Shown one piece after another: positions 1-64,000 of a DNA stretch of 64,000 bases; within the stretch, counting starts at the first letter, position 1; every line of letters begins with the position of its first letter. A program made the position numbers and the translations under genes. This DNA is from Candidatus Jettenia sp. (GTDB taxonomy: Bacteria > Planctomycetota > Brocadiia > Brocadiales > Brocadiaceae). The notes under the pieces were generated by a model. The model searched no databases. It was not told the origin of the DNA and was given only the letters and a program-made list of their open reading frames with translations. The stretch covers positions 2,757,659-2,821,658 of the forward strand of contig CP091278.1 of NCBI GenBank assembly GCA_021650895.1. The letters are read 5' to 3'.

Positions 1-969
1 ATTTGCGCCGAGTGATTTTTCTGCGTAAGCCTGAATTTGACTGTCAATGGTCAGATAAAGGTTATTTCCAGCGACTGAGGGTCTTTCGAGTATTACCTTT
101 TCAATCTGATTGTTTTTACAGGTAATTTCTTCAAATCTTTTACCACGCATTCCGCGTAATTCATTCTCATATTGTGCCTCAACGCCTGTTCTTCCTATCA
201 TATCGTTTTCGGCATAACCCTCATACAGCAATGTGGAAGTTTCTGTACCAGTACTGCTCGATGCCAAAAGAAAATTATTCCAGTTATTACTATATTCTTT
301 CCATTCATCTTTGTTCAGTTTACCCATATATCCTAAGATATGTGAGGCTGATTCTTGTTCTGGATAAACCCTTTTGGGTTTCGGAGTGATACGTATGCCG
401 GGAAAGTGATCTTGTTTAACCTCTATCTGGATAACCTTCTCCCATGCAACATCAGAAATAACCGTATGATACTCGGTTTCCTCCTTAATTCTTATTTCTC
501 TGCCCGCCCTTTGCTCAACATTTTGCTTAAGTCTTTCCACCTTTTCAACGACCTGTTTTACGTTGTTCAATAGCTTAGTCTGTGGAATTTCTAATAATCC
601 GGATAATCTTTTTAACCATACATCCTGATTTTCGTGGCACTCTATACACGATTTTTTTGTCTGGTTGTGTATCTTTAAATCGGTAATACGGGAGATTGTT
701 TTATTACTATGGGTACTGTAGCAATAGAGTAGGTATTTATATTGTACCGAGACATCAAAGATGTGCTGGTCCATAGCCAATACCCTTCCGTTTCTGTCAA
801 AAATGGAACCTCGTGTAGTTTCCAGGAGGGATGTATCTATGCGGCGACTGTTGGAGATACCTTTATATTTATCACCTTCGATAATTTGAAGTTGAAAAAG
901 GCGGACGGTAATGCCAATAAAAAGCAGGGCGAAAATAATTAATATAATTTTAAACCGGTAGGGATACAT
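1..969 (-). CDS. mrdA: Penicillin-binding protein 2 (peptidoglycan transpeptidase), N-terminal part, cut by window edge
   Basis: Only the first 323 codons are inside the window; the transpeptidase domain lies off the left edge. Read on the minus strand from ATG at 969, the protein starts with a short cytoplasmic tail and one membrane segment (about residues 8-24). The class B PBP N-terminal signature ETTRGSIFDRNGRVLA follows, then the pedestal region. It ends in the SAVGNNLYLTID-like strand that precedes the catalytic domain of this family. Family knowledge: PBP2 cross-links peptidoglycan during elongation together with MreBCD and RodA. It is the last visible gene of the mreB-mreC-mreD-mrdA operon, 3 bases after mreD. 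Oddity: residues 108-112 read CIECH, a c-type haem attachment motif, inside the pedestal (see findings). Identity is firm; the function of the insert is unknown. Confidence 0.9.
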   Translation of the reverse strand, partial: MYPYRFKIILIIFALLFIGITVRLFQLQIIEGDKYKGISNSRRIDTSLLETTRGSIFDRNGRVLAMDQHIFDVSVQYKYLLYCYSTHSNKTISRITDLKIHNQTKKSCIECHENQDVWLKRLSGLLEIPQTKLLNNVKQVVEKVERLKQNVEQRAGREIRIKEETEYHTVISDVAWEKVIQIEVKQDHFPGIRITPKPKRVYPEQESASHILGYMGKLNKDEWKEYSNNWNNFLLASSSTGTETSTLLYEGYAENDMIGRTGVEAQYENELRGMRGKRFEEITCKNNQIEKVILERPSVAGNNLYLTIDSQIQAYAEKSLGAN

Positions 970-972
970 TGG

Positions 973-1473
973 TCACCTATCCCCAACTGAAAAAAGCCTT
1001 TGATTTGGTTGAAACTTGCCCAGTATCCAGAATAAAACAGGAATAATAACGGCCGTATATAATGAACAGATAAAGATTACCCATAGTGTCGGTAAAAGAT
1101 TTAGTGAACGAAAAGAGACGGCAACATATGCTGCATAGAATATATTATAAATAACCGAAAAAATAAAGGTAATCAAGACCTGGGTAATTAAATGTCCTTT
1201 ATACAGTATTCCCCTGATTGACCAGATAAGCAAACCTATAGCAACAAAAAATACGGAGTTTATTCCAAGGCTACTTTCTGAAAGCAAATCTTTTGATAAG
1301 CCTGTGAACCAATTGGTAATGGTATTTCGTTTTATATCTGTGAGAAAAGAATAAAATACTACCAATGAAAAATACAGATCAGGTACTGCAGACCCGATAG
1401 TAATCCATTTTATCATGGTCGATTGAAAGGCAGAAATGCATATCAGTATGCAAAAGAATGTAAACCACCGCAT
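973..1473 (-). CDS. mreD: Rod shape-determining protein MreD
   Basis: 166 residues, almost entirely hydrophobic, with about five predicted membrane segments and the usual MreD size. The N-terminus (MRWFTFFCILICISAFQSTM) and the PDLYFSLVVFYSFL stretch fit the family pattern in which a short motif follows the first helix. MreD is an inner-membrane partner of MreC and PBP2 in the elongasome. Assignment rests mainly on size, topology and position between mreC and mrdA, because MreD sequences diverge strongly. It begins 33 bases after the mreC stop codon and runs into mrdA with 3 bases between, so co-transcription and probably co-translation are expected. Confidence 0.82.
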   Translation of the reverse strand: MRWFTFFCILICISAFQSTMIKWITIGSAVPDLYFSLVVFYSFLTDIKRNTITNWFTGLSKDLLSESSLGINSVFFVAIGLLIWSIRGILYKGHLITQVLITFIFSVIYNIFYAAYVAVSFRSLNLLPTLWVIFICSLYTAVIIPVLFWILGKFQPNQRLFSVGDR

Positions 1474-1506
1474 GATTATCTTCTTGAAATTTCTCTTATC
1501 ATTGTA

Positions 1507-2337
1507 CTAATTTGTAATGACTAATACACTCTCAATTTTTGAAATATTTACCATTGGCAATACTTTTACCGACCGGAAGAGTGCACCACCTTTTATTTCA
1601 TTTTGCATAACAGTGCCAATAGGCAAAGAGGGCGGATAAAGCCCACCTATGTCAGAAGAGACGATATTGTCTCCTTCTTTTAATTTCGCCCATCGTGGTA
1701 TATATTTTAATTGGCAAAAAGCGGTAGCATTTCCCTCCACAATTACTTGCTCCCGTGTTTGGAGAATTCTTCCCGGTATGCGGGAGGCTGGATCGGTAAT
1801 TAATTGAACTATACTGCTTCCACTCCCAACCGTAATGATCCTTCCAATCAGGGTATTATTTGATACCACAATATTATTGACTTTTACTCCCTGTTTTGAA
1901 CCCGCATTGATCGTTATGCTTTTTCTAAAGTTTGATGTATCATATCCGATAATATCCGCTGGTATCACGCTTGTTTTAATATTTTTATTCTCAATTTGGA
2001 ACTTTGAGAGCATGCTTAATTTATTCTGGAGTTTATAGATAGTATCCTGTTGTTCTATAATCTTATTTGTTAGTTGGGAAATTTGTTCTTCCAATTGTTT
2101 TTTTGCCTGTGCATCCCGCCATGGAGAAATGATTTTATCAAAAAAGTTGCTGGCTGAATTACTGCAGAAACAGGTTGCCCATTGGAGAGGCCTTATCGGT
2201 GTAACGCAAGTTGCTTTTATCTGATTTGAGAGCTTTAATGGTAAAAATAATAGCAATAAGGATATTGCCAGAAGGGGAATTATGATTACAAGGGGATTTT
2301 TTATAAGATTATGAAAATTAGGAGTGGAGATCCTCAT
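1507..2337 (-). CDS. mreC: Rod shape-determining protein MreC
   Basis: Product of 276 residues from ATG at 2337. A TTG 60 bases upstream (2397) is also in frame but would add residues that overlap the mreB end more deeply, so the ATG is preferred; it still overlaps mreB by 20 bases. Layout is canonical: a short cytoplasmic tail, one membrane helix (NPLVIIIPLLAISLLLLFLP), a coiled coil rich in Q/E/K after the membrane, then the two beta-barrel domains of MreC with the conserved TLIGRIITVGSGSSIVQLITDP and GLYPPSLPIGTV stretches. MreC forms periplasmic filaments that organise PBP2. Three cysteines (C-x12-C-x-C) lie just outside the membrane; their role is unknown. Confidence 0.9.
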   Translation of the reverse strand: MRISTPNFHNLIKNPLVIIIPLLAISLLLLFLPLKLSNQIKATCVTPIRPLQWATCFCSNSASNFFDKIISPWRDAQAKKQLEEQISQLTNKIIEQQDTIYKLQNKLSMLSKFQIENKNIKTSVIPADIIGYDTSNFRKSITINAGSKQGVKVNNIVVSNNTLIGRIITVGSGSSIVQLITDPASRIPGRILQTREQVIVEGNATAFCQLKYIPRWAKLKEGDNIVSSDIGGLYPPSLPIGTVMQNEIKGGALFRSVKVLPMVNISKIESVLVITN

Positions 2338-3373
2338 CCTGTAAAACAGCTTTATATAAATCCAGATTTTCGAGGAGATATCCCGTTCCTCGTGCAACGG
2401 CTGTTAAAGGATCATTGCCTACCTGAACAGGCAGTCCGGTATCTTCCGCTAATAGTCTATCCAATCCCCTGATCAAAGAACCCCCGCCTACTAGCACCAA
2501 CCCATTTGTTATGAGATCCGATGCCAATTCAGGTGCGGTTTTTTCTAAGGTTGATTTTACGGCGATTACAATCTTATCAATAGGCTCTTTTAACGCTTCG
2601 CGGATTTCTTCTGAGGTGATGGTTGTTGCCCTTGGCAAACCTGCAATAGTATCTCGCCCTCGTATTTCCAAAGTCAGCTCCTCTTCCAGAGGATAAGCAG
2701 AGCCAATATGTATCTTTATTTGTTCTGCTGTGCGATGCCCAATCTCCAGGTTATAGGTTTTCCGTATATATTGAACAATCGATTCATCAAATTCATCTCC
2801 TGCAATTCTGAGACTTTCGTGCGTAAATATATCTCCGAGTGAAATGACAGCCACTTCTGTAGTTCCACCCCCAATATCCACTATCATACTGGCTACAGGT
2901 TCGCCAACGGGAAGGCCTACACCAATCGCGGCTGCCTTCGGTTCGGAAATAAGATAAACCTCTCTGGCGCCTGCACGCTCCGCTGAATTAACTACTGCCC
3001 GCTTTTCTACAGCCGTAATGCCAGAGGGAATGGCGATTAATATCCTTGGCCGAACTCCCCATTTACGCTTATGGACCTTTGTAATGAAGTATTTGAGCAT
3101 GGCTTCGGTAATATCAAAATCTGCAATAACACCATTTTTTAGCGGCCGCACAACCGCAATACTGCTCGGTGCCTTTTCCAACATGGCTTTTGCAACATTT
3201 CCTACTGCATTACCATTCAAAAGAACTTTATTTGTCCCGGGTTTTACTGCTACAACAGATGGTTCCGATAACACGATTCCATGTCCGGGAATGCAAACAA
3301 GGGTGTTTGCCGTGCCAAGATCGATCCCCATGTCTGTTGAAACGAAACCTAATAAGAAGTCTAAAGGGTGCAT
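2318..3373 (-). CDS. mreB: Rod shape-determining protein MreB (bacterial actin)
   Basis: 351 residues, the normal family length of about 340-350. The actin-fold nucleotide motifs are all present: phosphate 1 MGIDLGTANTLV near residue 15, phosphate 2 DIGGGTTEVAV in the middle, and the adenosine motif LVGGGSLIRGLDRLL near the C-terminus. An amphipathic start (MHPLDFLLGFVS) can tether it to the membrane. MreB polymerises under the inner membrane and directs lateral wall synthesis. First gene of the mre operon, with a good promoter about 155 bases upstream. The mreC start overlaps its 3' end. Confidence 0.96.
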   Translation of the reverse strand: MHPLDFLLGFVSTDMGIDLGTANTLVCIPGHGIVLSEPSVVAVKPGTNKVLLNGNAVGNVAKAMLEKAPSSIAVVRPLKNGVIADFDITEAMLKYFITKVHKRKWGVRPRILIAIPSGITAVEKRAVVNSAERAGAREVYLISEPKAAAIGVGLPVGEPVASMIVDIGGGTTEVAVISLGDIFTHESLRIAGDEFDESIVQYIRKTYNLEIGHRTAEQIKIHIGSAYPLEEELTLEIRGRDTIAGLPRATTITSEEIREALKEPIDKIVIAVKSTLEKTAPELASDLITNGLVLVGGGSLIRGLDRLLAEDTGLPVQVGNDPLTAVARGTGYLLENLDLYKAVLQDEDLHS

Positions 3374-3527
3374 TAGTCGGTTATTAGTGAGAAAATAGTA
3401 TCAGTTTTTACAAAGATTTATTTCTTACGCCTTTTTACAGGCCGAATATTTCGGAGGATTGTATTATTTATTTCTTAACAATTTTTCACAAGTATTCTTG
3501 TTTTTTATAGTTACCTCTAGAGGTCAG

Positions 3528-3557
3528 ATTATACGTTTAGTATTTATAAAATGTCAA
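3528..3557 (-). promoter_or_regulatory. Sigma-70-type promoter for the mre operon
   Basis: On the minus strand, TTGACA (3557-3552) and TATAAT (3533-3528) are both consensus, with an 18-base spacer. It points at mreB, whose start is at 3373, and gives a leader of about 150 bases. The -35 box overlaps the last bases of lnt. No experimental support; the match quality is the evidence. Confidence 0.7.
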
Positions 3558-5149
3558 GGGGAAAGTGTCTTTTTGAAAGGAGAGAGTAAAAGCATGATGC
3601 CTGATGCTGTTGCACAAAGGATTGAAAACCAATCACCACAATTCGTATAGATAGTATTCTGTTTTTCTATTAATTTTATAGAATCTGTAAGTGTGCCACT
3701 TATTTCTCTATACCTTCCTTTTTGATCTGTTAATCTAGCATAAATAGTACCGTCAGGTGCTACAAAAGAAGATATTCCGGTATTAGCTGCGCGTGCCATG
3801 CAAATACGGTTTTCGATTGCCCGAAATACCATGATGGCGAGATGTTGGTCAAGCTCTGCACTGTCTCGAAACCAACCGTCATTTGTTATGTTTAGCATAA
3901 AATCGGCGCCATCCTTCTTGAACTTTCGTATTAAAGAGGGTACCGTGTCCTCATAGCAGATGGATGAACCAAAGGTAAAATTCCCATTCTTTTCTGTATC
4001 TAAACGAAATAATACCCGCCTTTGGCCATGGGTTAACCCAATTTCGTAAGGTACCATGCCGGCAAGGAACGGGAAATACTCTTTCAGTGGAGTAAATTCT
4101 CCAAACGGCACGAGATGGATCTTATCATAGCGATCTATGAATTTTCCTTCCTTATTATAGTAATAGGCACTATTAAAATACCGTTGCTCTTTTCCATCAA
4201 GGATTAATGCAATAGCTCCTAAAAGCAAATTGGTATTTAAATCCTGCGCTAGTTGCATAGCAGTAATCTGTGTTAACATGTCAATCTTTCTTCCTGTGAG
4301 TTTGGGGTCAATATTGAGTAAGCCCGGAGCCATAGTCTCTGGCCATACCAGGAGATCGATCACCTTGCCTTTCATGCTCATTGATAAACCGGAATACTTT
4401 TTTAAAATATCAATCTGATCTTCCTCTGTAGGTTCAAATTTTAAATCCTGAGGTATATTCCCTTGCACCATACATACAACAGGGCCTTCTTGTGGTTTAT
4501 AATTCTTAAGCCAATAAAGACCATAAAACACGGTGGCTGTTAATAATACTAAAGGGAAGATACCGATCAGACTAAAAAAGAGAAATTTCCGGTCTGGGAA
4601 AGGGATTATTTCATTGCGCTTAATAAAGCGATAGATTATAAAATCTGCAATACATGCATTTACCGTAATGATGATGAAAGAAACTCCATAGACACCCGCA
4701 ATATCAGAGATTTGTATGAGTGGTAGATAGGTATATTGGGTATGCCCGATAAAGAACCACGGAAACCCCGAAAGAAAAAATGATCGTATAAATTCCAATG
4801 CAGTCCATAAGCAGGGTGCGACAATAACAAGCGGCCATCTCAGCTTAAAGATAATGAACCGGGTACAGAGTGTAAAAAGGACAAAATATGCAGAACAGTA
4901 TAAACTGAGTAAGACCCAGGCAATAATGGTGACATGGCGTAGCCATGAAAGCTGAATAAAGAAGAATACTGCACCGGTAAACAAGGCGCTAAGATAAACG
5001 TATTTTTCCTCAGTTCGGATAAGAATGAACCATGGCACAAGGGCAATCCATGCTGAATAACCCAAGTCTGCCGGTGGAAAGGAGAGGCATAAGAGAATGA
5101 TAGTGAGAAAGGAAAGGATAAAGACTTTTAAAAAATTTGTTGTATGCAA
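3554..5149 (-). CDS. lnt: Apolipoprotein N-acyltransferase
   Basis: 531 residues. The N-terminal half has about six to seven membrane helices; the C-terminal half is a nitrilase-fold domain. The catalytic triad of the family is visible: Glu in LLVWPETMAPG, Lys in DRYDKIHLVPFGEF, and Cys in FGSSICYEDTVP. One more hydrophobic helix sits at the C-terminus (WFSILCATASGIMLLLS). The enzyme adds the third acyl chain to the N-terminal cysteine of lipoproteins in the inner membrane. No ATG is available near the start; the reading frame opens with TTG at 5149. It lies between moeA and the mre operon on the same strand. Confidence 0.94.
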   Translation of the reverse strand: MHTTNFLKVFILSFLTIILLCLSFPPADLGYSAWIALVPWFILIRTEEKYVYLSALFTGAVFFFIQLSWLRHVTIIAWVLLSLYCSAYFVLFTLCTRFIIFKLRWPLVIVAPCLWTALEFIRSFFLSGFPWFFIGHTQYTYLPLIQISDIAGVYGVSFIIITVNACIADFIIYRFIKRNEIIPFPDRKFLFFSLIGIFPLVLLTATVFYGLYWLKNYKPQEGPVVCMVQGNIPQDLKFEPTEEDQIDILKKYSGLSMSMKGKVIDLLVWPETMAPGLLNIDPKLTGRKIDMLTQITAMQLAQDLNTNLLLGAIALILDGKEQRYFNSAYYYNKEGKFIDRYDKIHLVPFGEFTPLKEYFPFLAGMVPYEIGLTHGQRRVLFRLDTEKNGNFTFGSSICYEDTVPSLIRKFKKDGADFMLNITNDGWFRDSAELDQHLAIMVFRAIENRICMARAANTGISSFVAPDGTIYARLTDQKGRYREISGTLTDSIKLIEKQNTIYTNCGDWFSILCATASGIMLLLSPFKKTLSP

Positions 5150-5182
5150 GGTTTTGTAATTTCTTTAGGTATCTATAATCTC

Positions 5183-6382
5183 TTAATCAAGAAGAATAAC
5201 ATCAACCAATTGCCCGGCAGCGAGTTTTTGTGCATCCTCGCGGACGATAAGGAGACAATTGGCCCTGGTAGTGGCTAACAGGTCAGCCGAGCCATGCCAT
5301 TCTACTGGCGAAACCTTCCATGTATTATTTCGTGCGCAGAGGAGCGCAGGCCGGTATTCGCGGCGTTTCCTTTTAACAAAGATATCTGTCTCCAACGTTG
5401 CCTGTATCGTTATTCTCTGTGGATTTGAGAATCCCATCATTTTCCGGATAGCAGTATAAATAAACAATTCAAAGGTGACGAAAGAAGCAACCGGATTTCC
5501 TGGCAATGCAAAGATCAGCGTCTTATCCTTTCTGCCAAAAATAACAGGTTTTCCAGGCCTCAACGCTACCTTCTCAAAATAGATTTGAGTATGTAAATCC
5601 TTCATTACCTCTCCCACCAGGTCATACTCTCCCATAGAGACACCCCCGGAAAGGATTAAAATGTCTTTCTGTAGGCCTCTTTGTAGCATGCTGGAGATTT
5701 CCTCTTTCGTATCTTTAACAATACCAAGTATCTCGACATCTGTCTTTAAACGCCTGGCTTGTGCAGCAAGGGAATAACCATTGCTGTTTCTGATCTGTGC
5801 AACAGAAGGCTTCGATTCAACGTCCACGAGCTCACTGCCAGTAGAAATAATACCTATCGTCGGCGCGGGAAACACTTCAACGTATGATTTTCCTACAGAA
5901 GCGAGGATACCAATTTCCTGAGGTCTGATAAGCATGCCTTTGTGAAGTACTGTCTGCCCGACCTGAATATCTTCACCTTTTTTTGAAATGTTACTTCCTT
6001 TATCAATAGATCTGAGAATCTTTACACGATTATCTGTCTGAATGTCCTCTGTTTCCTCAAACTTAACCACAGCGTTAGCCCCTTCCGGTACGGCGGCGCC
6101 TGTCATAATCTTGGATGCCTGTCCGTGCGATACCTTTTTTGTGGGCATGTATCCTGCAGCAATGCTCTCAATAACTGTTAATTCAACAGGTGCATGAGCG
6201 GTATCTTCTGCAATAATGGCATAGCCGTCCATTGCTGAGCGGTCAAAAGGCGGCATATCAATGTCTGATTGCACATCCTGGGCAAGACAAAGTCCCAAAG
6301 TATTCTCAAAGGGTACTGCCCTTGACGGCAACGGTTCTGTTTTATCGGTAACGATCTTTATGGCTGTATCGACTGAGATCAT
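5183..6382 (-). CDS. moeA: Molybdopterin molybdotransferase
   Basis: 399 residues, typical of MoeA. It inserts molybdate into adenylylated molybdopterin in the last step of Mo-cofactor synthesis. Visible motifs: PPFDRSAMDGYAI near residue 46, TGAAVPEGANAVV, GIISTGSELV, ILSGGVSMGEYDLV, and LPGNPVASFVTFELF in the MPT-binding domain, followed by the C-terminal beta-barrel domain IV. ATG start at 6382. The 33-base gap to lnt on the same strand allows a shared transcript, although the two functions are unrelated. No other moa/moe gene is in the window. Confidence 0.95.
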   Translation of the reverse strand: MISVDTAIKIVTDKTEPLPSRAVPFENTLGLCLAQDVQSDIDMPPFDRSAMDGYAIIAEDTAHAPVELTVIESIAAGYMPTKKVSHGQASKIMTGAAVPEGANAVVKFEETEDIQTDNRVKILRSIDKGSNISKKGEDIQVGQTVLHKGMLIRPQEIGILASVGKSYVEVFPAPTIGIISTGSELVDVESKPSVAQIRNSNGYSLAAQARRLKTDVEILGIVKDTKEEISSMLQRGLQKDILILSGGVSMGEYDLVGEVMKDLHTQIYFEKVALRPGKPVIFGRKDKTLIFALPGNPVASFVTFELFIYTAIRKMMGFSNPQRITIQATLETDIFVKRKRREYRPALLCARNNTWKVSPVEWHGSADLLATTRANCLLIVREDAQKLAAGQLVDVILLD

Positions 6383-6391
6383 AATTTAATT

Positions 6392-6420
6392 ATGGTAAAT
6401 GAATAGTAATCATATGTCAA
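6392..6420 (-). promoter_or_regulatory. moeA: Possible promoter of moeA
   Basis: Minus strand TTGACA (6420-6415) with a weaker -10, TACCAT (6397-6392), 17 bases apart. If used, the moeA mRNA would have almost no 5' leader, because the ATG is at 6382. The -35 is perfect; the -10 is only fair. Confidence 0.35.
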
Positions 6421-6463
6421 GTATGTTACATAAAATTGATGATATTTCTTTTGGAAAAAAGAC

Positions 6464-6491
6464 TTGACAGGGTGAAATCTAATGGTATAAG
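6464..6491 (+). promoter_or_regulatory. Sigma-70-type promoter reading away from moeA, no clear target
   Basis: TTGACA (6464-6469), a 16-base spacer and TATAAG (6486-6491). It is divergent from the moeA promoter. The next 900 bases hold no convincing protein gene, so it could drive a non-coding transcript, a decayed gene or nothing. Confidence 0.45.
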
Positions 6492-6598
6492 GGCAGATAT
6501 AGTGATCAACGATTGAAACCAGACGGCGTATGGCGGAGACGAAGTTTTGTAAACCACATGCTCTCCGGTATGGTGACCAATCTTTACCATGTACACAA

Positions 6599-6628
6599 TG
6601 GTAGAGACGCAAGATGTTGCACCTCTAC
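6599..6628. repeat. Dispersed AGAGACGCAAGAT palindrome, degenerate copy
   Basis: GTAGAGACGCAAGAT is followed after a few bases by CACCTCTAC, an imperfect hairpin. The same unit appears as a near-perfect hairpin at 20065-20108, and a diverged relative lies at 6785-6813. These are dispersed intergenic repeats of this genome. Confidence 0.6.
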
Positions 6629-6784
6629 GTTGTCTGATACACTTCTGACACACGCTGGTGTGTTCAGTTTCATTCATGGGATTCTACAATCATTTCACCC
6701 CTGCGGGCTTAGATTATAGTATCTTATGGTTATTATTCTCTTACGCTGTAGTTACATAGATCATACATGGGGTTATCTTTGGCA

Positions 6785-6813
6785 GGAGAGACGTAAAATC
6801 TTACCGTCTCTCC
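6785..6813. repeat. Palindrome GGAGAGACG...CGTCTCTCC
   Basis: GGAGAGACG (6785-6793) pairs perfectly with CGTCTCTCC (6805-6813); the inner bases GTAAAATC/TTAC partly pair too. Related in sequence to the hairpins at 6599 and 20065. It could act as a weak transcription stop, but no T-tract follows. Confidence 0.6.
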
Positions 6814-6850
6814 TCATGAAAAAACAGAGCCAGTGTAGGGCGAGGCCTTA

Positions 6851-6884
6851 CAAGCTGTCCGAGAATTCAATCGACCCGCAAATG
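6851..6884. repeat. Half copy of a fold-back (MITE-like) element
   Basis: CAAGCTGTCCGAGAATTCAA and the following bases match the reverse complement of the right arm of the complete fold-back element at 39886-40003, including the CGACCC-CAAATG stretch. Only one arm remains. Confidence 0.65.
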
Positions 6885-7440
6885 ATCCCTATTTTCTATT
6901 TTAATCTCTTTCAATAAAAAAATGTCCGAACCATTGATAATATGACTAACATTAAAAGATTTGTTTGTTAAACTATTGTTATTTAATGACTTAATTAAGT
7001 GAGCAATAAAAGCATTAATCTATTAAACTCTTGAAATACATATAATAAAAATCTCTCGAATGTCAATTATATAGTATCTCTGTAATTCGCTAAAAGCAAT
7101 GAGTTAGTTTATGAATTCTTCGATGACTTTTGGTCCAGATGATGAATTCTGTATCATGCAAAACTGAACTATTTGGTTTTTGTTGTTTGCTACAGGAGAT
7201 AGGGATAATCTGTTTATCCCCTCGGCAATTCTTTACAAAAAATCGGGTAATTTGCTGTAAATTATCCATCCACAGAAAATGCCCATATAGTCTCATACCA
7301 TTCTTTCCATTTTCACTCTTTTTGGTATTCAATTTAGCTGAAAGAATAAAAAAACTTGCTATCTTCTTCGGTTTTGGTTTAATACCACCTCAAGCTAAAA
7401 AAGCAATTTCGTATCATCTATCATCAAGGAATAGAAATCT

Positions 7441-9399
7441 ATGGATACAGCAAATAAGCTGATTCTGTGGTATCGAAAGTACATACGTCCATTCTTCAGC
7501 GAGCACGAACCCGACAAGCTGGTGGAGTTCGACAAGGATTGCCAGAGAATCGAGAGAATTGAGGCTGACCTTCAGAAAAAATTGCCAGTATGTTTTTTAG
7601 GCGGGAGCGGCGTCGGAAAGAGCACACTGATTAATGCTCTTGTTTTCGGTAAAGATAGCTACATACCCTCGGGAGGCATTGGCCCATTGACCGCACAAGC
7701 ATTGGAGGTGTGTTATGGAGAACAGCCATCGTTCGAGGTACATTACCATTCAGTTAAAAAGATCCATCAAGTGGTCTCTGGTCTGGAATGGAACTACCAA
7801 GCTCAACTTGGGTATCAAGAAGGCAATAATGCCGAGGTAAAGTCTGATGATTTAGGACTGGATGTTTCGGACGATAAAGAAATCAACCAATTACTCGCAC
7901 TTGCGAACGATAACACTGACTACAAGGATAATCGGATCGTAGAAATCCGGAAGCAAGCCACCCTGATGATTGCCGGAAATCAGGATGAAAACCGTGAAAT
8001 GCCGTATCTGATCGACGCGCTGCTGCTGGCTTATGATAAACCAGTAAAATACGGCTCGCAAATCTTACCGGATGACCAGGAACGAATTAAGGGCATTCAG
8101 AAGGCGCTTCAATATGGGAAGAACAAACAGCCTCTGGTTTGCTCAGAGGGTAGTGATCCCAATTTTCGAAATCTCTTGTGCGAACATGCGACCGGTTACC
8201 TCGCTCCGCTCATCCGTGATCTTAAGGTCAAGTGGAATGTCGAAATGTTGAAGGGAGGATTGACTTTGGTAGATCTGCCTGGCGTTGGAGTTGTCGGAGA
8301 TGTGAAAGCGGAAGTGACTGAAAAATGGATTCGTGAACACGCAAAGGCCATCGTTCTGGTTGTTGATACACGTGGAGTGCGGGAGACTGAGGCAGAATTG
8401 CTTCGCAATAGTGGTTTCTTAAACCGCCTACTCCATGCAGCTCATGATCCCTCATCTGATCCAGTTGTTTTAATGGTTGCGGTTACACATACGGATAAAA
8501 TTGCCGAGGAGGAGTATCTCAATAACCGGACAAATGCTCCCAGCAAGAAGCGGGCCGATTATTTCGCAGAAGTATGTGATAAGGTCAGGAATAGCATCAC
8601 CAATCAGGTTAAAGAGCAGCTTACAAATGTTTGGAAAGCGACTACGGGTTTAAGTGATGTTAAAACTGAAGTCGTAAAGGAAATTGTTGCCAAACTCCAG
8701 ATTTTTCCTGTTTCTGCACCTCAATATCGGCGATTCTTGATGAATGACGAAGAGGAAAGACCATTTATTAAGACGGCCGAACAAAGCAACATTCCGCAAA
8801 TGCTCGACGCCTTAAGGCATGTGGTCCAAATCAGGGCAGCAGATCGGCAACGGCACATCGAAGCGGAGGAACAGCGTTTTTTTGATCGCCTCCGTGCGCG
8901 TATTAACATCATTAAAACCCAGTGGGAAGAAGAAACGCGTGCGGAGGCAGAAGCAAAGGAACTACGCGGTGCTTTGGAACATTTCATTGAGGTGGAGAAG
9001 TTGCGACTGGATTTCAGTAACCGTCAGGGCACTTTCCGAGAGTTCCTCAAAAACACACTTCCAACACTAATTGAAAAGGTTGTAACTGATGCAAGTGTCA
9101 ATGCCCGCAAAGAGATTTTTGCTTTTCTTAAGGAGCTAAGAAATGCTCACTGGAATACTTTACGGGCGGCAGTTACCAGAGAAGGAACGTTCTATGGTTC
9201 TCGACATATAAATCTGCCTCACGATTTTGCACTGAGATTCGAAGAACCGATTGCGGAAGTGTGGGGAAAGGTATTGCTCCGTGAAATCCGCAAACGGACA
9301 AAAGAACATGCTGATGATTCTGTTAAGTACGTGGAACAGATACTTTCTTGGGCTAATCAGCAAGGGGCAAAGCTGAAGACTAATGTGCTCGAAGCATAA
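7441..9399 (+). CDS. Dynamin-like large GTPase, main part (ends at an in-frame TAA)
   Basis: 652 residues from ATG at 7441 (AAGGA lies 9 bases upstream). GTPase motifs are clear: P-loop GGSGVGKST at residues 54-62, G3 DLPGVG at 278-283, and THTD at 349-352 in the G4 position. The G1-G3 spacing of about 220 residues is much longer than in Ras-type GTPases and contains a helical insert with acidic patches. After the GTPase domain come long charged helices (IEAEEQRFFDRLRARI...), as in dynamin-type stalks. The frame stops at TAA 9397-9399 and resumes at once in the same frame in the next entry, so the two pieces were probably one protein of about 810 residues. The overlap with the downstream helicase suggests one operon. 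A defence role is inferred from family and partner. No close named relative is recognised. Confidence 0.82.
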   Translation: MDTANKLILWYRKYIRPFFSEHEPDKLVEFDKDCQRIERIEADLQKKLPVCFLGGSGVGKSTLINALVFGKDSYIPSGGIGPLTAQALEVCYGEQPSFEVHYHSVKKIHQVVSGLEWNYQAQLGYQEGNNAEVKSDDLGLDVSDDKEINQLLALANDNTDYKDNRIVEIRKQATLMIAGNQDENREMPYLIDALLLAYDKPVKYGSQILPDDQERIKGIQKALQYGKNKQPLVCSEGSDPNFRNLLCEHATGYLAPLIRDLKVKWNVEMLKGGLTLVDLPGVGVVGDVKAEVTEKWIREHAKAIVLVVDTRGVRETEAELLRNSGFLNRLLHAAHDPSSDPVVLMVAVTHTDKIAEEEYLNNRTNAPSKKRADYFAEVCDKVRNSITNQVKEQLTNVWKATTGLSDVKTEVVKEIVAKLQIFPVSAPQYRRFLMNDEEERPFIKTAEQSNIPQMLDALRHVVQIRAADRQRHIEAEEQRFFDRLRARINIIKTQWEEETRAEAEAKELRGALEHFIEVEKLRLDFSNRQGTFREFLKNTLPTLIEKVVTDASVNARKEIFAFLKELRNAHWNTLRAAVTREGTFYGSRHINLPHDFALRFEEPIAEVWGKVLLREIRKRTKEHADDSVKYVEQILSWANQQGAKLKTNVLEA

Positions 9400-9876
9400 G
9401 TGATGGTTATCAAGGCGGATGCTCAAAAGATCAACACCGTTGGCAAGGAGGCAGTTGATGAACTCCGTGAAGAAGTCAAGAATAGTTTGATTAGGAAGAT
9501 TGAGAATCCGATTCGAAATCGATGCAAGAGGTTTGTTAAAAAAAATGAACATAATGGGCCTGGAGTAAAGCGGCGAATTTTGGATCTTTTTAATGAGCTA
9601 GCCGATGAAGCAATTGAAGCAGCAACAGTTCCTGCGATTGAACTGCTAACTGAGCGTTTTCGCGGAGTAGAGAAACAAATTCTCGATGTATTCAATGAGC
9701 ATCAAGAATATAACGATCCAATCACTGCCGCGTCAAACGCAATAGTTACATCCCATGAAGAGAAACTTCGCCGGTCGGATAAGAAGAAGCGCGAAACCGT
9801 GCTTGGTGCTCTCACAACTATGATCAGCATGTGTCCACTACCGTGGGAAGAAAAAACTGAGGAACTAGCAGCATGA
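9400..9876 (+). CDS. C-terminal continuation of the dynamin-like GTPase, after an in-frame stop
   Basis: 158 codons in exactly the same frame as the preceding entry, separated only by one TAA. It opens GTG ATG (9400, 9403). The product is a charged helical protein with no GTPase motif of its own: KNSLIRKIENPIRNRCKRF, then heptad-like helices and a basic stretch RRSDKKKRETVLGAL. It reads naturally as the end of the stalk/effector part. No good ribosome site precedes it (the upstream bases are CTCGAAGCATAA), so it may be made by readthrough, by termination-reinitiation at TAAGTGATG, or not at all. Its stop overlaps the helicase start (ATGA at 9873-9876). Confidence 0.6.
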   Translation: MMVIKADAQKINTVGKEAVDELREEVKNSLIRKIENPIRNRCKRFVKKNEHNGPGVKRRILDLFNELADEAIEAATVPAIELLTERFRGVEKQILDVFNEHQEYNDPITAASNAIVTSHEEKLRRSDKKKRETVLGALTTMISMCPLPWEEKTEELAA

Positions 9877-12635
9877 GTCAGAATTTAGGACCAATCGTCA
9901 ATCGTGACGGCTCAATCTACGCTATTTTGCGGGAACACGAAGAGTGGGGTATCCGCACGGTCGATTTGGTTGCTCCTCCGAGCCGCCTTTGGGCGGATCA
10001 ACCGAATGCCAAAGCCATAGTTGAGTCGGGTGTAGACTGCAATCGTGTATCATCGAGTCCAACACCTGCGGCATTGCTTCGTGCACTTCCCGAAGGTGAT
10101 AATTGGACAGCGCAAACCAAGCGGAGTGTTGCCCGATTGTTTGTTCATTATTTAATTTGTGAAGATCCACAGCGTCGCATGGACGCACGTAAAGTCATAA
10201 CGCTTTCACACCAGGTGAGTCTTGTTCAACATATCTTGGAGAATTCTCATTTGCGGCGGGTTCTTATTGCTGATGAAGTAGGGCTAGGTAAGACAGTTGA
10301 AGTTGGTCTGCTTGTAAAGCAATTGATGGAAGCAAAGCCAGGACTTCGTGTTTTATATTTGGCTCCGGCCCGTCTGGTGCCTAACGTTGCCAGAGAGTTC
10401 GATCGCCTGGAATTAAATTTTCGTCTTTGGCGTGCGAGTGAGTCTGATGCGAGATTGTCCGATTCTCGAATCATCGCAAGCATTCATCGGGCGGTTCACA
10501 GCAACAACTACCCTAAAATTCTCGCAACTGAGCCTTGGGATGTTATTGTTGTTGACGAGTGCCACCACCTGTCTGATTGGGCTGCCGGAGGTGGTGATCC
10601 GGTCGAGAAATTTCGTTTAGTGCGAGAATTAGTTGCCAGACAAAAATCTGATTCACGGCTTATTTTGTTGAGTGGAACTCCACATCAGGGTCACATTCAT
10701 CGATTTGATAATCTTCTCGGTTTATTACGGCGACAAAACGAGTCTTCGGAATCTGTTGCAGGGCGTGTCATCTATCGAACAAAGGAGGACGTTCAGGATT
10801 GGAATGGAAAACCTTTGTTTCCTTTAAGACAGGTCAATGAGCCGTTGGTCATTGATCTGGGAACATCTTACAAACAGTGGATGAAGAACATTCACGAGTT
10901 CTATCGCCCTGCCAAGCACAGTTGTGATGGAGAAACTCCACGCCAGCGAGCGGCGGGTTGGCGGTGTGCCCAGGCGCTTCAGTGGGCCGCTTCCAGTCCA
11001 CAGGCTGGTCTTGGTTATTTGGTGCGTCAGGCGGTCCGCGCCGGATGGAAATTGGAAGATGGTCACTTAAGGGAGGCCATTCTGGCTTTGAGGCCGTATC
11101 GGAATGGTCCTCTTGCTGAATCCGCTGAAGAACTTTTCTCGAGAATTGTCAAGGAAGTCTCACGGCAGGTAGAGTATGGTGACGTTGAAGACATTGAGGA
11201 AGAGGATTCTGCCAAGACCAAAATATCTTCCAGTCAACACATCCAGTTGGATTCCTTGCTACGAGAAGGCGTGGTTTTAGTTCAGAAATCTCCCGATATA
11301 AAATGGGAATTTTTACGAGAAAAGATTCTCGATAGTTCAAACGGCGAGAAGGTAGTGCTATTTGCCCAACCAATCGAGACGGTTACTGCGTTAGCACGAT
11401 ATCTTGAGCAGCGAACGGGTGTTAAGCCAGCGATTATCATCGGTGGACAAAGCGATATTGAGCGGCGCAAAGAAGAAGAGAGATTTTGGCAAAAGAATGG
11501 TCCTCAATTCTTGGTATCTTCGCGAGCAGGTGGTGAAGGCATCAATTTACAGGTAGCACGACGGCTTGTTCATATAGACGTGCCTTGGAATCCGATGGAG
11601 CTTGAGCAAAGAGTTGGACGAGTTCACCGGTTCGGATCGAAGAAAACCATTTTGGTTGATACCCTTGTTGTAAAAGACAGTCGTGAGCGGGACGCTTATC
11701 GAATTGCGCGTGAGCGTTTACGTTTAATCGCCAGTTCGATTGTTGGTCCAGAACGCTTCGAGACAATTTTCTCACGCGTGATGTGTTTGGTATCGCCAGA
11801 GGAACTACAGGAAGTATTGATTGGTAATGCAATCGCTCCACTGAGTGATGAAGAACAGCAACGTGTTTCCGCCATGGTTGAGGGAGGATTTAAGGCATGG
11901 AACGAGTTTCATGAAAAATACTCTAAGGTTCAAAACGAAATCCGATCTCAGAATCCTGGCCTTACAGACTGGAACGACATAAAGCGATTTCTAGAGGTTT
12001 ATATAGACGCAAAGCAGGCCAATGGTTACTCACTTTCTCGTTTTGAACGACGAAATGGTTTGATTGAAGCAGTCGACGAAGCCGCTGAAGTTGTAGAGCT
12101 ACCTACAGGCCATCGATTGATATTAGGTGATGTGGAAGGGGCGCTTAGCGAAGGACCTGATGGACAAATGGTGGAGCGAGCAGGTCTCAATCTTCCAATA
12201 ATAGCCGATGTTCTCCGTCGGTGTGCATTTCCGAAGATGACCGCGGGTGCTGCCTATCTCAAGGCAACCGAATCTGATGTGATTCCTCTCCGCCTTGATA
12301 AAGATCCATGCGGCTTCTTGTGGTTTTTACGGCAAGTTTTGCAAGCAGAACAACAAGCAGGATGGAATGAACAGAGTTCCAATTTGTTCTGTTATAGAAT
12401 TTTCAGTAATGGTTTGGTTGCGGAAGTAAGAGGAGCAGAAAAAGCTACTGTGATGAGATGTTTGAACAATGCAACCCCCCGATTGCGTCCAGACGTTGCA
12501 GAAGAATTCATAAATAGTATAGTTCATCACGAGCAGGCATTGATTCAGAGCTTGCGGCGGCCGAGTGATGAGCAGATTCTATCTGGTATTCGGTATGCGA
12601 TCATACCACTCATTGCGGCCGTGCTAACACAATGA
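9873..12635 (+). CDS. SNF2/RapA-type helicase-like ATPase
   Basis: 920 residues. Superfamily 2 motifs: motif I DEVGLGKT at about residue 134, motif II DECHH at about 228, motif III LSGTPHQ, motif V SRAGGEGINLQ, and motif VI QRVGRVHRFG. The order and the Gln/Arg-rich motif VI are SNF2-like and resemble RapA/HepA and the DISARM DrmD group. About 130 residues precede the helicase core; about 300 residues of unassigned sequence follow it. No nuclease or methylase motif was seen. The start ATG overlaps the GTPase stop by 4 bases (ATGA), so translation is coupled. The partner suggests a DNA-sensing or translocating module that controls the GTPase; this is inference. Confidence 0.88.
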   Translation: MSQNLGPIVNRDGSIYAILREHEEWGIRTVDLVAPPSRLWADQPNAKAIVESGVDCNRVSSSPTPAALLRALPEGDNWTAQTKRSVARLFVHYLICEDPQRRMDARKVITLSHQVSLVQHILENSHLRRVLIADEVGLGKTVEVGLLVKQLMEAKPGLRVLYLAPARLVPNVAREFDRLELNFRLWRASESDARLSDSRIIASIHRAVHSNNYPKILATEPWDVIVVDECHHLSDWAAGGGDPVEKFRLVRELVARQKSDSRLILLSGTPHQGHIHRFDNLLGLLRRQNESSESVAGRVIYRTKEDVQDWNGKPLFPLRQVNEPLVIDLGTSYKQWMKNIHEFYRPAKHSCDGETPRQRAAGWRCAQALQWAASSPQAGLGYLVRQAVRAGWKLEDGHLREAILALRPYRNGPLAESAEELFSRIVKEVSRQVEYGDVEDIEEEDSAKTKISSSQHIQLDSLLREGVVLVQKSPDIKWEFLREKILDSSNGEKVVLFAQPIETVTALARYLEQRTGVKPAIIIGGQSDIERRKEEERFWQKNGPQFLVSSRAGGEGINLQVARRLVHIDVPWNPMELEQRVGRVHRFGSKKTILVDTLVVKDSRERDAYRIARERLRLIASSIVGPERFETIFSRVMCLVSPEELQEVLIGNAIAPLSDEEQQRVSAMVEGGFKAWNEFHEKYSKVQNEIRSQNPGLTDWNDIKRFLEVYIDAKQANGYSLSRFERRNGLIEAVDEAAEVVELPTGHRLILGDVEGALSEGPDGQMVERAGLNLPIIADVLRRCAFPKMTAGAAYLKATESDVIPLRLDKDPCGFLWFLRQVLQAEQQAGWNEQSSNLFCYRIFSNGLVAEVRGAEKATVMRCLNNATPRLRPDVAEEFINSIVHHEQALIQSLRRPSDEQILSGIRYAIIPLIAAVLTQ

Positions 12636-12737
12636 GTCTACCGGTCATCCCTTAACCTAACTGTGCTTGTAAGGTTTTCCATTCATAGTTTTCCTATACC
12701 CTTCATCATAAGGCTATGATAATTTGATGAGAAAATG

Positions 12738-14588
12738 TTGTAACGGATGTTCACCCCAGGGAAAATACACAAGTAAAGAAGATAAGGTTGATTAAGAGTA
12801 TTTTGCCAGTAAATATGTAGTCACTAATAATATGGTTATTTACGAATTATATGCTTGAAAATTAAAAGTAATATGGTATATTGTGGTAGTCATGCATATT
12901 GTCGAAAACACCTCAAAATCCGGCAAGAAAATTTATCGTTCTATCCTTTTGCGGGAATCATATCGGGAAGATGGGAAGGTCAAAAAGCGCACGATTGCAA
13001 ACCTATCGAATTGTACTGCCGGGGAGATCGAAGCGATAAAACTTGCCCTTCGCCACAAAGAAGACCTCAGTGCATTGGGAGCATTATCAGAATCGGTAGA
13101 ACTGCAAGAGGGACACTCTGTGGGGGCACTCTGGAGTGTGTACCAGGTGGCAAAGGAATTAGGAATAGAGAAGGCCCTGGGCAATAGCTTTGAAGGGAAG
13201 CTGGCATTATGGCAGGTACTAGCAAGGGTACTCAATCAGGGCTCAAGGTTATCGGCGACAAGACTGGCACAGGTGCATGCCGTAGGTGATGTATTGGATA
13301 TGGGTCGTGGATTTGATGAGAATGATTTGTACGATAATCTGGCATGGGTATCCGAGAATCAGGAACGCATAGAGCGAAAGCTCTTTGAGCTGAGAAGAAG
13401 AGACACCAGGCCCAAGCTGTTTCTCTATGATGTGACGAGCAGGTATTTGGAGGGAGATCAGAACTATTTTGGTCAGTACGGGTATAATCGAGACGGCAAG
13501 AAGGGCAAGAAACAGATCGTCATAGGTCTGTTGTGTGATGAGTCCGGAGAGCCGGTATCAACAGAGGTTTTTACGGGCAATACCCAGGATCAGAAGACCT
13601 TTGAGTCTCAGGTAAAGAAAATGGCAGAGCGGTTTGGGTGCAAGGAGGTAACGATTGTAGGAGACCGGGGAATGATCAAGACGATGCACATCGAACGGTT
13701 ACCGGAAGGATTTCATTACATAACGGCGATAACCAAGCCACAGATAGAAGCGTTGATAAAGAGAGGCATTCTGCAACTGGAGTTATTTGAAGAAAAGCTC
13801 TGCGAGGTAAAGGATGAAGGGACAAGATATATTCTCAGGCGCAATCCCACCAGAGCAAAAGAGATGGCAGAGACCCGCAGAGCAAAATTCCAGAGTATAG
13901 AGAGTTACATCGAGAGGAAGAATGAGTATCTCAGAGAGCATCAAAGGGCATCAGTATCAAAGGCACTGGAGGCAACACAGGAAAGACTCAGGAGGCTGAG
14001 GCTTGAGGGCTGGGTAGGGATAAAAGAAGAAGGCAGGATGTTGAAGCTAGAGAGCAATGAGGGAGCACTTCAGGAGGAATCGTGTCTTGATGGCTGTTAT
14101 GTGATCAAGACAGACTTGAAGGAGACTGAGGCAGATAAGTATCTGGTACATGAGCGGTACAAGGACTTATCAGAAGTGGAGAAGGTGTTTCGGGACTGTA
14201 AGAGAGTGAATCTTGTGTATGTCAGAAAAGAGAAGAGTACGCAAGGCCATGTCTTTATGGTAATGCTTGCACACATGATCCTGCGGAGGCTCCGCACTGC
14301 ATGGGCAGGGTTTGAACTGACCGTACAGGAAGGTCTCCAGCAGTTGGCAACCATTTGCACCATGGAAGTGATCCTGAAAGGCCAACAAGCACGTTGCCAG
14401 AAGATACCACAGCCACGAGAACAATCGAGGAACTTATTAGAGGCGTTGCAGATCAAGTTACCCGCGGTATTGCCAAGGCGAAACATTCGGGTAGTCATCA
14501 GAAAAAAACTTACCAATCGACGAATAAACCAGCAAAACTAAGGCTTTCGCAACATCTTATTTCTCTCTTTGAGGTGAACATCCATTGT
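12738..14588 (+). mobile_element. IS1634-type insertion sequence inside an IS3-family remnant
   Basis: The transposase gene is framed by imperfect ends: TTGTAACGGATGTTCACC at 12738-12755 and its inverted match at 14573-14590 (14 of 18 positions agree). Exact ends are uncertain by a few bases. At the right end the sequence passes straight into an IS3-family integrase-core fragment, so the element apparently jumped into that gene; no left half of the IS3 gene is visible. A 90-bp piece of the same or a sister transposase is found at 35798-35889. Confidence 0.7.
12892..14541 (+). CDS. IS1634-family transposase (DDE type)
   Basis: 549 residues from ATG at 12892; a GTG at 12883 is an in-frame alternative. 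The IS1634/IS4-like layout is visible: an N-terminal part (YREDGKVKKRTIANLS), then LFLYDVTSRYLEGDQN carrying the first acidic residue, TIVGDRGMIKTMHI carrying the second, and near the end VEKVFRDCKRVNLVYVRK with the final Glu of the DDE set in the Y-x3-E-like context. Length is normal, and no frame defect is seen, so the enzyme may be active. Confidence 0.85.
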   Translation: MHIVENTSKSGKKIYRSILLRESYREDGKVKKRTIANLSNCTAGEIEAIKLALRHKEDLSALGALSESVELQEGHSVGALWSVYQVAKELGIEKALGNSFEGKLALWQVLARVLNQGSRLSATRLAQVHAVGDVLDMGRGFDENDLYDNLAWVSENQERIERKLFELRRRDTRPKLFLYDVTSRYLEGDQNYFGQYGYNRDGKKGKKQIVIGLLCDESGEPVSTEVFTGNTQDQKTFESQVKKMAERFGCKEVTIVGDRGMIKTMHIERLPEGFHYITAITKPQIEALIKRGILQLELFEEKLCEVKDEGTRYILRRNPTRAKEMAETRRAKFQSIESYIERKNEYLREHQRASVSKALEATQERLRRLRLEGWVGIKEEGRMLKLESNEGALQEESCLDGCYVIKTDLKETEADKYLVHERYKDLSEVEKVFRDCKRVNLVYVRKEKSTQGHVFMVMLAHMILRRLRTAWAGFELTVQEGLQQLATICTMEVILKGQQARCQKIPQPREQSRNLLEALQIKLPAVLPRRNIRVVIRKKLTNRRINQQN

Positions 14589-14933
14589 AGAGAGGCATTG
14601 GAGGATGCCCTGGGAAAAGGATGTCCAGAGATATTTAACAGTGATCAGGGTTCTCAGTTTACCAGTAATGATTTTACCGGGATTCTCTTGGGTAAAGGAA
14701 TAGCGATTAGTATGGATGGTCGGGGCAGATGGTTTGATAGCATTTTTATGGAAAGGCTTTGGAGGAGTGTGAAGTATGAGGAGGTATATATAAAAGACTA
14801 TCAGGAATGCAAAGATGCCTGAGAGGGGTTGGAGAAGTATTTTTCATTTTATAATAATCGAAGGTACCATCAATTGCCTGGATAGAGAACACCCTATGAG
14901 GTTCATTATGGAGTTTTTCGTGAGAATGAGTAA
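14586..14933 (+). pseudogene. IS3-family transposase, 3' remnant of the integrase core
   Basis: Translation in one frame gives CREALEDALGKG, then FNSDQGSQFTSNDFT, SMDGRGRWFDSIFMERLWRS and, after TGA at 14820, YFSFYNNRRYHQLPG. TAG (in LPG*RTPYEVHYG) and a final TAA at 14931 follow. This is the rve domain of IS3-group OrfB with the D-x-E part present but two internal stops and no N-terminal half. The 5' side is cut by the IS1634-type element. Confidence 0.85.
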
Positions 14934-15672
14934 AGAGATGATTTTATTATTCACAAAGGAGGATAATGAGGAAAAGTGGTGAATTTTTTGCGAAGGTGCA
15001 GAAGAGTAATTCATAAATCAATGCATCTAAAAATGAGTAATAAATGGTCTTGACAAACTCGCCCACCTTATTAACAGGGAATTTGCTCGTACTGTATCAA
15101 GACAGTTTTCAATACCTGATCATTAAGAGATAAAGCCACTGATTGTATAGGAATTTTCATTTTATGTAAGCGGTTTTTAGGGTGGCACGGACAAACGGAG
15201 TTTGTCCGTGTTGCTGTGTTCAACTTGGCAATGTACTCGTGCAGGTGAAAGGGTCTTTGCGATCATAAATTCTGTGGATTTGTACAGAAACAAACATGAA
15301 ATTTATCGTAATTAACTGGTACAATTTTATCAACTTCTCATCTCACCATTTTTACCCCCATCCTGCCGTTATGAGCCTATGTGTTCCCAATATATGATTG
15401 ATGCAGTGAAAAAGAAGGGGGTTCTTATGGGGCATATGTCTTGGGATGTGGCGTATATTGAGGTGTCATCCATTTGGTGGTTCCGGACATGATCCGGTAA
15501 AGTAAACTGAATGGCTTAGAAATCAATTAATGGCAAGATCGTTACGATATTAAAATAAATTATGCCATGTAATCTGCCGATTTTTCAAAGGGTTACGTTA
15601 CTCACATAAATCCGCCGTTATGCTTTGAATATAATAGTTGATAACTTTATTGCTGAAATGTACAATTATTTT
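14934..15672. other. Non-coding gap with one palindromic repeat
   Basis: About 740 bases with no credible gene. It holds one copy of the GGTGGCACGGACAAAC hairpin (15181-15210). The rest is AT-rich, with no homology recognised by eye. It probably includes the right margin of the IS3 remnant. Confidence 0.5.
15181..15210. repeat. Dispersed GGTGGCACGGACAAAC hairpin, copy 1
   Basis: CACGGACAAAC (15186-15196) pairs perfectly with GTTTGTCCGTG (15200-15210) around GGA. Other copies lie at 19923-19946 and 28504-28528, with a diverged inverted copy at 28566-28596. The leader AAGCGGTTTTTAGGGTGG is also shared with copy 3, so the repeat unit is longer than the hairpin. Confidence 0.8.
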
Positions 15673-16062
15673 ATGGATATCGTGGCAGATGCAAGCGCAT
15701 TTCTTGCAGTTGTTCTTAATGAATCCGATCGGGATTGGATTATTAGTAAAACCATCGGATGTAAGATAGTCTCACCGGAAATTCTGCCATACGAAATCGG
15801 AAACGCGTTAATAGCGATTAGAAAAAAAAGGATACCTCAGTAATCGAGAAGTCCTTCGGGCATACAACATTTCACAGGAAATAACCGTTAGATTAGTCCC
15901 CATAAGAATATATAATGCGATGGAAGTCGCCTCAGGTTTAGTGTATATGCATATGACGCTTATTATTTACAGTGTTGTATTAAGAATAAATTGCCACTTA
16001 TCAGCCTTGATGAACGCATGTGTGACGTGGCAAGAAACCTTGCTATAAAGGTGGTTGACTAA
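15673..16062 (+). pseudogene. VapC-like PIN-domain toxin, frameshifted
   Basis: From ATG 15673 the frame reads MDIVADASAFLAVVLNESDR, the usual PIN start with the first Asp, and SPEILPYEIGNAL with the conserved Glu. Continuity breaks near 15838: the next frame reads NREVLRAYNISQEITVRLVP. It breaks again near 15938, where the third frame reads YAYDAYYLQCCIKNKLPLIS, then LDERMCDVARNLAIKVVD and TAA. All PIN blocks (D, E, D, D) survive, spread over three frames, so the decay is recent, or the frameshifts are assembly errors. Toxin precedes antitoxin and the two abut (TAAATG). Confidence 0.8.
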
Positions 16063-16279
16063 ATGAAAATATATACATATTCTCAGGCGCGTAATAAATT
16101 AGCAAAAATTCTTGAAGAATCAAAGTAATGAAGAGATTGTTATTCGCCGTCGCAAAGGAGATATGTTCTCCATTATACCGAAATCTCCTGCTCGTCGTTC
16201 GCCATTTAATATCACAGGCTTGCATAAAAGCATTTCCCGGAAAGAAATATTGGAGGCAATTCGTGAATCCAGAGAATGA
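16063..16279 (+). pseudogene. Phd/RelB-type antitoxin partner, frameshifted
   Basis: ATG at 16063 directly follows the toxin stop codon. The frame gives MKIYTYSQARNKLAKILEES, then stops; one base of shift restores NEEIVIRRRKGDMFSIIPKS and on to ISRKEILEAIRESRE with TGA at 16277. The YSQARNKLAKILEE block is typical of Phd/YefM-like antitoxins. Like the toxin it carries a frameshift, so the module looks inactive. Confidence 0.72.
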
Positions 16280-16398
16280 ATATAAGTTAAATATATGTTT
16301 TTACAAACTAAAGCTCTAAAAGGAGTTTAACCCGATGTAGCTATATGCAAGGCTTTCCAAGCCATGCAGGCTTTACCTTATCCATGGAGGGGTATACT

Positions 16399-18957
16399 GT
16401 GAAAAGGTGTAAGGTCTTTGGAATACCGGTACTTCTTTTGTTATTTGTATTGCTACCCAATATTGCTTCTGTTGAACGAGGGGAAGATGCTATAGCTGAT
16501 ACGGTAAGCGACCCTCCGTCTTTTTTTATTTTTCGAGTATCTCCAGCAGGCGATAATTTTGTGGCTGATACGGTAAGGAACCCTTTAGATTACGAACAAG
16601 AAAGGAATTTCCTGCAACAGGTAATTCCTTCTGAGGATTGGTCTTACCACTCTGAAACTGGTCCCTCTCATCACATGACAGATAAAAGAATGGGAGACTC
16701 TTATCATGGGTATAAAGAGTCTCATCATTCTGGTCAAGAGAGGAGTAGGGTGCCAGGAATGGAAACACATTCATCATATCAAACCTTTCATAGAAAAAGA
16801 CCATATACGAAAAGTAGTGCAACAAATACCTTAGCAGTTGGATGGCAGATAAAGACAGTAGATGCTCCAAAATATTTTAATTATTTATCTTCAAGGGCCA
16901 TTGCTGTTGATACCAGCAACCATCCTCATATTGCTTATGGTGGTGACCGTCTTTATTATGCCTGCCATGATGGAAATGCATGGAATTATCAGATCGTGGA
17001 TTTTTCGCCGGGAGTTGGTTTCTATGCATCTATTGCCATTGATCTCTGGGGCAAGGTACACATTAGTTATTTCGACTATAGTAACGAAGACCTCAAGTAT
17101 GCCACGAATATCTCTGGATCATGGGTAATAGAGACGGTGGACAGTGAGGGATGGGTAGGTGAGTATACCTCCCTGGCGATGGGTAGTTCAGGCAAGGTGC
17201 ACATCAGCTATTATGATTATACCGGGGGTAATCTCAAGTATGCGACAAATGCCTCAGGGTCATGGGTAAAGAAGACGGTGGACAGTGGTGGAGATGTAGG
17301 TTGGTATACCTCCCTGGCGTTGGATAGTTTCGGCAAGGTACACATCAGTTATTTTGATCAAAGTAAGGGCAGCCTCAAGCATGCGACGAATGCCTCCAGA
17401 TTATGGGTAACAGAGACGGTAGACAGGAGTGGATGGGTAGGCGGATATACCTCCCTGGCGTTGGATAGTTTCGGCAAGGTACACATCAGTTATTTTGATC
17501 AAAGTAAGGGCAGCCTCAAGCATGCGACGAATGCCTCCAGATTATGGGTAACAGAGACGGTAGACAGGAGTGGATGGGTAGGCGGATATACCTCCCTGGC
17601 GGTGGATAGTTTAGACAAAGTACACGTCAGTTATTTTGACTATAGTAACGATAACCTCAAGTATGCTACGAATTCCTCTGGATCATGGGCAGCAGAGACG
17701 ATAGATAGCGAAGGATACGTAGGTTGGTATACCTCTCTGGCGGTGACAAGTTTAGGCAAGGTGCACGTCTGCTATTATGATTGGGGTAAAGATGACCTCA
17801 AGTATACCACGAATGCCTCCGGCTCGTGGGTAAAGAAAACGATGGACCGCCGTGGAAATGTAGGCCGGTATGCTGCCCTGGCATTGGATAAATCGGGCAG
17901 GGTGCACATAAGCTATTATGATTGGAGTAAGGGTATCCTCAAGTATGCCAGCAATGTCTCTGGCTCAAGGGTAAAGAAGATTGTGGACAGTAGTGAAGAT
18001 GTGGGCCTGAATACTTCCCTGTCATTGGATGGTTCAGGCAAGGTACACATCAGCTACTATGATGATGCTACTAAAGACCTCAAGTATGCCACGAATGTAT
18101 CTGGATCATGGATAATAGAGACAGTGGACAGTGAAGGGTCGGTAGGTGCGTGTACCTCCCTGGCATTGGATAGTTCAGGCAAGGTACACATTAGCTACTA
18201 TGATGCTACTAATAGAGACCTCAAGTACGCGACGAATGCCTCAGGATCATGGGTAAAGAAGACGGTGGACAGTGGTGGAGATGTAGGCCGGTATACCTCC
18301 CTGGCGCTGGATAGTTTCGGCAAGGTGCACATGAGCTATTATGATTGGAGTAAGGGTAATCTCAAGTATGCTACGAATGTCTCTGGTTCATGGGTAACAG
18401 AGACGGTAGATAGGAACGGATATGTAGGTTTGTATACCTCTCTGACATTGGATGATTCAGGTAAGGCACACATCAGCTACTACGATGCTACAAATAAAGA
18501 CCTCAAGTATGCGACGAATGCCTCGGGGTTATGGGTAAAGAAGACGGTGGACAGTAATGGAGATGTCGGTGCGTATGTTTCCCTTGTGGTGGATAACTTC
18601 GGCAAGGTACACATCAGCTATTATGATGCTACCAATAAAGATCTCAAGTATGTGACGAATGCCTCAGGCTTATGGGTAAAGAAGACGGTGGACAGTGGTG
18701 GAGATGTAGGCCGGTATACCTCCCTGGCGCTGGATAGTTTCGGCAAGGTGCACATCGGCTATTATGATGATGTTAGGGGTAACCTTAAGTATGCGACGAA
18801 TGCCTCTGACTCATGGGTAAGGAAGACAGTGGACAGTGGTGGAGATGTAGGCCGGTATACCTCCCTGGCAGTGGAGAGTTCTGATAAGGTACATATTAGC
18901 TATTATGATAATACTAATAGAGACCTCAAATATGCCCGATATGCCCGAAAGCGTTAG
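16399..18957 (+). CDS. Exported protein built of about fourteen 47-residue repeats
   Basis: The chosen GTG start at 16399 has GGAGGGG 6 bases upstream; ATGs at 16384 and 16345 are in frame but lack such a site. The product has 852 residues. A signal peptide follows the start (KRCKVFGIPVLLLLFVLLPN), then about 130 low-similarity residues, then tandem units of the form GKVHISYYD-x5-LKYATN-x-SGSWV-x3-VDS-x-G-x-VG-x-YTSLALDS. I count 14 units plus one degenerate leading unit; the last ends LKYARYARKR. Each unit predicts about four beta strands, so one or two beta-propellers or a long beta solenoid is plausible. No anchor, enzyme motif or named family is recognised. Flanks are transposon debris. 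A surface or matrix role is a guess. Confidence 0.8.
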   Translation: MKRCKVFGIPVLLLLFVLLPNIASVERGEDAIADTVSDPPSFFIFRVSPAGDNFVADTVRNPLDYEQERNFLQQVIPSEDWSYHSETGPSHHMTDKRMGDSYHGYKESHHSGQERSRVPGMETHSSYQTFHRKRPYTKSSATNTLAVGWQIKTVDAPKYFNYLSSRAIAVDTSNHPHIAYGGDRLYYACHDGNAWNYQIVDFSPGVGFYASIAIDLWGKVHISYFDYSNEDLKYATNISGSWVIETVDSEGWVGEYTSLAMGSSGKVHISYYDYTGGNLKYATNASGSWVKKTVDSGGDVGWYTSLALDSFGKVHISYFDQSKGSLKHATNASRLWVTETVDRSGWVGGYTSLALDSFGKVHISYFDQSKGSLKHATNASRLWVTETVDRSGWVGGYTSLAVDSLDKVHVSYFDYSNDNLKYATNSSGSWAAETIDSEGYVGWYTSLAVTSLGKVHVCYYDWGKDDLKYTTNASGSWVKKTMDRRGNVGRYAALALDKSGRVHISYYDWSKGILKYASNVSGSRVKKIVDSSEDVGLNTSLSLDGSGKVHISYYDDATKDLKYATNVSGSWIIETVDSEGSVGACTSLALDSSGKVHISYYDATNRDLKYATNASGSWVKKTVDSGGDVGRYTSLALDSFGKVHMSYYDWSKGNLKYATNVSGSWVTETVDRNGYVGLYTSLTLDDSGKAHISYYDATNKDLKYATNASGLWVKKTVDSNGDVGAYVSLVVDNFGKVHISYYDATNKDLKYVTNASGLWVKKTVDSGGDVGRYTSLALDSFGKVHIGYYDDVRGNLKYATNASDSWVRKTVDSGGDVGRYTSLAVESSDKVHISYYDNTNRDLKYARYARKR
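17320..17601. repeat. Perfect 141-bp tandem duplication inside the repeat protein gene
   Basis: Bases 17320-17460 and 17461-17601 are identical across all 141 positions. Other units of the gene agree only in part. 141 bp equals one 47-codon repeat, so the frame is kept. This points to very recent unit duplication by slippage or unequal recombination. Confidence 0.9.
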
Positions 18958-19139
18958 CTATGGGTCAAAAATGGTTGCATACCAGAAGTTCAAAGATATA
19001 ATAAAACTCAAGGAAGTCTCCACAGCAAAACTATACCAGGCAGTTACAGTTTTTCATTGAGTCGCCTATTGTACCAGGCAAACCAAAGGTACCACTTTTT
19101 TATTTACCATAAGATATCCAGCAGAGGAGAAGAAATCCC

Positions 19140-19666
19140 ATGGTTAAATTCAAACCATTTCATGAATTCCAGAAACCCCTGATGGGGTTTACTCCCGAAT
19201 AGCGTTTTTAGATTACATCGAAACGGTATTACCCAAAGACCATCTCTGCAGATTAGTCAAAGAGTTCGTATTCTCGTTAGATACAGAAGCGATAGAGGTG
19301 AAATATTCTTTTTTAGTCCACGTACCTATCATCCGAAGTTACTCTTCAGTGTGCTCTTTTATGGGTATGTAATAGGAGTACGCAGTAGTAGAAAGTTAGA
19401 AGAGACAAAAAGATGACACCTGCAAAGTGGATCCTGAACAAGAGGCATTACAGGAGAAGTTGCCAGACCGTACGTACCTGAAAAAGAAGATAGAAGAAGC
19501 ACTGGAGGTGATGAAGGAGGAGGAGGTAAGGAAAAGAGAAGATTAATCTTACCGAAACTTTCTCTTACGAGGACTGGAAAAGGTCTGTGCGGAATTTAAG
19601 TTGATGGGTATTGGATGGAATTTAAAAAAGATGCTGAAAATGGGAATAAGACTCGCCACGGCATAA
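19140..19666 (+). pseudogene. IS1182-family transposase remnant with internal deletion
   Basis: From ATG 19140: MVKFKPFHEFQKPLMGFTPE, a stop, then FLDYIETVLPKDHLCRLVKE and STYHPKLLFSVLFYGYVIGV with RSSRKLEE, which is the typical N-terminal part of this family. After several frame changes the C-terminal block appears: RNFLLRGLEKVCAEFKLMGI, then WNLKKMLKMG. The whole catalytic middle is missing: about 530 bp remain of a gene that is normally about 1.4-1.6 kb. Confidence 0.8.
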
Positions 19667-19922
19667 GGTGATACAGGGAAAACAAGCCCTCATTGTAGTA
19701 GTCTCATCTCCTTTTTATGCTCCTCCAGATACAAGTATGATTGGGATGGAAACGTGTTAACCTTTTCCTGGTTTGTTTATCGATCGTATTTTCATCTTAC
19801 GCACAATTTCTTTATCTTTTACTCTTATTTATTGACCACATTCTCGGACAACCTGTTTAGCCTTGCCCTGCGGAGTTATAGTACTCAATAGATGAAATCG
19901 AACAGTATTTTAGACAGGGTGG

Positions 19923-19946
19923 CACGGACAAACTTGTTTGTCCGTG
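19923..19946. repeat. Dispersed GGTGGCACGGACAAAC hairpin, copy 2
   Basis: CACGGACAAAC, a 2-base loop, then GTTTGTCCGTG. The AGGGTGG that precedes it is shared with the copies at 15181 and 28504. Confidence 0.8.
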
Positions 19947-20064
19947 ATGGTGTAATGAAATCCTGGCTCATTTTGTCTGGTTTCATTATGTGCTGTTCGG
20001 TTTAATCTGTTGGATACTATAAAATTTCTCAACGTTAAGCGCGGAGATACACAATGTTGCAATG

Positions 20065-20108
20065 GTAGAGACGCAAGATTTTGGAGACGCAAAATCTTGC
20101 GTCTCTAC
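20065..20108. repeat. AGAGACGCAAGAT hairpin, near-perfect copy
   Basis: GTAGAGACGCAAGATTTT (20065-20082) pairs with AAAATCTTGCGTCTCTAC (20091-20108). The loop itself repeats GGAGACGC. Related degenerate copies lie at 6599 and 6785. Confidence 0.8.
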
Positions 20109-20492
20109 TAATCCCGTAGGGATGTCATGATTATAGAAAAAGCAGAAAAAAGCCCTTCAACCCCGAAGGGGTGACATGGGATATCTGCGTTGAGATGTCT
20201 TTGGGATTTGATTGTAAGGTATATTTTATCTGGAGGTTATCCCAAAACCTTAATTTAGTGTCTAGAATCATTTGAAGATAGAGAGAAGTTCCCGTACAGA
20301 ATAGGTTTTGGAGTAGCATCTAGAATCATTTCCTTCGGGGTTGAATTCGGTATGTTCGGTTTTATACAGAGGGTACTATAACCGAAGCCTTCGGTTGGTT
20401 CAATCGGAATGATTGAGCTAGCGAGGCAATTTATCTTTTAAGATGGACTATATTGGTAATCGCAAAGGATAGAGTAGACGATAAGGAGTAAA

Positions 20493-21032
20493 ATGTTGAG
20501 TTTATTTCAAAAGAAAAATGTGACCCACTGGTTGAGTGTCTCGTGCCTTCTTTATATTATTTTAAATTTCTCCCTTCCTGGTTGTGCTTCATTACAAATC
20601 AAAGGTAATATCTTTTCCTCTCCGGAAAAAGAATATACGGTACACATTCCAGAAAAAGGATGGGAACCGGTTAAGACAAGCGATGCAGATATGGCCTTGT
20701 GGAATAAGCAATATAACGCTACGATTGCCCTCATTTCCAGCGATAGAAAAAGTAAGAAATTTTCTCTGGAAATGCTGAATAAACAGCTTTTTATGGGAAT
20801 GAGAGATAAGGAAATACTTGTGAAGGAGCCTGTAGTGGTAGGTAATCAAAAGGCAATACATACTATTTTGACATCGAAAATAGATGATTATACCTTAAAA
20901 ATTGATTCTTACGTTATTGAGACAGATAATAAAATTTATGACTTGATGTACTGGGCTCCCCTTGATTTATTTAATCATGCACAGAGCGATTTTGAAAATA
21001 TGGTAGAAACCTTTAAATATAACCAACTTTAA
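20493..21032 (+). CDS. Small lipoprotein ahead of the Mla operon
   Basis: 179 residues. A signal peptide ends in the lipobox LPGC (SLPGCASLQ, Cys near residue 32), so signal peptidase II processing is expected. The mature part is a compact alpha/beta protein (EKEYTVHIPEKGWEPVKTSD and then SKKFSLEMLNKQLFMG) without a motif I can name; it faintly recalls small PsbP/DUF1795-like folds. ATG at 20493; AAGGAG lies 7-8 bases upstream. It precedes mlaE by 295 bases on the same strand, so a link with outer-membrane lipid transport is possible but only contextual. Confidence 0.75.
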   Translation: MLSLFQKKNVTHWLSVSCLLYIILNFSLPGCASLQIKGNIFSSPEKEYTVHIPEKGWEPVKTSDADMALWNKQYNATIALISSDRKSKKFSLEMLNKQLFMGMRDKEILVKEPVVVGNQKAIHTILTSKIDDYTLKIDSYVIETDNKIYDLMYWAPLDLFNHAQSDFENMVETFKYNQL

Positions 21033-21327
21033 AAACGTGAACCCATTACTGACGTTATTCTTGCGTGAGCAAGAAGCCATGTATTGGTATGTACATTCCG
21101 AATTTTCACGGCAAATTATCCGCACGAAATTCTTATCCTTGCCTACAGCAATAGAGGGAAGAAATATATGAGGACGATGGCGTTGGTTCTTTATTGTATA
21201 CTCGTCCCCTTACATAAAACCCTTGAAATCTTAAAAGTGTTATAAGATAATTTACTGTTTATACCTGTTTACAATCAAAACCCTTGTTTTTGATCTAAAA
21301 CTCTATAATTAGTAAATACTATTTCAA

Positions 21328-22104
21328 ATGAATATTCTCTTATCTATAGATGTTGCCGTTAAGAAATTTATTCTTTCTGTAGGCCAGGTAACGTTACTGA
21401 CGATTAAGGGATTTACCGGTATCTTTTTACCTCCCTTTAACCTGAAGCTTGTGCTCCGGGAGATTGATAATTTTGGAGCCGGTTCGCTGTTGTTGGTTGA
21501 TCTCATTGCGCTGTTTACAGGGATGGTGATGGCCCTTCAAACAATCTACGGGTTGAGTATGTACGGCGCAGAGATTTATGTTGGCGGTGTAGTTTCCCTT
21601 TCCCTTGTCAGAGAGTTGGGGCCTGTTATGACATCTATTATGGTTGGCGCAAGAGTGGGGTCAGGTATTGCGGCAGAGATTGGTTCTATGCAGGTAACGG
21701 AGCAGATCGATGCTATGCGGGCATTAGGGGCAAGTCCTGTTAAAAAACTGGTGACTCCAAAGATAATTGCAGCTATGGTTACCCTTCCTCTCCTCACGGT
21801 TACTGCTAATATTGTTGGTATTTTTGGCGGTATGATTATTGCCTTGTTCGAGCTCGATATAGACCGTACTTTCTATATCAATTCCGTCTTAAATACCATT
21901 ACGGTTTCAGATTTATTAAGCGGTGTTGGGAAAACGGTGTTTTTTGGAATAATTATCTCTGTTTTCGGTTGTTATTTTGGATTAAAAACTACAGGAGGCA
22001 CTACCGGCGTTGGACGTTCTACGACAATCACTGTCGTAACCACATCGATCTTAATCTTGATTTCAGACTTTTTTCTGACAAAATTATTTCTAATTCTCTT
22101 TTAA
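21328..22104 (+). CDS. mlaE: MlaE-type ABC transporter permease
   Basis: 258 residues, the usual size, with about five membrane segments. The family signature is complete: VSLVRELGPVMTSIMVGARV, then GSGIAAEIGSMQVTEQIDAM and RALG. MlaE forms the membrane core of the lipid-transport ABC complex at the inner membrane. Followed by the ATPase and MCE subunits in the order mlaE-mlaF-mlaD, so this is a minimal retrograde/anterograde phospholipid transporter. The periplasmic MlaC and lipoprotein MlaA genes are not in the window. Confidence 0.93.
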   Translation: MNILLSIDVAVKKFILSVGQVTLLTIKGFTGIFLPPFNLKLVLREIDNFGAGSLLLVDLIALFTGMVMALQTIYGLSMYGAEIYVGGVVSLSLVRELGPVMTSIMVGARVGSGIAAEIGSMQVTEQIDAMRALGASPVKKLVTPKIIAAMVTLPLLTVTANIVGIFGGMIIALFELDIDRTFYINSVLNTITVSDLLSGVGKTVFFGIIISVFGCYFGLKTTGGTTGVGRSTTITVVTTSILILISDFFLTKLFLILF

Positions 22105-22310
22105 TTTTATAGTTTGAACACAGATGGCACAGATAAAAAATATCTGCTCATAAAACAGAGTTTCTCGACAAAGGTGTTCTTAAACCATATCTTCCTGAAA
22201 ATTATAGAAGGGTTTAAGAATAAGCTGTAAATATTCAGCATGATTACCCCTTTATGGATATTAGAAAATAATTCTCTGTGTTTATCGGTGAAAATCTGTG
22301 TCCTAGTCTC

Positions 22311-23054
22311 ATGTCAAAAGTAATTATTGAATTTAAAGGCGTATATAAATCATTTAATGGAATTTTGGTTCACAACGGCATCAACCTGTCTATAGTAGAA
22401 GGTGAAATTATGTCCCTTCTTGGAGGTAGTGGATCAGGGAAAAGTGTGCTTCTGAAGGAGCTTATTGGTCTTGTAATACCCGATAGAGGGGATATTATCG
22501 TGTTGGGTAATACAGTAACTCAAATGAATGAAGAGTCACTGATTGAGCTACGGGAGCACGTAGGGATGCTGTTTCAGGGAGCTGCGCTTTTTGATTCGCT
22601 TACGGTATTTGAAAATATTGCCTATCCGCTCCGGGAACATCTAAAATTGACGGAGAAGGAGATCCGTGAGCGGGTAGCCGAAAAATTGCATCTTGTAGGA
22701 TTAGGAGGTATTGAAAACAAGATGCCAAATGAATTAAGCGGTGGTATGAGGAAGCGCGTTGGACTGGCCAGGGCAATTGCAACAGATCCCAATATTATCC
22801 TGTATGATGAACCTACAACGGGATTAGATCCCATAACTGCTCAACGGATTAACGAACTGATTATTGATTTACAAAAGAAGTTAGGGATAACCTCCGTTGT
22901 AGTAACCCACGACCTGCACTGCGTTAAAACCGTTTCCAATCGGATTGCAATGCTTTACGAGGGGAAGATTGTTGCTGTTGGTACCTGGAACGAGCTTATA
23001 ACATCAGATATTCAGGTAGTAAGAGATTTTATTAGTGGTAATATTTGTGAGTAA
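22311..23054 (+). CDS. mlaF: MlaF-type ABC transporter ATP-binding protein
   Basis: 247 residues from ATG 22311 (MSKVIIEFKGVYKSF); an in-frame GTG at 22278 would add 11 atypical residues. Walker A GGSGSGKS, Q-loop MLFQGAALFDSLTVFENIAY, signature LSGGMRKRVGLARA, Walker B NIILYDEPTTGLDP and the switch His in VVVTHDLH are all present. It powers the MlaE/MlaD complex. The 206-base gap after mlaE is longer than usual for this operon; the MCE gene follows after 11 bases. Confidence 0.94.
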   Translation: MSKVIIEFKGVYKSFNGILVHNGINLSIVEGEIMSLLGGSGSGKSVLLKELIGLVIPDRGDIIVLGNTVTQMNEESLIELREHVGMLFQGAALFDSLTVFENIAYPLREHLKLTEKEIRERVAEKLHLVGLGGIENKMPNELSGGMRKRVGLARAIATDPNIILYDEPTTGLDPITAQRINELIIDLQKKLGITSVVVTHDLHCVKTVSNRIAMLYEGKIVAVGTWNELITSDIQVVRDFISGNICE

Positions 23055-23065
23055 AAGGGGCGTGT

Positions 23066-24004
23066 ATGACAAGAGAACGATTTGCTGAATTACGGGCAGG
23101 GCTTTTTACCCTGCTAACGTTAATAGGCTTTATTGCTATGGTGTTTATCCTTGGCAGTCAGAAGGGATATTTTAAGTCTCAGATCACGATAAAGGCAAAA
23201 TTCTCAAATGTGTATGGATTACAAGCCGGCGCTCCGGTAAGGTTTATGGGTGTAGGAATAGGTTATGTGAATGATATTCTCCTGCCCGATGAATTGCCTT
23301 GTACAGGAATTGTGGTATCGCTCCGGATCGATACTTCAGTCAAAAAGAATATAACTACCGACTCTACTGCCACTATTAAATGGCTGAGTTATGTAACGGG
23401 GGATTCTTATGTAGAGATATCGTCCGGTCCCTGTCACGAGCCTGTAGTAAAAGATGGAGATTTTATAAAAAGTACAGAACCGGTAGACTATACCGCAGTC
23501 ATTGAAAATAGTACAAGTGTTATTGAATCCTTTTCAAATATCTCCAAAAAACTGGAAGAAGGTAATTTTGTAGAATTATTAAACAGTACTTTAGTATCGT
23601 TGAATGAGAGTTTGAGGGCTTTTCAGACGGGAAACGGCCTGCTTTATTCACTTATATATGATCCTAAGGGAAAACAACTCCTGGAGAATTTTGCTGCAAC
23701 TTCTGAATCTCTTAATGAGAGTGCGAAGGCCCTTCAAAAAGGTGAAGGATTGCTTCATTCCCTTATCTACGATCCCAAGGGAAAGCAAGTCATGGAAAAT
23801 TTAATCTCAACTTCTGAATCTCTTAAAGAAATTATGGCAGGGGTTGAGAAAGGAGAAGGTACTCTTGGCGCTCTGATAGGAGACCCTGCCGTGTACGATA
23901 ACTTAAAAAATCTCCTGGGCGGTACCAACCGCAGTTTTATTTTAAGAAGTTTAATTCGGAAAAGTGTTGAGAGAGGTAAAGAAGAGAGTAATTATTCAAA
24001 ATAA
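23066..24004 (+). CDS. mlaD: MCE-family protein (MlaD-like lipid-binding subunit)
   Basis: 312 residues: one N-terminal membrane helix (LFTLLTLIGFIAMVFILG), then the MCE domain with KAKFSNVYGLQAGAPVRFMG and IKWLSYVTGDSYVEI. The C-terminal part is helical and contains three related units of about 45 residues marked by G-x-G-x-L-x2-LI-x-DP (LLYSLIYDPKGKQ, LLHSLIYDPKGKQ, TLGALIGDPAVYD). Such repeats are common in long MCE proteins and may form the helical tunnel or needle. It starts 11 bases after mlaF. Confidence 0.92.
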   Translation: MTRERFAELRAGLFTLLTLIGFIAMVFILGSQKGYFKSQITIKAKFSNVYGLQAGAPVRFMGVGIGYVNDILLPDELPCTGIVVSLRIDTSVKKNITTDSTATIKWLSYVTGDSYVEISSGPCHEPVVKDGDFIKSTEPVDYTAVIENSTSVIESFSNISKKLEEGNFVELLNSTLVSLNESLRAFQTGNGLLYSLIYDPKGKQLLENFAATSESLNESAKALQKGEGLLHSLIYDPKGKQVMENLISTSESLKEIMAGVEKGEGTLGALIGDPAVYDNLKNLLGGTNRSFILRSLIRKSVERGKEESNYSK

Positions 24005-24100
24005 TGTTGGACCTAAAAATTATAACTGGATACAGAAGAACATAAATAAACACTGGTTTTTTAATTGTATTAGAGAAGAAACAATGTTGATTACCTGTTT

Positions 24101-24505
24101 TTATTGAGATTTACCAAAAGAAAATTTTCCCTGAATACCTCCTACCGTCATAAATAGTTCTGAGGTGCTTTTTGTCAAAAAAAGGAGGACACGTTCGTTA
24201 GTTTCGAAGACAGGACTGTCTTCCATTCCCGGCGAGAAAACAACTTTTATCTCCATCCCGGTAGTAGGTTTTCCCTTAAGTGTATATTCAACGAAAATAA
24301 TGGCTTCCCGGTTGTCTCTCTTTGAACGAATCTCTTTAACCTCTCCGTATATGACGAGATCAGAACGGGCAATAAGTTCTGAGTTATCCATTCTCAACAT
24401 AATACTATATGCTGGTGTGGAGGGAAAACTCCATAGGCATAGAATAAGGAAGAGGAGGAAAATCCCCCTCTTCCTTTTTTCCTTTTTCTGCTTTGCTAGC
24501 CACAT
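24101..24505 (-). CDS. Small exported protein downstream of the matrixin protease
   Basis: 134 residues with a signal peptide or anchor (GIFLLFLILCLWSFPSTPAYS) after a strongly basic N-terminus. The mature part is a beta-rich domain: NSELIARSDLVIYGEVKEIR, then VEYTLKGKPTTGMEIKVVFS, VLLFLTKSTSELF and GGIQGKFSFG. This pattern recurs in small exported proteins next to metalloproteases, but I cannot give it a family name. ATG directly follows the protease stop (TAA-ATG), so the two are co-translated; a chaperone or inhibitor role for the protease is possible. Confidence 0.72.
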   Translation of the reverse strand: MWLAKQKKEKRKRGIFLLFLILCLWSFPSTPAYSIMLRMDNSELIARSDLVIYGEVKEIRSKRDNREAIIFVEYTLKGKPTTGMEIKVVFSPGMEDSPVFETNERVLLFLTKSTSELFMTVGGIQGKFSFGKSQ

Positions 24506-25768
24506 TTAATGCTTTCCTTCATTATAAAAATTTGTCCCTATGTCCCTGCTGCTATTCTTTGGATTTACAAATCTCACGTTAAATGTAGCAACCTTAGAGG
24601 CATCTCCCGGATTAACCACAATATCCCCAACCACAATTCCATTGAGAGAAACGCGAAGGGTTTCCGGGCTCAGAAGAATATTATCTGAAATAGTCAAAGT
24701 GATCTTGACCTGATCAATATCTTTATATGAACTGGAGAGTCTGTGTTGTGCCCGATAGAGATCTCCTATATGCCACCAATAACCGTCAAATTGAGAAACA
24801 AAAGGATCGCGTGAAAGTACACCATCTACATCGGCTTTTGATCCACCCGTATCTGTATCTGCGGTAGGTAAATGACGAGTCGTATAGTTTGCAGTTCCTT
24901 TTTGTCTGAGCTGTACCTTTACATCTTTTTCACGAAGTCTGAAACTTCCGGAGCCAGGAGCTGGAATTGAAACAGATTCAATCTGAATAATTACATCTTC
25001 TGGTCTGGATTTATAAATTGCATAAATACCTGCAATATCATCATATGAGAGATAAGGTCTTCTACCGGTGTAAAAAGGATACATGAGGGCATTGGGGTCC
25101 GAGGAATGTGCCAATCCGAGAGAATGTCCGATTTCATGCGCCGCAACGGTAAGCAAATCAATCCCTGCTCCACCATATGTTGGAGTTACCCATGTCTCAT
25201 CTTCATCAAAGTGGACATCGCCAGCAATACACCCGGAATTGACAGGTGGTGGATACCATGCATGTGCCAGCACACCGCCGGGTCCATCAAAAGAATGTCC
25301 ATCACCATGGTCTCCTGCTCCCCACCAGATACGGATGTCACCAGTACATGAATTAGCTCCACCATCTGCAACTTCTGCTGGTTTAACCTCTGCTACATTT
25401 GACCAGAGTCCGAATGCCTGTCCTATAATTCCCCGTTCCGATGCCCAGGAGATATCAGGACTGGTATTTCCAAAGCTGTAGGTAAAGCCAGCAATGGGCC
25501 AACTTCCACCGGTAAGAGCATAAGGAGCTAGTCCTGTAGGAAGGTCATCATAGAGGCAGGGAGAGTCGCTGGTGCAGGGTGATGCTGATGCAGAGGGGGG
25601 AGGCGTTGGTTCTACCCGAAGGATTGTGCTATTGTTATTTGTTACAATAAAATTTTTTCCCTGATATATATAACTAACACCTTCGGTGTCTGCTGCAATG
25701 GATAAGCTTCCCATCGCTCCCAGGGAAAACAGAGAAATAAACGATATACATATTTTTACATTTTTCAT
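24506..25768 (-). CDS. Secreted matrixin-type zinc metalloprotease
   Basis: 420 residues. A signal peptide (ISFISLFSLGAMGSLSIAA) is followed by a linker with PPPSASASPCTSDSPC. The catalytic domain (M10-like) includes WASERGIIGQAFGLWSNVAE, the zinc site HEIGHSLGLAHSSDPNALMY (HExxHxxGxxH with the Met-turn), and YDDIAGIYAIY. About 170 C-terminal residues look beta-rich and could be a binding domain. No cysteine-switch propeptide was seen. The leader contains a candidate c-di-GMP-I riboswitch and a terminator (26017-26210), so expression is probably controlled by c-di-GMP. The stop codon abuts the next gene. Confidence 0.88.
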   Translation of the reverse strand: MKNVKICISFISLFSLGAMGSLSIAADTEGVSYIYQGKNFIVTNNNSTILRVEPTPPPSASASPCTSDSPCLYDDLPTGLAPYALTGGSWPIAGFTYSFGNTSPDISWASERGIIGQAFGLWSNVAEVKPAEVADGGANSCTGDIRIWWGAGDHGDGHSFDGPGGVLAHAWYPPPVNSGCIAGDVHFDEDETWVTPTYGGAGIDLLTVAAHEIGHSLGLAHSSDPNALMYPFYTGRRPYLSYDDIAGIYAIYKSRPEDVIIQIESVSIPAPGSGSFRLREKDVKVQLRQKGTANYTTRHLPTADTDTGGSKADVDGVLSRDPFVSQFDGYWWHIGDLYRAQHRLSSSYKDIDQVKITLTISDNILLSPETLRVSLNGIVVGDIVVNPGDASKVATFNVRFVNPKNSSRDIGTNFYNEGKH

Positions 25769-26016
25769 TGCCTTTTCCTTTATTTAAGGTTGTATTACGC
25801 AAGAGAAAAAATCTTTTCATTATCTTTTTCTTCATTAACATTATGCAGTTTCTTTAAAATAGGGAAAATACTTTACTTCGTTTTGGCTTAAGCAATCCAT
25901 TTCAATGTTTTTTAGGTCATTTGTATCACCCCCTATTCATGAATAAGTAGCCATAAATCCCAGGAAAATTTTATGGAGTACCGAGTAACTACAATTTTTA
26001 AAACTATTCCTGAAAA

Positions 26017-26070
26017 CAAAAAAGCCTTACTGCAAAGATATTCATGGAAAATATCTTCGGCAGTAAGGCT
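26017..26070 (-). terminator. Intrinsic terminator in the metalloprotease leader
   Basis: On the minus strand AGCCTTACTGC (26070-26060), an inner helix AGATATT/AATATCT, and GCAGTAAGGCT (26033-26023) are followed by TTTTTTG. It lies between the riboswitch and the gene it would control, with no gene ending upstream on that strand. It therefore looks like an attenuator (expression platform). Confidence 0.85.
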
Positions 26071-26126
26071 ATCTTATTTCTGTCGTGTCAGTTATAAGTG
26101 TAAGTGTCTGTTATGTATACTGACAC

Positions 26127-26210
26127 TGTTCACGAACACTGTCCACGGTTACAAGACCCTTTACTTTGCGTCCTCCGATCACTCGGAGTTTACCTTTGTC
26201 GAATATTTAC
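26127..26210 (-). promoter_or_regulatory. Candidate GEMM-I (cyclic di-GMP-I) riboswitch
   Basis: Minus strand shows AAAGGTAAA, helix CTCCGA, a GTGA (GNRA) loop, TCGGAG, then GACGCAAAG and, 4 bases on, GGGTCT. This is the conserved core of GEMM-I: GG-Y-AAA before P2, a GNRA-capped P2, GACGCAAAG after it, and the GGGYCU start of P3. The position equivalent to G20 is G, as in c-di-GMP rather than cGAMP binders. P3 and its tetraloop receptor are not clear by eye, and the 3' side (CAGTGTTCGTGAA) fits the usual end only loosely. A terminator and a secreted metalloprotease follow. Confidence 0.62.
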
Positions 26211-26368
26211 CGCACTACTATTTTGACCTTAATATGTCAATTTATAAACCAAAAATCAAGGAAATTATTATTCTTTTGAACTACAAAAGTTTTCCTGAAA
26301 GGATGACTCTTCTATTTTAGTATCCCGAATGAACCAGTTTCTCTCCTCAGGAATTGTAGATAACTTAG

Positions 26369-28418
26369 CTAGCGTGACTTTACTAAAGTAAAGGCAATAC
26401 AAAGTCATAAAGTATTGACAGATAAGGAGAAAGCGATTGTTTTGTGTGTATACACTGATATATAGGGTAAGAGGCGAAAAAGGATGGAGTAGAGAAGTGG
26501 ATTGGAATTAGGCGTATACATGCGATATTTACTGATAAAATAAGAAATATCCTTCTCAAGAGACAGGGAAAAATACTTGACTAAAATACTGTGAAAGTGG
26601 TAATGTATACACAACCTATGGCAACCATACAAAAACGAGTATCACGGGGACGTACCTACTGGAGTATTGTTGAATCACGCAGGGTTAATGGCAAACCAAG
26701 ACCTGTTATCCTGGAATATCTCGGTACTGCTGAAGCACTTCTCAAAAGGCTCCAGCAGGACGGTGTTTCCAGGAAAGTACGCAGCTATAGTCATGGCAGT
26801 GTTTCTCTTGTTCTGAGGATAGCAGAGGAACTCCACATTGTGCAGGCCATAAATAGACAGATAAAAGGGAAACAAATCCGTGATGGGTTTACCGTTGGTG
26901 GTTCATTACTGCTGGCAGCAATGGGAAGGATATGTCAGCCTACCAGTAAAAGAGGGTGGTATGAGGGATGGGCAAGGCATACGAGTCTTTCTTACCTGAT
27001 AGGGATGTCACTGAAGAAGCTTGATAGCCAACATTTTTGGAACCAGATGGATACTCTTGACCAAGAGGCAATACCGTCAATCGAAGAAGAGGTAATCAAG
27101 ATGCTCATCGAGAAGCAGAACATAACCCTTGATACCTTGCTGTGTGATACGAGTAATTTTTTTACGTACCTTGATTCTGCCAATGAGCAGTGCCGTGTTG
27201 CTCAAAGAGGATATAATAAACAAAAGAGAATGGACTTGAAACAGTTTGGATTATTTCTTGTAGTTTCTCGCCAGGATCAGATACCTCTTTTGCACAAGGT
27301 CTATCAAGGCAATCTCTCGGATAAGACCATTTTTCAGGAACAATTCAAAGATGTCGTAAAGAGATTGAAAGCTCTTTGTGGGTCGGTAGAGGACATGACA
27401 GTAGTGTTTGACCAGGGAAATAACTCCAAAAAGATAGTCCAGGAGGTAAACAACACGGTGAGCTTTATCGGCTCTGTGTCTCCGTATCAGCAGAGACCCC
27501 TTCTGGAGGAGGCAAATAGATCGATGAGCACCATAACGCTGAAGGGTCGCAGGGTTGATTGTTATCGAGTAAGAACCCTTCTGTGGCAGATGGATCTCAC
27601 CCTGATCGTGTATATTTCAGAGAAACTGCGTCAGGGACAATCCCGAGGACTTGAACAGAGCATAAAAAAACTCTTTGGCAAACTCAGCAAACTCCAAGAG
27701 AACATCAGAGTACCGACCCAAAGGGGCAAGAAAAGAACGCCTGAGGAGTTAGAAAAGAAGATCACCACACTGATCGCATCGAGTGTACCCGAAGGTCTTA
27801 TTGGCTGGCAGATACACAGCAGGGGGAAAGGTGATGCGTTTGAGCTGAACTATTGGATCAATCACCAGCAGTTAGAGTTTTTGAAAGACCAGTGGTTTGG
27901 ACGCCGTATCTTAATGACGAATCGTCATCAGTGGAGTACCGAGGAGATTATCCTGGCGTATTGGGGACAGCATAAGGTGGAATATATCTTTAAAAATCTC
28001 AAAAACCCATTTCACTTAAGCCTCCGGCCTCAGTATCACTGGACGGATCACAAGATTGAAGTCCATGGATTTCTCTGTGTCCTTGCCTTTCTTCTGGGTA
28101 TGGTTGCTTATAAAAGAGCACAAGAACAAGCTCATTTTCGGGGCTCAGTTCATACCTTATTGGAACACCTCTCATCAATACGACTTGCAACACTGATTGA
28201 AAATCCTTCAGAGAAAACGAAAGGAACCTATAAGGCGACCTACTGTCTTGAGCACATGGATGAAGACCTTCAAGCCCTTGCAGACGCTTTAGGAATATCC
28301 CATAAAAGAGATAAAATTACCATCCCCTTCAGTGTATACACGTAAAAAATTCTCTTTCTTTACTATTGCCAATGTCTTATGACTTATTTTGGCCTTTACT
28401 TTAGTAAACTCACGCTAG
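26369..28418 (+). mobile_element. Complete IS1634/IS4-type insertion sequence
   Basis: Ends are CTAGCGTGACTTTACTAAAG at 26369 and the inverted CTTTAGTAAACTCACGCTAG ending at 28418. About 27 bases pair with one or two mismatches (one C/G difference near base 10). The ends also contain an inner palindrome, CTTTACT-AAAGTAAAG. One full-length transposase gene lies between. No unambiguous target duplication is seen (TTAG on the left, AAAT on the right). It sits about 110 bp upstream of the riboswitch-promoter region of the metalloprotease. Confidence 0.85.
26618..28345 (+). CDS. IS1634-like transposase (DDE type)
   Basis: 575 residues from ATG 26618 (MATIQKRVSRGRTYWSIVES, the usual start); GTG 26591 and ATG 26603 are in-frame alternatives, none with a clear ribosome site. 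The DDE features are LLCDTSNFFTYLD, VVFDQGNNSKKIVQE and a late YWGQHKVEYIFKNLKNPFHL with the final Glu. It differs clearly from the transposase at 12892, so it is a second type of IS. Intact frame and intact ends suggest an active element. Confidence 0.85.
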   Translation: MATIQKRVSRGRTYWSIVESRRVNGKPRPVILEYLGTAEALLKRLQQDGVSRKVRSYSHGSVSLVLRIAEELHIVQAINRQIKGKQIRDGFTVGGSLLLAAMGRICQPTSKRGWYEGWARHTSLSYLIGMSLKKLDSQHFWNQMDTLDQEAIPSIEEEVIKMLIEKQNITLDTLLCDTSNFFTYLDSANEQCRVAQRGYNKQKRMDLKQFGLFLVVSRQDQIPLLHKVYQGNLSDKTIFQEQFKDVVKRLKALCGSVEDMTVVFDQGNNSKKIVQEVNNTVSFIGSVSPYQQRPLLEEANRSMSTITLKGRRVDCYRVRTLLWQMDLTLIVYISEKLRQGQSRGLEQSIKKLFGKLSKLQENIRVPTQRGKKRTPEELEKKITTLIASSVPEGLIGWQIHSRGKGDAFELNYWINHQQLEFLKDQWFGRRILMTNRHQWSTEEIILAYWGQHKVEYIFKNLKNPFHLSLRPQYHWTDHKIEVHGFLCVLAFLLGMVAYKRAQEQAHFRGSVHTLLEHLSSIRLATLIENPSEKTKGTYKATYCLEHMDEDLQALADALGISHKRDKITIPFSVYT

Positions 28419-28950
28419 AAATACTCCAGTAATTATTCTTTTGTTACCCAATATCAACTTGATGTACAAGAATTTTTACTTTGTATAAGCGGGTTCAGGG
28501 TGGCACGGACAAACTCTGTTTGTCCGTGCTTGTTTCAGTATCGGAGTGGAGAGAGAATATCATATACTGACAAACAAAGTTTGTCAGTGCCACCCCGGCT
28601 AAATAGTACCTTGATGTGTAAGTTATTACGTACCATAACTCTATTGAATTTATCTATAGCTCAGGGGTGAACCTTATCACTTCCATATCTGAAGGGATTT
28701 TTTCCCTGGATGGTTATTCGTTTCTCCTGTATTGGTTTGGTAAAGGATGTTGAATTTGAAGAAAAATATAAAATATTGGGGAACAATCAGGCTGAGTTTA
28801 CCTATGATACATGGTAATCATACGAGATCTTACTTTTAATTTAAAAAGGAATAGTTTATATTTTTTATTTTTCATGATATAGTATGAAAATATTATTTCA
28901 TTTTTAATAGATTGATACTTAAAATATTGCTAAATTTGGCAATCAGGAAT
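28419..28950. other. Gap with paired palindromic repeats upstream of the O-antigen-ligase-like gene
   Basis: About 530 bases with no gene. Two copies of the GGTGGCACGGACAAAC hairpin stand in opposite directions (28504-28528 and 28566-28596). The last 100 bases are very AT-rich, with TATAGTATGAAAATA before the gene; no clear -35/-10 pair was chosen. Confidence 0.5.
28504..28596. repeat. GGTGGCACGGACAAAC hairpin, copies 3 and 4, in inverted pair
   Basis: Copy 3: CACGGACAAAC-TCT-GTTTGTCCGTG (28504-28528). Copy 4: ACTGACAAAC-AAA-GTTTGTCAGT (28566-28588) followed by GCCACCCC, the reverse of the GGGTGGC that precedes copy 3. The pair forms a larger inverted repeat. Confidence 0.8.
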
Positions 28951-31620
28951 ATGAATGAAAATAAAATGAAAAATATTTTCAAAAATATAATGATACATGG
29001 TGATACAGTAATAATAAGTTTATTACTGGCTGCCGTTATTGTCGTTCCTCTGTTCTTCGATATTCGCCTTTACAGCGTTTTCGATCTTAGCAAGGTGACT
29101 GCTCTCTATTTGTTAACGATAGCCATTCTTGTTGTATGGTCGATCATGTTTGCTTTGAATTTTCATTTTACCTGTTCACATACTTCAATAGATATTCCTA
29201 TCCTCGCCTATATAGGAGTTTTTATTATTTCATCAATTCTTTCTATAAACCCCATGATGAGTCTCTTTGGCACCTATAAGCGTTTTGAGGGTTTAACTGC
29301 CACGGTATGTTATATCTTTCTTTTTTATACTACGGTCAATTTTGTAACGACAAAAAAAAGGTTTTATTTCCTGTTAATCTCAATTATCATCGGCGCTGCC
29401 ATCTCATCATGCTATGGAATTGCACAGCATATCGGGTTTGATATTTTCAAATGGAGTAGTTTTGAAGCCCGCCGGGTGTTCTCAACCTTTGGGAATCCCG
29501 TATTTTTTTCGACCTACCTTGTTATGACTTTACCTTTAGCCGTTGTCTTATTTTTGGGTAACTCTTTTGAAAGAAAAGAGTCACCTCCGATAAGAAGTCC
29601 TCATATCGTATGGTTTTTTTTTGCGTTATCCTTAATTATTTACACTACCTTTTGGCTCACCAATACCCGCGCATGTTTTGTGGCACTTCTTGGAGGATTC
29701 ATTCCTCTGTTCTTTTTTGTTTCCAAATGGCGCCTTACGAAAAGATATAAAAATGTAATTCTCATTGTTTTATATATCCTTATCGGGATAGCATTTAACG
29801 TAAGGCATGAAACCTCGGTTATTAAGCATTTTACCGCTGATGTAAAGGCAGCCGATTCCCCCGAATCTTCCGTAAGTAAAGGAGAATCAAAGAAATTGCC
29901 GGATTTTGATAATACACACAATAAATCAAGGCCGTGGATTACTGCCCACTTGTCCGTTGCCGGTTCATCTTTTTCCCGCATATTCCAATACCTGGCTGCT
30001 CTTGAGATTATTAAAGATTACCCTGTTTTTGGTATTGGACCAGATACCATAGGTATTGTTTACCAAAAAAACCTTGCAAAGATATTTTCACTGCGAGAAA
30101 GTGACCAGGGGTTTCCTTTTCCGAGACAGGATAGAATTCACAACGATATTCTCGATACGGTTGTCACTCGCGGTATTTTTGGCCTGGGTACTTACCTATG
30201 GCTGCTGGCAGCCTTTGGAATATATATTGGTAAAAATTACAAAAAGTTAACAAGTGAAAACAAATTACTCATGCTGGGGCTTTTAACGGGAGTACTTTGT
30301 TATCTCATTCAAAACGAGTTTAGTTTTGGAAATACACCTATTGTCATGCTCTTCTGGATAATGATGGGGCTCTGTATCTCAATAATAAAGATACAAGAGA
30401 GAGAGGAATGGGTAATAACCGGGGAATTCCGGAAAGATGCGAAGCTGCAAAGTCCAGGTAATGGGAAAAATCGATATGTTCAAACTCCTGCTTTCACAAT
30501 TTCCCGAATTTCCAACTTTTCCAGATGGCTATGTTGTGGAACTGTGCTGACGGTATTAGGCTTCATTCTCATCTTTATTATTCGGGTTTACAGGGCAGAT
30601 GCATACTTTGAATGTGGAAGGAGGGTCTTTGGGTATGAGGGTGAAAACGCTCACGGTAAAGTAGAAAAAGGACTCTATCTTATGAAACATGCTACACATC
30701 TCAATCCATACGAGACATTCTATCGTGATGAACTGTGCAGGGTATATATACAAATGGCATTTAAAACAAAAAATGAGGTGTGGATACAGGGTACGTACGA
30801 TGAGGCCAATAATTCTTTAAAGTTAATTCCAGAACATTTTTTAAGCTTTTTCCAGCTAGGCATAATATATCAAATGTTAGCTGAAAACTTCAAACGGGAT
30901 ACTATAGACGATGCTATTACCTGTTATAAAAAGGCTATCGAGATGGATGCATTTCAAGCCCCTTTTCATAGCAATCTTGCTTCTTTGTATGCTGGAAAAG
31001 GTGATTTTGATTCTGCAATTGAAGAACTCTATCAGGCATATCTGATACGGCCTTATGAATTACCTTATGTAGAGCGTTTATCCAATATTTTTTTGCAAAA
31101 AGGTGATTGGGAGAGAGCTATTATTTTCACCATGAAAGCTATTGAGCTTAATCCGGCAGAGCCAGGCAATCATAATAAACTGGGGGTCATTCTTAACAAA
31201 AAGCAGATGTATGAAGAAGCCATTATCGAATTCAAAAAGGCGGTAGAAATAAACCCGAAAGAGCCTATGTATACGCATAATCTGGCTAGTACGCTGGTTG
31301 CTCAGGGTAAAGATGCTGATGCAGAACAGATTATTCAAACGTTCAACGAGATGCATCCTCATCACCGATATATACGTATCCGTTTGCTTTTAGCCAATAT
31401 TTACTTAGGGAGTAACCATTGGGAAAAAGTAGTTTCTGAATGCGAGCAAATTGTTAAGATAGACGATAAATCAGCAGAAGCGTATAAGATGCTTGGTATT
31501 GCTTATTATCGTATGCATCAATTTGAACTTGCGGGGAAAATGTTAAGCCATGCCCTTACGCTAAAAGCGGATGATCAGGAAATAAAAGATTTACTTACGG
31601 CGATTTCATCGAATAAATAA
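28951..31620 (+). CDS. O-antigen ligase-like membrane protein with C-terminal TPR repeats
   Basis: 889 residues from ATG 28951 (AGG 4 bases upstream; a TTG at 28912 is an upstream alternative). About ten membrane helices fill residues 15-450. The Wzy_C/WaaL-type region is marked by TFGNPVFFSTYLVMTLPLAV, then a periplasmic loop of about 100 residues with FQYLAALEIIKDYPVFGIGP. A helix near residue 550 is followed by about eight TPR-like units (for example AITCYKKAIEMDAFQAPFHS, AIEELYQAYLIRPYELPYVE). Such O-antigen ligase/polymerase-TPR fusions transfer or polymerise glycans at the periplasmic face. The substrate is unknown, and no glycan cluster surrounds it. Confidence 0.85.
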   Translation: MNENKMKNIFKNIMIHGDTVIISLLLAAVIVVPLFFDIRLYSVFDLSKVTALYLLTIAILVVWSIMFALNFHFTCSHTSIDIPILAYIGVFIISSILSINPMMSLFGTYKRFEGLTATVCYIFLFYTTVNFVTTKKRFYFLLISIIIGAAISSCYGIAQHIGFDIFKWSSFEARRVFSTFGNPVFFSTYLVMTLPLAVVLFLGNSFERKESPPIRSPHIVWFFFALSLIIYTTFWLTNTRACFVALLGGFIPLFFFVSKWRLTKRYKNVILIVLYILIGIAFNVRHETSVIKHFTADVKAADSPESSVSKGESKKLPDFDNTHNKSRPWITAHLSVAGSSFSRIFQYLAALEIIKDYPVFGIGPDTIGIVYQKNLAKIFSLRESDQGFPFPRQDRIHNDILDTVVTRGIFGLGTYLWLLAAFGIYIGKNYKKLTSENKLLMLGLLTGVLCYLIQNEFSFGNTPIVMLFWIMMGLCISIIKIQEREEWVITGEFRKDAKLQSPGNGKNRYVQTPAFTISRISNFSRWLCCGTVLTVLGFILIFIIRVYRADAYFECGRRVFGYEGENAHGKVEKGLYLMKHATHLNPYETFYRDELCRVYIQMAFKTKNEVWIQGTYDEANNSLKLIPEHFLSFFQLGIIYQMLAENFKRDTIDDAITCYKKAIEMDAFQAPFHSNLASLYAGKGDFDSAIEELYQAYLIRPYELPYVERLSNIFLQKGDWERAIIFTMKAIELNPAEPGNHNKLGVILNKKQMYEEAIIEFKKAVEINPKEPMYTHNLASTLVAQGKDADAEQIIQTFNEMHPHHRYIRIRLLLANIYLGSNHWEKVVSECEQIVKIDDKSAEAYKMLGIAYYRMHQFELAGKMLSHALTLKADDQEIKDLLTAISSNK

Positions 31621-31626
31621 AATTAC

Positions 31627-33012
31627 ATGGAAACCTTTTTTAATCCTTCATCGGTTGCAATTATTGGTGCTACAGAAAAACCAGGGAGTATTCCCGGTAT
31701 TATTGTAAAAAATCTTCTTGATATGGGGTTTGGCGGTAAGATATATCCCGTTAATCCGAAATACGGGAATATCTTTGGTTTAAAATGTTTTCCTTCAATA
31801 CTTGACATCCCCGATGAAATAGCATTAACGGTGATCGCTGTACCTGCCTTATTTGTATTAGATATTTTGAAGCAGCATGCCCTGAAGCAAATCCATTATT
31901 CTATAATCATCAGCGCTGGTTTTCGGGAAATGGGGCCGGAAGGTATTGAGATGGAAGAAAAGATCAGGCAAGTTGCGATTGAAAACAAAATCCGAATCAT
32001 CGGACCTAACTGCCTGGGTGTTCTCGATAATTATACAAATTTTACTACCTCCTTCTTACCGAGAGAAAGGGTAAGTAAGCCGAAAAAAGGTTCACTATCG
32101 ATCCTTTCTCAAAGTGGCGCCTTTGCTATCGCACTCTTAGATCTGGCAACACAGGAAGGGTTAGGCATAGCCAGGATGATAAATTATGGAAATAGAATTG
32201 ATGTGGGAGAATCTGCCCTTTTGCCTTTCTTAACCAGTGATAGTTCTACAAAAGTTATTGCTCTCTACATGGAATCAGTTGATCATGGGCGAAAGTTTAT
32301 TGAAGTGGCTAAGGCATGCTCAAAGAAAAAACCTATTGTAGTATTAAAGGTTGGGAAGGGTGAGGCAGGCATCGCTGCTGCCAAATCTCACACAGGGGCT
32401 ATCGCAGGAAAGTATGAAATCTACAAGGCTGCATTTTTAAAATCAGGTATTATTGAAGCAAACGGTCTTGAGGAGTTTATTGATGGTGTTAAAGCGCTTT
32501 CCATGCAAAATCCACCGAAAGGGAATCGGATCTTGATTGTTACAAATGGCGGTGGTTTTGGCGTTATTGTAGCCGATCACTGTTCGGAGAATGGTTTGGA
32601 AGTCCCGCCTCCATCCCGTCAGTTAAAAGAGAAATTGAGAAGCAGGCTCTCAAAATTCTATGTAGTTAATAATCCGGTTGATCTAACAGGAAGCGCCTCT
32701 GACGAAGATTATCGCATTGCGATACATACTTGCATGGCCGAAAGCGATGAATATGATGCCGCTATTATCATACCACTTATGGCTCCGCAGGGTATGACAG
32801 AAAAGGTAGTAGATCATATTGCTGATACGATGAAAGTATCAGGAAAACCTGGCGTTATTTGTACCGTAGGCGGGGTATTTACTATGAAGGTAAAGCAGTT
32901 ACTTGAAGAACGCATGTTCCCTGTTTATCCCTCTCCGGAACGCAGTGCAAAAGCTATGGCAATGTTGTTCAGAAGGAAAATTTTACAAGATGGTGTTTTA
33001 CATCCATTATGA
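31627..33012 (+). CDS. NDP-forming acyl-CoA synthetase, alpha subunit
   Basis: 461 residues: an N-terminal CoA-binding Rossmann domain (SSVAIIGATEKPGSIPGIIV, IIGPNCLGVLDNYTNFTTS), then the two succinyl-CoA-ligase-like domains, with LSQSGAFAIALLDLATQEGL and the phospho-histidine site AKSHTGAIAGKYEIYKAAF. This is the alpha part of ADP-forming acetyl/acyl-CoA synthetases, which make ATP and a free acid from acyl-CoA and ADP. The beta (ATP-grasp) part is neither fused nor next door, so it must be encoded elsewhere. It begins 7 bases after the preceding gene. A long structured terminator follows. Confidence 0.9.
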   Translation: METFFNPSSVAIIGATEKPGSIPGIIVKNLLDMGFGGKIYPVNPKYGNIFGLKCFPSILDIPDEIALTVIAVPALFVLDILKQHALKQIHYSIIISAGFREMGPEGIEMEEKIRQVAIENKIRIIGPNCLGVLDNYTNFTTSFLPRERVSKPKKGSLSILSQSGAFAIALLDLATQEGLGIARMINYGNRIDVGESALLPFLTSDSSTKVIALYMESVDHGRKFIEVAKACSKKKPIVVLKVGKGEAGIAAAKSHTGAIAGKYEIYKAAFLKSGIIEANGLEEFIDGVKALSMQNPPKGNRILIVTNGGGFGVIVADHCSENGLEVPPPSRQLKEKLRSRLSKFYVVNNPVDLTGSASDEDYRIAIHTCMAESDEYDAAIIIPLMAPQGMTEKVVDHIADTMKVSGKPGVICTVGGVFTMKVKQLLEERMFPVYPSPERSAKAMAMLFRRKILQDGVLHPL

Positions 33013-33157
33013 TAAAAAATACTTGCATTTTGGGTCAGTGTACCGCTATAGTATTTCTTTCCTGAAATTTCCATCTTGCCTGTCCGTTGATAGATTCTGT
33101 AAATTTTAGATTTTCATTCACAAACAGGTTAATATTTGGTAGATTAAAAACATATAA

Positions 33158-33248
33158 AGCGTCGGTGTCGGGGAAAAGCCTTGGTTTTAACATGCTCAGT
33201 TTTGGGCTTATCTGAGCAGCTTCGGCACCAGCGCTCTTTTTATTTTTT
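33158..33248 (+). terminator. Large structured terminator between the acyl-CoA synthetase gene and moxR
   Basis: AGCGTCGGTGTCG (33158-33170) pairs with CGGCACCAGCGCT (33223-33235) apart from one mismatch and wobbles. An inner helix GCTCAG/CTGAGC (33194-33217) sits inside, and TTTTTATTTTTT follows. The size (about 77 bases) and two-tier structure are more than a plain terminator needs; a regulated leader for moxR, whose ATG is 11 bases past the T-tract, is possible. Confidence 0.72.
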
Positions 33249-33258
33249 ATGATAAATT

Positions 33259-34269
33259 ATGACTGTGAATGAAATTGAGAAAACAGACCTTCAGGCTATC
33301 GATAAGATAGTTAAGGGAAGTTTAGAAATAAAAAAACAGATTGCAAAGGTTATTATAGGGCAAGAGAAGGTAGTTGAAGACCTCCTTATAGCCCTGTTTT
33401 GTAAAGGACATTGCCTTTTCGTGGGGGTACCGGGACTTGCAAAGACACTTCTCGTCAGCACCCTTGCAGAAGTTTTAAATCTGAAATTTAATCGTATACA
33501 ATTTACCCCTGATCTCATGCCTGCGGATATCACAGGAACTGATATATTAGAACAGGATCATGCTACCGGGAAAAGATTTTTTAAATTTATCAAAGGTCCT
33601 ATCTTCTCAAATATTCTCATTGCCGATGAAATCAACCGTACACCGCCAAAAACACAGGCAGCGTTGTTACAGGCAATGCAGGAATATAAAGTCACAGCTA
33701 GTGGCACTACCTATGGACTTGACCTTCCCTTTGTCGTCTTTGCTACCCAAAATCCTATTGAACAGGAAGGTACGTACCCCTTGCCCGAGGCGCAACTGGA
33801 CCGATTTATGTTTCAGATCAATGTCCAATATCCCTCTCAAAAAGAAGAAGTTGAAATTGTACGGACAACGACATCGGCTTTTAAGCCAACGGTAGAGAAG
33901 ATTTTTAATCCGGAAGAAATCAAGGAGCTTCAAGACCTTGTTACCAGAGTGCCTGTAGCGGATTATGTTATCGAGTACGCCGTAAGATTGGTACGGGCAT
34001 CCAGGCCGGCGGACCCAAGTGCGCCTGATTTTATAAAAAAGTGGATTAACTGGGGAGCAGGACCCCGTGCCTCTCAATATCTTATCCTCGGAGGCAAGGC
34101 ACGTGCCCTGTTGAACGGTAGATATGCTGTTACTTGCAATGACGTCAGGGCAATTGCCAGACCTATCTTACAACACCGTATTCTCACGAACTTTCATGCT
34201 GAAGCCGAAGGAAAGTCATCCTTACACATCATCGATCAATTACTTGATACCGTAAAAGAGCACATATAA
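33259..34269 (+). CDS. MoxR-family AAA+ ATPase
   Basis: 336 residues, usual size. Walker A GVPGLAKTLL near residue 57, Walker B ILIADEINRTPPKTQAALLQ, and FVVFATQNPIEQEGTYPLPE, the hallmark MoxR stretch, then EAQLDRFMF. MoxR ATPases act as chaperones that mature partner proteins with VWA domains. It heads the MoxR-DUF58-BatA group, which here is broken by an island after the DUF58 gene. There is no ribosome site before ATG 33259 (GATAAATT precedes it), and the terminator above ends 11 bases upstream. Confidence 0.94.
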   Translation: MTVNEIEKTDLQAIDKIVKGSLEIKKQIAKVIIGQEKVVEDLLIALFCKGHCLFVGVPGLAKTLLVSTLAEVLNLKFNRIQFTPDLMPADITGTDILEQDHATGKRFFKFIKGPIFSNILIADEINRTPPKTQAALLQAMQEYKVTASGTTYGLDLPFVVFATQNPIEQEGTYPLPEAQLDRFMFQINVQYPSQKEEVEIVRTTTSAFKPTVEKIFNPEEIKELQDLVTRVPVADYVIEYAVRLVRASRPADPSAPDFIKKWINWGAGPRASQYLILGGKARALLNGRYAVTCNDVRAIARPILQHRILTNFHAEAEGKSSLHIIDQLLDTVKEHI

Positions 34270-34498
34270 TCAAAAGAAATAATGTGCAGTTCTCTGGCGA
34301 GAACCGTGAGGATAGGCAATCCTCCTTGTATTTCCTTTAGAAAAGGGAATACCGAAATTTTTATCTTTCGAGTTATCCTATTATCCTTTGTAAACCTTGC
34401 CAAAAACAAAAATTCCTATACAATTTAGAAAAATGGGATAAAATCGTAATGTATAATCGTATCTGATTTTTATTTTTGGCTTATCTGGTCTTGTTTTT

Positions 34499-35404
34499 AT
34501 GGCAGAAAATCCTTTTGATCCCGTAACGTTATCAAAAATTGCCAATCTGGAGTTACGCGCAAGAACTATTGTAGATGGGGCATTGTCGGGTATTCACAAA
34601 AGTCCCTTTAAAGGCTCCAGTATAGAATTCCTCGAACACAAAGAATATTCTCCGGGAGATGAGATAAAACACATTGATTGGAGGGTACATGCAAGGTCAG
34701 ATAAATATTACATTAAGCAGTTTGAGGAAGAAACCAATCTTAAATGCTATATATTCCTTGATGCGAGCGGATCAATGGGGTATAAATCGACCGGTGTAAG
34801 TAAATCTGAATATGCCGCGACCCTTGCAGCATCATTGGCCTATCTCTTATTAAAACAGTCTGACCTTGTTGGGTTAATCAGCTTTAGCGATAAGGTATTG
34901 CAATACATTCCCCCGCGATCCCGCATTACGCACCTGCATGCCCTGGTAAATGTTCTGACAGAGGTAAAGACAGCAGGTAAATCAAATATTGGCGATGTAC
35001 TAAAAGAATTTGTTGAAAAGATTGGGCGGCGTTCTTTGCTTATTGTTATATCCGATTTTTTTGATGATGTTGAAAAAATAGTGCATCAATTAAAATCCTT
35101 TCAATTTAAGAAAAATGATATTATTTTATTTCATATACTCGATTCATATGAGCTGACGTTTCCTTTTGAGACCATTACTTTTTTTGAATCCATGGAAGAC
35201 GAAAGGCGAATTCTAGCAGAGCCTAAGTCTATGAAAGAGCAGTATCTCTCCGAAATTAATCGTTTTATTGAGCAATTCAGACAAACCTGTTATGAGAATC
35301 AAATAGACTACCTGCTTATTGATACCTCGACACCGCTAGATCAGGCGTTAATCAAATTTCTTACCAGAAGAGCAGCCACCCCGCGTCCGGCCGGTAAACC
35401 ATAA
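34499..35404 (+). CDS. DUF58 domain protein (VWA-like)
   Basis: 301 residues. The DUF58 core GDEIKHIDWRVHARSDKYYI and KQFEEETNLKC is followed by IFLDASGSMGYKS, the MIDAS-type D-x-S-x-S site of a VWA fold. Family members are cytoplasmic or membrane-linked partners of MoxR ATPases. It lies 229 bases after moxR. The last codons (RRAATPRPAGKP) are normal in type. The gene that normally follows, the BatA-like VWA protein, is found 4.95 kb further on. Confidence 0.92.
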   Translation: MAENPFDPVTLSKIANLELRARTIVDGALSGIHKSPFKGSSIEFLEHKEYSPGDEIKHIDWRVHARSDKYYIKQFEEETNLKCYIFLDASGSMGYKSTGVSKSEYAATLAASLAYLLLKQSDLVGLISFSDKVLQYIPPRSRITHLHALVNVLTEVKTAGKSNIGDVLKEFVEKIGRRSLLIVISDFFDDVEKIVHQLKSFQFKKNDIILFHILDSYELTFPFETITFFESMEDERRILAEPKSMKEQYLSEINRFIEQFRQTCYENQIDYLLIDTSTPLDQALIKFLTRRAATPRPAGKP

Positions 35405-35426
35405 CATCAAACCTTTTACTAGACGT

Positions 35427-35497
35427 TAAGGAATTTCAATTCCGTAGGGCAAACCCTTTAGGGTTGCTATCCTCGTATAGGTATTCAGGCGGGGAGG
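35427..35497. repeat. GGAATTTCAATTC-TAGGGCAA repeat, left copy
   Basis: GGAATTTCAATTCCGTAGGG with the following CAAACCCTTTAGGGTTGCT matches 40069-40160, where it reads GGAATTTCAATTCTATAGGG, CAACCCTTTAGGGTTGCT. Both copies have the same orientation and flank the ABC-3C island. Confidence 0.75.
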
Positions 35498-35507
35498 CAA
35501 GTCTGTA

Positions 35508-35549
35508 CAGGCTGTCCAAGAATGCTTTCACACGACAAATTCTATACTA
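35508..35549. repeat. Left arm of a fold-back element
   Basis: CAGGCTGTCCAAGAATGCTT and the following TCACACGACAAATTCTATACT match the left arm of the element at 39886-40003 with only two or so differences. The right arm is missing; the RAYT fragment begins where it should continue. Confidence 0.75.
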
Positions 35550-35729
35550 ATGGTTATCCATGAGAACATAAGCATAAATATCAACCTCAAACCTTTCCGG
35601 CATTTTTCCCAAAATGTTCAGAAACGAAATATGGCCATCATGATCAGTAAAAATATTCCTTCGCTCATTTTTCCATGATAAAATGTGATAATAAGCCCCT
35701 TCAAATTCTATGCGCCATTGCCTTGCCAT
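35547..35729 (-). pseudogene. REP-associated tyrosine transposase (RAYT), N-terminal fragment
   Basis: From ATG 35729: MARQWRIEFEGAYYHILSWK, NERRNIFTDHDGHISFLNIL, then FEVDIYAYVLMDNH and a stop. This is the Y1/IS200-like domain start; the His-hydrophobic-His motif would follow just after DNH but is cut off by the fold-back repeat. In the family the usual text is HILSRGNERR; here Trp-Lys replaces Arg-Gly. Confidence 0.85.
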
Positions 35730-35797
35730 GGCAGACAAGATGGTAAAATTACCTTCTGTTGTCAACAGTTTGATCACTGATCAAGGTGTGACCCCTT

Positions 35798-35889
35798 TTG
35801 ATCCTGTATATGTGAGAAAAGAGAAGAGTACCCAAGGCCATGTCTTTGTGGTAATGCTTGCATACCTGATACTGCGGAGACTCCGTTAC
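35798..35889 (+). pseudogene. Fragment of an IS1634-family transposase
   Basis: DPVYVRKEKSTQGHVFVVML, then AYLILRRLR matches VNLVYVRKEKSTQGHVFMVM of the transposase at 12892-14541 almost base for base. Only about 30 codons remain. Confidence 0.85.
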
Positions 35890-35895
35890 AAAAAA

Positions 35896-37632
35896 TCACT
35901 CACCCTCATAATCCACATCCACCTGTATCCCCAAAAGCCTAGTCTCGTCTGATTTGTCGGTCAGTTCAAGTATTTTGTTCTTCTCGATGACTTCTTGATA
36001 CTCATTAGGTTCAAAATATCCTTTGATCGATTCCAGCATGTCTTCATTCGCAGAGATGATATATTGCAAGCCATCACCAACCGCGTGTTTATGGGCTTGC
36101 TTAAAAAGAATTGCCCTCTGACGCGGGTCCATGTTGGATAGGAGGCGGCTGTCGTGGAAGAGAAAGTTTATTTTATGGTTGTGCTTTGCCTTAAGTAGCA
36201 TCCAGTCGAAACAGAATATCTTTACTTCCCCTATCCCATCGGAGGCATCATCTTGTATTTTAGCGTTAATATTAAACCGCATCTTGTTCATGCCGTCATT
36301 GTTGGAAATTTCTATACCTCCAGGTTTGTTATCGTAAAACTCGCGAGAAAACGATCTGAATAATGCCACATTCATGTCAGTAAACGATTTTGCCCGGATT
36401 AGATAGTTATTTGTTTCGATATTCTCTTTTTCAAATTCTATCTTTATTTCTGCCAGTTTATTTTTATACTCCTGAAGGATTTCTTTATATGTCTTCAGTT
36501 TGTTCAGCCTTGTCTTCATATTTGCAAGCTGATTATTTAATGCGGTAAACTCTTCCAATGCCCCGTGGGTGTTAAGATATTGAAGAAGCTCATCCTCTCT
36601 CTTTCCCATGATAATCTTTTCTGATTCCATATCTTTTAGTCGCAACGCTAATTCCTTTTTCTCTTCAATCAACCTTTTTGTTCGATTGGAAAGAAGCTTA
36701 TTATGAAACGCCTCTACCTCTTCTACCCTTTTCACAACCATATCGCTAAGGGTTAAACGGGCTTCTTCGTACAGTTTAAGGACCGTGTCTTTCGGGATAT
36801 CAGGCTGGACGGTGAGACTTTTTTCAATATTCTTTATGGCATTCTTTAGCGCAGTAGACTGGTTTTTTAAGGCCCTTAAACGAGCAGAGCAATCGTCGGC
36901 CTCTTTCCTGATCTTTTCGTAGTCTTCAGCTACCATGTAGTTTTTCAGCCGGTTTTCTATTCTGGCGATCTGCTCATCAAGGTCTACGATGTCAATATCC
37001 ACATCACCTTCGTCGTGAAAATACGACTTGAATATCTCGTCTTCTTCTATATTCTTGCGCAGCTTGTCTGTTTTATCGTGCTGCTCTTTCAAGGTATGCT
37101 TCTTTGTGATCTTTTCTACATCCAGACCCAATAAATAGGCGTTATTCAATTGCCTTGAATATTCTTCCTCTTTGTTCACAAAATCGCAATATTCCAGGTA
37201 GCTGCTCTTCCTAGGCCGGATAAACCTTGATAACAAGGAACGAAAGGTCAACCATTTTACCGGCGTTTTCAGGCCGAATAGCCTTTCACCCATTTCGCTC
37301 CTAAACTTATCAAGCGGCATGTTTTTTCCGTTTAGTGATATTTCCTTCATATCTTTCGTATTTCTCTTTGATATGAAGGTTTCTTTGTCTATCTCGAATT
37401 CAAGCGAAAACTCCCAATCCGACAGCTTCTTTCCAAACTCTCCAATGGGATTGGATGCCAGGCAAAAGTGTACAAGTTGTATGATAAGAGATTTGCCAAG
37501 GCCGTTGTAAGTTTTCTTTTCCTCTTTGATGGTGGGGTTTTCCTTTTTACCAATAATCAGGGATATTCCTGACCTGTTAAAAGGCACTGTATGAAAGCTC
37601 TTTTTATTTGCTGACAGTCTCAACAGACGCAT
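35896..37632 (-). CDS. ABC-3C-type system: DUF2326-like SMC/ABC ATPase
   Basis: 578 residues. P-loop NGLGKS at residues 43-48 (KKTYNGLGKSLIIQLVHF). A long central coiled coil from about 200 to 430 carries many Lys/Glu heptads. A C-terminal ATPase half follows with KINFLFHDSRLLSNMDPRQR near residue 490 in the Walker B/D-loop place; His-Asp stands where Asp-Glu is usual, as in DUF2326 proteins. This matches the ATPase component of the ABC three-component systems predicted as conflict systems by comparative genomics (Aravind and colleagues). It overlaps the preceding small gene by 29 bases, so it is made from the same mRNA. Confidence 0.82.
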   Translation of the reverse strand: MRLLRLSANKKSFHTVPFNRSGISLIIGKKENPTIKEEKKTYNGLGKSLIIQLVHFCLASNPIGEFGKKLSDWEFSLEFEIDKETFISKRNTKDMKEISLNGKNMPLDKFRSEMGERLFGLKTPVKWLTFRSLLSRFIRPRKSSYLEYCDFVNKEEEYSRQLNNAYLLGLDVEKITKKHTLKEQHDKTDKLRKNIEEDEIFKSYFHDEGDVDIDIVDLDEQIARIENRLKNYMVAEDYEKIRKEADDCSARLRALKNQSTALKNAIKNIEKSLTVQPDIPKDTVLKLYEEARLTLSDMVVKRVEEVEAFHNKLLSNRTKRLIEEKKELALRLKDMESEKIIMGKREDELLQYLNTHGALEEFTALNNQLANMKTRLNKLKTYKEILQEYKNKLAEIKIEFEKENIETNNYLIRAKSFTDMNVALFRSFSREFYDNKPGGIEISNNDGMNKMRFNINAKIQDDASDGIGEVKIFCFDWMLLKAKHNHKINFLFHDSRLLSNMDPRQRAILFKQAHKHAVGDGLQYIISANEDMLESIKGYFEPNEYQEVIEKNKILELTDKSDETRLLGIQVDVDYEGE

Positions 37633-37867
37633 TATAAATTTCCCCGGATTGATTTATATTGATTGCCCCTATTGTAAAGAGGAAGTCTACAGACAGAATC
37701 AGACTGTCGAAACCGTGATGTGCTGGAAACACAGGCGTGTCGTTTATCTTTGAATACTCTTCCCATATCAGATCTATTGTCTTTGGGCGGTCTAATAATT
37801 TAAGGACATGCCCGCCCAAACCAAGAAGGGATTCGGCAAGCTTGATGTGTTTTTCAGGCAAAATCAT
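37604..37867 (-). CDS. ABC-3C system middle component (MC6-like)
   Basis: 87 residues: MILPEKHIKLAESLLGLGGH, then VLKLLDRPKTIDLIWEEYSK and SLILSVDFLFTIGAININQS. This fits the small winged-helix-like middle component of ABC three-component systems (MC6 type as I recall it). It stands between the C-terminal component and the ATPase, with 2 bases to the former and a 29-base overlap with the latter. A linker between sensor and ATPase is the expected role. Confidence 0.8.
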   Translation of the reverse strand: MILPEKHIKLAESLLGLGGHVLKLLDRPKTIDLIWEEYSKINDTPVFPAHHGFDSLILSVDFLFTIGAININQSGEIYNASVETVSK

Positions 37868-37869
37868 AT

Positions 37870-38793
37870 TTAATTCGGAATCTCAAAAATATCGCAATAC
37901 TCGAAATAATAAGACATCAAAACGAGGACTGCATCTTGTACGGCTTTCGTTTTAGAAGGACTGGCTTTTTTCAGGATGTGAAAGAATACCATATCTGATT
38001 TATCTTCGCAATTCTGAACCGGCTTTGCGCTATCTTCATAATGTCGGATGAAAATATTTTTAAGCTCTGCTTTCATAAACTTACTGTGATGTTTAAAGTA
38101 ATCATCAATGATATAATTCTGGTGGCTTCCGTAGTCAAGCAATAGTGCCACAGACTTACTCAATCTGTTAAATTGTATTTTTGCTGCGAAATCAGGATTT
38201 TGGGGTATTTTTTCCGCTTTAAAGGTAACTTCTGTTTTAAGCAAATGCTGAATTACCTCATTCATGATTGAATAATCAATATCTTGAATTTTTAGAGGGT
38301 CTGGAACGAAACCCACTATATCATTGAGTTGATGTTCTGACAGATTAATAAAGACGTCCTCTATATCCTTTGCAAGCAATGGATTACACTTTATACCTGG
38401 ATGCTTCTGTTCAAGCAGGGCAAGCCCATTTTCGATCTCAGGATATGTTCCCTTATATTTATCGTTGACAACAAAGTAATATTCCTTTATAGGCGCTATC
38501 AGCCCATTCCAATAATCTAGTAACCCATGAAACGAGTCTGTAAGTTTGGTAATTGCCGTATATACATTTGGGGCTAAATCTTCCGGTGCATAGACTTGGT
38601 AATATACACCTTTCGATTTATCAAAACCATCGTTTTTTTGGTCCCCTTCCCGTCCGTGCGGCTTTACAGGGCGGAAGTTCGGGTTGGCATGTTGCATGAC
38701 CTTGGTAAACAAATCTTGATATGCCTGCCCGTCTGACTCGTGTATTCGCAGTTTAAACATTATTCTTGCTAGGTATAGTTCTTCTTTTGTCAT
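37870..38793 (-). CDS. ABC-3C system first gene: variable sensor/effector component
   Basis: 307 residues. The N-terminal third includes FRPVKPHGREGDQKNDGFDK and SKGVYYQVYAPEDLAP, which resembles the restriction-endonuclease-like/NERD-type core with the pattern G-D-x-K-x-D-G-F and YQVY (compare the D...ExK-like Q/K motif). A helical C-terminal part follows, ending in a putative contact region (MVFFHILKKASPSKTKAVQD). Family knowledge: in ABC-3C systems this gene combines a variable N-terminal effector with a C-terminal domain that binds the middle component. Nuclease activity here is inference from the motif pattern only. Confidence 0.72.
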   Translation of the reverse strand: MTKEELYLARIMFKLRIHESDGQAYQDLFTKVMQHANPNFRPVKPHGREGDQKNDGFDKSKGVYYQVYAPEDLAPNVYTAITKLTDSFHGLLDYWNGLIAPIKEYYFVVNDKYKGTYPEIENGLALLEQKHPGIKCNPLLAKDIEDVFINLSEHQLNDIVGFVPDPLKIQDIDYSIMNEVIQHLLKTEVTFKAEKIPQNPDFAAKIQFNRLSKSVALLLDYGSHQNYIIDDYFKHHSKFMKAELKNIFIRHYEDSAKPVQNCEDKSDMVFFHILKKASPSKTKAVQDAVLVLMSYYFEYCDIFEIPN

Positions 38794-38888
38794 ATCAAAT
38801 GATTTTGAATCAAGGTATAAAGGGTCAAGCAGAAGTTATGAGGCCAATTCTTTGATTATTGACAAATCAACCGCAATTCTTTGATAAT

Positions 38889-39060
38889 CTAAGAAAGATG
38901 CTCGTCGCCTTTTAGTTTTTCTCGCAATCGTTTTCTCCCCAGGCTCACCGTACTATGGTCTACCCCCATCATTTCTCCAATATCAGTTCTGCTGAGTCCA
39001 CCAACCTGATGTAGCAAGTCTATAGCTATTTGCCTTATTACACCTCGTTCCTTTTTTAAG
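38889..39060 (-). pseudogene. RAYT C-terminal fragment (HTH end)
   Basis: Minus strand reads KKERGVIRQIAIDLLHQVGG, LSRTDIGEMMGVDHSTVSLG, then RKRLREKLKGDEHLS and TAG. This is the DnaA-like HTH tail that ends many REP-associated transposases. It stands immediately downstream of, and overlaps by a few bases, the PIN toxin gene. The N-terminal fragment of a RAYT is at 35547-35729, so one ancestral gene may have been split by the island, but the order is not that of a simple insertion. Confidence 0.7.
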
Positions 39061-39442
39061 CAACTGGGAGTATATGAGATTGAATAATCATCTCATCTTC
39101 TGTAAGTATTTTTACATCTTTTTTGAGGATATTTTTGTAAACGAGGCCCGTTGCAACAATCAGGGCATCATGAATACTTAATCCCGCAGGCATTTCATTT
39201 ATAACAGACTCATCCACTGGATAAATAATACAATTTTCAGATTCGCTAAGATAATCAACAACCTTATCGAAATCTACCTTTATCCGCTTCAGAGAAATAA
39301 GATGTTTGATTTCTGCAAGCACAATCGTAGAAAAGACAAAATCATTATCATCATAACTGAGTATTTGATGGTATGCAGGTTTAAGCCGTTTATTTTTATC
39401 TAAATACCATATAAGGATATGGGTATCCACAATATAAGTCAT
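39056..39442 (-). CDS. PIN-domain ribonuclease toxin (VapC-like)
   Basis: 128 residues, normal for the family. MTYIVDTHILIWYLDKNKRL carries the first Asp; STIVLAEIKHLISL the conserved Glu; AGLSIHDALIVATGLV the Asp pair; VKILTEDEMI the last acidic site. It probably cleaves tRNA or rRNA when free of antitoxin. Its ATG overlaps the antitoxin stop (ATGA, 39439-39442). Unlike the copy at 15673 it is intact. Confidence 0.88.
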   Translation of the reverse strand: MTYIVDTHILIWYLDKNKRLKPAYHQILSYDDNDFVFSTIVLAEIKHLISLKRIKVDFDKVVDYLSESENCIIYPVDESVINEMPAGLSIHDALIVATGLVYKNILKKDVKILTEDEMIIQSHILPVA

Positions 39443-39630
39443 GGTATATCCTTTAAATCGTATTCATTTTTTTTGATATCCTCTAAAGATAAATCCATTT
39501 TGTGCTCAAAAACTCCGTATAAATCAGCTAATCTTTTCCCTTTTTCTTTTCTAGGAATTATTTTGGCTTTTAAAACCTTCAACTGCTGTTCAATGCCTTC
39601 AATCTGTAATTTAAGTAACGCATTTTTCAT
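39439..39630 (-). CDS. Antitoxin of the PIN toxin
   Basis: 63 residues from ATG 39630 (a TTG 15 bases upstream is also in frame). Sequence: MKNALLKLQIEGIEQQLKVL, KAKIIPRKEKGKRLADLYGV, then FEHKMDLSLEDIKKNEYDL. A helical N-terminal part is followed by an acidic C-terminal tail that would wrap the toxin. The family is not recognised with certainty, but size, 4-base overlap with the toxin and tail composition fit an antitoxin. Confidence 0.75.
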   Translation of the reverse strand: MKNALLKLQIEGIEQQLKVLKAKIIPRKEKGKRLADLYGVFEHKMDLSLEDIKKNEYDLKDIP

Positions 39631-39885
39631 AGCACAATCTCCCAACTCAAATAAACATGAAAATTGATATTTTCTTTGGCTATTATAATGACTTCTCAGT
39701 TATCTTGCACTTTAAATTTTAACAATAGAAAGAACTCATAAACTTTGTTTTCAGTGTCTCCCCAAATTTTCTAAAATGGCTTTAATAAAAGTATGGGTAT
39801 CGCAAGAGTTACATGTCGGTGCATAGACGATAGCCTACACACGGCTTGGTGAGGATATAGGCGAAGGTATGGGGTCACACCTTGA

Positions 39886-40003
39886 CAGGCTGTCCGAGAA
39901 TGCTTTCACACGGCAAATTCTATACTATATGCTGACAAAATATTAGCATGATAACAATATTTAGTATGGCATTTGTGGGTCGATTGGATTCTCGGACAGC
40001 CTG
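39886..40003. repeat. Complete fold-back (MITE-like) element with 16-bp perfect ends
   Basis: CAGGCTGTCCGAGAAT at 39886-39901 and its exact reverse complement at 39988-40003. The interior also folds imperfectly (GGCAAATTCTATACTA against TAGTATGGCATTTGT), so the whole 118 bp is one long hairpin. Arms are also found alone at 6851-6884 and 35508-35549. No coding capacity; a transposase in trans is needed. Confidence 0.85.
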
Positions 40004-40068
40004 TGAAGCCTTGCCTTACATCTTACGAAGAGATAAAAGTAGCGAAGGCCTATTTAAATGTATAGGAA

Positions 40069-40160
40069 TTTCAATTCTATAGGGCAACCCTTTAGGGTTG
40101 CTTTCCCCCATGTACGTTCATGCAGGGAAGCAAGGCTAAAGCCTTGCCCTACGTTTTGAT
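40069..40160. repeat. GGAATTTCAATTC-TAGGGCAA repeat, right copy
   Basis: Matches 35427-35497. This copy continues with GCAGGGAAGCAAGGCTAAAG and CCTTGCCCTACG, which pairs with TAGGGCAA at the start, so the unit can fold. Confidence 0.7.
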
Positions 40161-40356
40161 TAAAAACAAAAGTCGCCGAAGGCCTAATTAAACTACAAAT
40201 ATTTACAGAATCTCACCGGATTAAGATTTGGATTCAAAATACAAAAGTGATAGTTTCCTGGCTATATATTTTTGTATTTTGGCCTTTGATATGTTATCCT
40301 TTAATTCAATAATATTCTCTGTCTTTCCAGACGACAAATTAAGGTAAAATTCAGCC

Positions 40357-42489
40357 ATGATCTCTTTTCTTAATCCCCTTTTATTACTAGGTATTCTGGG
40401 CGCCAGCATACCTGTCATCATCCATCTGATAAATAAGAAGAAGGCTATTTCACATAGATTTGCAGCCATTGATTTTCTATTACAAACGAATAAGCGCATT
40501 TCCGTAAAGTTCAAACTTCGCCAACTGATCCTTTTAATCCTGCGGGCTTCCCTGATTATCTTTCTTGCTCTCGCCCTTGCCAAACCATTTCTTAAAACCT
40601 TTGGCGGTGGAGTAGCAGAAAAAAACGTTCCAACAAGCAATGTCATTATCGTGGATGACTCATACAGTATGCAGTATGTAAGCAATAGTGAATCATTTTT
40701 TGCCTCGGCTAAAACTGCTGCAAAGAAGATCATTGATAGTTTAACGAAAGATGATGATGTTGCTCTAATTACTTGCTCTGGTATAGAATCACAAGCCCTG
40801 CCGGAACTCGATTACGATAAAAACACTGTTTTAAATCTTGCAGAACAATTGCAAGCAACCTTTACAGCTACTCATATTACTCCTGCGTTGGATGCAGCAA
40901 TAGAAATATTAACCAACGCAAAGGCATCTGTTAAAAGGATATTCCTGCTTACCGATATGACGAAGAATAGCTGGAATCTCGATTGGTTTAAGACCGGAAA
41001 TGAACGGTTGCGGAGTCATATATCGGGTATTCATATCGTAGACCTTTCCCAAGGTGGGATACTGAATAATGTAGCTATTACCCATATTGAGTCTGGGCTT
41101 GATATATCACAGAAAGACGGAGGAGGCTATATCAAAGTAACGGTGTCTAATTTTTCACCGGTAAGGGTAAAGAATTTCCTGGTGCGCGTATTCCTGGATC
41201 AAAAGAAAGTAACGCAGGGTTTTTTTAATATCGAGGGCAATGCATCAGAAACAAAGGAATTTTCCTTTACCCTGGAAAAAGGGAAAGATCATGAAGGTTG
41301 GGTTGAGATTCCTGATGATAATCTGGATATAGATAATAAACGATATTTTACCATACATGCAACACAGAAATTGGATGCCTTATTGGTTGATGGCGATCTA
41401 AGAACCAATATCTATGAAAGTGAAACATTCTATTTAGAGAAGGCATTAAATCCTGGCCGTGAACATATATCCTCTATCAGACCAACGCTATGCTCTATTC
41501 ATGAAGTGAACAACTTTCATTTTAGCGATTTTAACATAATCTTTTTATGCAATATCGAAACCTTGCCGTATGAAAAGATCCGAGAACTTGAGAAATTCGT
41601 GAAAGAAGGCGGATCCGCTATTTTCACACTTGGAAGTAAGGTTGATCCTGATTATTACAATAATTCATTTGGCACATTATTGCCCCATCGGCTCCATACC
41701 ACAAGAACCTTTTCCGGTGATAGTCCCCTGTCAGAAGATCAGCCTCTTCACTTGAAAGCGAAAGAACCTGTACACCAGGCATTGCACGTTCTCTCTGAAA
41801 CTGATATGAATACGTTGTCTTCTGCAAGATTTTATCGAATATTTTATGTCGATCCAACACCACAGGGAAGTAGCAAAACCATACTCTCCTTTTCCGACGA
41901 TACCCCTGCAGTTATTGAAAGACAAATAGAACGGGGAAAATGTATACTCTTTACATCGTCAATAGACAGAGATTGGACAGATATGCCGGTGAAACCTTTC
42001 TTTCTTCCCCTCATACAACAGCTCTGCAGATACTTGTCAGGAACCATTTCAGAGGAAACACAAAATGGGATTCTCGTAAAACAAAGTTGGCAATCCCCTT
42101 GTCCGTATGATATCAATGCGATAGAAATAACTAATCCCGAAGGCACAAAAATTATCGTACAACCCCAACTTGCCAACAACGAAAAATCTTTTTACTATAC
42201 CAGGACAGATATTCCTGGAATTTATACTCTTACCATAGATGGGAAGCCACTTCCCCAATTTCCCTCCTATTTTCCTGTGAATGTTACTACCGCCGAGTCT
42301 CGTTTGGATAAAATGGAGCAAAAAGATATTACAGCCCTTATGGGCGGTACCAACCTTACCATAACAACTTCTCCTATTGATGAAGGACGTGAAGTGCTTC
42401 TGGGTGAGGCTAAAAAAACTTTGTGGGGTACCATCCTGTTTCTTGCCTTCTGTATCCTTGTCGTTGAAGCATTTGTTTCGAGAAAATGA
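40357..42489 (+). CDS. BatA-like VWA membrane protein of the MoxR-DUF58 group
   Basis: 710 residues. The N-terminal BatA domain has two membrane helices (PLLLLGILGASIPVIIHLIN and LILLILRASLIIFLALALAK). A VWA domain starts at VIIVDDSYSMQYV, with the MIDAS D-x-S-x-S, and continues to FLLTDMTKNSW. A CARDB-like segment follows, then a GATase1-like fold (DALLVDGDLRTNIYESETFY, CNIETLPYEKIREL), and a last membrane helix LWGTILFLAFCILVVEAFVS. Such proteins follow MoxR and DUF58 genes directly; here 4.95 kb of island separates them. Confidence 0.88.
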   Translation: MISFLNPLLLLGILGASIPVIIHLINKKKAISHRFAAIDFLLQTNKRISVKFKLRQLILLILRASLIIFLALALAKPFLKTFGGGVAEKNVPTSNVIIVDDSYSMQYVSNSESFFASAKTAAKKIIDSLTKDDDVALITCSGIESQALPELDYDKNTVLNLAEQLQATFTATHITPALDAAIEILTNAKASVKRIFLLTDMTKNSWNLDWFKTGNERLRSHISGIHIVDLSQGGILNNVAITHIESGLDISQKDGGGYIKVTVSNFSPVRVKNFLVRVFLDQKKVTQGFFNIEGNASETKEFSFTLEKGKDHEGWVEIPDDNLDIDNKRYFTIHATQKLDALLVDGDLRTNIYESETFYLEKALNPGREHISSIRPTLCSIHEVNNFHFSDFNIIFLCNIETLPYEKIRELEKFVKEGGSAIFTLGSKVDPDYYNNSFGTLLPHRLHTTRTFSGDSPLSEDQPLHLKAKEPVHQALHVLSETDMNTLSSARFYRIFYVDPTPQGSSKTILSFSDDTPAVIERQIERGKCILFTSSIDRDWTDMPVKPFFLPLIQQLCRYLSGTISEETQNGILVKQSWQSPCPYDINAIEITNPEGTKIIVQPQLANNEKSFYYTRTDIPGIYTLTIDGKPLPQFPSYFPVNVTTAESRLDKMEQKDITALMGGTNLTITTSPIDEGREVLLGEAKKTLWGTILFLAFCILVVEAFVSRK

Positions 42490-42677
42490 TGGATTTTGAC
42501 CGGAATGGAATTCAATGCAAGCTTACTACACTGTTCAAAAGTAGGGATGCGGAGCGTCGTGTTCCTATGTTTATTTCTTTCTTAAGAATATCAGCATATT
42601 TTTATAGTAAGCCTTCTTTTCCTGTTAAGGAAAAGTAAAAGATATGGATAAAACTGTATTCCGATGATTACTTCTCT

Positions 42678-43580
42678 TTATGCAAAAGCCATACACTGAA
42701 CCGATTGGAGTCCCTTAGCTGCAACAGACCAATTTTGACCTTTATCTAAGGAGATAAACACAAAACCATCTGAGGTACCGAAAGATATACAGGAGTCCGA
42801 TGCCACCAGACAAAAAGTGTTAATGTTATCAGAGAACCATTCGGGCAGGCCTTGCCGGCATCGCTCGAAAGAAGCGCCTTCGTCCAGAGACTTGCGATAA
42901 ATGGCAGCGCGATTCGTTGTTGGGCCTGTGGAGGCGGTAACAAAAACTGTCCGGTCGACAACAGCGACAGCCCGGAGATAATTGCCATGCAGCCCATCGG
43001 TAACAAATTGCCAGGACTCACCGCCATCATCGCTGATACCAAGTCCAAGAGCTGAAGCTGCAAGCACAAGGCCTGAATCCGGGTCGAAGATGACCTGATG
43101 AACATCGGCATGTATATCGATGGTGGGTTGCCATGATTTTCCTCCATCGGTAGAACGTAGTATCCCTCCAACATGCACATTCACATAAATTGTACCGGTA
43201 GGATCTGCTGATATTGATCGCACATCGGGCGGCCCTCCCCATGGGGTATACCAATTCTGCCGTCCCTGTACTTCTTCAAAAGAGCGGACTATCTCAAAAG
43301 TTTTGCCCTTTAGTACAAAGAGATGGGCTTCTGAGGTTCCTATAAAAAGTCCATCCATAGTTACCAGTAAACAGTTTGCTTTTGCAGAATCGATTGAGGC
43401 AATATGTGCCCATACGCCATTGATGCCTGATTGCCAGATCTCTCGATGGTTAATGATAGCCCACCAGCCAGGAGCGTTACGCGCTAACGATTTTACCTCA
43501 CGACCGGTAAATTGGATATACCGGTTCTCATGTACCTCATAGAGACCATTGTCTGTTCCGACTAAAATTCTCTGTTGCAT
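42678..43580 (-). CDS. BNR/Asp-box repeat protein, probably a beta-propeller
   Basis: 300 residues without a signal peptide. Asp-box motifs S/T-x-D-x-G-x-S/T-W are visible: RSTDGGKSWQP, ISDDGGESWQF, KSLDEGASFER and ISLDKGQNWSV. Between them are the strands expected of a sialidase/YCF48-type propeller (ILVGTDNGLYEV, GLFIGTSEAHLFVLKG). No sialidase catalytic residues were recognised, so an enzyme is unlikely. The function is unknown. ATG 43580 has GGAGGA at about 6-8 bases upstream. Confidence 0.8.
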   Translation of the reverse strand: MQQRILVGTDNGLYEVHENRYIQFTGREVKSLARNAPGWWAIINHREIWQSGINGVWAHIASIDSAKANCLLVTMDGLFIGTSEAHLFVLKGKTFEIVRSFEEVQGRQNWYTPWGGPPDVRSISADPTGTIYVNVHVGGILRSTDGGKSWQPTIDIHADVHQVIFDPDSGLVLAASALGLGISDDGGESWQFVTDGLHGNYLRAVAVVDRTVFVTASTGPTTNRAAIYRKSLDEGASFERCRQGLPEWFSDNINTFCLVASDSCISFGTSDGFVFISLDKGQNWSVAAKGLQSVQCMAFA

Positions 43581-44205
43581 ATATCCTCCTTCCTCATCAT
43601 ACCTTAATTGAGAGCAGATAGTTAAATGTCAATACGAGAGGATTTGTCTTCTTAAGATATTCATTTACTATGAGTCCAACTACTACACTGTCAACTTAAT
43701 TTATTATAATAGACTCTCTCGTATTTGTCATTGCGAGGGGTATTTTCCCGAAGCAATCTCTTTTGAGATATCCAGGGGATTGCTTCGGACAATACCCTCG
43801 TAATGACACAGCCCCATGCAGTTGAACCGATACAAACCGTATTATCATGAATTATATTGACAATGTACTACTGTTGGAGTATTAAATTATTAATTTTATT
43901 TTCAACAACTATTCTTCCTTTGCTTTTTCATTATAATTTTAATGTAAGAATAATGGAAATGAAATACAGCGAGTTAAGAGCAATCCAGGCGGAGTAAAAT
44001 TTGCAAATAATACTATCTTAGTAGTCAAAAATTTCTTGGATTACATCCAAAGGATCGTTAAAATTAAGAACCTTACATTTTATTCTTAAACATTGTAAGC
44101 CCTCTAAATCTCTTTAGCAAAGAGAAAGATTTTTTTGGCGATCTGATATGATGTTTTTCGAAGAACTGAGTGGTTGGATATTGTGAATATTTATAGAGCT
44201 TTATT
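43581..44205. other. Gap with a two-stem palindromic repeat before miaB
   Basis: 625 bases without a gene. It contains the TGTCATTGCGAGG repeat (43726-43808). The remainder is AT-rich with no clear promoter choice. Confidence 0.5.
43726..43808. repeat. TGTCATTGCGAGG two-stem palindromic repeat
   Basis: TGTCATTGCGAGGGGTATT (43726-43744) pairs with AATACCCTCGTAATGACA (43791-43808), and an inner stem CCGAAGCAATC pairs with GATTGCTTCGG. This intergenic repeat type, with GAAGCAATC inside, is known from many environmental genomes. One copy is in the window. Confidence 0.8.
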
Positions 44206-45564
44206 ATGGTGAATTCCCCTAATTTTATTTATAAGGATCAGCAATACAAGACTGTCTTTTTTGAGACCTTTGGATGTCAGATGAATAAGCTTGATGCGGA
44301 GCTTTCGTTAGGTCTGTTACAGGAAGAGGGTTATAGAATTGTCGATAAAGTAAACGAAGCCGACGTTATTTTGTTCAATACCTGTAGTGTACGTCAGCAT
44401 GCAGAAGATAAGGTATATTCACATCTGGGATCTCTCAAAACACTGAAGAAAAGGCATCCTGATGTTATCGTGGGCGTCCTTGGATGTATGGCACAAAAAG
44501 ATGGCGAGGCTATATTTAAGCGCATGCCACATGTCGATCTGGTTTGTGGGACACGGATGTTTTCACGGTTGCCCGAATTAATTTTGAAGATTAGAAGCCA
44601 TGGGTCACATGTTCTTGCTATAGACGAAGATCATATTGTTAACGTAAAGAGGGCGGTAACCTATCGGCCAAATATTTATCAGGCATTCGTTACCGTTATG
44701 CGGGGTTGTGATAATTTTTGCTCCTATTGTATCGTACCTTATGTACGCGGTCGAGAGGTTAGTCGAACAATCGCCGACATAAAAGAAGAAGTGCAGGCGC
44801 TTATCGCAAATGGTTGCAAGGAGATTACTCTTCTTGGACAGAATATAAATTCGTATGGAAAAGGTTTACAAGGAACTATCACTCTTGGAGATTTGCTGTC
44901 TGAACTAAACGACCTAGACGGACTTGATAGAATCAAATTTGTAACCTCTCACCCGGCAGATATGTCACGAGATATTATCCGTACTATAAGCCGCTTAGAA
45001 AAGGTTTGTGAGCATCTGCATATGCCTGCCCAGTCAGGTTCAGACCAAATTCTCAAAAGAATGCGCCGTGGATATACTTCAACATATTATCGGGAATTGA
45101 TTCAATTTGCAAAAGAACTTATTCCTCATCTTACTGTGGCCAGTGATTTTATAGTAGGGTTTCCTGGCGAGACGGAAAAAGATTTCCAGGAAACCGTAAG
45201 GCTAATGGAAGATATGCGTTTCCAGAACTGTTTTATATTCAAATACTCACCTCGTACCGGAACGAAGGCAGCCGAGCTTGAAGATGATGTACCGGATGAG
45301 ATCAAAAGGGCAAGAAATATAAGATTACTGGAATTGCAGAAATGTATCAGCTTGGAAGAAAATACAAAGATGATCGGTAAGCGCGTACAGGTGCTTGTTG
45401 AAGGTGCTAGTAAGTCAGATGCTAACAGGCTATCAGGCCGGACAAAACAAAACCATATTGTTGTTTTCAACAGTCCTCTGGATCTTGTAGGAAAATTGGT
45501 GAATGTAATGATACATGAGGTAACAGACCTTACCTTATATGGTATACTGGAGAACCTGTCTTAA
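44206..45564 (+). CDS. miaB: tRNA-2-methylthio-N6-dimethylallyladenosine synthase
   Basis: 452 residues. The N-terminal UPF0004 domain holds the auxiliary cluster cysteines (TFGCQMNKLD, FNTCSVRQHAEDKVYSHLG, VLGCMAQKDG). The radical SAM site is RGCDNFCSYCIVPYVRGRE. A TRAM domain closes the protein (GKRVQVLVEGASKSDANRLS). It methylthiolates i6A37 of tRNAs reading UNN codons, using two 4Fe-4S clusters and SAM. It stands alone between intergenic repeats and a convergent gene. Confidence 0.95.
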   Translation: MVNSPNFIYKDQQYKTVFFETFGCQMNKLDAELSLGLLQEEGYRIVDKVNEADVILFNTCSVRQHAEDKVYSHLGSLKTLKKRHPDVIVGVLGCMAQKDGEAIFKRMPHVDLVCGTRMFSRLPELILKIRSHGSHVLAIDEDHIVNVKRAVTYRPNIYQAFVTVMRGCDNFCSYCIVPYVRGREVSRTIADIKEEVQALIANGCKEITLLGQNINSYGKGLQGTITLGDLLSELNDLDGLDRIKFVTSHPADMSRDIIRTISRLEKVCEHLHMPAQSGSDQILKRMRRGYTSTYYRELIQFAKELIPHLTVASDFIVGFPGETEKDFQETVRLMEDMRFQNCFIFKYSPRTGTKAAELEDDVPDEIKRARNIRLLELQKCISLEENTKMIGKRVQVLVEGASKSDANRLSGRTKQNHIVVFNSPLDLVGKLVNVMIHEVTDLTLYGILENLS

Positions 45565-45621
45565 ACATATTTGCAAGAAAGATACGTGGCAATTTCTTTT
45601 TTACATTGTATGAGACCACAG

Positions 45622-45652
45622 AGATACAGGGAAGCTTAGTCTCCCTGTATCT
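45622..45652. terminator. Shared hairpin between convergent miaB and the YihY/BrkB gene
   Basis: AGATACAGGGA (45622-45632) pairs perfectly with TCCCTGTATCT (45642-45652) around nine bases. It lies 58 bases after miaB and 39 before the end of the convergent gene. There is no strong T-tract on either side, so termination strength is uncertain. Confidence 0.55.
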
Positions 45653-45690
45653 TGGTGTTAAAATATTTTAAAAACCATATTGTATTATAT

Positions 45691-46827
45691 TTATTTCTCT
45701 ACATATTCTTTCTTTACGCCAGTTCTTCGGCCATTACGGTTACCGAGAGCCATGCCCGCAATAAAACAAAGAAATCCCAGGGCATAAGAATCACTGCGTA
45801 GTTTCCCGGAAGGCTGTATTTCCTCTCTGTAGCTTTCTCCACGTTCCTGAGCAGCATAAGCTGGACGTGGAATTTCTCTCCGACCTGTAGGCCTTGGCTT
45901 AACGTCTTTGGTGTGAGGTATTCCCTGTTCGGAGCGCATCTCATCTGTTAAGGGTATGGCATGTTCTGCAGGTACGACACGTGATCCGTATTTATTGGCA
46001 TAAACCTGGGCAAATTCTGCCCCTAAGAGCAGGATCATGGCAGCGTAATAATTCCAGAGTAATATAATGATAAGCGATCCGGCGGCACCATAAGCCGATG
46101 TGGTACTGCTACGCCCAAGGTATAAACCAATAAAATATTTACCGATAATAAAGAGCACGGTAGTCATTACAGCGCCGATCCAAACATCATTCCAGGCAAT
46201 TTTGACGTCGGGCAGAAGTTTAAAGATCATTGCGAATAATAGGGTAATAACGGCAAATGAGATGGCAAGGTTGAGAATTTGGAGGATGTAGTCGAGTCCG
46301 GGCAATATGCCGACTAGGTAATTGCCAAACGCCTCCAACCCTGCTGTCAGAATAAGCGATACCAGGAGTAAAAAGCCGGTTCCCAGTACCAGGGTAAGAG
46401 AGAGAAACCGCTCACGCACCATGCTCATAATACCACGCCCGGGTTTTGGAACGACTTCCCAAATGGTATTCAACGCATCCTGAAGCTGAGCAAATAGTCT
46501 ACCTGCACCAAACATTAATGCTGCAACACCAAGAATGGTTGCAATAAGACCTGATTTCGGTTTGCTGGTGGCTTCGATCATTGACTGCATGACTTTTGCA
46601 CCACTTTCGCCGACGAGACCTTGCATTTGTTCGACAATTTTACCCTGAGCTGCCTCTTTTCCAAACACAAAACCAATAATAGCTATGGCAATAATTAATA
46701 ACGGCGCAAGAGAGAAAACAGCATAGTACGCCATTGCCGCTGCTAAGCGCGATGCTTTATCTTCACTAAACTCGGAGAATATGGTTTTGATAAATCCAAT
46801 TACAGATTTAAATTTTGCGAACCTCAT
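45691..46827 (-). CDS. YihY/BrkB-family inner-membrane protein
   Basis: 378 residues with about six membrane helices. The family blocks are AAAMAYYAVFSLAPLLIIAI, FGAGRLFAQLQDALNTIWEV, and PDVKIAWNDVWIGAVMTTVL with FIGLYLGRSSTTSAYGAAGS. The proteins were once called ribonuclease BN, which is now known to be wrong; the real role is unclear, with transport suggested. A hydrophilic C-terminal tail of about 80 residues ends with one more short hydrophobic stretch. ATG at 46827, with GGAG close upstream. Confidence 0.88.
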   Translation of the reverse strand: MRFAKFKSVIGFIKTIFSEFSEDKASRLAAAMAYYAVFSLAPLLIIAIAIIGFVFGKEAAQGKIVEQMQGLVGESGAKVMQSMIEATSKPKSGLIATILGVAALMFGAGRLFAQLQDALNTIWEVVPKPGRGIMSMVRERFLSLTLVLGTGFLLLVSLILTAGLEAFGNYLVGILPGLDYILQILNLAISFAVITLLFAMIFKLLPDVKIAWNDVWIGAVMTTVLFIIGKYFIGLYLGRSSTTSAYGAAGSLIIILLWNYYAAMILLLGAEFAQVYANKYGSRVVPAEHAIPLTDEMRSEQGIPHTKDVKPRPTGRREIPRPAYAAQERGESYREEIQPSGKLRSDSYALGFLCFIAGMALGNRNGRRTGVKKEYVEK

Positions 46828-47269
46828 AGCTTCGCTCCTTTCTTTTCACAAAGAGATGATTGGGACAGAATTAATATTTTCGTCTTGTGCTGCAGGAAGC
46901 AGCATACATTAATCCCCTCCCTTCATCTCCCTTTATAAGAGGGAGCGTGTTCGTTTGTTATCATTATCATATTATTAGTATAGTTTAGTATTTTAAGTCA
47001 ATCAAAAATTCAAAATGTTTCAAAATTTATACATGTAGTTAAACCTTAAAAAACTGTTTTTTATTGCTTTTGCTTACCGATTAATTTTTTTACGATGCGT
47101 TCTTTTGCTTATTCTTATAATAAATATTTTAAAATATTTTTTACTTTTAGGTAATTCAGATGGTACAGTAAATAATAAAGATTGTATCACGATTTGATAT
47201 CTTTGCTGAGAATATCTCTTGATCCTGATACTATAAAAGGTTTCTCCATAAAATATGAGGAGGTTAACA
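46828..47269. other. Divergent intergenic region of the YihY and NfeD genes
   Basis: About 440 AT-rich bases with no gene. It contains a CCCTCCCTT...AAGAGGGAG imperfect inverted repeat near 46915-46950 and the GAGGAGG ribosome site of nfeD (47256-47263). A promoter is likely but could not be pinned down. Confidence 0.45.
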
Positions 47270-47716
47270 ATGCCTGTTGCGGTTTGGTGGATATGGATGG
47301 TTTTCGCAGCGATCTTTATTATTAGCGAGATATTTACCGCAGGATTTTTTCTCTTATGGTTTGGTATAGGGGCTGTGGTAGCAGGTATCATTGCGGTTCT
47401 CGGCATGAGTGCTGGCTGGCAGTGGGGGGCTTTTATAGGCATTTCGGCAGTACTTTTTATTACCTCACGAAGATTTGCGGAACGATTTACTATACAGCAG
47501 CCTTCAGGTGTTGGCGCTGACCGGTTTCTTGGTGAAAAAGGTGTGGTATTGGAAGAAATTGATGCAATAAGAAATACCGGTATTGTCAGGATAAGAAACG
47601 AGCATTGGAGGGCGGATAGCTATGCAAATGAAACTATTCCGGTAGGGAAAAGGGTTGAAGTGGTAAAGGTGGTAGGAACACATCTCGTAGTTAAAACTTT
47701 ATCAGAGGGAGAATGA
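47270..47716 (+). CDS. nfeD: NfeD-family membrane protein
   Basis: 148 residues from ATG 47270, with GAGGAGG 6 bases upstream; an ATG at 47255 lies in that site and is rejected. Two membrane helices ([20 protein letters not shown] and [18 protein letters not shown]) are followed by an OB-fold domain ([20 protein letters not shown] through LVVKTLS). Short NfeD proteins work with the slipin encoded next, one base after its stop codon. Confidence 0.9.
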
Positions 47717-47717
47717 G

Positions 47718-48623
47718 ATGATAATACCAAGTGAGATATTATTATTTATTATTGCAGCGATTGTAATATTTGTAATTGCAGCGACAGGAATAAAGATTGT
47801 TAGGCCCTGGCAAAGAGGATTAATAGAGAGAATGGGAAAGTATCAACGCACAGCGAGTAGCGGGCTTACCGTTATCGTTCCTTTTTTGGAGAGAATGATA
47901 AAGGTTGATATGCGTGAGCAAGTAGTCGATGTTCCCCCGCAGGGAGTTATTACAAAAGATAATGTTGTCGTTGAGGTAGATGCGGTAATTTATTATATGG
48001 TTACTGATCCGGTACAGGTTACCTATAACGTTGCCAATTATTACATGGCAATAACGAAACTTGCACAAACGAATTTGAGGAATCTCATCGGTGACTTAGC
48101 TTTAGACGAATCGCTTACTTCACGGGAAATAATAAACACAAAATTACGCGAGATCCTGGATGCGGCTACTGATAAATGGGGCACAAAAGTCAGCCGGGTT
48201 GAACTTCAGAGGATAGAACCGCCAAAAGACGTTACTGAGGCAATGCATCGACAAATGAAAGCAGAGCGGGAAAGACGGGCAACGATCCTCGAGGCTGAAG
48301 GACAAAAGAAATCTGCAATCCTTAAGGCCGAAGGCCAGGCAGAAGCGATAATGAAAGTTGCCGATGCCGATAAATATCAGAAATTAACGGTGGCAAAGGG
48401 CGAAGCAGAGGCGATTCAGACCGTTTTCAATGCTATTCACAATGGCAGGCCGACAAATGACTTGATTGCGATAAAGTATCTCGAATCCCTTGAAAAGATT
48501 GCTGATGGCAAGGCATCCAAAGTATTTTTACCTTATGAGGCCACGGGGATTCTGGGAAGCATCGCTGGAATCAGTGAGCTTTTAAAGGAAAAACAATCTC
48601 TAAAAAAAGATGAAGAAAAATAA
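47718..48623 (+). CDS. Slipin/SPFH (band 7) membrane protein
   Basis: 301 residues. One N-terminal membrane segment ([20 protein letters not shown]), then the SPFH domain: [41 protein letters not shown] coiled-coil part follows, rich in Ala/Glu ([20 protein letters not shown]). It scaffolds membrane microdomains with NfeD; a relation to QmcA/stomatin is clear. It begins one base after nfeD. Confidence 0.93.
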
Positions 48624-48761
48624 ATACCAAGGTATAGTCAAAAGAATCTATTCTTCGAAAAGTTCTTGTAGAATCCCTTGATTTTAAGCCCGATTCTGGC
48701 ACTTACATTTCTAACATCATAGGTATTTGATTATAATGTACATTTGGTTTCATTCAGGTTC

Positions 48762-49832
48762 TCACAACCACTTTTTCTTCTTGAAGTAAATTAGCATAGA
48801 GACGCCCACGGTAACCATTACGAGCAAGATACTAGGATAGCCCCAGCGCCAATCAAGTTCTGGCATGTATTTAAAATTCATTCCATAGATTCCAGCAATA
48901 AAAGTGAGCGGCATAAATACCGTTGCAATCATTGTTAGTACTTTCATCACAGCATTCAGTCTGTTATTGATACTCGAAAGATAAATTTCAAGCATCCCGG
49001 AAACCATATCACGGAAAGTCTCCAGGGTATCAATTGCTTGAATTGTATGATCATAGACATCTTTAAGATATATCGTAGAAGAGTCTTTAACGAGTGGAGA
49101 TTCTCCTCTTTCTAATTCACCAATTACTTCCCTGAGAGGCCAGATAGACCTGCGTAACAATACCATATCTCCTTTCAACTTGTATATTATACGTAAAATT
49201 TTAGGCGCCGGATGATCGACGAGCTCTTCTTCTAACAATTCTATCCTTTCTGCCAGTATTTCCAGGACGATAAAATAGTTATCAACGATCGCATCTAACA
49301 GGGAATAAGCAAGATAATCAGCCCCCATTTTTTTTATGCGGCTTTTATTCCCTCTTATTCGATCTCTTACCGGATTAAAAACATATCCTTCTTTCTCCTG
49401 AAAGGAAATAACAAAGTTTGATCCTAGTACCAGACTCACTTGTTCCGCAATTATCTCATTAGTTTTATTATTATAGTAGAACATTTTAAGTACAATATAG
49501 ATGTATTCGCCGAAATCCTCCATCTTTGGGCGTTGATCTGTGTTCAGAATATCCTCCATAATAAGGGGATGAATTCCAAAACAATTACCAATTTTTTCCA
49601 AAACCTCAATCTGATGAATACCATCTATATTTATCCATGCTACGGTAAGTTTATTTTTATCATTGAAAGGGAAACATTCTTCAATTGTTTTCACTTCTTT
49701 TTCCAAAAAGTGAGTATCATCATAATCTACGATGGTAATCTTCGCTTTTTCTGCCTTCTGTTCCCCGATATGGATGAGGGCACCGGGAGGGAGACCAGCT
49801 TTTTTTGACCTTTTTTTAACCAGTTTTGCCAT
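48762..49832 (-). CDS. corA: CorA-type magnesium/cobalt transporter
   Basis: 356 residues. A large cytoplasmic N-terminal funnel precedes two C-terminal helices (VMKVLTMIATVFMPLTFIAG and PSILLVMVTVGVSMLIYF). The pore signature GMNF is present (YGMNFKYMPELDW), and a basic tail KKKKWL closes it. It forms a pentameric Mg2+ channel gated by cytoplasmic Mg2+. ATG at 49832. It is divergent from the rRNA operon. Confidence 0.94.
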   Translation of the reverse strand: MAKLVKKRSKKAGLPPGALIHIGEQKAEKAKITIVDYDDTHFLEKEVKTIEECFPFNDKNKLTVAWINIDGIHQIEVLEKIGNCFGIHPLIMEDILNTDQRPKMEDFGEYIYIVLKMFYYNNKTNEIIAEQVSLVLGSNFVISFQEKEGYVFNPVRDRIRGNKSRIKKMGADYLAYSLLDAIVDNYFIVLEILAERIELLEEELVDHPAPKILRIIYKLKGDMVLLRRSIWPLREVIGELERGESPLVKDSSTIYLKDVYDHTIQAIDTLETFRDMVSGMLEIYLSSINNRLNAVMKVLTMIATVFMPLTFIAGIYGMNFKYMPELDWRWGYPSILLVMVTVGVSMLIYFKKKKWL

Positions 49833-50085
49833 ATTGAACTTTCTCTATTTGAGAACCAAAATAGTTTGGATAAATCATTATTTATCATCTTTATGAAGAT
49901 GCGAAAAAGATAAGATTTAGATTACCCCAAAGCTCTTTCTCTTGTCAAGAATATTGAGATAAAGAGATGGATTGATTACCGGTAGGAGTAAAGTGAACTT
50001 CAGAAATTTATTAGTAAGTACAACTCAATAAGAATCTTAAATAGAACTTCAGGAGACAGGTGGTAAAAATATTTTTTTCTTTTCC

Positions 50086-50113
50086 TTGACTATTAAAAAA
50101 TTCAATATATAAT
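50086..50113 (+). promoter_or_regulatory. rRNA promoter P1
   Basis: TTGACT (50086-50091), 16 bases, TATAAT (50108-50113). A T-rich tract (TTTTTTTCTTTTCC) is just upstream. The sequence between the boxes, ATTAAAAAATTCAATA, is nearly that of P3, so the promoters look duplicated. Confidence 0.75.
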
Positions 50114-50245
50114 TAATCGCTTTTCCGGGTGTTTAGAAGATCGACTACTAGAAGAGAGAAATTTAAGGAGTAATAGTTTGCCATGTGTTTTGTGATCTTC
50201 TGTAATACCTTAAATTTGTAGATATAAAAAAATATTTTTTCCCCC

Positions 50246-50273
50246 TTGATTTTTTGAAAATTTAATATATAAT
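50246..50273 (+). promoter_or_regulatory. rRNA promoter P2
   Basis: TTGATT (50246-50251), 16 bases, TATAAT (50268-50273), again after a TTTTTTCCCCC tract. Same architecture as P1 and P3. Confidence 0.72.
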
Positions 50274-50313
50274 ATTTAGCTTTGTTGACTTATAAAAAAG
50301 TTATTGCAAAGCC

Positions 50314-50341
50314 TTGAATATTAAAAAATTTGTTGTATAAT
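50314..50341 (+). promoter_or_regulatory. rRNA promoter P3
   Basis: TTGAAT (50314-50319), 16 bases, TATAAT (50336-50341). It is the closest to the 16S gene, about 130 bases from it. All three promoters share the 16-base spacer. Confidence 0.72.
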
Positions 50342-50476
50342 TACAAGGGTTTGTAAGCGAATAGTTCTTTGGTAACATAAGAAGTCATAAGCGTGCGAGA
50401 AGTGAGTTGGATCGAGTCGAGAAGTAAGCTAAGAGAGCTAGGCGAGAGCTTAGCGCTTTATATTCTAATAGGTAAT

Positions 50477-52075
<1,599 letters not shown>

Positions 52076-52216
52076 TAAAAAGAACTGATTCAATTCAGCT
52101 CGCACGTGGAAGGCTTCTTATGTTCATATATAAAAAATACGTTTTCATTATCAGAGCTAAGGCAAGCAGTGATAGAGGCAAGGGAAGGTGCAGGCCAAAG
52201 ATATTGATACCATTTT

Positions 52217-52294
52217 GGGCCTATAGCTCAGTTGGTTTAGAGCATTCCCCTGATAAGGGAAAGGTCAGTGGTTCGAATCCACTTAGGCCCACCA
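52217..52294 (+). tRNA. tRNA-Ile(GAT)
   Basis: Acceptor GGGCCTA/TAGGCCC, anticodon GAT at 52252-52254 in CCCCTGATAAGGG, T-loop GGTTCGAATCC, CCA encoded (52292-52294). Standard place in the 16S-23S spacer. Confidence 0.97.
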
Positions 52295-52327
52295 CTTCCG
52301 ATTATGGTGTATGAAGTTTTGGAAGCG

Positions 52328-52403
52328 GGGGATGTAGCTCAATTGGGAGAGCGCTGCCCTTGCAAGGCAGAGGTTGGCGGTTCGATCCCGCTCATCTCCA
52401 CCA
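52328..52403 (+). tRNA. tRNA-Ala(TGC)
   Basis: Acceptor GGGGATG pairs with CATCTCC with one G-T pair; anticodon TGC at 52361-52363; T-loop GGTTCGATCCC; CCA encoded. It follows tRNA-Ile by 33 bases in the spacer. Confidence 0.97.
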
Positions 52404-52526
52404 CTTTAAATCGGCATAAGGATTTAAGGTAATTAAAGAATACGTAAAATACTAATTTTGTTCTTTGAAAAGTGAATACTTAACGGGTAGCAATTAGATC
52501 CTCTTTGGATAAGATGATTACAAAAG

Positions 52527-55525
<2,999 letters not shown>

Positions 55526-55597
55526 TTTTGATTGCCTTATCCAAAAGTATCTGTTGTTACCGTTAAGATATTCATTTGTTCACCAAAAGTTCTTTAT

Positions 55598-55710
55598 TTT
55601 CCGGTGGGCATAGTAAGAGTGAAACACCCGTTCCCATTCCGAACACGGTAGTTAAGCCTCTTACGCCAATGGTACTGGCGAAAGCCGGGAGAGTAGGTCA
55701 CTGCCGGAAT
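55598..55710 (+). rRNA. rrf: 5S ribosomal RNA
   Basis: The ends pair (TTCCGG with CCGGAA). The body has CACCCGTTCCCATTCCGAAC and ACGGTAGTTAAGCCTCTTAC, then GGGAGAGTAGGTCACTGCC, all typical of bacterial 5S. About 113 bases; the ends are approximate. It lies 70 bases after the 23S gene. Confidence 0.95.
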
Positions 55711-55720
55711 TTACTCACTC

Positions 55721-55767
55721 AAAGCCCATCCATATCACCTCTTCACCAGGATGGGCTTTGCTTTTTT
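55721..55767 (+). terminator. Terminator of the rRNA operon
   Basis: AAAGCCCATCC (55721-55731) pairs with GGATGGGCTTT (55749-55759) and is followed by GCTTTTTT. It starts 11 bases after the 5S gene. Confidence 0.9.
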
Positions 55768-56031
55768 ACCTATTGCACCCTTTTTATGGGAAAATATGTA
55801 GAACTTATCTTACCTGTACATCCATTCTTAATGTTCTTCCTTAAACACAGGTTGCCTCTATGAAGTTTATTGAGTTACAGCCTCTTGATATCTAATCCCG
55901 TGTTCGCTATTTTATTCTGGTTTTATAGAATTAATACATGCTTACTAAGATAAAGCTTATAAATTGAGCAATTGATATATTCAGGCTTTTAATAGCCTCT
56001 TTATCACGAAAAGAAATTTGAGTAAAAAATT

Positions 56032-56880
56032 ATGAATATACAAAAAATAGGAATAATAGGCGCTGGAACGATGGGAGGTAGTATAGCCCAAGTGATAGCA
56101 CAAAGCGGTTATGAGGTAGTACTTGAAGATATAAAAGAGGAATATGTGAGAGCGGGATTTGCAAAAATAAAAGGCAGATTGGAAAAAGGGGTAGGTGCAG
56201 GAAAGCTTGAAAGCAAGGAGAGAGATAGAATACTTTCAAATATAAAAACCGTTCAAAAACTGGAAGATTGTAAAGATGCAGATCTTATTATTGAGACTGT
56301 GACAGAAAAAGAAGATGTCAAAAAACAAATTTTTAAGGAATTGGACATCCTGTGCGATGAAGAAACAATTTTTACTACAAACACCTCGTCTATTTCCATA
56401 ACAAGACTTGCCAGTACTACTGGACGACCTGAACGCTTTGCTGGTATGCGTTTTATGAATCCTGCTTATGGTATGAAACTTATAGAAGTAGTTCGGGGAT
56501 TGCATACCTCTGAGGAAACCATCAATATACTTATAGCTGTTTCTGAGATAATAGGAAAGACATCTGTTGTTGTTCAGGATTTTCCGGGTTTTGTTTCAAA
56601 CCGTATACTTATGTCTATGATAAACGATGCAATTTACTGCCTGCAGGAAGGAGTTACTTCCAGGGAAAATATCGATACCATCATGAAACTCGGGGCAAAC
56701 CATCCTATGGGGCCACTTGAACTTGCGGATTTCATTGGCTTAGATACTTGTCTGATTATACTTGAGATGCTTTATGCAGACTTAGGAGGAAGATATCGAC
56801 CTTGTCCAATGCTCAAAAAAATGGTGGCAGGCGGAAAACTTGGGAAGAAAAGCGGGGAAGGATTTTATGAATACAGATAA
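56032..56880 (+). CDS. 3-hydroxybutyryl-CoA dehydrogenase-like protein with altered catalytic His
   Basis: 282 residues, usual for the family. The Rossmann start IGIIGAGTMGGSIAQVIAQS binds NAD(P). ETVTEKEDVKKQIFKELD and TNTSSISITRLAS fit. QDFPGFVSNRILM keeps the substrate Asn. The stretch that normally reads H-F-F-N-P and carries the catalytic His is here GMRFMNPAYGMKLIEVVRG: Arg takes the place of His, while the Glu of the dyad is kept. Normal activity (oxidation of 3-hydroxyacyl-CoA) is therefore doubtful. It could be a divergent dehydrogenase of beta-hydroxy substrates. Stands alone, 120 bases before nadC. Confidence 0.85.
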   Translation: MNIQKIGIIGAGTMGGSIAQVIAQSGYEVVLEDIKEEYVRAGFAKIKGRLEKGVGAGKLESKERDRILSNIKTVQKLEDCKDADLIIETVTEKEDVKKQIFKELDILCDEETIFTTNTSSISITRLASTTGRPERFAGMRFMNPAYGMKLIEVVRGLHTSEETINILIAVSEIIGKTSVVVQDFPGFVSNRILMSMINDAIYCLQEGVTSRENIDTIMKLGANHPMGPLELADFIGLDTCLIILEMLYADLGGRYRPCPMLKKMVAGGKLGKKSGEGFYEYR

Positions 56881-56999
56881 TACAGTATCAAAGAAGCTAT
56901 GGGAAAATGGGGTTTCAGAAATTGCCTCAGGCTAACACATCATCACAATAACAGCTATTCTCTGACATGTACTTCGAGTAAAGATACCTAAAATTTTTC

Positions 57000-57920
57000 A
57001 TGTACGAAAAATATATGAATTTTAACCTGAAATTAGAAAAGATAGATACCCTTATTCAATTAGCTATTCAGGAGGATATCGGAATGGGGGATATTACAAC
57101 AGAGAACCTTATTCCGGACAATCTATTTGTAGAGGGAGTATTTATTGCAAAAGAAAATGGAACTATAGCTGGATTGCCGGTTGTTGAATACTTTTTTTCG
57201 AAACTTGATAAAAATGTTCTTTTTCGACATTGGGTTAAGGATGGTATTTCCGTTAATAAAGGTGAAACCATTGCTACGATAAGCGGTAGTGCGAAGACAT
57301 TACTTTCTGGTGAACGCATAGCTTTGAATTTCCTCCAAAGGCTTTCGGGAATTGCAACACATACGGCGCAATTCGTTGAACGTATAAAGCCGCTAAGAAC
57401 TCCTATCATGGACACGAGGAAAACCCTCCCTGGCTGGAGATATTTGGAAAAGTATGCAGTCGTAATAGGTGGCGGAGTGAACCATAGGATAGGTCTCTAC
57501 GATCAGGTGCTTATTAAAGATAATCATCTTGATATTATGAAAAATAGATTATTCCTTGATCTTTCCACGGATAGCATTATTGAAAGGTCTGTATCTTTAG
57601 TACGGCAAAAAATAAAACAAGGGATTTTGATTGAGGTAGAGACAAGAACGCCAAAAGAGGTGAGAGATGCCCTTGAGGCGCGAGTAGATATAATCTTGTT
57701 TGATAATATGAATATTGAACAATTGAAAGAGGCAGTAAAGATAGTGAAAGATTGGAAATCAGCCGGAGGAACACATTTGCCCGTTACAGAGGCATCTGGA
57801 AATATTACTTTGGAAACTGTACACCTTGTGGCTCAAACGGGTGTGGACAGGATCTCTGCTGGCGCGATTACGCATTCAGCAAAGGCAATGGACATCTCAC
57901 TCGAGATGTCTAACTATTAA
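57000..57920 (+). CDS. nadC: Nicotinate-nucleotide pyrophosphorylase (carboxylating)
   Basis: 306 residues, slightly longer than the usual 280-290 because of 10-15 extra N-terminal residues. It converts quinolinate and PRPP to nicotinate mononucleotide in NAD synthesis. Motifs: EDIGMGDITTENLIP, LNFLQRLSGIATHTAQFVER, DTRKTLPGWRYLEKYAVVIG with GGGVNHRIGLYDQVLIKDNH, EVETRTPKEV, and IISAGAITHSAKAMDISLE-like end (DRISAGAITHSAKAMDISLE). Catalytic Arg, His and Lys residues are in place. ATG 57000; a second ATG at 57015 is possible. Confidence 0.95.
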   Translation: MYEKYMNFNLKLEKIDTLIQLAIQEDIGMGDITTENLIPDNLFVEGVFIAKENGTIAGLPVVEYFFSKLDKNVLFRHWVKDGISVNKGETIATISGSAKTLLSGERIALNFLQRLSGIATHTAQFVERIKPLRTPIMDTRKTLPGWRYLEKYAVVIGGGVNHRIGLYDQVLIKDNHLDIMKNRLFLDLSTDSIIERSVSLVRQKIKQGILIEVETRTPKEVRDALEARVDIILFDNMNIEQLKEAVKIVKDWKSAGGTHLPVTEASGNITLETVHLVAQTGVDRISAGAITHSAKAMDISLEMSNY

Positions 57921-58056
57921 ATGAAATAAAAGAGATATTTTACGATACTACGGGGTTTATTTACTTTGAATAAACCGAAGAGCCTTATTGAAGATATTTT
58001 TTGTTCTTCAGAATAAATAAAACCAAGAAATAGGTAAATTGTAGTATTGATTTTAG

Positions 58057-59334
58057 TCAGCTTTTTCGGTACATAGCCTTTGCCCCGATATCTCTTCTAT
58101 AATGTGCCCCCTCAAAGGTTATATTTTGAATAGCACGGTAGACAGTCTTCTGCGCCTCCTGGATATCCTTTCCGATCGCTGTTACACCAAGAACACGTCC
58201 ACCGTTGGTTACAATTTTTCCATCCTTTGTAGCAGTTCCTGCATGAAGAACCTGGACGTTATCAAGTTCCCTGACTGTTTCAAGTCCCGAAATTTCAAAT
58301 CCCTTTTCATATTTATCAGGGTAACCCTTAGAGGTCATAACAACACAAATAGAAACACCCTTACTCCATTCAATTTCTATATTCTCTAAGGTATTTGTTG
58401 CAGTTGATAAGAGAAGCGGAACTAAATCGGTCTTCATTCGCATGAGAAGAACCTGAGTTTCTGGGTCACCAAACCTGGCATTAAACTCAAGGACCTTTGG
58501 TCCAGTGCTGGTAATCATTAATCCTGCGTAAATGACACCTTTGTATGGCCGACTCTCTCTCTTCATGGCGTGCACAATGGGTACGAGGATATTTTCCTCT
58601 ATATAAAACTGTAGCTCACGGGTAATTATTGGTACAGGTGAATATGCACCCATCCCGCCAGTATTGGGTCCTTTATCTCCATCGTTAACCGCTTTATGGT
58701 CTTGTACCGATGAGAGAGGAAGAATTGTTATTCCATCGGTAAGAACAAGGATTGATACTTCTTCTCCTGAAAGGAATTCTTCAATAATAACTTTATCCCC
58801 TGCGGGCCCAAAAATCTTATTCTCCAGAATATCATCTATACATTTATTTGCTTCTTCCAATGTCTTGCATACGAATACACCTTTTCCTTTGGCTAGCCCA
58901 TCAACTTTAACAATCAAAGGAAACTCGCACATCGATACATGCTTTTTTGCTTGTGTTGAATCTTCGAATACCTTAAAGTCTGCCGTTGGAATACCATGTT
59001 TTTTCATAAGATTTTTTGAGAAGACCTTACTTCCCTCAATAATCGATGCACGCTTATTAGGTCCAAATATTGTGAGGTTTCCCTCATTAAATCTATCTAC
59101 GATACCCGCTACAAGCGGGTCTTCCGGGCCAACAACGGTCAAATCTATTTTTTGTTTGAGTGCGAAACTATAAAGACCTTCTATATTTTCTACTCCGATA
59201 TCTACACATTCAGCAATTTCTGCAATTCCAGGATTTCCCGGGGCGCAGAATATTTTTTTTACCATGGGTGATTGCGCAATCTTCCATGCAAGGGCATGTT
59301 CTCTTCCCCCGCTTCCAATAATCAATATTTCCAT
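58057..59334 (-). CDS. purD: Phosphoribosylamine-glycine ligase
   Basis: 425 residues from ATG 59334, with AAGGTGG 8 bases upstream; a GTG four codons earlier is less likely. The ATP-grasp enzyme joins glycine to phosphoribosylamine in purine synthesis. Motifs: MEILIIGSGGREHALAWK, APGNPGI, KVDGLAKGKGVFVC, EEFLSGEEVSILVLTDG, DHKAVNDGDKGPNTGGMGAY, EFNARFGDPETQ. All expected blocks are in order and length is normal. A lone gene, divergent from tRNA-fMet. Confidence 0.96.
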   Translation of the reverse strand: MEILIIGSGGREHALAWKIAQSPMVKKIFCAPGNPGIAEIAECVDIGVENIEGLYSFALKQKIDLTVVGPEDPLVAGIVDRFNEGNLTIFGPNKRASIIEGSKVFSKNLMKKHGIPTADFKVFEDSTQAKKHVSMCEFPLIVKVDGLAKGKGVFVCKTLEEANKCIDDILENKIFGPAGDKVIIEEFLSGEEVSILVLTDGITILPLSSVQDHKAVNDGDKGPNTGGMGAYSPVPIITRELQFYIEENILVPIVHAMKRESRPYKGVIYAGLMITSTGPKVLEFNARFGDPETQVLLMRMKTDLVPLLLSTATNTLENIEIEWSKGVSICVVMTSKGYPDKYEKGFEISGLETVRELDNVQVLHAGTATKDGKIVTNGGRVLGVTAIGKDIQEAQKTVYRAIQNITFEGAHYRRDIGAKAMYRKS

Positions 59335-59442
59335 CTGATTTACCACCTTAGTTATTTCTTAAACAAATCTACATTTTTAATCTTTAAATTGTACAAAATG
59401 TTTTATGAAAATAAAAACTTTTTATTCTTTAATAGATTGGTA

Positions 59443-59471
59443 TTGACTCTGTAGTATATTATAGTTACAAT
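59443..59471 (+). promoter_or_regulatory. Possible promoter of tRNA-fMet
   Basis: TTGACT (59443-59448), 17 bases, TACAAT (59466-59471). It lies about 68 bases before the tRNA gene; TATTATAG within the spacer is a second -10 option. Confidence 0.45.
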
Positions 59472-59538
59472 AATTAAGCTATTACTTAGGCACATTTATA
59501 GAAAGTATACATAAAACTAATTTTTACATAGTGATGGA

Positions 59539-60789
<1,251 letters not shown>

Positions 60790-60790
60790 A

Positions 60791-61066
60791 TTATTCTTTC
60801 TCCTTTCTCATTTTTCCCTTTTTCTTTACAAATTTGTGTTTTGTTGTATCTGCACCTCCTTTCTCTCCGTTGAGAAATTGTTTTAGATTTTCTTCTGTTA
60901 TGTGCCATTCAGTACTTAATTTCTGGCCTTTAAGCCTACCTTTATTAAACCAATCTCTAATTGTTCTTTCAGTGGCTCCAAGCGCATCGTGAAGATCTTT
61001 AACTGAATATAATTTTATATCCCCGATTTGTTTAACCATTGCTAAGTCCTTTTTAATATTTGCCAT
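60791..61066 (-). CDS. Small HTH protein, probable excisionase or regulator
   Basis: 91 residues: VKQIGDIKLYSVKDLHDALG, then ATERTIRDWFNKGRLKGQKL and STEWHITEENLKQFLNG. This is the MerR/excisionase-like HTH_17 fold (sequence-specific helix TERTIRDWFNKGRL with a wing). A basic tail, KHKFVKKKGKMRKEKE, follows. One base before int, on the same mRNA, which fits a directionality factor. Confidence 0.8.
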   Translation of the reverse strand: MANIKKDLAMVKQIGDIKLYSVKDLHDALGATERTIRDWFNKGRLKGQKLSTEWHITEENLKQFLNGEKGGADTTKHKFVKKKGKMRKEKE

Positions 61067-61171
61067 TTCTTGTATATTTATAGCTTATATTACGTATATT
61101 ATCAATTATCTTATGTATAATCTGTTAATGAGGCGCCTAATATTAATTAGTAAGAAATTAAATATCAAGTT

Positions 61172-61492
61172 TTAAGCTTGTAGGTTCGGATAATTTTTTG
61201 TAGTATTTGTTAACTTTTTAATTTTTTCATTTCCTATTTTTTCTAACCATTCATCAACTTTTGATTTTCTGAATCGAGGATATTTGCCAACTTTATAAAA
61301 TGGAATGCTATTTTGATGTATTTTTTCGTATACCCATTGCTTTTTTACCCTTAAATATTCAGATAAATCTTTTACATCAAAGATAGGATCATCTCCGTTA
61401 TGCTTGCTATTATTTGATAGCATCGGCTTGAGAAATTCCACAACCTTTTCTGCTATCAATTGAATTTCTCTCGGTTCAAACTCTGACTTCAT
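61172..61492 (-). CDS. HTH/excisionase-family DNA-binding protein
   Basis: 106 residues. PIFDVKDLSEYLRVKKQWVY, EKIHQNSIPFYKVGKYPRFR and KSKVDEWLEKI are the classic HTH_17 block of excisionase/AlpA proteins. The N-terminal 35 residues are a helix (IQLIAEKVVEFLKPMLSN). It follows rep by 13 bases. It may control int or rep; two HTH proteins of this type in one element suggest one excisionase and one regulator. Confidence 0.82.
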   Translation of the reverse strand: MKSEFEPREIQLIAEKVVEFLKPMLSNNSKHNGDDPIFDVKDLSEYLRVKKQWVYEKIHQNSIPFYKVGKYPRFRKSKVDEWLEKIGNEKIKKLTNTTKNYPNLQA

Positions 61493-61505
61493 GTTAGAAT
61501 CTCCT

Positions 61506-62675
61506 CTAGTTTAGTGCGTTTTTTTGAGAAATTCCGATAGCTTTTTTATGATTACAAGATTTATCTGAATTTACCTTGTTATACCTTTTCTTTTTCAAAT
61601 TTATCTTGGTTTTTAAATAATCTTCATCATTACGGTATGTATAAGAACCCTTAACTTTCCCCTTAAGATAGCTTATCGCTTCTACAAAATATTTCCTTAC
61701 TATTTCTTCATTGACACTATCGTGTCCTTCTCTTGCCGCATAGGCAGTTAAATAACCAACGCCATTTTGAAATAATGTTTTATCACTAGGGATCCTTGAT
61801 CTATCTACCTCCCTTTTTATACCCATACAAACTCCTTCCATAAAACGTACCTTCTGGATTTCTTCCCATAAGGGGTTTATCTTCCATCGTGTTCTGTTTG
61901 CTGTCTTATCATCAATAGCAAGCCTTAACCAATCATGAGTACAATATCTCCAGACATCATTAATTTTCTCTAAAACATCCGAGAATTTTTTTATAGTCAT
62001 TTGTCCCAAAAATTCCCTTCTAAGTTGAAACTCAACCCTCCATACCCTTTGTTCTTTATCCCAACCCTGCTTTTCCCAAATTTCTTTAAGGTAATATTTA
62101 TGACTCTTTTCTATCTCTATGGTTTTATCATATAACCTTGCAGAAATTTCACCGCCTTGACCTATTGACCAGCCGGTAAATTTATCTCTTTTCCATCGTT
62201 TAAGAGTATCTTCTGCCCTAGTTATCCATTCGCATTTTTCAATCTTTTCCAAATCCATATCCGTTACACAATCAACAAAGAAATCAGCCCTGCTAATTAT
62301 TTCTTCTTCTATTACGATAACTAATTTATTAACTATTTCCCTTAATTTATACATTGCATAATAAGGGCCAACACAGTTTAAGAGTTCACTTGATATTTGA
62401 ACATATATAGGAGGTACTATTTTCCTTTTACTGGCAGAAACCTGGATATGATACCAATTGTCTACTAAAATATATGAATACCACTTATTCCCCTTATCTT
62501 TTATTTCAAAGTCATGTTTTTCAAGGGTCATCATTGCTAATACTTGTTCTTTCTCATTATCAGATTGAGCAAGCTTCTTTTTTTCTTCAAAAAATTCCTT
62601 TAACCCTTCTTTCAATGTACCTTTAAACGATACATACAAGCTATCTATCCCTTTAAAAACCTCTCTAAATTCCAT
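61506..62675 (-). CDS. Replication initiation protein (Rep_trans-like, rolling-circle type)
   Basis: 389 residues from ATG 62675, which has AGGAGG 7 bases upstream. A second in-frame ATG at 62780 with AAGGAGG close by would add 35 residues of low-information sequence over two strong hairpins, so it is rejected, though not excluded. Family features: ISRADFFVDCVTDMDLEKIE, the block ISARLYDKTIEIEKSHKYYL and WRVEFQLRREFLGQMTIKKF, as in the replication initiation factor family of RCR plasmids and ICEs. A nicking Tyr was not assigned. Hairpin-rich DNA just upstream would be its origin. Confidence 0.72.
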   Translation of the reverse strand: MEFREVFKGIDSLYVSFKGTLKEGLKEFFEEKKKLAQSDNEKEQVLAMMTLEKHDFEIKDKGNKWYSYILVDNWYHIQVSASKRKIVPPIYVQISSELLNCVGPYYAMYKLREIVNKLVIVIEEEIISRADFFVDCVTDMDLEKIEKCEWITRAEDTLKRWKRDKFTGWSIGQGGEISARLYDKTIEIEKSHKYYLKEIWEKQGWDKEQRVWRVEFQLRREFLGQMTIKKFSDVLEKINDVWRYCTHDWLRLAIDDKTANRTRWKINPLWEEIQKVRFMEGVCMGIKREVDRSRIPSDKTLFQNGVGYLTAYAAREGHDSVNEEIVRKYFVEAISYLKGKVKGSYTYRNDEDYLKTKINLKKKRYNKVNSDKSCNHKKAIGISQKNALN

Positions 62676-62701
62676 CTTTAATCCTCCTAACATGTAATTG
62701 C

Positions 62702-62731
62702 GGGGTTCTGTGTTACTAGGCACCGAACCCC
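62702..62731. other. Cruciform upstream of rep, candidate nick site
   Basis: GGGGTTC (62702-62708) and GTG pair with CAC and GAACCCC (62725-62731), with one mismatch, around the loop TTACTAGG. Hairpins with the nick in the loop are known for Rep_trans-type origins. Its position, 27 bases before the chosen rep start, fits a double-strand origin. Confidence 0.5.
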
Positions 62732-62745
62732 TATGAGTGCCAATA

Positions 62746-62778
62746 GGCTGCCGGCTAATCATTAAAGCAGCGGCAGCC
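62746..62778. other. Second cruciform upstream of rep
   Basis: GGCTGCCG (62746-62753) pairs with CGGCAGCC (62771-62778); GCT and AGC extend the stem past an AG bulge. It follows the first cruciform by 14 bases. It may be a Rep binding site or part of the same origin. Confidence 0.5.
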
Positions 62779-62819
62779 ATTTTCCTCCTTTTTGCCTTAA
62801 TAGTGGATACCCAATTATG

Positions 62820-62955
62820 TTTTTCAATCCTTGTCCTGCAATCCCAATAAACATTCACTTGCGCCCACATATTCTCATAACAGCGTACTTGCTATTCCTT
62901 CGGGCAGTACGCCCAGAGAATGGCGCAAGCAAATTGGAGGACAAGGATTGAAAAA
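62820..62955. ncRNA. 136-base four-stem hairpin in the rep leader
   Basis: TTTTTCAATCCTTGTCCT (62820-62837) is the exact reverse complement of 62938-62955. Inside, CTTGCGCC pairs with GGCGCAAG, ATTCTC with GAGAAT, and GCGTACTTGC with GCAGTACGC, so nearly the whole length is paired. On the minus strand it would form in the 5' leader of rep. It could be a single-strand origin, an oriT, or a structured regulatory RNA; I do not recognise a named family. The type is set to ncRNA only for its structure. Confidence 0.4.
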
Positions 62956-62997
62956 CGCTTGATGTGTTTCATGAAACAGTATCATAAATTCTCTTTT

Positions 62998-63063
62998 CGT
63001 ATGTAGTACGTGTTTCGCTTCGCTTGCCGCACAGCTCTCGCTCCGCTCAACACGTACCATACG
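62998..63063. other. Hairpin CGTATG-GTACGTGTT
   Basis: CGTATGTAGTACGTGTT (62998-63014) pairs with AACACGTACCATACG (63049-63063), with a two-base bulge. The 34-base interior is GC-rich and repetitive (TCGCTTCGCTTGC, CTCTCGCTCCGC). Part of the candidate origin region. Confidence 0.5.
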
Positions 63064-63339
63064 CTTAACGAATCATTAACAAGGGTCTGTTTTTTAAAAC
63101 TGCTTATATTCATCCCTTAATTTCTATCTTGCCAATATCCTACCCAATAATTACACCATTTCGTATTTGGTTACCTTATCAATGAAATATCATTCTCACT
63201 TTTATATGATGTCCTTACACTTAAAAAGAAATTTGCAAATGAGTCCCATATTTTCCTTCCCTCTTCGCTTCGTACAAAACACTACGCTCTGAGAGAAGGG
63301 TAACGTCTTTTCCTTCAATCAATCTTTTATTTGTCTTCC

Positions 63340-63392
63340 ATCACAGCCTTCTTTAAATTTCTACAAGACAGAAAATTAAAGAAGGCTGTGAT
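63340..63392. terminator. Long hairpin ATCACAGCCTTCTTTAA
   Basis: ATCACAGCCTTCTTTAAATTT (split at the single bulged A) pairs with AAATTAAAGAAGG and CTGTGAT; about 20 pairs around a 12-base loop. No strong T-tract. It may separate a gene right of the window from the rep operon. Confidence 0.45.
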
Positions 63393-63468
63393 CGGTTTAC
63401 TTGCACGTATTCTATTTGCTTAAAGTAGGTATGTTTTCTCCATTTTTTCCGAAAAATTCCAATAAAAA

Positions 63469-63523
63469 AAGCCGATACTATTGTTGTGCTTTTAACCCAA
63501 TCACCCAATAATAATCGGCTTCT
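63469..63523. terminator. Bidirectional terminator-like hairpin
   Basis: AAGCCGAT (63469-63476) pairs with ATCGGCTT (63514-63521), with TATT/AATA inside. Runs of A precede it and CTTTT follows, so it can stop transcripts from both sides. On the minus strand it would end the gene at the right edge. Confidence 0.6.
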
Positions 63524-63900
63524 TTTACCCTATTATATTCTTTAAATTTTATCTATTATGAAATTATCATACCCTATAAATTTTCTCTTTAATTTCCCTT
63601 ATCTATATCTATTTTCATTTATCCTTATCATTTTACCCTATTATCAATTTAATCTTATATCCTATTATTTCATCTTGCTATTTCATTTTATCCTTATTCT
63701 TTTCTCACCCTATATCATCACAATTTAGAAATTTATTTAATTTCACAGTTGGGATCAATAGATTAAAGTACCTCTTACAGTAATATCTGTAAGAGATAAT
63801 CAAATTTTTTAAAGTTCTCTTATATCATAAATCTAACTCCTTTTCTTTTACATCTATGTATCTTTTGCATTTTAAATTTGTACAACTACAGTAGTTTATT

Positions 63901-63999
63901 TTAATCAGCATTTTGGGCACTTGCTTTAACCTTATTAATTAATTGCATAAGCATATTTCCCACATCCCCGGATAGCATTTTGATAGCCTTTGTATTACC
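63901..63999 (-). CDS. C-terminal end of an unidentified gene, cut by window edge
   Basis: On the minus strand the frame reads GNTKAIKMLSGDVGNMLMQL, INKVKASAQNAD and TAA (63903-63901). Only 32 codons are visible. They predict a helix and look coding in style, but no family can be named. The bases after the stop lead to the palindrome at 63772-63795 and the terminator at 63469. Confidence 0.5.
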   Translation of the reverse strand, partial: GNTKAIKMLSGDVGNMLMQLINKVKASAQNAD

Positions 64000-64000
64000 C

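What the first reader, a model, noticed from the sequence alone, without database searches (positions are those of the whole stretch)
16399..18957. Exported 47-residue-repeat protein under active unit expansion
Fourteen or so units with the core KVHISYYD...LKYATN and two units identical over 141 bp point to ongoing copy-number change. The outer residues of YYD-x5-LKY vary most (DATNKD, DWSKGN, DYTGGN), as in exposed loops. Phase or antigen-like variation on the surface is possible. The family is unknown to me.
Basis: partly seen in the sequence, partly recalled or inferred. Interest (0 to 1): 0.55.

Follow-up and report, generated by a model that had tools for sequence, protein, structure and literature searches.

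The report
Exported double beta-propeller with extra blade
The repeats are the blades of a secreted pair of seven-bladed protein rings common in anammox bacteria, and this copy carries one freshly duplicated blade (15 instead of 14); it looks like a recent natural change of blade number, not a phase- or antigen-switching gene.

Summary
ORF 16345-18957 (start more likely GTG 16399) has 14 in-frame 47-residue units plus a divergent first one, 15 in all. One unit is duplicated exactly (156 bp: 17305-17460 = 17446-17601). The interpretation needs changing. Counting units over 109 arrays gives 7 (47), 14 (36) or 21 (2) in 85 of 109; the window is the only 15. A 14-unit relative is predicted with high confidence (pLDDT 90.8) as two seven-bladed beta-propellers. 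Foldseek's closest solved structures are PLL-type lectins. Both other held genomes of the genus carry 14 units; window blades match theirs in order except the extra one. So this is one recent single-blade duplication, probably by exchange between 15-bp tracts repeated at 141-bp spacing. Unit gain keeps the frame, dN/dS is 0.23, and the variable loops are no faster than average between species: no support for phase or antigen variation. Across the family, 14 is kept although inner blades show no positional kinship in 613 of 666 array pairs, so arrays seem re-amplified to the same count. Ongoing propeller amplification is known; this is a clean new case in a family without a curated domain model. 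Ligand unknown; carbohydrate binding is my guess.

The parts
16386..16392 (+). ribosome-binding site GGAGGGG, 6 nt before GTG 16399
   Evidence: read; conserved upstream stretch in both sister genomes
16399..18957 (+). gene for the exported 15-blade repeat protein (the ORF is open from ATG 16345)
16399..16470 (+). hydrophobic N-terminal segment, probable Sec signal peptide (no predictor run; judged by eye)
   Evidence: alignment with the G016 ortholog
16471..16842 (+). linker, faster evolving (dN/dS 0.58 for leader plus linker)
16843..16863 (+). N-terminal strand (WQIKTVD) that would close the last blade of the second propeller
   Evidence: inferred from the 14-blade model: single 7-bladed chains align to 8..665 or 13..665, PLL lectins to 26..346
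16888..17019 (+). blade 1, divergent, with the YGGD-x-LYY signature shared by most 14-blade relatives
17020..17301 (+). blades 2-3
17302..17583 (+). blades 4 and 5, the duplicated pair; both correspond to the single blade 4 of G016
17305..17601 (+). 156-bp perfect direct repeat (17305-17460 = 17446-17601) bounded by TATACCTCCCTGGCG at 17305, 17446 and 17587
17584..18954 (+). blades 6-15; the last blade has three strands and needs the N-terminal strand
19198..19400 (+). IS1182-type transposase remnant downstream (flank only)
   Evidence: E 1.4e-4, below cut-off

Best explanation
The gene encodes an exported protein that folds as two tandem beta-propellers built from 47-residue, four-stranded blades. 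Its ancestral state in the genus is 14 blades (7 + 7), with the N-terminal strand closing the last blade of the second ring. In this genome one blade was duplicated exactly, most likely by slippage or unequal exchange between 15-bp tracts that recur at 141-bp spacing, giving 15 blades. The protein keeps its frame; the extra blade must be housed as 8+7 or 7+8, or left unpacked. Shown: sequence, counts, orthology, duplication. Predicted: fold. Inferred: mechanism of duplication, and function as a cell-surface or matrix binding module, perhaps for carbohydrate.
For: Unit counts in 109 arrays: 7 in 47, 14 in 36, 21 in 2; 15 only in the window. The G016 ortholog has 14. The two G017 contig ends abut at L116 5756/5757, giving 9+5=14. 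Window blades match G016 blades in order, with blades 4 and 5 both closest to G016 blade 4 at 84% DNA identity. Perfect 156-bp repeat and 15-bp boundary tracts. A 14-blade relative (L063) is predicted at pLDDT 90.8, pTM 0.78, with 56 strands. Best solved matches are PHL/PLL seven-bladed lectins by Foldseek (E 2e-15) and, by VIA-align, CylK (Z 36.2, 2.6 A over 320 residues) and PLL4 (Z 30.3, 2.6 A over 303 residues, model 26..346). Purifying selection, dN/dS 0.23.
Against: The 15-blade model itself is weak (pLDDT 73.9, pTM 0.48), so where the extra blade goes is unresolved; its alignment also placed the extra unit at the wrong blade, which confounds that model. Counts are not strictly multiples of seven: 24 of 109 arrays are not (window 15; the others 3-6 or 10-13), some explained by stops or contig ends but others apparently complete, e.g. 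L068 13, L159 12, L128 11, L172 6, L149 3. No reads to exclude an assembly error. In G016 the fifth blade is out of register by a 2-residue insertion, so window blade 6 scored best on blade 2 in the ungapped comparison.
Confidence: 0.85

Rival explanations
1. A surface antigen whose unit number is switched often: population-level copy-number variation changes the exposed surface.
For: An exact unit duplication is present; the BC loop (unit positions 20-24) and positions 43, 45 and 1 are the most variable between blades.
Against: Unit number is 14 in both sister orthologs and 14 in three paralog sets across the genus; dN/dS 0.23; loop residues change between species at the average rate; gain or loss of 141 bp never shifts the frame.
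Confidence: 0.07
2. The 141-bp duplication is an assembly error and the real gene has 14 blades.
For: 14 is the rule in orthologs; perfect tandem repeats are a known assembly hazard; the J. ecosi assembly breaks inside this same gene (contigs C21 and C59).
Against: The contig is a single 3.82-Mb sequence, and repeat errors more often collapse units than add them (established knowledge). Not tested: no reads.
Confidence: 0.12
3. The repeat forms an open solenoid or a single large ring rather than two 7-bladed propellers.
For: The 15-unit model is of low confidence, so it does not settle the arrangement by itself.
Against: Peaks of unit number at 7, 14 and 21; single 7-bladed solved chains superpose on model residues 26..346, and others on the N-terminal strand plus the second half, Z 28-36.
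Confidence: 0.03

Closest known systems
Highly repetitive beta-propellers under ongoing amplification (Pereira and Lupas 2022, PMC9218822; abstract, section 14 part 1, section 18 and passages read)
   Same: Near-identical blades, counts peaking at 7 and 14 (there for WD40-like), local duplication of one blade (silk-moth DPPY), a 15-blade WD40 case modelled as 7+8.
   Different: Different blade sequence; 'planctomyc' and 'BNR' do not occur in the main text; here 14-unit orthologs in two sister genomes polarise the single-blade event.
PLL/PHL seven-bladed lectins of Photorhabdus (PMC6943638, passages read)
   Same: Seven four-stranded blades; best Foldseek match to solved structures; one largely conserved Trp per blade here, Trp stacking on sugar there.
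   Different: 7-15% sequence identity in the structural alignments; tandem doubles here; N-terminal strand closure; no ligand evidence.
BNR_4 (PF15892) and GH-type propellers such as BT3686 (that BT3686 belongs to BNR_4/GH145 is recalled)
   Same: Weak sequence hits in 2 of 13 aligned members; structural match with 14-20% identity.
   Different: No single stretch passes on its own; no match in the whole-genome search of G000; window protein itself not hit.
14-blade repetitive propeller 2YMU and double propellers such as Elp2
   Same: Two rings in one chain; whole-length alignments (Elp2 606 residues, rmsd 9.0; 2YMU 566 residues, rmsd 10.2).
   Different: WD40 sequence (recalled); relative placement of the rings differs (large rmsd).

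Membership tests
beta-propeller fold (tandem, 7-bladed) | four antiparallel strands per repeat, closed ring | tested here: met
   56 strands = 14 x 4 in the L063 model, pLDDT 90.8; superposition on 7-bladed chains Z 28-36. Prediction, not experiment; the window's own 15-blade model is weak.
beta-propeller fold (tandem, 7-bladed) | repeat number set by ring closure (7 or multiples) | tested here: met
   85 of 109 arrays; the window itself, 15, departs from it
recently amplified (repetitive) beta-propeller | blades more alike within the protein than to other homologs' blades | tested here: met
   within-array similarity exceeds the cross-array diagonal in 610 of the 613 non-positional pairs; positional kinship is kept to the G016 ortholog
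PLL-type lectin | sequence similarity to PLL/PHL | tested here: not met
   phmmer lists no PLL chain at E<=1; profile of 11 relatives finds no PDB chain at E<=1
PLL-type lectin | sugar bound between blades | not testable with these tools
   needs a binding assay or structure
BNR_4 (PF15892) | score over Pfam cut-off | tested here: not met
   window protein not hit; L027 and L064 exceed the cut-off only as a sum of weak repeats
phase-variable surface antigen | frame or copy-number switching between close relatives and fast loop evolution | tested here: not met
   in-frame 141-bp unit, stable 14 in sisters, dN/dS 0.23; variation within a population not testable here

The most novel reading that the evidence does not exclude
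In this family the number of blades is what selection keeps, not the blades: inner blades have been replaced or homogenised separately in many lineages, yet arrays return to 7, 14 or 21, and the window gene is caught off-count at 15 shortly after a duplication, with 14-blade orthologs in sister species as the before-state. It would then fold as an 8+7 or 7+8 pair, or carry a loose blade on its way to being deleted or tolerated.
Probability: 0.4. Interest if true: 0.6.

Novelty: new member of a known kind. Interest (0 to 1): 0.42.

Why it matters
How a closed ring changes its number of repeats is an open question: each step passes through an off-count form. Here a 15-blade gene and 14-blade orthologs in two sister species bracket one such step, and a widespread repeat family that no Pfam or NCBIfam model covers convincingly shows peaks at 7, 14 and 21. 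It also names a set of probably exported proteins, seven loci in this genome and present in 26 of 33 genomes of the anammox family searched, that may matter for cell-surface or granule-matrix contacts.

Tried and rejected
EipB_like and other Pfam hits to the window protein were rejected: no stretch passes on its own and hits scatter over unrelated families. NCBIfam hits are far below cut-off. PDB sequence search gives only a weak beta-agarase match, E 0.003, and none for the profile. No phage record encodes a relative. Literature: 'Jettenia + extracellular + beta-propeller' 0 papers; 'double beta-propeller + anammox' 0; 'HISYYD' 0; 'anammox + hypothetical protein + tandem repeat + surface protein' 1, an Isosphaeraceae genome paper seen only in the listing. 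The statement that the repeat is undescribed rests on these searches of an open-licence library only.

The 15-blade fold model was not used to decide where the extra blade sits: low confidence, and the alignment put gaps at the wrong blade. VIA-align rows for it cover mainly residues 20-463.

Rows dropped before the blade count: 11 identical duplicates, 11 arrays running off a locus end, 5 next to a unit-bearing ORF (frame break), 5 with low mean unit score. Arrays of fewer than three units were not listed. Remaining arrays are not independent: orthologs from several genomes are among them. Not all matches were fetched: its list was cut ('more matches are not listed') and I took regions for the main loci.

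Full report
Observation. The ORF 16345-18957 carries 14 units of exactly 47 residues and, before them, a shorter divergent unit. In the strand register the protein reads: N-terminal strand WQIKTVD, then 15 units of three strands each joined by a fourth, ending on a three-strand unit. Two neighbouring units are identical over 156 bp (17305-17460 = 17446-17601). The start is probably GTG 16399, with GGAGGGG six bases upstream and the corresponding start in the ortholog.

Where it lies. The window is part of a single 3.82-Mb contig. One genome of the same genus, G017, has a contig of the same length (46,319) as SULG01000021.1, Candidatus Jettenia ecosi, and the arrays in L062 and L117 have the same counts and spacings, so the window is a Jettenia-type anammox bacterium. 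I recall, from no call, that the four-contig G016 resembles J. caeni. The same genome holds six further loci with this repeat. They include a 14-unit array with a carboxypeptidase-regulatory-like C-terminal domain (L027), a 14-unit array near the end of a 2386-residue ORF with bacterial Ig-like domains (L030), a plain 14-unit protein (L031), and 7-unit arrays, one behind SBBP repeats (L028). Relatives were found in 26 of 33 genomes of the family, 24 of 294 genomes drawn from the phylum, and 54 named loci including Nitrospirae, Deltaproteobacteria, SAR202 and several archaea.

What it is. A profile of the unit was used to count units per array. Of 109 arrays left after filtering, 47 have 7, 36 have 14 and 2 have 21; the window's 15 is unique, and no counted array has 8, 9 or 16-20. 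The other 23 have 3-6 or 10-13; some are broken by stops or contig ends, but several seem complete (L068 13, L159 12, L128 11, L172 6, L149 3). This pattern is expected of a ring that closes at seven. AlphaFold2 gives the 14-unit protein of L063 at pLDDT 90.8 and pTM 0.78 with 56 strands. PLL-type lectins superpose on residues 26..346 (Z 28-30), and other 7-bladed chains use the N-terminal residues plus the second half up to 665 (virginiamycin B lyase 2z2o Z 32.2, 289 residues, 2.4 A; CylK Z 36.2, 320 residues, 2.6 A). I read this as a first ring closed by itself and a second ring closed by the N-terminal strand; it is an inference from alignment ranges. The window's own model is poor (pLDDT 73.9).

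What happened here. Blade by blade, the window and its G016 ortholog align in order at 80-94% DNA identity where the register is shared; window blades 4 and 5 both correspond to G016 blade 4 (84% each), and G016 has 14 in all. One blade (window 6, G016 5) is thrown out of register by a 2-residue insertion and did not score best on its counterpart, but the full alignment pairs them. G017 is split over two contigs that meet exactly at L116 5756/5757, which gives 9+5 = 14. The extra blade is therefore derived in the window's lineage. The tract TATACCTCCCTGGCG stands at 17164, 17305, 17446 and 17587, 141 bp apart, so exchange or slippage between neighbouring tracts adds exactly one unit. With dS 0.34 and dN 0.08 between the species, about 17 differences would be expected in 141 bp had the duplication been as old as the split (my arithmetic); none is seen, so the duplication, or a later conversion, is much younger. 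The gene's flanks differ: homology to G016 ends at 16284 and 18963, and of the G016 flanks only short pieces are found elsewhere in the window's genome. IS1634 and IS3 (remnant) genes lie upstream, an IS1182 remnant downstream.

Is it variation of phase or antigen type? Units are 47 codons, so the frame never changes. dN/dS over the repeat is 0.23, and 0.58 over the leader. The five loop residues after YYD vary much between blades, yet between species they differ in 11 of 60 places, the same rate as the whole unit (103 of 564; my sums). Three paralog sets also keep 14 units across the genus. So the loops differ from blade to blade but are held within each blade.

A pattern in the family. For 37 arrays of 14 (the window counted without its duplicate), blades 2-13 were compared pairwise. 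Of 666 pairs, 26 show strong positional kinship (z>4), by spacing and similarity all between evident orthologs; 27 are intermediate; 613 show none, and in 610 of these 613 the blades of one protein resemble each other more than the matching blades of the other. The first blade is different: its YGGD-type signature is found in 28 of 39 arrays of 14 and in 1 of 50 arrays of 7 (these counts keep duplicates). So inner blades seem to have been amplified or homogenised lineage by lineage while the total stays 14. Loss of positional signal by plain divergence is a weaker alternative, as within-protein similarity exceeds between-protein similarity.

Known or new. Pereira and Lupas (PMC9218822; abstract, section 14 part 1, section 18 and passages read) describe continuous amplification of propellers from single blades, peaks at 7 and 14 for WD40-like forms, one local blade duplication in a silk moth, and a 15-blade protein modelled as 7+8. 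The present case is of that kind. What I add are the family, the sister-species before-state, and the count-without-position pattern. Afanasieva et al. (PMC6805158) was seen in the search listing only. Function: probably exported; the nearest folds are lectins and carbohydrate-active propellers, nearly every blade has a conserved Trp, and paralogs carry adhesin-type domains; I put carbohydrate or matrix binding at about 0.4.

Noticed in passing
window 35896-38793: Two genes matching the candidate defence pair PDC-M68B (327 bits) and PDC-M68A (44 bits), with a PIN-like small ORF just beyond (the last by eye).
   Followed up: partly
window 7441-12635: A GTPase (dynamin-like by eye), a small ORF and an SNF2-type helicase related to BrxHI/DrmD/DpdE (about 165 bits, far below the curated NCBIfam cut-offs): possible uncharacterised defence island.
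   Followed up: partly
window 12883-14541, 14355-14822, 26591-28345: Two IS1634-family transposases and an IS3 remnant near the repeat gene; the gene sits at a different place from its orthologs in G016/G017.
   Followed up: partly
window 59539-60789: tRNA-Met gene overlapping the end of a phage-type integrase ORF on the other strand: likely attachment site of an integrated element (integrase judged by eye).
   Followed up: no
L029 2581-3899 (-): A 7-unit paralog split into 3 + 4 units by a frame break in the window's own genome: perhaps a decaying copy.
   Followed up: partly
L030 2395-9552 and L121 2148-11825: Giant ORFs (2386 and 3226 residues) that share the 14-blade C-terminal part but have very different N-terminal parts in two Jettenia genomes.
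   Followed up: no
L064, L066, L076: Arrays of 21 blades (7+14 in L064 and L066), suggesting triple propellers.
   Followed up: no

What the first reader, a model, noticed from the sequence alone, without database searches (positions are those of the whole stretch)
62676..63530. Dense array of cruciforms upstream of a Rep_trans-like gene: candidate rolling-circle origin region
Two hairpins just before rep (loop TTACTAGG), a 136-base near-fully paired hairpin, and further hairpins at 62998, 63251, 63340 and 63469 fill a gene-free 850 bp. This is the layout expected of a double-strand origin followed by a single-strand origin or oriT in an integrated element.
Basis: partly seen in the sequence, partly recalled or inferred. 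Interest (0 to 1): 0.6.

Follow-up and report, generated by a model that had tools for sequence, protein, structure and literature searches.

The report
Rolling-circle origin of an integrated element
The hairpins sit at the start of a replication gene in a 19-kb DNA element inserted in the chromosome of an anammox bacterium, and one of them is conserved across planctomycetes and proteobacteria as the probable site where the element's own enzyme nicks its DNA to copy (and perhaps transfer) itself.

Summary
The hairpins are real: the 865-nt region folds far better than shuffles (z about -9.8). The gene beside them is a divergent pT181-type (Rep_trans-like) initiator: best fold matches are RepSTK1/RepDE (Z about 12), and RepD's RxD, YxKxxE and RxE residues, including catalytic Tyr188, align with invariant residues, although Pfam PF02486 does not match it. 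The host lineage is anammox (Ca. Brocadiaceae).

The rep-proximal hairpin (62702-62731) is the likely nick site. Its loop CCTAGTAACACA is conserved in nearly all of about 70 homologous loci in Planctomycetota and Proteobacteria. All six stem pairs show compensatory changes (98.7% paired). In 59 genomes its model hits 19 places, all just upstream of this rep.

A second, 138-nt hairpin lies upstream. Its 15 credible hits all precede rep genes, 12 of this family and 3 of a different Rep_trans-like family, so it is probably not read by Rep; a single-strand-origin-like role is inferred. The element lies in tRNA-Met between 71-bp repeats, spans about 19.3 kb, and carries CBASS and type III restriction genes.

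The rolling-circle-origin reading is well supported. The sso or oriT assignments, nicking and excision remain untested.

The parts
59539..59615 (+). tRNA-Met (cat) gene used as the attachment site
   Evidence: ARAGORN, Rfam
59569..59639 (+). left copy of the 71-bp att direct repeat; the right copy lies outside the window at genome 2836518-2836588 (window-equivalent 78860-78930), so the element is about 19.3 kb
   Evidence: exact 71-bp match
59572..60789 (-). tyrosine integrase; its 3' end overlaps the tRNA
   Evidence: PF00589 E 4.6e-25
60791..61066 (-). small HTH protein (excisionase-like)
   Evidence: PF12728; PHROG excisionase
61172..61492 (-). small HTH protein (excisionase/AlpA-like)
   Evidence: PF12728; TIGR01764
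61506..62675 (-). rep: divergent pT181/Rep_trans-type rolling-circle initiator, 389 aa; predicted catalytic Tyr182
   Evidence: fold search; alignment with RepD of pC221
62695..62731 (-). nick-site hairpin (dso core) GGGGTTCGGTGCCTAGT'AACACAGAACCCC plus 3' flank; predicted nick on the minus strand between 62715 and 62714 (inferred from the CT'AA rule of Rep_trans/MOBT)
   Evidence: covariation; model R1; nick rule from PMC9371924
62745..62778 (.). second rep-proximal hairpin, found only in this element
62819..62956 (-). 138-nt nested hairpin with conserved core CTTGCGCC...GGCGCAAG; shared by elements with two different Rep families; candidate single-strand origin
62998..63070 (-). G+C-rich hairpin with GAGCGGAGCGAG-type repeats; a counterpart of the same kind is visible at the same place in the anammox relatives (diverged in sequence)
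   Evidence: by eye; not found by blastn; family-wide structure
63255..63302 (-). hairpin with 73-91% identical counterparts in 11 anammox relatives
63338..63394 (-). 23-bp hairpin with invariant TTTTCTGTnnTGTAGAAA centre; mostly found beside this rep; second copy in the same element at genome 2828977
63466..63526 (-). hairpin followed by a T-run on the rep-sense strand (terminator-like); a similar one lies beside rep2 at genome about 1004970
63901..64000 (-). 82-aa ribbon-helix-helix protein (runs to window-equivalent 64149) on the far side of the origin; weak similarity to relaxosome protein NikA
   Evidence: PF21983 E 1.5e-5, 25.5 bits against a cut-off of 27

Best explanation
The region is the rolling-circle origin of a tRNA-integrated mobile element. 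After Int-mediated excision as a circle (inferred from the att repeats), the pT181-like Rep binds near its own gene start and nicks the rep-sense strand in the loop of the 62702-62731 hairpin, most likely at CCTAGT'AACACA, becoming joined to the 5' end through Tyr182 (inferred by homology with RepD Tyr188). The free 3' end primes leading-strand synthesis through rep, the HTH genes, int and round the circle. The hairpin block upstream (5') of the nick, above all the 138-nt hairpin, is displaced last and most likely serves as a Rep-independent signal for second-strand synthesis (single-strand origin) or for loading host or accessory proteins (inferred). The same nick may double as an oriT if a conjugative helper enters, as in MOBT elements. 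Shown here: hairpins, covariation, exclusive pairing with rep, Rep fold and catalytic residues, integration. Inferred: nicking, excision, replication, role of each upstream hairpin.
For: Structure far beyond shuffles. Nick hairpin: 50 distinct sequences, 98.7% of cells paired, all 6 pairs with two-sided changes, 0/500 shuffles; loop TAGTAACACA nearly invariant; model R1 finds 19 sites in 59 genomes, each just upstream of a rep homologue listed and none elsewhere. Rep: Foldseek top six are 4cij/4cwc/4cwe, VIA Z 11.9-12.4 against 7.3 for the next fold; D11, R129xD131, Y182xKxxE187 and R213xE215 conserved across relatives and RepD, matching the Rep_trans motifs in PMC5714925. The same design occurs in pC221 (AACCGGCTACTCTAATAGCCGGTT inside rep) and in the genome's two other Rep_trans-like genes, each with a hairpin carrying GTAA in the loop at the 5' end of rep. 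The origin-rep-(HTH)-int order recurs in nearly all relatives, with a tRNA at the int end in most loci tested. The 138-nt hairpin precedes reps of two families, at a short distance and on the rep strand.
Against: The nick core is GT'AA rather than the canonical CT'AA in the window and most relatives (CTAA in three: L059, L069, L079). The Rep does not match PF02486. The AlphaFold model is only moderately confident (mean pLDDT 71), and motif II of Rep_trans is not recognisable. No reads or biochemistry were available, so nicking, excision and ssDNA are unobserved. No ssoA-type motif (TAGCGA/TAGCGT) is present, and the upstream hairpins could instead act in the rep mRNA leader.
Confidence: 0.82

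Rival explanations
1. The region is mainly an oriT: Rep is a relaxase of MOBT type, the RHH protein at 63901 is a relaxosome accessory, and the element is a mobilizable element that uses a helper's transfer apparatus; replication is secondary.
For: MOBT relaxases are homologous to Rep_trans and use the same kind of hairpin nick (PMC9371924); the origin is flanked by a NikA-like RHH gene, and larger RHH proteins lie near the origin in five other elements and beside rep2; the tRNA-integrated element has no recognised T4SS genes among the ORFs seen.
Against: No coupling protein (PF02534) anywhere in the host genome, so no resident helper of that kind; the RHH gene is not conserved beside most origins; Rep shows no N-terminal HTH domain such as MOBT relaxases carry; the NikA match is below the curated cut-off.
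Confidence: 0.3
2. The upstream hairpins (138-nt, 63340, 63255) are RNA structures of the rep leader that control rep expression (attenuator or antisense target, as in pT181), not DNA signals.
For: They lie 5' of rep on the sense strand in conserved orientation and order; pT181 controls its rep by leader attenuation (own knowledge).
Against: The 138-nt hairpin also precedes an only distantly related rep; no promoter-like site was found on the rep strand (a weak test). This rival does not touch the nick hairpin, which in proteobacteria lies within the coding sequence.
Confidence: 0.2
3. The 138-nt hairpin is a small non-autonomous transposon (MITE) or other dispersed repeat that happens to sit there.
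For: 24-bp terminal inverted repeats and presence in only some relatives.
Against: 15 of 16 model hits in 33 genomes lie just upstream of a rep, 32-87 nt from the nick hairpin in the 11 cases measured; a free repeat would be scattered; the inner core stays invariant while the outer arms diverge.
Confidence: 0.05

Closest known systems
pT181/pC221 plasmid family (Rep_trans initiators RepC/RepD and their dso)
   Same: Fold, catalytic Tyr and acidic residues, G+C-rich hairpin with the nick sequence on the rep-sense strand at the 5' end of rep
   Different: Chromosomally integrated at tRNA genes; sequence too far for PF02486; loop CCTAGTAACACA (GT'AA) instead of CTCTAATAG; additional hairpin block upstream
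MOBT elements (ICEBs1, Tn916, ICESt3; IME_oriT)
   Same: Integrative element whose Rep_trans-like protein acts at a hairpin nick site; probable rolling-circle replication after excision
   Different: Hosts are Planctomycetota and Proteobacteria, no T4SS or coupling protein found, no N-terminal HTH domain in Rep, nick core differs by one base
Small RCR-type plasmid pTHEBA.01 of Mesotoga prima (1.7 kb)
   Same: Homologous Rep (28% identity over 86%) and a GCACCCG-ATCATAGTAATA-CGGGTGC hairpin in the 5' part of rep
   Different: Free plasmid, no integrase
Rep2 element in the same genome (about 1002290-1006000)
   Same: tRNA-int-HTH-rep-hairpin order and the same 138-nt hairpin
   Different: Only distantly related Rep with its own nick-type hairpin GTTTGCTGGT-ATATGGGTAATC-ACCAGCAAAC

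Membership tests
Rep_trans initiators (PF02486, pT181 type) | Scores above the Pfam gathering threshold | tested here: not met
   No match at E up to 10 for this Rep; relatives L113 and Mesotoga match weakly, E 0.002-0.016
Rep_trans initiators (PF02486, pT181 type) | Rep_trans fold | tested here: met
   4cij/4cwc/4cwe Z 11.9-12.4, 211-216 residues aligned, rmsd 3.6-4.3
Rep_trans initiators (PF02486, pT181 type) | Motifs N' (D), I (RxD), III (YxKxxE), IV ([W/L]xRxE) with catalytic Tyr | tested here: met
   D11, R129/D131, Y182/K184/E187 and R213/E215 aligned with RepD; V stands at the W/L position of motif IV
Rep_trans initiators (PF02486, pT181 type) | Motif II ([T/S]x[Y/E]xG) | tested here: inconclusive
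   The aligned stretch is GWSIG; only the G is kept
Rep_trans initiators (PF02486, pT181 type) | Inverted-repeat bind site (ICRIII) immediately downstream of the nick hairpin | not tested
   Conserved bases follow the hairpin (columns 33-36) but no bind-site repeat was sought
Rep_trans/MOBT nick site | CT'AA in the loop of a G/C-rich hairpin at the origin | tested here: not met
   Hairpin and position met, but the core is GTAA here; CTAA occurs in L059, L069 and L079 only
MOBT relaxases | N-terminal HTH domain before the catalytic domain | tested here: not met
   The predicted model begins with the long strand 3-21; caveat: uncertain start codon (the frame is open to 62870)
MOBT relaxases | Relaxase activity and mobilisation by a T4SS | not testable with these tools
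   No coupling protein PF02534 in the host genome
Integrative element | Integrase plus att direct repeats at a tRNA | tested here: met
   PF00589; 71-bp repeat; tRNA at the int end in most of 30 relatives
Single-strand origin | Hairpin region upstream of the dso on the leading strand, not tied to one Rep | tested here: met
   Position relative to rep and sharing between two Rep families
Single-strand origin | Initiates second-strand synthesis in one orientation | not testable with these tools
   needs an in vivo ssDNA assay
Single-strand origin (ssoA type) | CS-6 motif TAGCGA/TAGCGT | tested here: not met
   Absent on both strands of 62600-63700; motif recalled from own knowledge

The most novel reading that the evidence does not exclude
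The 138-nt hairpin is a portable, Rep-independent second-strand origin (or helper-recognised oriT) that has been exchanged between unrelated rolling-circle elements in anammox planctomycetes, and the elements belong to a so far unrecognised class of tRNA-integrating rolling-circle elements spanning Planctomycetota and Proteobacteria.
Probability: 0.4. Interest if true: 0.65.

Novelty: new variant of a known kind. Interest (0 to 1): 0.5.

Why it matters
Rep_trans/MOBT integrative elements are described almost only from Firmicutes in the papers read here. This family places the same nick-hairpin logic in anammox planctomycetes and in many proteobacteria (Nitrosomonas, Herbaspirillum, Methylovorus and others), here in an element that carries defence genes (CBASS, restriction), with initiators that Pfam does not recognise. 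The near-invariant loop plus covarying stem gives a precise, testable nick site and a search model for such elements, and the shared 138-nt hairpin offers a handle on how they prime their second strand outside Gram-positives.

Tried and rejected
Pfam, PHROG and NCBIfam scans of Rep gave nothing firm; phmmer against PDB sequences gave nothing. Rfam finds no family in the hairpin region. R1 does not find the nick hairpins of Rep2, the small plasmids or the phages, so the loop is family-specific. A clean empty integration site was sought with joined flanks but the right flank is itself an integrase-like remnant and the test was uninformative. Viral contigs gave one relative only, identical at the nick hairpin to Marinobacterium L058, so a viral origin is not supported. 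A similarity of TGCGCCCT in the 138-nt hairpin of the Rep2 element to MOBQ nic sites was considered from memory and dropped: the window and the relatives do not keep it. The second rep-proximal hairpin was dropped from the functional core because no relative has it. Rep3 (genome 1408357, PF02486 E 2e-32) was only glanced at. Literature searches turned up no description of this family.

Full report
Observation. Rfam has no family there.

Setting. The region lies between rep (61506-62675, minus strand, start after AGGAGG) and an 82-aa ribbon-helix-helix gene (63901-64149). Downstream of rep come two small HTH genes and a tyrosine integrase whose 3' end overlaps a tRNA-Met gene. An exact 71-bp direct repeat of the tRNA 3' part and its flank recurs at genome 2836518, giving an element of about 19.3 kb. 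Its cargo includes a CBASS operon (JAB, E1-E2, cyclase, SAVED endonuclease), a WYL protein and a type III restriction system (methyltransferase; the helicase-like 900-aa partner read from the ORF list). The host is a complete 3.82-Mb genome; the closest Rep homologues are in Ca. Brocadiaceae anammox bacteria.

Rep. Sequence searches fail, but AlphaFold with 16 homologues (mean pLDDT 71) matches the solved pT181-type initiators best. In an alignment that includes RepD of pC221, the invariant columns contain the Rep_trans catalytic set: D11, R129xD131, Y182xK184 (with E187 nearly invariant), R213xE215 (motifs as given in PMC5714925). RepD Tyr188 aligns with Tyr182. Relatives are found in a small plasmid (Mesotoga) and, weakly, in small phages.

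Nick hairpin. Upstream of rep homologues from the same order and about 50 from Proteobacteria the same hairpin occurs: a variable, covarying stem (GGTGC/GCACC, GGTAC/GTACC, GGATAC/GTATCC, GGTAGC/GCTACC, GGGTTC/GAACCC here) and a near-invariant loop CCTAGTAACACA. Counting on 50 distinct sequences gives 98.7% paired cells and two-sided changes at all six pairs; no shuffle or slid register comes close. A covariance model from these finds one site in the window and 19 in 59 genomes, every one immediately upstream of a rep homologue. In proteobacteria the hairpin lies inside the 5' coding part of rep (reading ..PPSNT..), as the dso of pC221 does. ICEBs1/ICESt3 and pT181 nick at CT'AA within such a loop (PMC9371924); here the corresponding core is GT'AA, while three relatives have CTAA. 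The two other Rep_trans-like genes of this genome and the Mesotoga plasmid also have a hairpin with GTAA in its loop at the 5' end of rep. The predicted nick on the minus strand is between 62715 and 62714 (inference).

Upstream hairpins. The 138-nt hairpin (62819-62956) has an invariant inner stem CTTGCGCC/GGCGCAAG and a covarying central stem. Its model gives 16 hits in 33 family genomes: 12 beside this rep family, 3 beside a different, only distantly related rep (own genome 1004781, G013, G019), and one weak hit in pilin genes taken as chance. In 11 measured Rep1 cases it lies 97-143 nt from rep, on the same strand. Sharing between two Rep families argues that Rep itself does not read it. 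Its place upstream of the nick on the leading strand is where most RCR plasmids keep the sso (PMC4595007; in ICEBs1, by contrast, sso1 is downstream). The 63340 hairpin has an invariant centre and is mostly next to this rep, with a second copy elsewhere in the element. The 63255 hairpin is 73-91% identical in 11 relatives. Strong folding upstream of the nick hairpin is family-wide: median z -3.0 in 67 loci.

Element family. Origin-rep-(HTH)-int on one strand recurs in nearly all loci, with a tRNA (Met, Pro, Arg, Thr, Lys, Asn, Phe) at the int end in most of 30 loci tested.

Transfer. The RHH gene by the origin resembles NikA below threshold; larger RHH genes lie there in five relatives and beside rep2, but this is not general. 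The host has no coupling protein of family PF02534. Mobilisation therefore remains open.

Conclusion. A rolling-circle origin with a well-defined nick hairpin is strongly supported by comparison; the sso role of the 138-nt hairpin and an oriT function are inferences. By Pfam score, nick core and (for MOBT) domain make-up this is not a plain member of PF02486 or MOBT, but it works like them: a divergent variant in Gram-negative hosts.

Noticed in passing
genome 1002290-1006000 (L036): A second tRNA-side int-HTH-rep element with a different, distantly related Rep, its own GTAA-loop hairpin and the same 138-nt hairpin.
   Followed up: yes
genome 1408357-1408938 (L124): A third Rep_trans gene (PF02486 E 2e-32) with ACCCCCGT-ATGGTAAC-ACGGGGGT at its 5' end, much like the ICEBs1/Tn916 type of nick hairpin (the latter recalled from memory).
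   Followed up: partly
L034 6473-11474 (window-equivalent 64814-69815): CBASS operon with JAB, E1-E2, CD-NTase and SAVED-endonuclease genes as cargo, plus type III restriction genes and a WYL regulator.
   Followed up: partly
genome 2836589 onwards (beyond the right att copy): Sequence resembling the integrase 3' end follows the right att copy: probably the remnant of another element in tandem.
   Followed up: partly
L041, L044, L045, L047, L054, L055 (0.3-0.8 kb upstream of rep): A conserved gene of about 331-354 aa (NSWKEKIDPAFD...) borders the origin in several Brocadiaceae elements; function unknown.
   Followed up: no
genome 2828977-2829032 (L034 about 12978-13033): Second copy of the 63340 hairpin in the same element, upstream of the type III methyltransferase gene.
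   Followed up: partly
window 26056-26204: c-di-GMP-I riboswitch on the minus strand.
   Followed up: no
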